In this document: in pieces, positions 1 through 36,396 of the stretch
Numbering within the stretch: position 1 is the first letter of the stretch
How the letters are laid out: each line of letters starts with the position of its first letter
NCBI GenBank assembly: GCA_003210895.1
Contig: QCUB01000011.1
Location: 1 to 36,396, forward strand
Origin: Prochlorococcus sp. AG-676-M04
GTDB taxonomy: Bacteria; Cyanobacteriota; Cyanobacteriia; PCC-6307; Cyanobiaceae
Direction of reading: 5' to 3'
Length of the DNA stretch: 36,396 bases
The notes under the pieces: generated by a model
The model's database searches: none
The model's input: the letters and a program-made list of their open reading frames with translations, nothing else
What the model was told of the DNA's origin: nothing
Made by a program: the position numbers and the translations under genes

Positions 1-57
1 ATTTTGTCCCTGGCACACCTTTCTAATTAAATCATTGGATAATTAAAATTATAGTGA

Positions 58-327
58 TTATACATTCACTGGCTCAAGGTCCTGCACAGAGCTATCTTGA
101 TCATCACTTTTATTTTTGACCTTATAAGCGTATATTAGTGATCCAACAGCAATTGATGTTGAAGCTAATATACCCGAAATTAGTATCAAAGCAAAAAGGC
201 CACCAATCAAACCTCCCTTTAATCTAAGTAGATTAGACTTTATAAGTAAAACCAAGAGGAATAATGTAGTAGCTTTAAGGGAGGTAACCTTAATAAAAGC
301 AAGAGGGGCAAAAGGATTTAGTAACAT
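58..327 (-). CDS. hypothetical membrane protein
   Basis: 89-aa ORF with hydrophobic segments; no family recognised. Confidence 0.55.
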   Translation of the reverse strand: MLLNPFAPLAFIKVTSLKATTLFLLVLLIKSNLLRLKGGLIGGLFALILISGILASTSIAVGSLIYAYKVKNKSDDQDSSVQDLEPVNV

Positions 328-392
328 TTAAATTTTTCTATATTAGTTACTCTAAAAAGTAAATTGTAAAACTGCTTAATATTAAAAAAAAA

Positions 393-413
393 AAAAAGAC
401 TCGTAATGAGTCT
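393..413 (-). terminator. intrinsic terminator downstream of the 445..672 minus-strand gene
   Basis: AAGACTC-gtaat-GAGTCTT hairpin followed on the minus strand by a long T tract (poly-A on plus strand). Confidence 0.7.
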
Positions 414-444
414 TATCTTAAAAAATTGCAAATTTAATTTAAAT

Positions 445-672
445 TTATGCGTCAGGATCAAAATTCTTTAGATTAGGTCCTGCAACCAATCCGACCAAAC
501 CAAAAAGAACTAGAGAACCAATTCCAAAACCAGCAGCCCAAGGGTTGAAACCACCTAAGGCAAATGAAGCTAATAAATTCATAAATTTAAAATCGTATAT
601 CTTCGAGATAGCATACAGAATTATTGAGGTAAATATACCCAAATTGAGACATTTCTTTGTAATTGAAGGCAA
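445..672 (-). CDS. hypothetical membrane protein
   Basis: 75-aa ORF with two hydrophobic segments, terminator at its 3' end. Confidence 0.6.
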   Translation of the reverse strand: MPSITKKCLNLGIFTSIILYAISKIYDFKFMNLLASFALGGFNPWAAGFGIGSLVLFGLVGLVAGPNLKNFDPDA

Positions 673-800
673 TTCAATCTTAGGATCTCATTTATAGCTC
701 ATTCAATATTAGCCAAAAAGAATAATTGACTTTGAGTCATTCCAAAACAACAAGTCACTTTATTTTCATGTAATATTCAATTAACTGTAGAAAATTTATT

Positions 801-1181
801 ATGAATAAAGATTTAACATTTATATACGATGGAGAATGTCCTTTTTGTAATCAATTTGCAGAGCTTTTAGAACTTAAAAGTAAAATAAATAACATTTCTG
901 TACTAGATGGTAGAACAAATAAGAACATTACTAACTCCCTTATGAAAAAAGGGTATGACATAGATAAAGGAGCAATTCTTCTCGAGGGTGATGATATATT
1001 TCATGGGGCTGAAGCAATAAATACAATATGTAATCAAATAAATAATCCATCTGGCAGACTTTTAAAACTCTTGTCAAAGATCTTTAAATCAAACAATAGA
1101 ACAAAATTATTGTTCCCTTTCCTTATAAGAGCAAGGAGATTTGCATTGATTGCAAAAGGGGTGCCAACATCCTTGGTTTAA
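801..1181 (+). CDS. DCC family (DUF393) thiol-disulfide oxidoreductase-like protein
   Basis: N-terminal YDGECPFCNQF motif typical of DUF393/DCC. Confidence 0.85.
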   Translation: MNKDLTFIYDGECPFCNQFAELLELKSKINNISVLDGRTNKNITNSLMKKGYDIDKGAILLEGDDIFHGAEAINTICNQINNPSGRLLKLLSKIFKSNNRTKLLFPFLIRARRFALIAKGVPTSLV

Positions 1182-1290
1182 AAAGTTATTCTTTCCAAAG
1201 CAATAAATGACATATTTATAAGCTTATTAATGAATAAAAGATAATTTTGTATTTTTTAGCTAGAACATAGAAATAATATCTTTACAATTA

Positions 1291-1476
1291 ATGATAGAAA
1301 ACTTTAATCCATTTATTTCTTTAGGTGGTAAAGATGAAAAAATAAATCATATGGCAGAGGCAGCACTTGAGATGAATTTGACATGCAATGATTTAAAAAA
1401 GGATCTTGATTTAACGGATGGAGACATGGTTGACATGTTGCAATTAGTAATGGATGGTTTTAAGAATAAAAATTAA
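1291..1476 (+). CDS. hypothetical protein
   Basis: 61-aa ORF with biased amphipathic composition. Confidence 0.5.
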   Translation: MIENFNPFISLGGKDEKINHMAEAALEMNLTCNDLKKDLDLTDGDMVDMLQLVMDGFKNKN

Positions 1477-1517
1477 ATTAATATTCTTATTAAAAAATTT
1501 AGTTTTACTTAAAATTT

Positions 1518-1829
1518 TTGATGAAAAGTATTCAATTTGAATTTTCAAAATATAAGTCAGTAAATTCTTTATGGTCTGAATTGATAGAACATTATGGATT
1601 TGAAAGAGCTCAAAAGATTGTTTCTCAAGCAATAGATTTACAAAAAATGAATGGTAATAAAAATGTAACTATTCCTATTATATTTTCTGGGACTGGAGGA
1701 TTAGCATTAATTCCTATTCAATCATTAAAAGAGGAGACTTTAAAAAGTAATACAAAAGATAATCAAGTACTTATATTTAATCTTAAAAAGAAATCATTTC
1801 AAATTTTAAACGAAGCTAAAAATACATAA
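1518..1829 (+). CDS. hypothetical protein
   Basis: 103-aa ORF, no recognised family; 1521 ATG is an alternative start. Confidence 0.6.
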   Translation: MMKSIQFEFSKYKSVNSLWSELIEHYGFERAQKIVSQAIDLQKMNGNKNVTIPIIFSGTGGLALIPIQSLKEETLKSNTKDNQVLIFNLKKKSFQILNEAKNT

Positions 1830-1970
1830 TTGTATTTTTGGAAAACCTTAAAATATAATAAATTAAACTTAAAATTTTAATATGTGAAATAATAGATATA
1901 CCAAACTCTTAGAATTTTTTCTCAATATATATAAATTTAATTTATAGTCAATATAAATATATATCGAATA

Positions 1971-2687
1971 ATGACTTTTGAAGCCAAATATCTTGGTTCA
2001 AATGGTTGGTTAATCAAATTTGATAAAACCAACTTAATAATAGATCCCTGGCTTACTGGTGATTTAGTATTCCCTCCAGGAGAGTGGTTTTTCAAAGGTT
2101 CACTAGACAATGAAATCTTAATTGAGGAAGACATTAATATAATTCTCTTAACGCAAGGGTTACCTGATCATTGCCATATTCCTTCATTAAAAAAGTTTAA
2201 AAAAAATATAGATATCATATGCCCTAACAGTGCAAAAAGAATCCTTGAAAAATTAGGTTTTACCTCGATTAAAGTTCTTCAACCATCAGAAATAATTAAA
2301 AAATATAGTTTAAGAATAGAAGCTACTGCAGGTGCACCTGTACCACAAATAGAAAATGGATACATAGTGAAAGAGGATAAAGGAAAAGGATTCTACATAG
2401 AACCACATGGATATCTTGATGAAAACGTTAAATCTCAAGAAATAGATGCTGTAATAACTCCAATAATTAATCTTGAACTTCCTTTCGTAGGATCTTTTGT
2501 AAAAGGCGCAGATGTACTTCCAAAATTAATAAATACTTTTAATCCAAAATACATACTTTCAAGTACTGCTGGAGGAGAAGCTAAATATACAGGTCTCTTA
2601 AACAAATTTATATCAGTTCAGGAATATGCAGAAGAAGTAAAATGTAACCTGGTAAATTTAAAGACTATGGATTCTGTAAAAATTTAA
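1971..2687 (+). CDS. MBL-fold metal-dependent hydrolase-like protein (UlaG-like)
   Basis: N-terminal YLGSNGWLIKFDKTNLIIDPWL and LLTQGLPDHCHIPSL, typical of beta-lactamase-like hydrolases. Confidence 0.75.
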   Translation: MTFEAKYLGSNGWLIKFDKTNLIIDPWLTGDLVFPPGEWFFKGSLDNEILIEEDINIILLTQGLPDHCHIPSLKKFKKNIDIICPNSAKRILEKLGFTSIKVLQPSEIIKKYSLRIEATAGAPVPQIENGYIVKEDKGKGFYIEPHGYLDENVKSQEIDAVITPIINLELPFVGSFVKGADVLPKLINTFNPKYILSSTAGGEAKYTGLLNKFISVQEYAEEVKCNLVNLKTMDSVKI

Positions 2688-2768
2688 AGATTTTTTATAA
2701 AAAAAATTTATAACTTTATAAATATTGCATATAAACTAATAAAATATAAAAGTAAAGGAGTATCTAAA

Positions 2769-3122
2769 ATTCATTCGTTATTTTTTTCAACAATTTTTCT
2801 ATTTGCTCTAAACACAACCTATTTTTGCGACAATATTAAACTCAATTTAGTAATTAGAAATAATATTAATGGAGATTTCTCAATAGTTAAAACTATCTCT
2901 GAAATTGAACCTGGAGCATTTATTAATATAGATTGGAATGGGAAAAAGCTTATGCTTCCATATTCTCTTAGAAAAGATTACTTATCATTTACAGACAGAA
3001 AATGGGATTGGAGATATCAAATAAATCAAGAGGGGTTGGCAGAAGATAAAAAGCCCATATTATATGAGTTACTGCAATCTGGAGAAATCAAGAATCATAT
3101 ATGTCAATTAGGAGAAACCTAA
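2769..3122 (+). CDS. hypothetical exported protein, apparent non-canonical ATT start
   Basis: Open frame (IHSLFFSTIFLFALNTTYFCDNIKLNLVIRNNINGDFSIVKTISEIEPGAFINIDWNGKKLMLPYSLRKDYLSFTDRKWDWRYQINQEGLAEDKKPILYELLQSGEIKNHICQLGET*), hydrophobic N-terminus, AGGAG eight nt upstream of ATT; absent from the ORF track. Confidence 0.6.
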   Translation: MHSLFFSTIFLFALNTTYFCDNIKLNLVIRNNINGDFSIVKTISEIEPGAFINIDWNGKKLMLPYSLRKDYLSFTDRKWDWRYQINQEGLAEDKKPILYELLQSGEIKNHICQLGET

Positions 3123-3194
3123 TTATTTTTACTTTATTATGCACATAATTGTCTTTGATAAATTATTTAGTTCAAAGAATTATTTAAATAAAAT

Positions 3195-5804
3195 ATGCTA
3201 AACGTCTCAGAAAATAAGAACAATAATGAATATATAAACCTGGAGGATTATAAATCCTTTGATTATGAAATACCTAATATTTTCTTGGATTTCATAATTG
3301 AAGACTCAAGAGTAATTGTTAAAACCGAACTTAAATTAATCAAAAAGAACATTAATATTAATTCCCTTATTCTTGATGGGATAGATATATTTGTTGAAAA
3401 AATATATTTAGATGAATCTTTATTAGTAGAAAATAACTATTCAATACATAAAGATAAATTATTTATTAAACCCATTCTTAAAGAAACTTTTACCTTAAAA
3501 ATTGAGGGAACAATTAAACCAAAGGAGAATTTTTCACTTTTAGGAATGTATGAAAGTAATGGAATTATTACTACGCAATGTGAAGCAGAAGGGTTTAGAA
3601 GAATAAGCTACCATTCTGATAGACCTGATGTTTTAAGTAAATATAAAGTAAGGATAGAGGCAAATAAGGAAGAATATCCAGTATTACTATCTAATGGAAA
3701 TCTAATCAAAGCAAATGATCTTGAATGCAAAAGACACGAAGTGATATGGGAAGATCCATATCCCAAACCCTCATATCTTTTTGCTTTAGTTGCAGGAAAA
3801 CTTAACTGCATCAAAGATAACTTCAATACTAAATCTAATAAAAAAGTAGAAATAAATATATACGTAGAAAAAGGTGATGAAAAATATGTACAGCATTCAA
3901 TCAATTCATTGAAGAAATCCATGAAATGGGACGAAGAAAAATATAATCTCGAATATGATTTATCATTATTTAATATTGTTGCAATTAGGCATTTCAATAT
4001 GGGGGCAATGGAAAATAAAAGCCTCAACATATTCAACTCTAAATTAATACTTGCAAATACTGAGACTTCGACTGATGAAGAGCTAGAGCGTATAGAAGGT
4101 GTAATCGCTCATGAGTATTTTCATAATTGGACTGGTAATAGAATAACGTGTAGAGATTGGTTTCAATTATCATTAAAAGAAGGTTTAACAGTATTTAGAG
4201 ATCAGGAATTTACCGCAGATCTTCATAATCGTTCAATAAAAAGACTTGAAGATGCAAAATTCCTGAGAAAAGCTCAATTTAGAGAAGACTCTGGCCCAAC
4301 ATCACATCCAGTGAGACCTGAAAAATATTTAGAGATAGACAATTTTTATACGACTACTATTTACGAAAAAGGAGCCGAAATAATAAGGATGCTTAAAACA
4401 TTAGTTAAAGATGAAAGTTTTAATAATGGTTTTAGGAATTTTATTTCTAATTATGATGGGAAAGCCGCAACTATTGATCAATTTGTTGAAAAAATTTTAG
4501 AGAATAACAAAGAAATAAATATTGAAAAATTCAAAATCTGGTATAAACAAAATGGCACTCCATTGGTTAAGTTCAAAAGAAAATGGGATAGAGAAAAACA
4601 AATCCTTAAAATACAGGTCTCTCAAATAAATCCAAATAAAAAGAATCTTTATAACGATTTACCTCTTATAATTCCTATTAATATTGCAATATTTTTGAGT
4701 AGTTATGAAAAAATAAATAAGACACTTATCTTAAAAGAAAAGGAAGAAGAATTCACTCTAAAAAATATAACCTCCAATTTTGATACCCCAATAATTTCCT
4801 ATTTTCGAAATTTTTCAGCCCCAATTAAATGGGAAACAGATACTACATTTGCAGAGAAATTATTAATACTAGAATTTGAAACTGATTATTTCACAATATA
4901 TGACACGATAAAAGGTATATACAGAAAAATTATTTGCAAAAGAATATATGAAGAACCCGATATTAATATTGAGAATAAATTAATAACAACATTAAGATCA
5001 ATTATTAGGAATAATAAAAGTATAAATTTATCTCTCTTATCTGAAATACTTAGTATCCCAAACTTCTCAGAAATAGAATCAGAAATCAAGAAAATTGATC
5101 CATTAAAAATTTATAAAACTATCGATGAATTAAATTATCTTTTTGGTACTAAATTAAAAGAAGAATTGTTGAATAAGCTTAAAGAGATAGATAAAAATAT
5201 TACTAGAATATGGCCTGAGGGTAAGGATGAAAGAAAACTAATAGAAACAATATGGAGGTTACTTTTACATAGTAAAGATGAAGTAATTAAAAGTAAAATA
5301 ATTAGTTATGTAGATAGTAATTCAATGACACTATCGAAAGCTGCTTTGAATGTATTCACAAGGATTAATTGTCCGGAAAGAGAATTAATTTCAAATATAT
5401 TTTTTAATAAATGGAAAAATAATCCAGTAGTCTTAGACAATTGGTTCTATTTTAAAGCTTCTATTGAGATAGATAGTAATCAAAAAAGTCTTGAAGATCT
5501 ATTTAAAAATAAATATTTTGATGTCAAATCACCCAATACTTTAAGATCTATATTGAATGCTTACGTAACGAGAAATTCATTATTCCACTCCATAGATGGA
5601 TCAGGTTATAAGTACATAGCTAATAAAATTCTAGAATTTGATAAATCAAATCCAATAGTAATTTCACGCTTTTTAAAAATATTTAGTACTTTTAGACAAT
5701 ATGAAAATCCCTATAAAAAGAATATAGTTAAAATTCTTGAATACATTAAAAAAAATAAACTTTCAACAAATACAAGAGAAGTTATAGATGCAATTTTAAA
5801 TTAA
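3195..5804 (+). CDS. pepN: aminopeptidase N (M1 family)
   Basis: GAMENKSLNIFNS exopeptidase motif, HEYFHNWTGNRIT zinc motif, 869 aa. Confidence 0.95.
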   Translation: MLNVSENKNNNEYINLEDYKSFDYEIPNIFLDFIIEDSRVIVKTELKLIKKNININSLILDGIDIFVEKIYLDESLLVENNYSIHKDKLFIKPILKETFTLKIEGTIKPKENFSLLGMYESNGIITTQCEAEGFRRISYHSDRPDVLSKYKVRIEANKEEYPVLLSNGNLIKANDLECKRHEVIWEDPYPKPSYLFALVAGKLNCIKDNFNTKSNKKVEINIYVEKGDEKYVQHSINSLKKSMKWDEEKYNLEYDLSLFNIVAIRHFNMGAMENKSLNIFNSKLILANTETSTDEELERIEGVIAHEYFHNWTGNRITCRDWFQLSLKEGLTVFRDQEFTADLHNRSIKRLEDAKFLRKAQFREDSGPTSHPVRPEKYLEIDNFYTTTIYEKGAEIIRMLKTLVKDESFNNGFRNFISNYDGKAATIDQFVEKILENNKEINIEKFKIWYKQNGTPLVKFKRKWDREKQILKIQVSQINPNKKNLYNDLPLIIPINIAIFLSSYEKINKTLILKEKEEEFTLKNITSNFDTPIISYFRNFSAPIKWETDTTFAEKLLILEFETDYFTIYDTIKGIYRKIICKRIYEEPDINIENKLITTLRSIIRNNKSINLSLLSEILSIPNFSEIESEIKKIDPLKIYKTIDELNYLFGTKLKEELLNKLKEIDKNITRIWPEGKDERKLIETIWRLLLHSKDEVIKSKIISYVDSNSMTLSKAALNVFTRINCPERELISNIFFNKWKNNPVVLDNWFYFKASIEIDSNQKSLEDLFKNKYFDVKSPNTLRSILNAYVTRNSLFHSIDGSGYKYIANKILEFDKSNPIVISRFLKIFSTFRQYENPYKKNIVKILEYIKKNKLSTNTREVIDAILN

Positions 5805-5812
5805 TAATTATT

Positions 5813-6049
5813 CTATTTATATAAACTTATAAGGAGTATTATTAAAATACTAATAATAATAAAAATCAAAAATGCTTTTGTAGTGATTAGTTTTTTAAAA
5901 TTATTTAATCTATCTTTTTTAAATTCTTTATTCCACTTACTTTTTATGTAATTATTAGTTACAAATTTATTAGGTCTCCCACAAAATAGGCAAGTTGGAG
6001 CAGTTATTGAGATTAAATTTTTGCATTGTGGACATTTTTTTTGCTTCAT
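5813..6049 (-). CDS. small zinc-ribbon protein with C-terminal TM helix
   Basis: CPQCKNLISITAPTCLFCGRP followed by a hydrophobic C-terminus. Confidence 0.65.
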   Translation of the reverse strand: MKQKKCPQCKNLISITAPTCLFCGRPNKFVTNNYIKSKWNKEFKKDRLNNFKKLITTKAFLIFIIISILIILLISLYK

Positions 6050-6209
6050 AATTTTTATATCTTAACAAATAATTTTAAGATTTTTTTTATTAAAAAACTT
6101 TATATAAAAAAGTCTCTTAAGTAGTAAATATTAAGGATTATTTATACAAAATGTTTTGAGAATAATTAAATTAAGTTTCAAAAAAAGACTTAATTAAAAC
6201 TAATTAATA

Positions 6210-6407
6210 ATGTGGAATATAATTAATTATTATTTTAATTTTTACATGTTCGCAATTGCATTAGGATTGGGCCCTCTAGAGACAATTACAATAGCAATAT
6301 CAGCTACAGTTTTTATTGCTGCTTTTACATGGGTATCAATTAAAGGTGATTTAAGAGAACTTGCAAGGGAACTTATTGATGATAATAATAAGCAAGAAGA
6401 AAATTAA
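6210..6407 (+). CDS. small hypothetical membrane protein
   Basis: ORF with one hydrophobic helix; internal ATG (MFAIALG) may be the real start. Confidence 0.5.
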   Translation: MWNIINYYFNFYMFAIALGLGPLETITIAISATVFIAAFTWVSIKGDLRELARELIDDNNKQEEN

Positions 6408-6423
6408 CTTTTTCTATAAATAA

Positions 6424-6621
6424 TTAATTATGTAACTTTGGATAATCAATAATATGTCTTATTTCCTTAAGAGATGCTCCATAAATACTATTGCCATTTA
6501 AATTAACTCCTTTCCACTTTTCTTTTTGGTTAAAAGTATCGTTAATACTAGATTTATTCTTAAAAGAATGATTATCATCCCATGTTAAAGTTATATCCCA
6601 ACCTTTATAGTTTTCTATCAT
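6424..6621 (-). CDS. hypothetical protein
   Basis: ORF with likely start at MIENYKGWDITLTWDDN rather than the upstream ATG of the track. Confidence 0.45.
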   Translation of the reverse strand: MIENYKGWDITLTWDDNHSFKNKSSINDTFNQKEKWKGVNLNGNSIYGASLKEIRHIIDYPKLHN

Positions 6622-6722
6622 AGAAAAAATAATAATACATCTAAATACTACATACAAAGACAGAAAACAAAAACGAAGGAAATAAGTAGTTTTTTATTAA
6701 TATTTATTTAATATTCTATAAA

Positions 6723-7895
6723 TTAGGAAACAATTTTAATTTTAAGTGCTGACTTGTCGGCATTTTCGCGAGCAATATTAAGGTCATCATCTGATGAGAG
6801 GACTACCCCCATTCTCCTTCCTTTCTTTGATGTTGGTTTCCCAAATATTAAAACTTTAGTATTCTCTATTTCAAGTGCTTCGTTTAGTCCAGTGTATGAA
6901 GGATTATTAGATTCATTATCTGAAATTATTACTCTGGATGCTGAGGGCTTTAATAGTGAAATATTTGGTATGGGTAGATTTAAAAAGGCTCTTAAGTGTA
7001 ATTCAAATTCGTTTATGTTTTGACTAACTATGGTGACCATTCCCGTATCATGAGGCCTAGGAGATAATTCTGAAAATATAACCTCTTTGCCTCTAACAAA
7101 AAACTCAACCCCATATATACCCGAACCATTTAAATTATCTAATATTTTTGCAGTCATTTTTCGGGCTTCATTAATCAAGGATTGATTCATATCCAATGGT
7201 TGCCAGCTACATTGATAATCTCCTTTATATTGTTCATGACCTATTGGCTCACAAAATAGGTTCTCTCCACTATCTTTTCTAATAGTTAAGAGAGTAAATT
7301 CATAATCAAAATTTAAAAATTCCTCAAGTATTACACCAACTATTTTTCCTCTTGAATTTTTTAAGGCACCATTCCATGCAAATAAAAGATCCTCTTTCCG
7401 GTTAACTAAACTTTGACCTTTACCTGATGAACTCATTAGAGGCTTTAGCAAAAGAGGGAAGCCAATTTCGGATGATTTTTTTTCTAGCTCTTCAACATTA
7501 AAAACATAACTAAATTTTGCAGTTTTTATATTTAATTCTTTAGAAGCAAGGTTTCTTATTTTATCCCTATTCATAGTTATTTCAACAGTTCTAGCATTAG
7601 GGACGATATTTATTCCTTCATCTTCAAGTTCCTTTAAAGCTTCAATCGAGAGTGCTTCAATCTCGGGAACTACAAAATCAGGTTTGAGTTCTTTTATGGT
7701 ATTTTTTAAAATTTCCTTATCACTCATATCTATTACAAAAGAATTATCAGCTAATTGCATTGCAGGTGCATTTTCGTATTTATCAATAGCTATTACTTCT
7801 AAGCCTAATCTTTTAGCTTCAACCACTAACTCTTTTCCAAGTTCGCCACTTCCGAGTAATAATATTTTCTTAGGAATAAATTTTAAAATGCCCAT
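6723..7895 (-). CDS. purT: phosphoribosylglycinamide formyltransferase 2 (ATP-grasp)
   Basis: KKILLLGSGELGKELVVEAKRLGLEVIAIDKY, LLKPLMSSSGKGQS, ELSPRPHDTGMVT. Confidence 0.95.
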   Translation of the reverse strand: MGILKFIPKKILLLGSGELGKELVVEAKRLGLEVIAIDKYENAPAMQLADNSFVIDMSDKEILKNTIKELKPDFVVPEIEALSIEALKELEDEGINIVPNARTVEITMNRDKIRNLASKELNIKTAKFSYVFNVEELEKKSSEIGFPLLLKPLMSSSGKGQSLVNRKEDLLFAWNGALKNSRGKIVGVILEEFLNFDYEFTLLTIRKDSGENLFCEPIGHEQYKGDYQCSWQPLDMNQSLINEARKMTAKILDNLNGSGIYGVEFFVRGKEVIFSELSPRPHDTGMVTIVSQNINEFELHLRAFLNLPIPNISLLKPSASRVIISDNESNNPSYTGLNEALEIENTKVLIFGKPTSKKGRRMGVVLSSDDDLNIARENADKSALKIKIVS

Positions 7896-7912
7896 CCCTG
7901 AATTAATTCATG

Positions 7913-8155
7913 TTAGTTTTCATCATCAGATAGCTTGTTAGAGAGTTTATCTTTTCTTTTATTAGCTTTTAAACTAGACAAAAATAAATTATTTCGGAAC
8001 CAATCATTTTGCTTCATTCCTCTTGTGATTGATGTTGAGATCGCACCAAGAAAGAAAAAACCCATCATTACCCAAAGGATTCGTTCTAGAGCAATTGAAG
8101 GCGAGAAGCCCTGCCCTGATTTAATAATTTCAGTAAGAGGGTCTAAGGGATCCAA
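7913..8155 (-). CDS. hypothetical protein with one TM helix
   Basis: 80-aa ORF adjacent and co-directional with purT. Confidence 0.6.
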   Translation of the reverse strand: MDPLDPLTEIIKSGQGFSPSIALERILWVMMGFFFLGAISTSITRGMKQNDWFRNNLFLSSLKANKRKDKLSNKLSDDEN

Positions 8156-8303
8156 AATAATTTTTAATTCACATACATCAATTATATAAGCAGAGAAAAA
8201 ACTTTTTACTAAAAATTACAAATAAAAATAATAAGATAAAAGATCCTTAAAAACACAAAAACATTTTTACAATGTTATCTTCAAAAGATATTTTATTAAA
8301 CAT

Positions 8304-8783
8304 ATGCTAGTAGAAGTCCGAAACACAACTGTTATATCAGGGAGTGGAGAAGCTAGAAAGCTTGGCGAATATTCTGAAAATGTAATTTTGATAGTAAACG
8401 TCGCTAGTTATTGCGGAAATACTGCTCAATATGAGGATCTCCAAAAGCTTCACAATAAATATGCAAAAAAAGGGTTAAGGATTCTCGCTTTCCCTTGTAA
8501 TGATTTTGGGAATCAAGAGCCTGATTCACTTAAAGAGATTAAAAACTTTTGTTTTACAAAATATGGTGTTGAATTCGAAATTATGGAAAAAGTTCATGCG
8601 AAAGGTAATACAACAGAACCATATACAACGCTAAATAAAGTTGAACCAACAGGTGATGTTGAATGGAACTTTGAAAAATTCTTAATTGGTAAAGATAGTA
8701 AAGTTATTGCGAGATTTAAGCCTGGTGTTCAGCCTTTCGATGAGAACTTAATCGCTGCTATAGAAGTAGCTTTAGAATCTTAA
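8304..8783 (+). CDS. glutathione peroxidase family protein
   Basis: NVASYCGNTAQYEDLQKLH, LAFPCNDFGNQEP, VEWNFEKFLI; catalytic Cys/Gln/Trp/Asn all present. Confidence 0.92.
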   Translation: MLVEVRNTTVISGSGEARKLGEYSENVILIVNVASYCGNTAQYEDLQKLHNKYAKKGLRILAFPCNDFGNQEPDSLKEIKNFCFTKYGVEFEIMEKVHAKGNTTEPYTTLNKVEPTGDVEWNFEKFLIGKDSKVIARFKPGVQPFDENLIAAIEVALES

Positions 8784-8879
8784 TATAAAAATTAGATAAC
8801 TTTTATGTTGATAATACGAAAATACTTATAAGCTCTAATTATTTTCACATTAAAAAAAAATGAATTGATTTAAGATTTA

Positions 8880-9254
8880 TTATATTTCTTTTTTGATTTT
8901 TCTTGGTTTGTTTTTTTTGGGCTCTAACTTTGCTTTTTTTACACCATCTTTGACATCAATTACCTCTGGTTCCTCTGACTTTGCTTCTACTGCCTCTTCT
9001 TTAACTTCAATTACCTCTGGTTCCTCTGACTTTGCTTCTACTACCTCTTCTTTAACTTCAATTACCTCTGATTTCAAATCTAATTGCGATACTAATTTAT
9101 CCTTAGAAATATCCTCTTTTTTACTAAGAAGAAACTTTAATAAACGTTGGAATAAAAACCAACCTTTTTCTATTCTTTTTGGGCCTAAAATTATTAGAAC
9201 AATAACTGATATTACAAAAATTGCTGGAGAATTTAAACCTAAAAAATTCATCAA
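8880..9254 (-). CDS. TatA/TatB-like protein with acidic/basic repeat tail
   Basis: N-terminal hydrophobic helix then ILGPKRIEKGW; tail with EPEVIEVKEE[AV]VEAKSE repeats. Confidence 0.75.
   Translation of the reverse strand: MMNFLGLNSPAIFVISVIVLIILGPKRIEKGWFLFQRLLKFLLSKKEDISKDKLVSQLDLKSEVIEVKEEVVEAKSEEPEVIEVKEEAVEAKSEEPEVIDVKDGVKKAKLEPKKNKPRKIKKEI
8956..9070. repeat. 51-bp tandem coding repeat (17-aa unit)
   Basis: attacctctggttcctctgactttgcttctact[g/a]cctcttctttaacttca repeated nearly identically, followed by a partial copy. Confidence 0.85.
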
Positions 9255-9299
9255 TTTGAAACATTCTAAATGTACTTTAGTACATCATAAAATTTAAGG

Positions 9300-9734
9300 C
9301 TAATTATTTTCAAAAGTTGGTAAATAAAGCTCTCTATTTGAAGCAATAATACCTTCTTCTTTAAAGAAAATTTCTAATTCTTTTAAATCGCTAATATTAA
9401 TATTATCTCCGCAGTTATCTAAAATATTATTAGAAGTAAATTCCCAAAGGTCTTCTAAATATTGATCATCATCAGGAAAAGCTACAAATTTTAGATATGT
9501 ATTATTTAAAGCATATTCACTTGCAAATTCAGAATCTAATCCCTCATTTTTAGCATCACAAAAAACTTTAGCAAACCTTTTACCAACTACAGTTTGAGCA
9601 CTAGACAAATCAAGACTTCCTTGAATAGCATAAACATTATTAGGAGCAATAAAAAGAAATATTGGCAGAAGAATTGATAATAAAAGGATCAAAAATACAA
9701 AACCCAAAAAATATAATCTTTTACAAGATAGCAA
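9300..9734 (-). CDS. hypothetical exported or membrane-anchored protein
   Basis: N-terminal hydrophobic signal, soluble C-terminus. Confidence 0.65.
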   Translation of the reverse strand: MLSCKRLYFLGFVFLILLLSILLPIFLFIAPNNVYAIQGSLDLSSAQTVVGKRFAKVFCDAKNEGLDSEFASEYALNNTYLKFVAFPDDDQYLEDLWEFTSNNILDNCGDNINISDLKELEIFFKEEGIIASNRELYLPTFENN

Positions 9735-9857
9735 AAATAGTCACTAAATTAAGACAATAAAAAGAAATCTAATTAAATTTTTTAAAAATAAAAAACAGAA
9801 CCAAATTAATGTTAATTATTCAATTTATAGTGTATATGTAAAAGTTAATATTTACAT

Positions 9858-10865
9858 ATGTCTTCAATTATAAAATTAAGAGGCAAAGGCGTATCGAAAA
9901 TAATAAATAGTAAAGTAATGTTGTCTCCTCTTGCAGGAGTTACCGATAAAATATTTAGAAAATTAGTAAGAAAATGGGCTCCTGACTCCTTACTATTTAC
10001 AGAAATGGTTAATGCGACAAGTCTAAAAAATGGATATGGTACTCAAAAAATTAAACAACTTGAATTAGAACCAGGTCCTGTAGGTGTGCAGATATTTGAT
10101 AATAGACCCTTTGCTGTTTCTGAGGCAGCAAAACTGGCAGAAGATTCAGGAGCATTTCTAATTGATATAAATATGGGCTGTCCAGTAAAAAAAATCTCAA
10201 GGAAAGGGGGTGGGAGTGCATTAATTAATGATCGTTTATTAGCTGTAGAATTAGTAAAAAGAGTTTCAAATTCTGTTACAGTCCCTGTTACAGTCAAAAC
10301 AAGGCTTGGTTGGGACAATAAAGAAGAAAATATAGAGGAATTTCTATTAAGTCTTCAAGATGCTGGAGCTGAAATGATAACCTTACATGGAAGAACGCGA
10401 AAAGAAGGATTTTCAGGCAAAGCAGACTGGGATATGATTGGAAAAATTAAAGAGCTTTTAGAAATACCCGTAATAGCAAATGGAGATATCAAGAATCCTA
10501 AGGACGCGCTTAATTGCTTAAAAAAAACAAATGCTGATGGTTTAATGATTGGGAGAGGCGTACTTGGTTCTCCATGGAAAATAGGAGAAATAGATTACTC
10601 TGTTAAAGAACTTAAAGGTTTTAAAGAACCAAATATTGAAGAAAAATTGTTATTGATTATTGAACATTTAGATGAACTTATAAAAGAAAAGGGCAGTCAT
10701 GGTTTATTAATAGCCAGAAAACATATTTCATGGAGTTGTAAAAATTTCCAAGGAGCCAACAACCTTCGTAATAAATTAGTAAGAGCAATAGACGCCAATG
10801 AGGTTAAAGAATTAATAAATAAAGCCATTAAAACTTTAAATAATGAACAAAAAACATTAACGTGA
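9858..10865 (+). CDS. dus: tRNA-dihydrouridine synthase
   Basis: LSPLAGVTDKIFRKLVR, DINMGCPVKKISRKGGGSAL, TVKTRLGW, HGRTRKEGFSGKADW. Confidence 0.95.
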   Translation: MSSIIKLRGKGVSKIINSKVMLSPLAGVTDKIFRKLVRKWAPDSLLFTEMVNATSLKNGYGTQKIKQLELEPGPVGVQIFDNRPFAVSEAAKLAEDSGAFLIDINMGCPVKKISRKGGGSALINDRLLAVELVKRVSNSVTVPVTVKTRLGWDNKEENIEEFLLSLQDAGAEMITLHGRTRKEGFSGKADWDMIGKIKELLEIPVIANGDIKNPKDALNCLKKTNADGLMIGRGVLGSPWKIGEIDYSVKELKGFKEPNIEEKLLLIIEHLDELIKEKGSHGLLIARKHISWSCKNFQGANNLRNKLVRAIDANEVKELINKAIKTLNNEQKTLT

Positions 10866-11140
10866 AAATAAAAAAGTTTTTTAAAATGAAAAAAATTAGT
10901 TCAAAAACTAGTGAAAGAGTCTGTAAACATATGAATAATGATCACATTGAATCTGTACATAAATATCTGAAATACTACGGAAAAATTTCAGAATTTAAGG
11001 AAGCTTATCTCGAAGAAATTTCTAGTCAATTCATGAAAATTAAATATGATGAGAATTATGCAATTATAAATTTTAAAAATGAGATCTCAGAAGATGAAAT
11101 TCATGAAACATTAGTTTCTATGATAAGAGAAATTGAATAG
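10862..11140 (+). CDS. DUF2470-domain protein
   Basis: RVCKHMNNDHIESVHKYLKYYG; start overlaps the dus stop (ATG at 10886 is an alternative). Confidence 0.75.
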   Translation: MKIKKFFKMKKISSKTSERVCKHMNNDHIESVHKYLKYYGKISEFKEAYLEEISSQFMKIKYDENYAIINFKNEISEDEIHETLVSMIREIE

Positions 11141-11175
11141 TTTTATTTAGTCCAAAGTTCGTAAGAAAAGGACAT

Positions 11176-11340
11176 CTAAGAATTTTTCTCATAGTAATCA
11201 GTAATTACTTTACATTCTTCAAACGTAAGCGTACTCAATCTTGAACTCGCATTACATTTTAAGATTGCACAAACAGCTAACAAATCTGAGCTGTCAACAT
11301 TAAGTGCTTCGGAAAGCTCAATAACTCTTAGACCTTTCAA
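11176..11340 (-). CDS. small IF-2 N-terminal-like protein, TTG start
   Basis: Translation LKGLRVIELSEALNVDSSDLLAVCAILKCNASSRLSTLTFEECKVITDYYEKNS*; resembles IF2_N fold pattern; absent from ORF track. Confidence 0.65.
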   Translation of the reverse strand: MKGLRVIELSEALNVDSSDLLAVCAILKCNASSRLSTLTFEECKVITDYYEKNS

Positions 11341-11385
11341 TATTTTTTACTTAAAAATGTATTGATAAAAACATTGTACTTTGAA

Positions 11386-11631
11386 TTAATGTGCAGCATT
11401 TTTTCCTAAACCAGCTATAAATGGGAAAGCTTGTTCATCACCAAAAATATCATCATTAGAAGTTATAGGGATATCACCTTTATCCCTAATATCATTTTTA
11501 ACATCATTAGATTTTGATTCCTTAGATAAATCATTACTTAATTCGCCACCAATTTCATCGGCTAAGCAATTACTAAAACTAAAAAAAAAGGAACTAATAA
11601 AAACAAATGAAATTAAAATGATGCTTTTCAT
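11386..11631 (-). CDS. hypothetical exported protein
   Basis: signal peptide-like N-terminus MKSIILISFVFISSFFFSFSNCLADE. Confidence 0.6.
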   Translation of the reverse strand: MKSIILISFVFISSFFFSFSNCLADEIGGELSNDLSKESKSNDVKNDIRDKGDIPITSNDDIFGDEQAFPFIAGLGKNAAH

Positions 11632-11727
11632 AAAAAAACTAATAAAAAATATTCTCTTACAAAAAATAAATCTTTGAAAAAAATTTAATTATATTAAAAC
11701 AATTCTAAATATATAAATGAATACAAA

Positions 11728-11964
11728 CTATTTATTTAATTTATTTCTATTCTTGAATCTTACCAAGAAATAAATTCCAATAATTATAAGAATAGCCACA
11801 GAATATTTAAAAAGAAAAACATAAACGACATAAACTAAGAAAGGAAACAAGCACGCTCTTTTAAAATTAATTTTTTGAGATGAGTTCATTTTTTTCCAAT
11901 TTAAATATTCTCTCCACTGGAATATTTTCTTCATTTTTCTTTCTTTATAATTTCGATTAAACAT
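11728..11964 (-). CDS. hypothetical membrane protein
   Basis: 78-aa ORF with hydrophobic segment. Confidence 0.5.
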   Translation of the reverse strand: MFNRNYKERKMKKIFQWREYLNWKKMNSSQKINFKRACLFPFLVYVVYVFLFKYSVAILIIIGIYFLVRFKNRNKLNK

Positions 11965-12073
11965 AATTTTAAAAATATAGTTTTTATTTTTATTTTAATT
12001 AATACAAATCAACTTCAATGAATATATTTTTATTATAAATATAAACATAGTACATTTTAAAATTTTAATATAA

Positions 12074-12487
12074 ATGAAAAAAATTTGGAAAATTGAAAAA
12101 TTAGTTTTACCACAACATTCAGATCATGCAGGAGTTATGTGGCATGGTACATATTTTGATTGGCTTGAAGAAGGAAGGATCAATGCACTTTCAAAAGCAG
12201 GTATAAATTATGTTGACCTTACAGAAAATGGTTTTGACTTGCCTTTAATAGATTCTTCAATAAAATATATATCACCCTTATTTCTTGGAGATACTATAAC
12301 AATAGAAACTATATTTAAAATAAGCGAAAGTCCAAAAATAAAGATCCACTCAAAATTTATTAACAAAAGCAAAACTGTTTTGACCATAGCTGAGGTTAAT
12401 TTGGTTCTAATAAATAAAAAAAGTTTTTCCATCATAAGGAAAAGGCCTGATTTTATATCAAAAGCTTTTTTAAAATTAAACGGTTAA
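12074..12487 (+). CDS. acyl-CoA thioesterase, 4-hydroxybenzoyl-CoA thioesterase/DHNA-CoA hydrolase-like
   Basis: LPQHSDHAGVMWHGTYFDWLEEGRINAL hotdog motif. Confidence 0.85.
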   Translation: MKKIWKIEKLVLPQHSDHAGVMWHGTYFDWLEEGRINALSKAGINYVDLTENGFDLPLIDSSIKYISPLFLGDTITIETIFKISESPKIKIHSKFINKSKTVLTIAEVNLVLINKKSFSIIRKRPDFISKAFLKLNG

Positions 12488-12540
12488 GATTATAATTAGT
12501 TAATTTATTAATTATTAGCGCAATTGAATTCTATTCACTA

Positions 12541-12741
12541 ATGAAGGATATATTTCTTGTCTTGGATTCATATCAATATAAAATGGAATCAAGTTATCAG
12601 GAAACATCTTCTCTAACTAATATTTTTACTGAAAATAAATTCATAGGATGGCTAGGTCTTTTTATTGTATTTTTTTCAATCTTTGCAATCATTATTTTTC
12701 AATTTCTTGAATGGGAAAGTAATGACAAAACTAAGGAATAA
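12541..12741 (+). CDS. hypothetical membrane protein
   Basis: 66-aa ORF with one TM helix. Confidence 0.5.
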   Translation: MKDIFLVLDSYQYKMESSYQETSSLTNIFTENKFIGWLGLFIVFFSIFAIIIFQFLEWESNDKTKE

Positions 12742-12780
12742 AAAAGACTTGACTTATAATAAACATAAATATTTTATAAA

Positions 12781-13032
12781 ATGGCAATTTACCTAAAAAT
12801 AACTAATCCAACTGAAGTTGTAAAAAAAAAGACCTCTAAATGGTTAACAGATATAACACCAGAAAGAATTGATAGAAAATTAGTTGAAGACGAAGTTATT
12901 AAAGGTATTATTGAACAATTAACGTTGGAAGGTATTAAAGGTGAAATCTCAGCAATAAGTGGTTTTGATGTAAAAGACTCTAAATTAATTACAAAAAATG
13001 ATTTTATAATTAGAAAAACAAAATCTTTTTAA
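12781..13032 (+). CDS. hypothetical protein
   Basis: 83-aa ORF. Confidence 0.6.
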   Translation: MAIYLKITNPTEVVKKKTSKWLTDITPERIDRKLVEDEVIKGIIEQLTLEGIKGEISAISGFDVKDSKLITKNDFIIRKTKSF

Positions 13033-13055
13033 CTAAAAAATAATAAATAAAAATA

Positions 13056-13928
13056 ATGAATAATATTTTTATTATTTTAGTTTCTCTAATTTTTTTATTT
13101 TTGATAACTATTTTTAGAGCTTTTCTATTAAAAAAAAGAAAAGATAAATTAAATAATGCCTTAAATGCAAATTACTTCATTGAAACGATAAATAGACTTA
13201 TTGAAGAAAATAAATACAATCTATTGGAGGAAAGAATTAGATTAAAAATTATTGATGCTTATGGTAACGAAGACTTGAAAAATTGGATTGGTAATCCCCC
13301 TCTCGATGAGAAATTAATTAAGAAAAGCATCAATAATGGTTCAAAAAGGTTAAAAGAAGGTATTCCATACTTTTGGGAAAAAGTCATTTTAAAAAAATTT
13401 TCAGGTCCAGACATTTTTTTTGAAAAATGGAAAGCTTATTGCAAGATTAATCCAATTATTAATGACGAAATAATTGGTGCGAGTAGAATTTTGGAGAATG
13501 AAGACTGGTTTATATTCATAGCTAGTCAAATAGAAAAAACCTGTTTAAATTTAATAGAAAATAATACATCGAAGAATAATAATCAAAACTATAAAAAAGG
13601 AATTATATTTGAAAATCATTGTATGGAAATTCTCAAAAAGAATGGGTGGAAAGTGAAAGAAACACCTATTACCGGAGACCAAGGAGTGGATTTGATTGCC
13701 TCCATCGATAATTTAAGGATTTGTATTCAATGTAAAAATCATAAAAAAGCAGTAGGCAACAATGCTGTTCAAGAAATTTCTGCTGGTAAATTATATTGGA
13801 AAGGAACCCATGCTGTATTAGTATCAAAATCTGGTTTTACTAAATCTGCACAAAAACTAGCTAGAGCTAATAAAGTAAAACTAATAAATGATTTTGAATT
13901 AAAAGATTTAGAAAATCTACTAATTTAG
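13056..13928 (+). CDS. membrane-anchored Mrr-like restriction endonuclease-fold protein
   Basis: N-terminal TM; C-terminal GIIFENHCMEILKKNGWKVKETPITGDQGVDLIA...ICIQCKNHKKAVGNNAVQEI (D-QxK nuclease motif). Confidence 0.85.
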   Translation: MNNIFIILVSLIFLFLITIFRAFLLKKRKDKLNNALNANYFIETINRLIEENKYNLLEERIRLKIIDAYGNEDLKNWIGNPPLDEKLIKKSINNGSKRLKEGIPYFWEKVILKKFSGPDIFFEKWKAYCKINPIINDEIIGASRILENEDWFIFIASQIEKTCLNLIENNTSKNNNQNYKKGIIFENHCMEILKKNGWKVKETPITGDQGVDLIASIDNLRICIQCKNHKKAVGNNAVQEISAGKLYWKGTHAVLVSKSGFTKSAQKLARANKVKLINDFELKDLENLLI

Positions 13929-13933
13929 TTAAA

Positions 13934-14338
13934 TTACATAAGTTGGGATATCCCTTCCTTATATAAAATAAGTGTCGTAAAAATTCCAGAAGCCCATATT
14001 AAACCTCTAGCAATAGGAATATTTAAAACATAAGCGCCAATATACAAGAAACGTAAGAGAGGGTGCATCCAAGCAGCTATTAATGAGAGATTTGAATCAG
14101 GTAAAGTAATTAAACAAAGTATGCAAGCTGGAGCATGAATAGAAATGCTTTCCCAGCAATTCTGATGACACCAAACTGCTCTTTTACCAAAGTCTGGCAA
14201 TTGATCAAATAATGCTCTTGGTGCAGACATATTCTCCACAGAATAACCAGCTTTGATTCTTCCTAGAGTCAAAGGAATTGTCGATAGTAGTACAACTACA
14301 ACAGACAAGCAAAGGCTCCAAGCGAAAACTATTGGCAT
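13934..14338 (-). CDS. MAPEG family membrane protein
   Basis: RALFDQLPDFGKRAVWCHQNCWESISIHAPACI...HPLLRFLYIGAYVLNIPIARGLIW. Confidence 0.8.
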   Translation of the reverse strand: MPIVFAWSLCLSVVVVLLSTIPLTLGRIKAGYSVENMSAPRALFDQLPDFGKRAVWCHQNCWESISIHAPACILCLITLPDSNLSLIAAWMHPLLRFLYIGAYVLNIPIARGLIWASGIFTTLILYKEGISQLM

Positions 14339-14462
14339 ATATCTTAATTATTTAATTTAGCTTAATAAATTACTACTAATTATCGCGGAATAATATTTAA
14401 TTTTTAATTTTAAAAAATCAAAATTATAATTGTATTCATAACCTATATTAAAAAATATTCTA

Positions 14463-14591
14463 ATGGACATTTCAAAACTATTTATAATACTAATAGGAAG
14501 TATTTTAATTTATCTAACTTTTTTATTTTTAGGATTTAATTTAAGAAGTAGAAATATCAAAGCACAAAATATATCAAAAAAAGATAAATAG
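14463..14591 (+). CDS. small single-TM protein (42 aa)
   Basis: MDISKLFIILIGSILIYLTFLFLGFNLRSRNIKAQNISKKDK*; absent from ORF track. Confidence 0.5.
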   Translation: MDISKLFIILIGSILIYLTFLFLGFNLRSRNIKAQNISKKDK

Positions 14592-14637
14592 TTGTTATTT
14601 ACTTGAAAAAATTTTTTATTATTTTTTTATCATATTT

Positions 14638-14661
14638 TGTGTAATTACAACAAATTACACA
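14638..14661. promoter_or_regulatory. 9-bp inverted repeat, candidate operator
   Basis: TGTGTAATT-acaaca-AATTACACA upstream of the 14719 ORF. Confidence 0.4.
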
Positions 14662-14718
14662 TAATATTTTATTAAGAGAAAATTATTTTATAAAAATCTA
14701 TTCTGTTTTATATAAAAC

Positions 14719-15015
14719 ATGATGAAAAAGGTCTATAAATTTATAAAAAGTTTTTTATTCATATCATTATGGCTAATAATCTCTTCTTATTTACAAAAAT
14801 ATTGGAATACATTCCATTGGGAATATTTATACCTTAATTTAAGAACCATCTTTGATAATGAATTTTGGTTCGTTTTGGAAAGATATCTATTTGGACTTGA
14901 CCTGGGTTATTGGATAGAGGAATTATTAAAATTTTTGTCATATGAGATACCCAAAGAGACCTTTAAATATGTGCCAATATTCTTTTTCTTAAAATATATT
15001 TGGATTAAAAGATAA
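14719..15015 (+). CDS. hypothetical membrane-associated protein
   Basis: 98-aa ORF. Confidence 0.55.
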   Translation: MMKKVYKFIKSFLFISLWLIISSYLQKYWNTFHWEYLYLNLRTIFDNEFWFVLERYLFGLDLGYWIEELLKFLSYEIPKETFKYVPIFFFLKYIWIKR

Positions 15016-15022
15016 AAACAAT

Positions 15023-15565
15023 TTAGAGAGACTCAATAAATTCTTGAAACCTTTCAAATAAGATATTGTCTTTAATTCTTCTAAGAATAAATAAAGTTCC
15101 TTTATCACCCCTACAAATTCTAAGATCATTGCTTAAAAAAGTAATTTCTAACCATCCTTTTTGTTCTTTTTTAATTATGTTTAAAGCGTTTATCTTCCTT
15201 ATTCCAATACAAGGTCCAATTATTCCAGCATGAGTAAAACTAACACCAATTTTATTTTCATTTAAAGTTCTCAATTTTGCTACTATTCCCGTTCCAATAA
15301 TTGAATTAATTCCTCTAGGTTTGAGTAAATTCAAACCATCTAGATTAAGAGGATCAAGAATTTGAAGATTATCAACTAGAGGAGAGTAATTTAGAAATGG
15401 AGCTTTTGAACTACTCCATCTAAGCTCCCATACTCCTTTTAACTTCTCAATATCCTTGCTAAGAGTAAATTTTGATTCCTTCTCTAGTTCTTCAGCCATA
15501 TTTTTAATCTTTTTTGTATTAGGACTTGAGAGGAGTAATTCCAATAATTGTTGTTCTAAATTCAT
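15023..15565 (-). CDS. PAP/fibrillin-domain protein
   Basis: LKGVWELRWSSSKAPFLNYSPLVDNLQILDPLNLDGLNLLKPRG. Confidence 0.75.
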   Translation of the reverse strand: MNLEQQLLELLLSSPNTKKIKNMAEELEKESKFTLSKDIEKLKGVWELRWSSSKAPFLNYSPLVDNLQILDPLNLDGLNLLKPRGINSIIGTGIVAKLRTLNENKIGVSFTHAGIIGPCIGIRKINALNIIKKEQKGWLEITFLSNDLRICRGDKGTLFILRRIKDNILFERFQEFIESL

Positions 15566-15643
15566 TTAAAAAGATTTACAAAATGACTTGAGCAAAAATA
15601 CTTACGTTGGTGTGCTATATTCTACTGAAAATGTTTTGATTCC

Positions 15644-15928
15644 ATGACAAAAAGTTACTGGCTTAAGAAAATATCTATTCCAAATGCTGATTTATTTCTC
15701 GAATACATAAGGACAGTCTTGCCATGGATAAAATCGGTAGGTGGGGTTGTAGTAAAAAAAGACATTACTCAAAATTCCAATTCAAACAAGTGGGACGGGG
15801 GGCAACTAGGCATAGTAATAGAATTTGAATCTAAGATAGCTGCAAAAAGAGCATTTTATTCTGATGTATTTCAAGACTATTTGAGATCAAGAGATTTGAT
15901 GGAACTTGTTACAATAAGCACTCTTTGA
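15644..15928 (+). CDS. DUF1330-like protein
   Basis: SYWLKKISIPNADLFLEYIRTVLPWIKSVGGVVV...GIVIEFESKIAAKRAFYSDVFQDYLRSR pattern. Confidence 0.65.
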   Translation: MTKSYWLKKISIPNADLFLEYIRTVLPWIKSVGGVVVKKDITQNSNSNKWDGGQLGIVIEFESKIAAKRAFYSDVFQDYLRSRDLMELVTISTL

Positions 15929-16102
15929 TATAAAAAATAAAAATAGAAAACTAATAATAATATTTGCCTACAGAAAAGAACAAATTAATTTCAACAAATT
16001 AAGTATTTATTACTAGTAGTCATTTTTTGTAATGGTTATAACTTCTTTATTCATATAATATTTAGCAAAATATAAAGTAATAATAATTAAGAATTAAATT
16101 AA

Positions 16103-16282
16103 ATGAACTACTCCACTGAACAAGAAGATTATTTAATGACAACCCCTTACACCAAAAAAATTCAAAAAAAATTTAAGGAAGTTAAAACTTTTCTTGAGAA
16201 AAATGGATTCAACTCATCTTCCCAAGGACTAATGCAGGATATTATTAGTTCTCAAGAATATATTTCCAAAAATGATTTATAA
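16103..16282 (+). CDS. hypothetical protein (59 aa)
   Basis: MNYSTEQEDYLMTTPYTKKIQKKFKEVKTFLEKNGFNSSSQGLMQDIISSQEYISKNDL*; absent from ORF track. Confidence 0.55.
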   Translation: MNYSTEQEDYLMTTPYTKKIQKKFKEVKTFLEKNGFNSSSQGLMQDIISSQEYISKNDL

Positions 16283-16295
16283 AAAATTATTTTAT

Positions 16296-16466
16296 TCAAA
16301 GCGTTTTAAAATAATAAATCCCACCTATTAAGAAAGGTAATAATATTCCCAAGAATAAGAGAAATGATTTCTTAGATTCTCCCTGTGTTATTGGATTAAT
16401 TTCAGGTTCAATTGCGAATCCATTTTGTCTTCCACCGCTTTCAGTTGTATAACCTTTTTTATTCAT
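16296..16466 (-). CDS. ssl1498-family light-harvesting-like small protein
   Basis: MNKKGYTTESGGRQNGFAIEPEINPITQGESKKSFLLFLGILLPFLIGGIYYFKTL*; GGR(L/Q)N(N/G)FAIEP motif and single TM; absent from ORF track. Confidence 0.65.
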   Translation of the reverse strand: MNKKGYTTESGGRQNGFAIEPEINPITQGESKKSFLLFLGILLPFLIGGIYYFKTL

Positions 16467-16556
16467 AACTAAAAAATTTCATATGATTATCGCATGAATA
16501 TTTTTTTGTTTAAATAATTTTTACATTTAGAAAAATTATAAATTTTCTAATGATTA

Positions 16557-16688
16557 TTATTTAATTTCAATTTTGGACTTTAATTTAGCAGCTTTCTTAA
16601 GTAAACCAACAATCTCTTTCCTACCATTGGCGTGATCTGCTCTATCAATTAAATCACTGTATCTTTTTATAATTTCTCTATGGTTCAT
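16557..16688 (-). CDS. hypothetical protein (43 aa)
   Basis: MNHREIIKRYSDLIDRADHANGRKEIVGLLKKAAKLKSKIEIK*; absent from ORF track. Confidence 0.55.
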   Translation of the reverse strand: MNHREIIKRYSDLIDRADHANGRKEIVGLLKKAAKLKSKIEIK

Positions 16689-16780
16689 TTAATTAAATAT
16701 ATTAATACCATTATAAAAATAGAATTAATTTTTTTTTGTATAAAAGATATCACAATCGTTTTTAAATTCTCTTAAAAAAT

Positions 16781-17083
16781 CTACCTAAACCAACCTTTCT
16801 TTTGAGGTTCTTGTATAACTTTTATAGGTTCAACTTTTTTACCAAATAATCCTTTTTTCTTTGGTTTCAAATCCTCTTTTACCCGTTCTTTTTTTCTTCC
16901 AAATAAACTTCTCTTCTCAGGTTTATCAACTTTATCAATAGTTTTATTAACTTTTTTTATAGTAAATTTCAATTGAGTTTGAATTGGTTTTTTGCCATCT
17001 GATAAAAGCTGATATACAAAAAATCCAAAGACACCAAAAAATCCTACTGCTTGAACTATGGCGGTACTGATATTATCGAACAT
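16781..17083 (-). CDS. membrane-anchored protein with repeated basic LFGxK motifs
   Basis: N-terminal TM then KRSLFGRKK, KKGLFGKK, KKGWFR repeats. Confidence 0.65.
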   Translation of the reverse strand: MFDNISTAIVQAVGFFGVFGFFVYQLLSDGKKPIQTQLKFTIKKVNKTIDKVDKPEKRSLFGRKKERVKEDLKPKKKGLFGKKVEPIKVIQEPQKKGWFR

Positions 17084-17201
17084 ATACGATTATGAGTTTT
17101 TTATACTTTTTAATTATGGAAAAATATTTTTACAAACGCGGAAGAAAAGATTACAGACTTATAAATTAAAAATTAAGATATTAAAAATTTTATTTATAAA
17201 A

Positions 17202-17381
17202 CTATTTATAGTAGTAAACCAGGTCGATTATTAAAATTGTAAGGACAGATATTCCCAAAATATAAGGGAAATAAGGATATTTATTAAAGATCTGATTTAA
17301 TTTGTTTTTTGAATCGCTTTTTACTAATTTCTTCTTTCTAGGCGGCAAACCTAATTCTTCTCTCCTTTTTGCTTCTCCCAT
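17202..17381 (-). CDS. DUF2839-like small protein
   Basis: MGEAKRREELGLPPRKKKLVKSDSKNKLNQIFNKYPYFPYILGISVLTILIIDLVYYYK*; absent from ORF track. Confidence 0.75.
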   Translation of the reverse strand: MGEAKRREELGLPPRKKKLVKSDSKNKLNQIFNKYPYFPYILGISVLTILIIDLVYYYK

Positions 17382-17512
17382 TTTTACATATAGTTAATTT
17401 AAAACAAATATAGTTCATATATATGTTCAAATACAATACTTAAATATTTTCTAAATTTGATTATAAATTTGATTATAAATTTAGTTAAGATGAAAATATT
17501 AGTAAAAAATAG

Positions 17513-17620
17513 ATGATAGAAATTGTTTGGTCAGTAAATATAATGGTTGCAATTTTAATTGGTGGAGTTGGCTGGGTCTTATATTATATTTTCACTTACG
17601 ATCAGAAATATACTTCTTAA
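17513..17620 (+). CDS. single-TM small protein (35 aa)
   Basis: MIEIVWSVNIMVAILIGGVGWVLYYIFTYDQKYTS*; absent from ORF track. Confidence 0.5.
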   Translation: MIEIVWSVNIMVAILIGGVGWVLYYIFTYDQKYTS

Positions 17621-17627
17621 AATCAAA

Positions 17628-17810
17628 ATGCCTGAAAGAGATTTAGTTAATTTCCTAAAAAAAATTGAACAATTAAATAAAATATCTGAATTAATAGATA
17701 AAGATCCAGTTAAAAAGAAAGAATTGTCAGATTGTAATAATCATGAAGATGTAATTAACCTTACCTCCAAGTGGGGTTTTGAAATTGGCAAAAGATGGGG
17801 GGAATATTAA
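17628..17810 (+). CDS. hypothetical protein, likely Nif11-like N-terminal composition
   Basis: MPERDLVNFLKKIEQLNKISELIDKDPVKKKELSDCNNHEDVINLTSKWGFEIGKRWGEY resembles Nif11 leader-like domains; start corrected from 17559. Confidence 0.6.
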   Translation: MPERDLVNFLKKIEQLNKISELIDKDPVKKKELSDCNNHEDVINLTSKWGFEIGKRWGEY

Positions 17811-17898
17811 AATAATTAATATCCAATCAATAAAAAAATATTTAAGTAGCACTAATATTCATAAAATTAATTAATATAAAGTTTGTAAAAATGTAATT

Positions 17899-18648
17899 AT
17901 GACTAATATTGAGGAGATAAAAAAGAAGATATATCAAATAGCTGCTATTACTGACAGAGGGCAAAGACTGAACAAATTAATTGCACCTATGTATCAAGAA
18001 AAATCAAAAGAGATGGAAGAACTTATAAAGATTCTTGAAGATTTTAATACCGAAATTTCTGAAGAAAAATTATCTGGAGAGTGGGAATTAATTTATTCAA
18101 CAGTTGAATTATTTAGAAGTTCACCGTTTTTTTTAGCTATAGAAAAAGCATTAAATGATGAATTCAAGAGTAATCTTTTTTTTAAACTACATCAATTACA
18201 AGTTGGATCATTTGGTCTTTCTACCATAGGAAGAATTGCTCAAAAAATTGATTTTGATAAAAAAGAATTTTTATCAACATTTGATACCACAATCTTTGGG
18301 CTTACAACAATTCCAATTCTTGGATGGTTCAAGCTTCTTCCAACTTTTGGAGGCAGAGTAATTACCTTGGCTGATGAATTAAATTTAAAAGATAATTTTC
18401 TTCAAATGAGATTGCGAAAGACTAAAGTCTCAAAAGTCGAGGGGCTTAATAAGATTCCAATTTTTAGTAAACTTCTTATGGATAGATGGTATCCAGTAAA
18501 AGAAGTGTGGGAAAAATTACCGTGGAATAAAGAAATCCCTTCATGTGAAGTATCAGTAATCTATTTAGATGAAGAAATAAGGATAATGAAAGATTTATAT
18601 GGATCTATTTTTATTTATGTAAGACCAACAATATCTTTACTAAATTAA
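17899..18648 (+). CDS. PAP/fibrillin-domain protein
   Basis: LSGEWELIYSTVELFRSSPFFLAIEKAL...EIRIMKDLYGSIFIYVRP. Confidence 0.8.
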   Translation: MTNIEEIKKKIYQIAAITDRGQRLNKLIAPMYQEKSKEMEELIKILEDFNTEISEEKLSGEWELIYSTVELFRSSPFFLAIEKALNDEFKSNLFFKLHQLQVGSFGLSTIGRIAQKIDFDKKEFLSTFDTTIFGLTTIPILGWFKLLPTFGGRVITLADELNLKDNFLQMRLRKTKVSKVEGLNKIPIFSKLLMDRWYPVKEVWEKLPWNKEIPSCEVSVIYLDEEIRIMKDLYGSIFIYVRPTISLLN

Positions 18649-18772
18649 GTTTTTAAATTTTAAGTAAATAATTAAAATAATAAAAGTCTAGTTAGATTAA
18701 TTAGATTTACTTAGAGGAATGTCGCAAGATCCAAATAAATGAGTTATGTTCAATATGAACATTAATTAAATT

Positions 18773-19087
18773 ATGCTAAAAAATAAAGAAAAAAATTCTG
18801 TTGTAAGAGGAATATTCTTAATTGTTGGTTGGGGTTTAGGTTTAGATAGATTTTACGAAGGAGATAAAAAAGGTGGGATCTTATCAATTATTGGATGGAG
18901 TATTACATTTTTTACTTTCCTTTACCTAAAATGTTCAGGATATGTATTTGTTGATGGAGTAAAAAATTATTCAAATTATTCACCAAATCCTTTAATTGTT
19001 TTACCTTTACTAGGTGCAGCGTATGGAGGGTTTCTCATTATCAAAAAGGCTTTCAGGTTAGCTAAACAATTTGAAAACGCTGAGTAA
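18773..19087 (+). CDS. TM2-domain-like membrane protein
   Basis: GLDRFYEGDKKGGILSIIGW matches the TM2 pattern. Confidence 0.65.
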   Translation: MLKNKEKNSVVRGIFLIVGWGLGLDRFYEGDKKGGILSIIGWSITFFTFLYLKCSGYVFVDGVKNYSNYSPNPLIVLPLLGAAYGGFLIIKKAFRLAKQFENAE

Positions 19088-19102
19088 TCATCTCAACAAA
19101 AT

Positions 19103-19264
19103 TTAAGATAATAAACCTGATCCTTTCAAATAAAATTTAAATAAAAGAATAACTAGTAAATTAACAATTGCTAAAGCCACAATTCCATTTCTGTTTTTTA
19201 CATCTAGCCTTTTAATTAAATTAGAAAGATAAACGACAGGATTTACAGGTTCTTTATTGTTCAA
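19103..19264 (-). CDS. small membrane protein (53 aa), TTG start
   Basis: LNNKEPVNPVVYLSNLIKRLDVKNRNGIVALAIVNLLVILLFKFYLKGSGLLS*; absent from ORF track. Confidence 0.5.
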   Translation of the reverse strand: MNNKEPVNPVVYLSNLIKRLDVKNRNGIVALAIVNLLVILLFKFYLKGSGLLS

Positions 19265-19357
19265 TATTTATAAAATAAAATTTAGATAAAATTATCATGA
19301 ATTCTTTTTAAAACTGAATAATGTAAAGTTCAGATTTTTACAGATATATTTTGACTA

Positions 19358-19708
19358 TTACATTATTCCTGCATTTCTCAAGAAAGCTTTACCTATATTT
19401 CCAATAACAAAAAATAAAGACAAATTTATCAAAAGAATAATTAATAGTGCCAACATTTTATAGTTTGGATTTGATGTGATTCCATCAAATCCATCATTGA
19501 GAATTCTTTTAAAAATTGAATTATTCTTAGTTTCTGGTTTTTTTTCATTTAAATAAGAGTTTCCTTTTTCTTCTTTAATGTCTTGATTACTTGCTTCTTC
19601 AAGAAATTCAGTAAATGCCTTAACATTTTCTTTTTTATTACTTTTTTTCTTTATCTCAGAAGATGATTCAATTGAATTTTCCTCAGGGATTTGCTTTGAT
19701 TCTTCCAA
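19358..19708 (-). CDS. hypothetical protein with C-terminal TM
   Basis: charged N-terminus plus hydrophobic C-terminus. Confidence 0.6.
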   Translation of the reverse strand: MEESKQIPEENSIESSSEIKKKSNKKENVKAFTEFLEEASNQDIKEEKGNSYLNEKKPETKNNSIFKRILNDGFDGITSNPNYKMLALLIILLINLSLFFVIGNIGKAFLRNAGIM

Positions 19709-19887
19709 ATTTTAAATTTACGCTAGGGATATATTACACCATAAAAAAAACCCACTCGATCAAATGTAGAGAAGGTTAGTTAAGATTAAAGTTCTTGAAT
19801 ACATAATAATTAACTTTATCAAGGTTTGCGATTATAAATCTTGTATCTAAACAAACAGAATTGTTTAAGTTATTATTAAAATAAAGG

Positions 19888-20091
19888 ATGCTTGATTCAC
19901 AAACAATAAAAAATTGTAAGGATAATCCAACAATAAGAGACATAAAGATAAAAAATATTGAGCACGCTATTGATCAAGCAGAAATGATGATAAAAGAGTC
20001 AAAAATGAGTCAAGAAGAATTAAGTTTTTTGAAAAGAAAAATATCTGATTCAAGGCAGGATCTGGAGATTCTTTATTTGATGAAAATTTAA
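19888..20091 (+). CDS. hypothetical helical protein
   Basis: 67-aa ORF. Confidence 0.5.
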   Translation: MLDSQTIKNCKDNPTIRDIKIKNIEHAIDQAEMMIKESKMSQEELSFLKRKISDSRQDLEILYLMKI

Positions 20092-20181
20092 ATAAATAAA
20101 TGCTTTTCAAAATGAACTTTTAGTATATTTGGAGACTTATGAATATTTGGAAAAAGGTTTATATTAAAAAAAAATAAAATC

Positions 20182-20283
20182 ATGTCTAAGAAAAATATTT
20201 ATATACCTATAAAACTAGTACCATACATATTTGTCTCAATTGCAGCTATTACAATTGCTGCAACTACAAATATAATTATTTAG
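20182..20283 (+). CDS. single-TM small protein (33 aa)
   Basis: MSKKNIYIPIKLVPYIFVSIAAITIAATTNIII*; absent from ORF track. Confidence 0.45.
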   Translation: MSKKNIYIPIKLVPYIFVSIAAITIAATTNIII

Positions 20284-20369
20284 TACTTAAGAGCCTTATT
20301 TATGATGATTAATAAAATGGTTCAATAGAATATATTAATTAATTAAAAACAGATAAGAACAATAAATAC

Positions 20370-20612
20370 ATGAAGAATCTAAGGATTACCCTCGCAGTGA
20401 TTTTTTTATCTATGTTTTTTCTAATTAGTATCAAAACATATCGTGATTTTATTATTTCTAGTGATTTAAAAAAAGAAAAAAAAATTAAATTAAAAAAATC
20501 AGCTGAAGTCTTGAATAAATGTTTTGATCTTAAAAACAAGAGTGAAAGAACTCTAAATGATTCAATGAAATTGATTGAATATTGTTTAGAACAATACGGA
20601 TCTGAAAAATAA
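20370..20612 (+). CDS. hypothetical protein with N-terminal TM
   Basis: 80-aa ORF. Confidence 0.5.
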   Translation: MKNLRITLAVIFLSMFFLISIKTYRDFIISSDLKKEKKIKLKKSAEVLNKCFDLKNKSERTLNDSMKLIEYCLEQYGSEK

Positions 20613-20680
20613 TTTAATTAGCATATGCTCAACTACTTATATCTTTTTGCATTACTCATCTAAGATAAAAAAAATGGTCT

Positions 20681-20896
20681 ATGGATAAAAACAATATTAA
20701 TAGATGGGAACCAACAAAACTGCAAATCGAAGATATCATTCTTCCTGCCTATACGGATCTTTTCAAGAGATGTGTTGCTTATATCAATGAGCTTGAATGT
20801 CCACCACAATACATAGCTGATATGTTGGGAGATTTAGCTGATGCAATAATGACTTCATACCCTAAAGTTAAAAAAAATAAAAGTTATAATTTATAG
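20681..20896 (+). CDS. hypothetical protein
   Basis: 71-aa ORF closely upstream of the OsmC gene. Confidence 0.6.
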   Translation: MDKNNINRWEPTKLQIEDIILPAYTDLFKRCVAYINELECPPQYIADMLGDLADAIMTSYPKVKKNKSYNL

Positions 20897-20903
20897 TCTT
20901 TAA

Positions 20904-21311
20904 ATGAGTAAAATTACATGTTCTTATTTAGGGAACTTAAAATGCGAAGCTAAACATCTCCAATCTGGGAATCTAATCACAACTGATGCACCTATAGATC
21001 ATTGTGGGAAAGGAGAAAACTTCTCACCAACTGATTTACTCGCAACTTCTCTAGGATCTTGCCTTCTAACGATAATGTCTATCAAAGCAAGATCAAATGG
21101 TTGGGAATTAAAAAATATTTATTTAGATATTGAGAAAATAATGACTAAAAATAAAGAAAGGAGAATAGCTCAACTAAAGATAGATATTTATATTCCTGAT
21201 AATTTATCAAAAGAAAAAATTGATTTTATAAAAAATGCCTCTGAAGATTGTCCTGTAACGAGAAATCTTTCAAAATCTCTTGATATTAAAATAAATTGGC
21301 ATAACCAATAA
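20904..21311 (+). CDS. OsmC family protein
   Basis: FSPTDLLATSLGSCLLTIMSIKARSNGWEL...ASEDCPVTRNLSKSLDIKI. Confidence 0.9.
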   Translation: MSKITCSYLGNLKCEAKHLQSGNLITTDAPIDHCGKGENFSPTDLLATSLGSCLLTIMSIKARSNGWELKNIYLDIEKIMTKNKERRIAQLKIDIYIPDNLSKEKIDFIKNASEDCPVTRNLSKSLDIKINWHNQ

Positions 21312-21353
21312 ACTTCACAAAAATAATTTTTTAATTTTTAATAATAAGACTAT

Positions 21354-21470
21354 ATGAAATACTTCATTGGATTAATTATTCTTGTAGTTGGAATATTTAT
21401 GATGACTGATTTAGCATTTAAAACTAGATATACAAGAAAAAGACTATCCAATAAAAAAAAACGTCAATAA
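21354..21470 (+). CDS. single-TM small protein (38 aa)
   Basis: MKYFIGLIILVVGIFMMTDLAFKTRYTRKRLSNKKKRQ*; absent from ORF track. Confidence 0.5.
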   Translation: MKYFIGLIILVVGIFMMTDLAFKTRYTRKRLSNKKKRQ

Positions 21471-21493
21471 GATTTTTGTTCATAAAAATATTC

Positions 21494-21700
21494 TTAGGAT
21501 ACTTTTCTGAAATTTCTACTATTTTTTTCAAGCCATAACCTTTGCTTTTTATTTAACTCTGAAATGTATTCTCTAGATTTTCTAGCTAATTGAATTTTTT
21601 TTTCTCTTTGCTTTACTTCATTTAATTCTTGAATAGAGTAAATTTTAGTATTTTGTTTGTTCTTAAAAATACTTAAAAGACTATGGAAAAATTTTTTCAT
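21494..21700 (-). CDS. hypothetical protein
   Basis: 68-aa basic ORF. Confidence 0.5.
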   Translation of the reverse strand: MKKFFHSLLSIFKNKQNTKIYSIQELNEVKQREKKIQLARKSREYISELNKKQRLWLEKNSRNFRKVS

Positions 21701-21780
21701 AAACTTAATCTACTGTCTTTTGTGATTTTGCCAATAGAGAAAATTACTTCTATATAACTCTAATTTCTAAAACAATTGAA

Positions 21781-22110
21781 TTATCGATTTTTATCAATTT
21801 TTTTATCAATCAAATCAATTAATGGGATCATAAAATTAACATTTATTCCTACGGTGCACCATATATATGTAAGACAGAATATCAATTTTATATATAAGTT
21901 AGATGGTATAGTTACAAACAATTTAAAAAAACTTCCAATAAACAATATAAGTATCCCTATTTGCAATAAGCCCTTAGCTATCCATAGCAAACCTAGTTTT
22001 TGAATGTTCTTACAGAACCAAAGAAAAATAAATCCAATTATAAACAATAGAATTAGATTTACTATCATGAAATTAAGTTCTGAGCTTACATGATAATAAG
22101 ACCTCATCAA
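21781..22110 (-). CDS. hypothetical membrane protein
   Basis: multiple hydrophobic helices. Confidence 0.55.
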   Translation of the reverse strand: MMRSYYHVSSELNFMIVNLILLFIIGFIFLWFCKNIQKLGLLWIAKGLLQIGILILFIGSFFKLFVTIPSNLYIKLIFCLTYIWCTVGINVNFMIPLIDLIDKKIDKNR

Positions 22111-22236
22111 AAGGAGATGACCAATATTGCGTTTTTAGAGCACTTTTAATATTAACGATATTGATTTATGTTTAACAGAATTCTAAATGCCAAAACTATG
22201 TATTATAAATTTAAACATTTGCAAATCTGAATTAAA

Positions 22237-22656
22237 TTAAAACAACTTAGATTTTAATAAATTAACTCTCTTTTGATTCACTCCTAAGTCACCTTCTCCA
22301 ACTCTTGATTCAGACCTTACTAGCAATTTACTAGTTTCAGGAACAAAAGATACTTCTAAATCGTCTACATATTTCATCCACTTACTTGTTATTTCAGCAT
22401 GAAGATAGTCTCCATCAAGGTCAATTATCACTGATCTTGGAGAGTTCCCAATAATTTCTTTGATGTTTTTGAAAGGTTGTTCTATTGAACTAACATCCCA
22501 TTCTTCTCTTACACAATGTGCTATTTCTACACATTCAGTCAACTCAATATGAGAAGCAAATGAAGCGGAAGGAAATATAAACCCTATAAATATAAAAATC
22601 GTTACTATAAAATTATTCATAAAAAAACATAAACTATTACTTAATTTAACGAACAA
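22237..22656 (-). CDS. DUF1499 exported protein
   Basis: YLHAEITSKWMKYVDDLEVSFVPETSKLLVRSESRVGEGDLGVNQKRVNLL plus signal peptide. Confidence 0.8.
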   Translation of the reverse strand: MFVKLSNSLCFFMNNFIVTIFIFIGFIFPSASFASHIELTECVEIAHCVREEWDVSSIEQPFKNIKEIIGNSPRSVIIDLDGDYLHAEITSKWMKYVDDLEVSFVPETSKLLVRSESRVGEGDLGVNQKRVNLLKSKLF

Positions 22657-22827
22657 AACTAAAGATTTGGAGGAATCATTTTAATTGGATCTAATTTCTT
22701 CTGTCTGTTCAAAAGAAATCTCAAGATCTGATAATAAAAATTTATATAAAAGATAACCTTAAATAAGGTAACAAACAGAATGAAAGAGTCTTAAAATTCA
22801 TCTATACAATCAATAAAACCAAATATT

Positions 22828-23118
22828 GTGGAATTGACTGAATTAATAAAAGATTATGTAACCACCGAATTATTATCAAGTATTGAACTTGACTATCTTG
22901 AAGGAGAGTTATGGGAAACAACTCAACATATTGCAGAGATAAATACATTGACTACGGCTCCAATAAATATATGCAAGAAATTAGACCTAGATGAAAATTC
23001 TTGCTGGCTATTATGTTGCGCAGCTGTTCTTGATTTTTCAAGACCTTTAAAGATTAAACAAGAGAGAGTTAATAATTTAAAAAAATTAATTATTCAATAT
23101 AATCTTTCCGATAAATAA
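22828..23118 (+). CDS. hypothetical protein
   Basis: 96-aa ORF. Confidence 0.6.
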   Translation: MELTELIKDYVTTELLSSIELDYLEGELWETTQHIAEINTLTTAPINICKKLDLDENSCWLLCCAAVLDFSRPLKIKQERVNNLKKLIIQYNLSDK

Positions 23119-23146
23119 TAAAAAAGACCCCTTATAAAGGGGTCTT
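23119..23146 (-). terminator. intrinsic terminator of minus-strand sRNA (possibly also used by the convergent plus-strand gene)
   Basis: perfect 10-bp stem AAGACCCCTT-ata-AAGGGGTCTT with T6 tract on the minus strand. Confidence 0.8.
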
Positions 23147-23208
23147 AATTGGTTTTAATAAATCAGGTGTTTCCTTGTTTCCACTAATTAAATAAAACCT
23201 CTCCTACA
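23119..23208 (-). ncRNA. Yfr2-family-like sRNA
   Basis: minus strand: -10-like TATATT, then GTAGGAGAGG...GTGGAAACAAGGAAACACC... and an intrinsic terminator; ~90 nt; GGAAACA motif is the hallmark of cyanobacterial Yfr2-5. Confidence 0.6.
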
Positions 23209-23790
23209 CACAAATATATAATCGCATTAATAATTAAAAGAAGAAATAACTATTGGGCATGTATATAAACTGTCACAAGATTAAAAACAAAAAATACCCA
23301 AAGCAGAGTTTGGATATTTCGAATATCAGAAAAATATGTGTGAGGAGTTTCTGATCCTTTAAATTTACACCTAATTGAATTGAAATAGCTACAGTATAAA
23401 TTCCTAATTTTGAGTTTTTGTGTTCATTAATAATTAAACCTAGGATAATAAAATGAGTAAAAGTAATTATTAAATTAAAAAGAAATACAAAAAAGATAAT
23501 TTACATTTTCTCAATTATGTTCACTTTTACATTAATTAGACGAGTTGAAAAATATTTTACTAGATAAATAGATAATAATCTTGATATGTATTTTCTTAAA
23601 ACAAAGAGGGGTACTATATACTTCAATTGAAAAACCTTTTTAAAGGTAACTAAAAACAAATTTTTTATTTTAAAAATATCTAGTCTTCAATACAGTATAA
23701 ATAAGAGATAAATAAGAATAATTTAAGTATAAATTCACTTCAAAAAATTAAAAATCTATCTTATATAAATCACAGAGATAAGAGGACTTT

Positions 23791-23928
23791 ATGAAAATAA
23801 AAAATACCTTTTTTATTAATAAAGAAAATATTCAAAAAGACTTTAAACCGAAACATAACTATCAAGTAGTAGAAGAATACTGGAAGAGAAGAAAAGAATA
23901 TGAAAAAAATCTATCTAAATTCTGCTAG
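23791..23928 (+). CDS. small hypothetical protein (45 aa)
   Basis: MKIKNTFFINKENIQKDFKPKHNYQVVEEYWKRRKEYEKNLSKFC*; absent from ORF track. Confidence 0.45.
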   Translation: MKIKNTFFINKENIQKDFKPKHNYQVVEEYWKRRKEYEKNLSKFC

Positions 23929-23936
23929 CAAATATT

Positions 23937-24185
23937 ATGAATTTTATTATTTCTTTATTACTAACTGCGGGAATGTGGGTGCAAGTCCCACAATGGGATG
24001 CCGACTGGTCAAAATGTGCAGTAGATGTTCCAGATAGTTCTTGTCATTGGTATGTCGCGGCACCTGATAATACTTTTGGAGATGGATTTGATTGGGAAAA
24101 CGCTCCTTGGTTTGACGCTAATGGTCTAAAAGATGTAGCAAGAATTGAGAAAGAAACTGTAGTCGAAAAGCTTCAAGATAAATAA
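23937..24185 (+). CDS. hypothetical exported protein
   Basis: 82-aa ORF with short N-terminal signal and W/D-rich mature part. Confidence 0.6.
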   Translation: MNFIISLLLTAGMWVQVPQWDADWSKCAVDVPDSSCHWYVAAPDNTFGDGFDWENAPWFDANGLKDVARIEKETVVEKLQDK

Positions 24186-24275
24186 GGAATATAAATTCTT
24201 CAATTAATTTTTTTAATATAGTTTTTATTTTTTCTCTAGTTAAATTTAATATGGAAATAATCTTTTAATAATTCT

Positions 24276-24422
24276 ATGCGCTTCAAAGTAAGTTTAAAAA
24301 AAGACGGCAAAGAGTTTGATGAGGTTGTGATAGCAAACAATAAAAAAGATGCTATTGAGGTGGCCTTAAAAAACAATCCAGAAGCGGAGGTCCTTAATTC
24401 TGATTGGACATTTAAACTATGA
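24276..24422 (+). CDS. small hypothetical protein (48 aa)
   Basis: MRFKVSLKKDGKEFDEVVIANNKKDAIEVALKNNPEAEVLNSDWTFKL*; absent from ORF track. Confidence 0.6.
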   Translation: MRFKVSLKKDGKEFDEVVIANNKKDAIEVALKNNPEAEVLNSDWTFKL

Positions 24423-24430
24423 AAAAAGTT

Positions 24431-25219
24431 TTAAAATTTATTTCCAATTTTTGGAATTATTAATGAAGCAACGCAAATAACACTTATAGCAGGACCAGGA
24501 GATAAGTTTAAAACAATTGAAACAATAAAACCCAATAGAGAAATACAAAGTCCAAAGAATGAAGATCTCATCATTGCAATCCTAAGACTTTGTGCTTTAT
24601 CAAGTCCTAATAAAGTAGGTGTTGATAGTAATGCAATTACTAAAATTACTCCAACAGCTGACATTGAACTAACGATAACTAGTGCAGTCGTGAAACTTAG
24701 AGCTAGGTTTAATAAAGACACATTTATTCCACTAGCTGAGGCGCCTTCTGGATCTAATCCAACATATACAACTTTTTCATATCCGAACGTTATTAATAAA
24801 ATGAATGTTAGAAAAGCAATAATTGTTCTTAACAAATCGCTAAGGTTTGCGGTTAATAAATCCCCAAATAATACTGCCTCTAAATCTATTCTTATCCCAA
24901 GAAGTGGAATTAGTAAGACTCCAAAACCAAGCATGCCAGCAAGAATTGTATTCATTACTGCTTCATAATTTTCACTTTTTTTGTTAGTTAAACTTTCTGC
25001 AATAACTGCACCAAGAAGACCACTAATAACTCCTCCAATTGAGGGATGAATACCTAGAGCCAAAGCGAGAGCAAGTCCTGGTAAAACACAGTGAGAAATT
25101 AAATTGACTTGTAATAATCGTCTATGAGTTATTAAGACGGTTCCCATCGCTGGGCATAAGATTCCAGAGAAAATAGTAATTATTAAAGGGATTAACCACC
25201 AGTTGTTTAAAAAAGACAT
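24431..25219 (-). CDS. znuB: zinc/manganese ABC transporter permease
   Basis: ABC-3 family: LLQVNLISHCVLPGLALALALGIHP...; adjacent to zur/znuC/znuA. Confidence 0.88.
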   Translation of the reverse strand: MSFLNNWWLIPLIITIFSGILCPAMGTVLITHRRLLQVNLISHCVLPGLALALALGIHPSIGGVISGLLGAVIAESLTNKKSENYEAVMNTILAGMLGFGVLLIPLLGIRIDLEAVLFGDLLTANLSDLLRTIIAFLTFILLITFGYEKVVYVGLDPEGASASGINVSLLNLALSFTTALVIVSSMSAVGVILVIALLSTPTLLGLDKAQSLRIAMMRSSFFGLCISLLGFIVSIVLNLSPGPAISVICVASLIIPKIGNKF

Positions 25220-25275
25220 TAATCGTATGATTCGTTATGATCTAAAAAACAGGACATTAAAAGATCTTGAAAATG

Positions 25276-25671
25276 ATGGTAACCAAGCCTGACATTACCA
25301 AAAGACAAGAGCAACTTCTTGAAGAACTTAAAAAATGTGATGATGAATTGAGTGGTCAAGAATTGCATAGACAATTGATTATCGATGGCAAATCTATGGG
25401 TTTGACAACAGTTTATAGAAATCTTCAAGTTCTTATAAAACATGGATTAATTCGATCTAGACATCTTCCAACAGGTGAAGTACTTTACACTCCTGTTGAT
25501 AGAGATATTCACCATCTGACATGTGTTCAATGTGGAGAAACCTCCAAAATGGAAGGTTGTCCGGTAAAAGATATTCATAGCCCCAAGAAAAACCCAAAAA
25601 AATTTCAACTTTTGTTTCATACACTTGAATATTTCGGACTATGCCAAAACTGTTATCAAGCTCAGAGTTAA
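25276..25671 (+). CDS. zur: Fur-family regulator, probable zinc uptake regulator
   Basis: TKRQEQLLEELKKCDDELSGQELHRQL...GLTTVYRNLQVLIKHGLI...HHLTCVQCGETSKMEGC; embedded in znu cluster. Confidence 0.85.
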   Translation: MVTKPDITKRQEQLLEELKKCDDELSGQELHRQLIIDGKSMGLTTVYRNLQVLIKHGLIRSRHLPTGEVLYTPVDRDIHHLTCVQCGETSKMEGCPVKDIHSPKKNPKKFQLLFHTLEYFGLCQNCYQAQS

Positions 25672-25685
25672 ATTTAAAAATATTT

Positions 25686-26456
25686 TTAATCACAAGAATT
25701 ATTCTCTTTTAAAGAACTAATATTAAGATCATCTAATTTGCCTTGTATTGAATTGGGACTTCCGGATGCTAATACTGTTTTATCTAAAACTACTACCTGA
25801 TCATAATTATTGAGAGATGCACCCCAGTCATGACTGCTTATAAACAAAGCTAAGCCTGCATCTGCAAGTTGACGAACTATCTTAAGAAAATCGTCCTTTG
25901 CGGGAGGATCTAATGCAGCGCATGGTTCATCTAGTAGAAGAATACTTGCGGGAGACATTAAAGTCTTAGCCAAAAGGGCTCTTTGTTGTTGTCCACCAGA
26001 AAGAGAATCAAGTCTTCTATTTGCCAGATTTGAAATTCCAACTCTTTGCATTGTTGCTTCCAATTCGCAACATTTATTGACCCAAGACTTAGGATTTGCG
26101 AGAAGAGCCTTTATTTGGAATGGATTAGCATTTTTTGATTTTGAATATTTTATTTGACCTAAAGAGACTAATTTTTCAACAGTAATAGGAAATTTCCAAT
26201 TCATTGAGCTTCTTTGAGGCATAAGTGCAACATGGGATCTAGCTTTAACTAAACTTTCACCATTAATACTTATATCTCCAATATCAGGATTATTTTGTCC
26301 TTGCAATAATCTCAAAAGAGTTGATTTACCAGCACCATTTGGTCCTACAAGAGCCGTTAAAGTTCCTGGTTTTATTTCAACTGAAACCTTATTTAAAGCT
26401 GGTTTACTTTTTTTTGAATAAGAATAAGTTAGATTATCTGCGATTAAAGTAGACAT
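25686..26456 (-). CDS. znuC: zinc ABC transporter ATP-binding protein
   Basis: GPNGAGKSTLLRLL, LSGGQQQRALLAKTLM, ILLLDEP. Confidence 0.9.
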   Translation of the reverse strand: MSTLIADNLTYSYSKKSKPALNKVSVEIKPGTLTALVGPNGAGKSTLLRLLQGQNNPDIGDISINGESLVKARSHVALMPQRSSMNWKFPITVEKLVSLGQIKYSKSKNANPFQIKALLANPKSWVNKCCELEATMQRVGISNLANRRLDSLSGGQQQRALLAKTLMSPASILLLDEPCAALDPPAKDDFLKIVRQLADAGLALFISSHDWGASLNNYDQVVVLDKTVLASGSPNSIQGKLDDLNISSLKENNSCD

Positions 26457-26554
26457 TAATGAATATATTTAAATCAGTTACGAATTATAGTTTACCAATT
26501 TTAAGGAATCCATACTATTTTATAACAATTGATACCAACTATTGCCATCTTAAA

Positions 26555-26569
26555 TGAAAACGATTATCA
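26555..26569. promoter_or_regulatory. candidate Zur box in the znuC/znuA divergent region
   Basis: TGAAAAC-G-ATTATCA, 7-1-7 imperfect palindrome. Confidence 0.6.
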
Positions 26570-26595
26570 TTTTTAGGTATTAAAAAAATTTTTAA

Positions 26596-28086
26596 ATGTC
26601 AATTTTTAGAAGAGTACTCTTTAGTAATAAGAAATCTAAATATGCAATTGTCAAAAACTCTTTACTAGCAAGCACCATTTTATTTTCTACTGTTAGTCAA
26701 GATGTTTTGGCAAAAGGAAAATCATATGTAGCTGTAGAGCCACTAACTTGTGATCTGGTTAAATCAATAGCCTTAACTTCAGACAAAGTAACCTGTTTGG
26801 TAAAAAGAAAACAAGATGTACATGACTTTAAAATCACTCCAAGACAGGCTCAATTACTTAACAGTGCAGATAAAGTTTTTACTCTTGGGAAAGAGATGAC
26901 CCCAAGCATGAAAAATTGGGAGAGTAAGCCTCAAACTGTTGTAATTGGTGTAAGTGCTATAGATGTAGATGATCATTCCGATCATGGCGCACATGATGAT
27001 CATTCTGACCACTCTGCAGCAAAAGTAGATGATCATTCCGATCATGGCGGACATGACGATCATGCAGAGGGATCATTTGAATGGGCAGGCAAGTTTAAAC
27101 TATCTAAAGGTTCCTACAGTTGGTCATTCGCAAAGTTAGGCGGGGAATATGCAGATCCAGCCATGAAAATGGTAATTCTTGAATCAAATGATATTGAATC
27201 TTCTGAAGAACTAGCTAAAGAGCTATTAGGGTCTAAGGACTCAATAAACAAAAAAAATAATGGAACTCTCGTAGCGAGTAATAAAGCCTATGTTCTTAAT
27301 TTTGACCAAAGGAAGGAGATTACAGTATTTAATGTGAAAATTGAAAAAGATGGCCAATATACATTCTTTACTGAACATATGCCTTTTGAATTTGAATCAG
27401 ACGAGCACTTCTTTAAAGATGTATCCAATAGCGATGTCGAACCAATTGCACAAGTTCCAGATGAAGGAGAAGGTCATCACCATCATGACCATGGGGGTTT
27501 AGACCCACATGTTTGGCATGATCCTCATAACATAATAAAAATGGGAGAAATAGTAAGTAAAAGTTTAAAGAAAGATATCTCTGTTTTTAATAGATCTGAC
27601 AGAAAATTAATCAATTCGAGTTTTGCTTCTGTAGATTCAACACTAGAAGAACTTGATAGTTGGATTGTTGAACAGGTTTCAACAATTCCAGAATCAAATA
27701 GAGTTATTGTGTCTAAGCATAAAGCGATGGAATATTATGGTGATGCTTTTGGATTCGAGACTATTAGTTTACTAGATTTTCTTGGTGACTCATCAAGCCT
27801 AAGACCAGACAATATCCAAACAACATTGAAGATGCTTGATGAAGAAAATGTTAAGTCAATTTTTCCTGAACAAATACCAGCTTCTAAGTTATTAAAAAAT
27901 TTAAGCAGACAAAGTTCGGTTCCTTTAGCTTCTAATCAAATATTTGTTGATGGATTAATGATGACAGGGAATACAGTTTCAGTTGCGGTTCACAATACAT
28001 GTACCATTGTTAATTCATTAGGTGGATCATGTGATAGAAAAGCTGGCTCCAACTTGGAAGACACCTGGAATTCAATACAAAATTAA
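26596..28086 (+). CDS. znuA: zinc ABC transporter substrate-binding protein with His/Asp-rich loops and an inserted ~115-aa domain
   Basis: signal peptide, VHDFKITPRQAQLLNSADKVFTLG, HSDHGAHDDHSDH, HHHHDHGGLDPHVWHDPHN, C-terminal ZnuA fold (EENVKSIFPEQIP). Confidence 0.9.
   Translation: MSIFRRVLFSNKKSKYAIVKNSLLASTILFSTVSQDVLAKGKSYVAVEPLTCDLVKSIALTSDKVTCLVKRKQDVHDFKITPRQAQLLNSADKVFTLGKEMTPSMKNWESKPQTVVIGVSAIDVDDHSDHGAHDDHSDHSAAKVDDHSDHGGHDDHAEGSFEWAGKFKLSKGSYSWSFAKLGGEYADPAMKMVILESNDIESSEELAKELLGSKDSINKKNNGTLVASNKAYVLNFDQRKEITVFNVKIEKDGQYTFFTEHMPFEFESDEHFFKDVSNSDVEPIAQVPDEGEGHHHHDHGGLDPHVWHDPHNIIKMGEIVSKSLKKDISVFNRSDRKLINSSFASVDSTLEELDSWIVEQVSTIPESNRVIVSKHKAMEYYGDAFGFETISLLDFLGDSSSLRPDNIQTTLKMLDEENVKSIFPEQIPASKLLKNLSRQSSVPLASNQIFVDGLMMTGNTVSVAVHNTCTIVNSLGGSCDRKAGSNLEDTWNSIQN
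26965..27063. repeat. 60-bp-period internal duplication encoding VDDHSDHG(A/G)HDDH
   Basis: gtagatgatcattccgatcatggcg[c/g]acatga[t/c]gatcat at 26965 and 27025. Confidence 0.85.
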
Positions 28087-28096
28087 ACTTTTCTAT

Positions 28097-28111
28097 AGAT
28101 AACGGTTTTCA
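28097..28111. promoter_or_regulatory. candidate Zur box upstream of COG0523 gene
   Basis: AGATAAC-G-GTTTTCA, reverse complement TGAAAACCGTTATCT resembles the znuA upstream box. Confidence 0.5.
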
Positions 28112-28117
28112 TTATCA

Positions 28118-28152
28118 AATAATGTCTAATATGTTATTTGTTAGACATTATT
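28118..28152. promoter_or_regulatory. 12-bp perfect inverted repeat / hairpin
   Basis: AATAATGTCTAA-tatgttatttg-TTAGACATTATT between znuA and the GTPase gene. Confidence 0.7.
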
Positions 28153-28172
28153 CCAATTAGGTCAACTAATAG

Positions 28173-29531
28173 ATGAGAATTAACGAAAAAGTTCCAGTCA
28201 CTATCCTTACAGGATTCCTGGGTTCAGGTAAAACAACTCTTCTTAATAGAATATTAAGTGAAGAGCATGGTAAGAGAATCGCTGTAATTGAAAATGAATA
28301 CGGTGAAGTTGGGATAGATCAAGGTCTTGTAATAAATGCCGATGAAGAAGTATTTGAAATGTCTAATGGTTGCATTTGTTGTACTGTTCGCGGAGATCTT
28401 ATTAGAGTCCTTGGTAATTTAATGAAAAGAAGGGATAAATTTGACTATGTTTTAGTTGAAACAACTGGATTAGCTGACCCTGGTCCTGTTGCTCAAACAT
28501 TTTTTATGGATGAAGAAATTAGTTCTGAATTCACACTTGATGGAATAGTTACATTAGTTGATGCAGCTCATATTGATCAACAACTTGGACGTAGTGATGA
28601 GAGTTCTGAGCAAGTGGCATTTGCAGATGTCTTAGTTCTTAATAAAACTGATTTAGTCTCAGATGATGCTCTGAATAACCTTGAATCAAGATTAAGAGAT
28701 ATGAATCGAATGACTCGTATTATTCGCGCGGAGAAAGCAGAGGTTCCTATTGATACTGTTTTAAATTTGAGTGCATTCGATCTTGACCAAATTTTAAAGC
28801 GTAGACCAACTTTCTTAGAACCTGAATATCCTTTTGAATGGTCAGGAGTTTATGAAGTTGAGCCTGGGAAATATGAATTAAAACTTGAAGAAGGGCCAGA
28901 TCCTGAAATGTCTTTAGTAGCTTTTGCTAATCAAGGATTTAGTGAGGAAGAATTAAAAAAGGGTGCAGAAGCTTCTGTAAGACTTTATGCAGAAAAAGCT
29001 AAAAACTTAGAACCTGGAAATACTATTCCATATAATGAACATGTAAGTCTTAAATTGCAAAAAAAAGGATCTAAATCTTTTATTTTGGATGTTGAAAAAG
29101 CTTCAAAAGTTGGATTGTTTACACAACATACTGCTGAAGAATTTAACATGAAAGTGTTAAAAATTGATGCCCAAAATAATTTAAAGGAAATTCCTTTTAA
29201 AACTGAACGAAACTGGGTAGCAGAACATGAACATGATGACGAAGTTGGATCAATTGCAATAGAGCGTTTTGGAGATGTTGATCCTGAAAAGTTGAATACT
29301 TGGATGGGAAGACTTCTTTCCGAGAAAGGAGTTGATATATTCAGGACAAAAGGGTTTATTAGTTATTCTGGCAACCCACGAAGAATAGTATTTCAAGGAG
29401 TTCATATGTTATTTACTGCCCAACCAGATAAAGAATGGGGAAATGAACCACGAAGAAATCAACTCGTGTTTATTGGAAGAAACCTAGATGAAAAAGAGAT
29501 GCAAGAGGGATTTGATAAGTGCCTGATATAG
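28173..29531 (+). CDS. COG0523/CobW-family GTPase, putative zinc metallochaperone
   Basis: GFLGSGKTTLLNRIL, SNGCICCTVRGDL (CxCC), LNKTDLV; zinc cluster context. Confidence 0.92.
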   Translation: MRINEKVPVTILTGFLGSGKTTLLNRILSEEHGKRIAVIENEYGEVGIDQGLVINADEEVFEMSNGCICCTVRGDLIRVLGNLMKRRDKFDYVLVETTGLADPGPVAQTFFMDEEISSEFTLDGIVTLVDAAHIDQQLGRSDESSEQVAFADVLVLNKTDLVSDDALNNLESRLRDMNRMTRIIRAEKAEVPIDTVLNLSAFDLDQILKRRPTFLEPEYPFEWSGVYEVEPGKYELKLEEGPDPEMSLVAFANQGFSEEELKKGAEASVRLYAEKAKNLEPGNTIPYNEHVSLKLQKKGSKSFILDVEKASKVGLFTQHTAEEFNMKVLKIDAQNNLKEIPFKTERNWVAEHEHDDEVGSIAIERFGDVDPEKLNTWMGRLLSEKGVDIFRTKGFISYSGNPRRIVFQGVHMLFTAQPDKEWGNEPRRNQLVFIGRNLDEKEMQEGFDKCLI

Positions 29532-30592
29532 AACCATTTAGCCCTAGAGGCATGTTTCATGAGGGTTGGACTGCTAAAGTTGATGATTACGCAATAGTTT
29601 GTGGTTGGGCTATAAGAGGGAAGCTTTTTATCGTTGGAGATGTAGTCGGAGGACTTTATGGGTTCGAAGGAGATACAGGTAAGCTTATTTGGAAAAAGGA
29701 TGAAGCCCATTCAGGAGGTCTTCTTGCAATGTCTATCCATCCTAATGGAGAGATTTTTGCAACTTCAGGGCAAGACGGAATAGTTCGAATATTAAATTGC
29801 AATAATGGGGAAGAAATTAAAGCTATTAAACTTGGTAAAGGTTGGGTAGAACATTTAAGTTGGTCAAATGGCGGTTTATATTTAGCCATAGCTTTTTCCA
29901 AAAAAGTATATGTATTTAATCAAGATGGTAATGAAGAATGGGTTTCTGAAGAACATCCAAGTACAGTAAGCGCGATATCTTGGTCGAATAAAAATGAATT
30001 AGCAACGGCATGCTACGGACGAGTAACTTTCTTTGACGTAGCAAATAAAAAGACCAATCAAAAACTTGAATGGCAAGGTTCCTTAGTATCGATGCAGTTA
30101 AGCCCTGATGGAGATATAGTCGCTTGTGGAAGTCAAGATAATTCAGTACATTTCTGGCGTAGATCAACAGGACTTGATGCTGAAATGACAGGTTATCCAG
30201 GAAAGCCTTCTCACCTTTCTTTTGATGATACTGGCATGCTATTAGCAACAAGTGGTAGCGAAAGAATTACAGTATGGAGTTTTTCAGGTAATGGCCCTGA
30301 AGGAACTATGCCTGGAGAATTATGTCATCATAGTGAACCAATTTCTAGCCTAGCTTTTTCTAATAAAGGTTTGTTAGTTGCCTCTGGATCAAGAGATGGT
30401 TCAGTCGTAGCTAGTTTTCTTAAAAACGATGGTAATGGTGATCCTGTTGGGGCTGCTTTTGCTGGAGATTTAGTTGGAGATATTGCTTGGAGACCCGATG
30501 ACTGTGCTTTAGCCGCAGTTAATGCAAAGGGTGTTGTAACCGTTTGGAATTTCAAAGTACGTACTAGTTCCTTTTCAAAGGGATTCAAGTAA
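29519..30592 (+). CDS. WD40-repeat protein, GTG start overlapping the GTPase gene
   Basis: repeats such as LLAMSIHPNGEIFATSGQDGIVRIL, SLAFSNKGLLVASGSRDGSVV. Confidence 0.9.
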   Translation: MPDIEPFSPRGMFHEGWTAKVDDYAIVCGWAIRGKLFIVGDVVGGLYGFEGDTGKLIWKKDEAHSGGLLAMSIHPNGEIFATSGQDGIVRILNCNNGEEIKAIKLGKGWVEHLSWSNGGLYLAIAFSKKVYVFNQDGNEEWVSEEHPSTVSAISWSNKNELATACYGRVTFFDVANKKTNQKLEWQGSLVSMQLSPDGDIVACGSQDNSVHFWRRSTGLDAEMTGYPGKPSHLSFDDTGMLLATSGSERITVWSFSGNGPEGTMPGELCHHSEPISSLAFSNKGLLVASGSRDGSVVASFLKNDGNGDPVGAAFAGDLVGDIAWRPDDCALAAVNAKGVVTVWNFKVRTSSFSKGFK

Positions 30593-30608
30593 TTAATAGC
30601 TTATAAAT

Positions 30609-30773
30609 TTACCAATAATTAGTTTTCAAATGTCTCTCCATACAAATCACTTCGCAGTCATTATCTATACCTTTTGGATGAATATCACAATATGAAAGAC
30701 ATTGTAAATATTCATCTATAGGATTATTCGTATCAATATTATTTTGATTATTTTGAATTTTTGAATTAGTCAT
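30609..30773 (-). CDS. small twin CX3C protein (54 aa)
   Basis: MTNSKIQNNQNNIDTNNPIDEYLQCLSYCDIHPKGIDNDCEVICMERHLKTNYW*; absent from ORF track. Confidence 0.65.
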   Translation of the reverse strand: MTNSKIQNNQNNIDTNNPIDEYLQCLSYCDIHPKGIDNDCEVICMERHLKTNYW

Positions 30774-31083
30774 AAATAGATTTCCTCAATTCATTTAGAG
30801 TTAACATAAACGAAGGAAATAAGAAAAGAAATGAGCAAAACTTCCTAAATATTAAGCAAGAAATATTTATGATTTAAAACTAAAAATAAACAAATTGATT
30901 ACCACTATCGGACATTTTGGATTAAAAATCAATGCGTACAAAAACGGATTGTTAATTAAAAATATTTGGATTAATTTATGAATGCTGAGTTTTAGGAGGT
31001 CTTTCAAAATGATCGATAGCCTGCCTGCAATTTCGGAATAATACCGAACTGATTTAATTAACTGCTCCAATTATTTTTTATTA

Positions 31084-31203
31084 ATGTCTGAACTTACTTC
31101 TTCTGCATCGTTTAGGTGCCCTATAAGAAAAAGTTCAATACTAGAGTCTTTGCCCCAGTTAAAAAAATTTAGTTACTTAAGGTTAGTTTTAGCTAAAGAA
31201 TAA
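31084..31203 (+). CDS. possible small protein (39 aa)
   Basis: MSELTSSASFRCPIRKSSILESLPQLKKFSYLRLVLAKE* upstream of a strong terminator; short so uncertain. Confidence 0.25.
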   Translation: MSELTSSASFRCPIRKSSILESLPQLKKFSYLRLVLAKE

Positions 31204-31268
31204 TTAACAACTAGGATCAATGATTTAGGCTGGTTGCTAATTTTGATAGAAAAAATAAGTAAGAGAAT

Positions 31269-31302
31269 AAAAAGGAGTGCTTTTAAAAGCACTCCTTTTT
31301 TT
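31269..31302 (+). terminator. strong intrinsic terminator
   Basis: AAAAAGGAGTGCTTTTAAAAGCACTCCTTTTT perfect 32-bp palindrome followed by T tract. Confidence 0.85.
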
Positions 31303-31388
31303 AATTTAGATAAAAATAAATTTGGCATTATTATTTTTCTTGAGCTATTAATTGTAATAACAAACTTTATTGAAATAGGTGTTAAAAA

Positions 31389-31535
31389 GTGTCAAATAAA
31401 CTTAGATATTTTTCTGACTTATTAGCTAGAGTGATTATTGAAATTGAATACAAAATAGTTGTTAAGAAATTAAAGAGACAAGATCTGATAGCAGATGTTG
31501 ACGATCAGAGATTACACCATTTCATATCTTACTAA
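31389..31535 (+). CDS. small hypothetical protein (48 aa), GTG start
   Basis: MSNKLRYFSDLLARVIIEIEYKIVVKKLKRQDLIADVDDQRLHHFISY*; absent from ORF track. Confidence 0.45.
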   Translation: MSNKLRYFSDLLARVIIEIEYKIVVKKLKRQDLIADVDDQRLHHFISY

Positions 31536-31659
31536 TAAGTTTCACTTTAATTAAATGAATAACAATATTACCTTTAAAAAATTTCAACTAAACTACAAAT
31601 CTATTTTAAATTTAATTATTTGTATTTCTAATACTATTAATAGAATTTTGTTTTAATGA

Positions 31660-31938
31660 ATGAAAAATTATTATTGTCCATACTGTAATCCCAAATATCA
31701 ATTTCATAAGAAATCAACAACTGGGGAATTGATATGTGGTTTATGTGGGGATCCCCTTGTAAAAAAACCATATATTAAAATTAAACAGCTAGTTGCTATT
31801 ATTGCTTCCTTATCATTATTACTCCCTCTGATTTACACATTTATTTATTTAATTAAAAACCAAATAAATCCTCCTAAGAGAAATTATCAAGCCCATAATA
31901 TTTCAATCCACAAATCATCAATACAAAAAACATATTAA
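31660..31938 (+). CDS. zinc-ribbon protein with TM helix
   Basis: YYCPYCNPKYQFHKKSTTGELICGLCGDPL then hydrophobic helix. Confidence 0.7.
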   Translation: MKNYYCPYCNPKYQFHKKSTTGELICGLCGDPLVKKPYIKIKQLVAIIASLSLLLPLIYTFIYLIKNQINPPKRNYQAHNISIHKSSIQKTY

Positions 31939-32156
31939 CCTCTACAAAGTGATTTAGTTAAACAAGAATAATTATCTTCAATTTGATTTTTAAAATTAAT
32001 ATTATCTAACTCTTTAACCTTAGTAATTGGAGTAACTGATTCTTTGCAATGCTTCTTACAGCCTCCATTTAAAGAGTTGTGAGCTTGTGAAAATTGAATA
32101 TTTGTTATTAAAAATAAAAATATTAAATTAATTGCTTGTTTTATTTTTGATTTCAT
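31935..32156 (-). CDS. hypothetical exported Cys-containing protein
   Basis: signal peptide-like N-terminus, NGGCKKHCKES motif. Confidence 0.55.
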   Translation of the reverse strand: MKSKIKQAINLIFLFLITNIQFSQAHNSLNGGCKKHCKESVTPITKVKELDNINFKNQIEDNYSCLTKSLCRG

Positions 32157-32202
32157 TTTTAAACTAATTTATCTTTTAACTGTTCGTAATAAATAATATC
32201 AA

Positions 32203-32526
32203 TTAATTCCAAGGGGTGTTAATAAGTCCCCAAATATCAAAAAAGAAAAATAAAATAGCAATGACTACTAAATCCCAGGCTCTCTCCCTAAAAGCCCAAG
32301 GAGCAATAAAAACTTCTCCTAAACCATGAAGCGCAGCTCCAGTAGGTAGATGATCTAAAACAAGTAAACTATGAGAAAGTATAAAAAGTAAACTTGCAAA
32401 ATATCTAAAAAAAACAAATTGCCATTTGCCTGAATTCATGTTTTTTAAGATTTTTATGAAATATACTTCAATGATTAAAATAAATAAATAGATAGTGTTT
32501 GTATATATTTCTTTTTGTATTAACAA
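32203..32526 (-). CDS. hypothetical membrane protein
   Basis: 107-aa ORF with several hydrophobic segments. Confidence 0.6.
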   Translation of the reverse strand: MLIQKEIYTNTIYLFILIIEVYFIKILKNMNSGKWQFVFFRYFASLLFILSHSLLVLDHLPTGAALHGLGEVFIAPWAFRERAWDLVVIAILFFFFDIWGLINTPWN

Positions 32527-32566
32527 ATACTTATTAGGGCTTCAACCTAAAGTAAAAAGTTAGTAA

Positions 32567-34012
32567 ATGAAGAGATATATGTTTTCAAATTATCGCCCTA
32601 AAAATAGTTTTGATGAATACTTTAAAGACAATGTAAATTCTGCTAGAGAAATTTTATCCCCCTTATTGTCCGCTCTTGATAATATGGGTCTAACCGAACT
32701 GAACAGAAATCACTCAGCAGCCAAGAAATTATTACTTAGGCATGGAGCAACTTTCAGGTTAAATGACACAGGATTAAAAGGAACAGAAAGAATACTACCA
32801 TTTGACCCTTTACCAAGGATAATAAGTAAGGATGATTGGATAACATTAGAAGAAGGACTAAAACAGAGACTTGAGGCAATAGATCTATTCTTAGATGATG
32901 TATATAACTCTCAAAATATTATTAATGATGGAATAATTCCAAGAGAGTTGATAGAGAGCTCAGATGGATGGAGACCTCAAATGTTAGGTTTTAAGCCTCC
33001 ATTAAATAAATGGTGTCAAATTTCAGGACTTGATTTAATAAGAGATGGAAAAGGTACTTGGCATGTTTTAGAAGATAATTTGCGATGTCCTTCTGGTGTA
33101 GCTTATTTTCTAGAGAATAGATTAGTTATGAAGAATATCTTTCCTAACCTTTTCTCGGGAAGAATAGTTAAACCTATTGATGATTACCCATCATATTTAC
33201 TAAAAACGCTCAAAGAACTTGCTGTTTGGACAGATACTCCAAAAATAGTCTTATTAACTCCTGGAATTTTTAATAGTGCCTATTTCGAACATAGTTATCT
33301 AGCTCAAGAAATGGGAATTCAATTAGTTCAAGGTCATGACCTTGTTTGTATTGATGATTATGCTTACTTAAAAACTACATCTGGATTAAAGAGGGTGGAT
33401 GTAATTTATAGAAGAATTGATGATGATTTTTTAGATCCAATTCATTTTAGAAAAGATTCATATTTAGGTGTTAGTGGATTACTGGATGTTATGAAAGCAG
33501 GTCATGTTGCCCTCGCAAATGCTCCTGGGACAGGATTAGCAGATGACAAAATGATTTATTCTTTTGTTCCTAAAATAATAAAATATTTTCTTGATGAAGA
33601 ACCAATTATAAAAAACGTTGAAACCTATATTTGCTATTACGAAAAGGATAGAGAATATGTTTTAAAAAACCTTCCAAAACTTGTTGTTAAATCAGTCTCA
33701 GAAGCGGGTGGATATGGAATGTTAATTGGTCCCCAATCAACTACAACTGAGATAAATGAATTCTCTGATAAAATTAAAAAAAATCCAAGAAATTTTATAG
33801 CTCAACCTACTCTAGAACTTTCTACAGTCCCCTCATTATGTGATGGTGAACTTTATCCTTGCCACGTTGATTTAAGACCTTATATTTTAAGGGGCAAAGA
33901 TTCTTGGGTAAGTCCAGGAGGGCTAACTAGAGTTGCTTTAAGAAAAGGATCATTAGTAGTTAATTCATCTCAGGGTGGTGGATGCAAAGATACATGGGTT
34001 GTAGGAAATTAA
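32567..34012 (+). CDS. circularly permuted ATP-grasp protein (COG2308)
   Basis: GTERILPFDPLPRII, DGWRPQMLGFKPP, LEDNLRCPSGVAYFLENR, RRIDDDFLDP, KSVSEAGGYGMLIGP. Confidence 0.9.
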   Translation: MKRYMFSNYRPKNSFDEYFKDNVNSAREILSPLLSALDNMGLTELNRNHSAAKKLLLRHGATFRLNDTGLKGTERILPFDPLPRIISKDDWITLEEGLKQRLEAIDLFLDDVYNSQNIINDGIIPRELIESSDGWRPQMLGFKPPLNKWCQISGLDLIRDGKGTWHVLEDNLRCPSGVAYFLENRLVMKNIFPNLFSGRIVKPIDDYPSYLLKTLKELAVWTDTPKIVLLTPGIFNSAYFEHSYLAQEMGIQLVQGHDLVCIDDYAYLKTTSGLKRVDVIYRRIDDDFLDPIHFRKDSYLGVSGLLDVMKAGHVALANAPGTGLADDKMIYSFVPKIIKYFLDEEPIIKNVETYICYYEKDREYVLKNLPKLVVKSVSEAGGYGMLIGPQSTTTEINEFSDKIKKNPRNFIAQPTLELSTVPSLCDGELYPCHVDLRPYILRGKDSWVSPGGLTRVALRKGSLVVNSSQGGGCKDTWVVGN

Positions 34013-34013
34013 T

Positions 34014-34967
34014 ATGCTTTTAAGTCGGGTAGCTGAATCTCTTTATTGGATTAATCGTTATTTAGAACGTGCGGAAAATATCTCTCGTTTCGTCGAAGTA
34101 AGTGAAGCGATGTCTTTAGATTGTCCGCCAGGTAGTGCAGAACCATGGCTTCCACTTATTGATGCTTCAAGTGATAGAGAAACTTTTGATTCAAGATTTC
34201 CAGAAAAAAAGCAAGATGATGTTATTAATTTTTTAATAAGAGATCGTATAAATCCCAACAGCATAATCTCTTGTATTCAAAAGGCAAGAGAAAATGCAAG
34301 GCAAATAAGAGACGTAATGACATCTGAGATGTGGGAACAGATAAATATTTTATATTGGAATTTACAAGAGGGTGAAACAATATGGGATCTTTCAAGACAG
34401 GAGCAATTAAGTGAAATAAGAAGAGGATGTCAGTTGTTTTACGGAATTACAGATGCAACTCTAAGTAAAGATCTTGCATGTCAATTTAGTATTTTAGGAA
34501 GATTACTAGAAAGAGCAGATAAGACATCAAGAATATTAGATGTAAAATACTATTTACTACTACCAAGCTTAGATGAGCTAGGAGGCGTACTTGATGAGTT
34601 GCAATGGATTGCTCTTTTGCGTTCGGCCGGGGCTTATCAAATGTTCAGGAAAGCAGAACAAAATTCCATTAAGCCAAATTCAGTAGCAAGATTTCTCTTG
34701 CTAGATAATAATTTCCCAAGATCTGTTAGATATTGCTTAGATGGTATAAGTAATACACTTAAAATGATAGATAAAAATCCAATATCAGATAATCCCTCAA
34801 AACTTGAATGCATGAGAGGTTTACTTAAAGCAAAGTGGAGTTATATCAGAATTGAAGATATAATCGATAACGGACTTCATGAAGCTATTGATTCACTGCA
34901 AATTGATTTAAACAAACTGCATAATCTTATACAAGATAAATATTTTATAAATAAAGAGTTTGATTAA
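34014..34967 (+). CDS. alpha-E domain protein (COG2307)
   Basis: LLSRVAESLYWINRYLERAENISRFVEV, GRLLERADKTSRILDVKYY. Confidence 0.92.
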   Translation: MLLSRVAESLYWINRYLERAENISRFVEVSEAMSLDCPPGSAEPWLPLIDASSDRETFDSRFPEKKQDDVINFLIRDRINPNSIISCIQKARENARQIRDVMTSEMWEQINILYWNLQEGETIWDLSRQEQLSEIRRGCQLFYGITDATLSKDLACQFSILGRLLERADKTSRILDVKYYLLLPSLDELGGVLDELQWIALLRSAGAYQMFRKAEQNSIKPNSVARFLLLDNNFPRSVRYCLDGISNTLKMIDKNPISDNPSKLECMRGLLKAKWSYIRIEDIIDNGLHEAIDSLQIDLNKLHNLIQDKYFINKEFD

Positions 34968-35827
34968 TGAAAATAAAATATATTCATAACCTTGAATATT
35001 CTTATGAAGAATCAGTTCAATTAGGGGAACATAGATTATGTATCAAACCAAGATCGCATGGATTTCAAAGGTTGATAAATTTTGATTTAAATATCTCTCC
35101 AAATCCTAAGATTCTTTATCCTTTACTAGCAGCAAGCGGTGAAGAGATTAACAGAATTACCTTTGAGGGCTATACAAATAATCTTTCGATTAAAGCCGTC
35201 AGCGAGGTTGAGACTCTTGAACATCCAGATATTTTTGATGGTGTTAAAGAAAGAGATCTTACATTACCCTTTTGCAGAAGCATCATAAATAGAGATCTTC
35301 AAGGTGCCCTAGAAGGATGGATGCCAAATGGACAGCATGATCCTTCTGCTGTTGAATTAGCTCAAGAAGCTTTGGCAGGCAGCAGCAATAATGCATTATC
35401 TTTCACATATCAATTAATAGAAATTATTCAGGATCGAGTAAAGTACACAAAAAGACATACAGGGCCAGCATGGCCAGCCAGCAGAACTCTTAGAGAAAGA
35501 GTTGGATCATGCAGAGACTTAGCAATGCTTATGGTAGAAGCCTGCAGATCAGTTGGGATTCCAAGCAGGTTTGTCAGTGGTTATCATTTTGAAGATCCCT
35601 TACCAAATGAATTTGATCTACATGCATGGGCTGAATTATATATTCCTGGAGCAGGATGGAGAGGTTTTGATCCAAGTGGTAAAGGATTAATAGATGAGAG
35701 ATATTTAACATTAGTATCTTCTTCAAAATCTAACCTTACAGCTGTAATAACAGGAAACTTTAGAGGAAGAACAAACCTAAAGAATAATTTTTCATGGGAA
35801 ATAAGACCTCTACAAATTAATAATTAA
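34967..35827 (+). CDS. transglutaminase-like protein (COG1305)
   Basis: RTLRERVGSCRDLAMLMVEACRSVGIPSRFVSGY...DLHAWAELYIPGAGWRGFDPS. Confidence 0.93.
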   Translation: MKIKYIHNLEYSYEESVQLGEHRLCIKPRSHGFQRLINFDLNISPNPKILYPLLAASGEEINRITFEGYTNNLSIKAVSEVETLEHPDIFDGVKERDLTLPFCRSIINRDLQGALEGWMPNGQHDPSAVELAQEALAGSSNNALSFTYQLIEIIQDRVKYTKRHTGPAWPASRTLRERVGSCRDLAMLMVEACRSVGIPSRFVSGYHFEDPLPNEFDLHAWAELYIPGAGWRGFDPSGKGLIDERYLTLVSSSKSNLTAVITGNFRGRTNLKNNFSWEIRPLQINN

Positions 35828-36011
35828 TCAAACTTCTAAAATACAAAAACTTAAAAAGGTTATAAAAAACGTTTAATTCCATTGAGGTGTTTCTAATTTA
35901 GTGTTCAATGATACGCTATTTTGAATATTTATCTGTTTTCATTTGTTTAATATTTAAAACAAATTGAACTCAACTTTAAAAATCGAACTTATCAAGCCAA
36001 ACAAGTCCGAA

Positions 36012-36396
36012 ATGTTTGAATTGAAAAGTTACGAAAAATTTCGCGATACGGAAGATGTTAGATTTTTCGATATTAGTATAAATAACTCAAATTTTAGAGA
36101 CCTAGTTATTCATAAAGGTCCTGCTGTAAGTCCTCCTAATGATGAGGCATTAGGCAATTGGCAATTTTATATTCATCACAATCAAGAAGATAATCTCTTA
36201 GCTATATCAGGAGGTCGGACATTTTTTCTCGTTAACTTCGGCTGGGAATATCCTTTCTACAAAGTAAGATTAGAATCTTGTGGTTTAATATTGAAAATAC
36301 CTAGAGGTACATACCATAGATCTGTTTCTGATGAAAATGGATCTATTGTTTTAAATCAAGCAATAAGGGATGAAGAAGGTAGTATTGAATCTGAAT
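36012..36396 (+). CDS. partial cupin-like protein, runs off the window
   Basis: MFELKSYEKFRDTEDVRFFDISINNSNFRDLVIHKGPAVSPPNDEALGNWQFYIHHNQEDNLLAISGGRTFFLVNFGWEYPFYKVRLESCGLILKIPRGTYHRSVSDENGSIVLNQAIRDEEG...; IPRGTYHR cupin-type motif; absent from ORF track. Confidence 0.6.
   Translation, partial: MFELKSYEKFRDTEDVRFFDISINNSNFRDLVIHKGPAVSPPNDEALGNWQFYIHHNQEDNLLAISGGRTFFLVNFGWEYPFYKVRLESCGLILKIPRGTYHRSVSDENGSIVLNQAIRDEEGSIESE

Follow-up and report, generated by a model that had tools for sequence, protein, structure and literature searches.

A mobile accessory domain, probably metal binding, shared by a picocyanobacterial ZnuA-type zinc binder and the neighboring COG0523 GTPase

Two adjacent genes of a picocyanobacterial zinc locus, encoding a ZnuA-type substrate-binding protein and a COG0523 (CobW/ZNG1-type) GTPase, each carry a copy of the same compact domain of ~105 residues, which consists mostly of beta strands. 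The hosts belong to known families, but no library that was searched contains the shared domain, and this domain family seems to be uncatalogued. It is best read as an accessory module of zinc-handling proteins that is both ancient and mobile. From sequence comparison, we rather favor the view that this mobile module is probably zinc binding and would hold a divalent metal through an E/D/H/E set of residues.

The window (i.e., the whole 36,396-nucleotide stretch of DNA that was analyzed) corresponds to contig C11 of the picocyanobacterial genome Prochlorococcus sp. AG-676-M04, which is incomplete (72%). Its gene order is znuB (permease, ABC-3 by Pfam; 24431..25219, minus strand), a Fur-family regulator gene (probable Zur; 25267..25671, plus strand; PF01475, 68.0 bits), znuC (ATPase; 25686..26456, minus strand), znuA (26596..28086, plus strand), the COG0523 GTPase gene (28173..29531, plus strand), and a WD40 beta-propeller gene that overlaps the GTPase stop codon (29519..30592, plus strand). 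The plus-strand Fur-family gene sits between the minus-strand znuB and znuC (24431 to 26456) and splits what is usually a single transport operon. A possible Zur box (TGAAAACGATTATCA; 26555..26569, no strand assigned) lies between the divergent znuC and znuA genes; it is weak, the pattern being matched overall no more often than by chance.

The znuA product (496 aa) is, by its family match, a zinc ABC transporter substrate-binding protein of the ZnuA type, for which high-affinity zinc binding is predicted. It matches Pfam ZnuA (PF01297) with 141.8 bits (curated cut-off, 29) in two stretches with the insert between them. The His-rich loop between the two ZnuA lobes is present, and the insert flanks hold 9 His in 34 residues on the left and 6 in 36 on the right. 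Along the plus strand, the left His/Asp-rich loop (aa 127 to 160; 26974..27075) is followed by the core of the accessory domain (aa 161 to 266, FEWAG...FTEHMPFEF; 27076..27393), a C-terminal tail of the module that is kept only among bacterial ZnuA copies (ESDEHFFKDVSNSDVEPI; 27394..27447), and the right His-rich loop (GHHHHDHGGL; 27472..27501) ahead of the second-lobe DPHVWHDP motif. The GTPase (452 aa; cobW, 206.7 bits; CobW_C, 87.5 bits) comprises, on the same strand, the GTPase domain (Pfam cobW, aa 8 to 184; 28194..28724) with the P-loop GFLGSGKTT and, read from the sequence, a GCICC (CxCC) motif (aa 66 to 70; 28368-28382), the second copy of the accessory domain (core aa 221 to 324, FEWSG...FTQHTAEEF; 28833..29144), an HEHDD sequence motif (aa 352 to 356; 29226..29240), and, immediately after it, the Pfam CobW_C domain (aa 359 to 451; 29247..29525).

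An earlier note on this DNA had proposed by eye that the two segments are homologous, and the proposal proved to be right. The peptides that it had quoted are in frame, with F161 of ZnuA at 27076 and F221 of the GTPase at 28833, and the shared order of FEW[AS]G, GxY, DPxM, and FTxHxxxEF is seen in both segments. The charged EEL helix that it had listed among the common features is the weakest element: a helix is modeled there in both proteins, but the alignment is gapped. BLASTP of the ZnuA insert against the GTPase insert gave 34.3 bits (30% identity over 117 columns; E = 1e-7), and the Smith-Waterman score of 89 was reached by none of 2,000 shuffles (31.3 +/- 5.4; maximum, 62). A profile-profile comparison of the two families with hhalign returned a probability of 96.9 (P of about 1.3 to 1.9e-10). 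As a control, the profile of the ZnuA insert family was slid along the GTPase alignment; the signal peaked at the insert, while windows elsewhere gave P values of 0.27 to 0.7. Independent genome searches with the GTPase insert recovered ZnuA (E down to 2e-7), and those with the ZnuA insert recovered GTPases (E down to 8e-7). The pairwise identity of just about 30% might be taken to suggest a chance resemblance or convergence on short motifs, but the shuffle, hhalign, and profile-control statistics refute this explanation, and haloarchaeal and Alicyclobacillus intermediates match both the ZnuA and the GTPase insert types; we regard it as practically dismissed.

Both segments lie outside the canonical architecture of their hosts, as the earlier note had also held. 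The ZnuA segment occupies the gap of the Pfam match, and residues 221 to 324 of the GTPase fall between cobW (8 to 184) and CobW_C (359 to 451); the segment is hence not ordinary CobW_C, whose match is confined to residues 359 to 451. Paralogues without the domain, i.e., a 348-aa COG0523 GTPase and a 302-aa ZnuA-family protein (G000:C18), are encoded in the same genome.

AlphaFold models of the two inserts were built from alignments of 37 rows that combined window and fetched sequences. Both are of good quality (mean pLDDT, 88.8 and 89.3; pTM, 0.83 each) and match in the succession of their elements (three strands, a helix, more strands, a short helix at HxxxEF, and one or more terminal strands), an agreement that is not fully independent since the two alignments share rows. 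Foldseek searches of the PDB with both models yielded no match at E <= 0.001 and no structural homologue with a bound metal. The insert has no match near any curated cut-off in Pfam or NCBIfam and none below E = 0.5 among PDB chains by sequence, so that a known family or fold is ruled out within these libraries. Text searches of papers available without subscription found no published description of the domain.

Across 48 diverse copies, including both from the window, only five residues (E, D, H, E, and F) are invariant, while the W, both G residues, and the P of DP are kept in 46 to 47 copies. The invariant residues are E162, D187, H261, E265, and F266 in ZnuA and E222, D243, H319, E323, and F324 in the GTPase. 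All of them except F are potential metal ligands. The earlier note had suggested that the His and Glu of FTxHxxxEF could be ligands, an idea that is strengthened by the invariance in all 48 copies of these two residues together with the Glu of FEW and the Asp of DP. That four of the five invariant residues are potential ligands and that the recognized hosts all handle metal form the main argument for metal binding, and the domain may well be a new metal-binding family. The invariant residues could alternatively serve folding.

In ZnuA the domain is positioned within the His-rich loop beside the metal cleft, and the GTPase copy separates the GTPase domain from CobW_C, with a His-containing linker beside it. 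We propose that the domain itself may hold a divalent metal, most likely zinc, through E162/D187/H261/E265 in ZnuA and E222/D243/H319/E323 in the GTPase. The periplasmic ZnuA copy, together with its flanking His-rich arms, would trap the scarce zinc and retain it close to the ZnuA cleft, and the cytoplasmic GTPase copy would hold or gate zinc beside the CxCC/GTP site and CobW_C. We infer the metal binding, the zinc specificity, and the hand-over to the ZnuA cleft or the GTPase site from these positions and the conservation pattern. Since the hosts reside in different compartments, a shared metal ligand is a simpler assumption than a shared protein partner. The insert might instead be a structural spacer or stability domain that keeps the His-rich loops apart and has no ligand of its own, and its location between the two His-rich arms of ZnuA and its capacity to be doubled fit such a role. 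A spacer, however, gives no reason for E, D, H, and E to be invariant across GTPases, lipoproteins, and a membrane protein, and we consider this explanation improbable.

The GTPase insert was found in 38 of 151 genomes of the picocyanobacterial family, in other families of the cyanobacterial phylum, in SAR86 and alpha-, gamma-, and "delta"-proteobacteria, and on plasmids of Pantoea and Paraburkholderia. A Prochlorococcus single-cell genome (L166) encodes a GTPase insert with 96% identity to the window copy. ZnuA-type binders carry the domain inside the His-rich loop in 30 of the 151 picocyanobacterial-family genomes, in alphaproteobacterial single cells, in two gammaproteobacteria (G1065 and G954), in four genomes of a phylum labeled Deltaproteobacteria (G1108, G1099, G1116, and G1117), and in haloarchaea (Haloarcula, Halorubrum, and Halorientalis). 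Standalone haloarchaeal copies of 183 to 208 residues, found in Halomontanus, Halosolutus, and Natrinema, begin with a twin-arginine sequence and have a lipobox-like GC and His-rich arms. A membrane protein of Alicyclobacillus (L225:4794-5705), encoded on a plasmid with cation transporters, holds the domain between hydrophobic segments; this protein has no Pfam or NCBIfam match, and its HSILPDHW motif presumably resembles those of nickel/cobalt permeases. His-rich sequence flanks the domain in the ZnuA-type, lipoprotein, and membrane-protein hosts, and GTPase hosts have an HEHDD-type motif between the domain and CobW_C. The standalone copy on the Natrinema plasmid (L228:4875-5426) directly follows genes for urease and its accessory proteins. 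This context hints at nickel instead of zinc for that copy, and the metal specificity of the domain may accordingly not be zinc throughout. A phage or viral origin was rejected: none of the phage sequences matched, the ZnuA type had no match in viral contigs, and the Alicyclobacillus type gave only 17-residue chance matches.

The inserts are far more alike than the ZnuA proteins that carry them. The window ZnuA and that of the gammaproteobacterium G1065 are 73% identical in the insert and 21% in the backbone; the corresponding values are 75% and 21 to 24% for Synechococcus against G1065 and G954, and 71% and 25% for two members of one phylum (G1108 and G1099). Overall, bacterial ZnuA inserts show 71 to 75% identity where backbones show 21 to 26%. 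In the insert tree, the bacterial ZnuA inserts form one clade (support, 100/99), apart from the haloarchaeal ZnuA and standalone copies, and the GTPase copies are on the other side of a branch (89/88). The host backbones of the bacterial inserts do not form one clade: in a backbone tree that includes insert-less ZnuA proteins, insert presence requires four changes, at least three of which are forced by starred branches, and G1099 is sister to the insert-less G1102a (100/100). The coherence of the insert clade together with the scatter of its hosts implies that the module moved between ZnuA binders at one site. Judging from these trees, it has entered different ZnuA backbones, every time in the same His-rich loop.

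The two window genes adjoin and both have the domain, which might suggest that the ZnuA insert is a recent copy from the neighboring GTPase gene. The tree rejects this, as the GTPase and the exported copies are on separate branches: the window ZnuA copy lies within the bacterial ZnuA insert clade, the GTPase copies beyond the 89/88 branch. Moreover, the window ZnuA insert shares 73% identity with the ZnuA insert of a gammaproteobacterium, as against about 30% with the insert of the neighboring GTPase. A recent copy is thus very improbable.

The ZnuA domain is doubled in tandem in Prochlorococcus HNLC2 (copies 90% identical) and G1117 (88%), and also in G067 and G1116. The doubling arose at least twice, and it is as expected of a capacity module. 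Two-copy ZnuA loci are L134:1407-3278, L288:4541-6424, L289:7233-9089, and L103:6712-8556 (HNLC2 and G067 and, separately, the phylum of G503). An 873-aa frame with two copies (G078:C1; L102:6727-9345) contains a run of undetermined residues, is a probable assembly join, and was set aside.

Among the 151 picocyanobacterial-family genomes, the ZnuA insert never occurs without the GTPase insert (30 of 30; Fisher p of 1e-24, uncorrected for kinship, which inflates the association). The two inserts are usually 1.7 to 4.0 kb apart (27 checked), with one exception at 874 kb. The earlier note had implied a special pairing of the two proteins, possibly through a common docking domain, but outside the picocyanobacteria each insert type occurs without the other. 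SAR86, Porticoccaceae, Halochromatium, G101, and G112 have the GTPase insert and an insert-less ZnuA; G1065 and G954 have the ZnuA insert, one domain match per genome, and COG0523 GTPases of ordinary length; and the binder is the sole domain match found on haloarchaeal plasmids. The two inserts are associated as joint members of a zinc regulon and do not form an obligate couple.

These distributions also bear on the idea that the domain, binding no metal itself, is a docking module for a common partner such as the WD40 protein or another zinc chaperone. The 30 of 30 co-occurrence, usually at a spacing of about 2 kb, and the pairing of the GTPase gene with a WD40 gene in both cyanobacteria and Proteobacteria speak for docking. 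Yet ZnuA is exported, and no export signal was seen in the GTPase or the WD40 protein, so that one partner cannot meet both copies. With hosts in different compartments and each insert type found alone in some genomes, shared docking is less likely than a common metal ligand, and we hold it to be unlikely. The GTPase-WD40 gene pair itself recurs in SAR86, alphaproteobacteria, Porticoccaceae, K189A, and a Pantoea plasmid, and from this recurrence the GTPase and WD40 products probably work together.

Metal binding remains our preferred reading of the shared domain. We see about an even chance that it is a novel zinc-binding E/D/H/E domain, with no close fold in the PDB, that has spread horizontally among unrelated ZnuA backbones as a plug-in of the His-rich loop. 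On this reading, its hosts in bacteria and archaea are binders that are periplasmic or extracellular, GTPases of the cytoplasm, lipoproteins, and a membrane protein, and in zinc-poor seawater it may serve the same biochemical step on either side of the membrane. The abundant marine picocyanobacteria live at very low zinc, and a domain present in both a zinc binder and a COG0523 chaperone would give a concrete site for the capture and passing-on of zinc. The haloarchaeal lipoproteins and the Alicyclobacillus membrane protein are annotated as hypothetical, and the domain suggests a metal role for them.

Several features of the locus have counterparts in known systems. In Synechococcus WH8102, the cluster synw0968-0973, which includes znuABC, is repressed by Zur, and a Zur box was reported in the corresponding znuC/znuA intergenic region (PMC9337993); we liken this cluster to that of the window as homologous, a comparison of the clusters rather than of the WH8102 ZnuA sequence itself. 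Like ZnuA/AztC-type binders (PF01297), the window ZnuA has two lobes, a His-rich loop ahead of the second lobe, a DPHxW motif, and adjacent znuB and znuC genes; unlike them, and unlike its 302-aa paralogue, it has the ~105-aa domain in that loop. According to the available part of Haas et al. 2009 (PMC2770081), COG0523 subfamily 5 holds most eukaryotic COG0523 proteins, and its prokaryotic members cluster with WD40 and znuABC genes, some having predicted Zur sites. The window GTPase resembles this subfamily in its cobW and CobW_C domains, GCxCC motif, and WD40 and znuABC neighbors, a likeness by gene context rather than by a tree with reference subfamilies, but it differs in having a domain between the two Pfam domains, of which that part of the study contains no mention that we found. 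ZepA, a Zur-controlled exported zinc protein with a beta-sandwich domain that is reported to be absent from Archaea (PMC10957091), is, by its published description, similar to the insert domain in its zinc uptake context and beta-rich structure, and zepA is often near znuA or COG0523 genes. ZrgA (NCBIfam NF047873) matches the window ZnuA weakly (E = 0.003, far below the cut-off); the match covers residues 86 to 158, mainly the His-rich stretch ahead of the insert, and ZrgA was rejected as an identity for the insert. Farther along the window (32567 to 35827), three adjacent genes encode a circularly permuted ATP-grasp protein, an alpha-E protein, and a transglutaminase-like protein; nothing visible connects this cluster with zinc.
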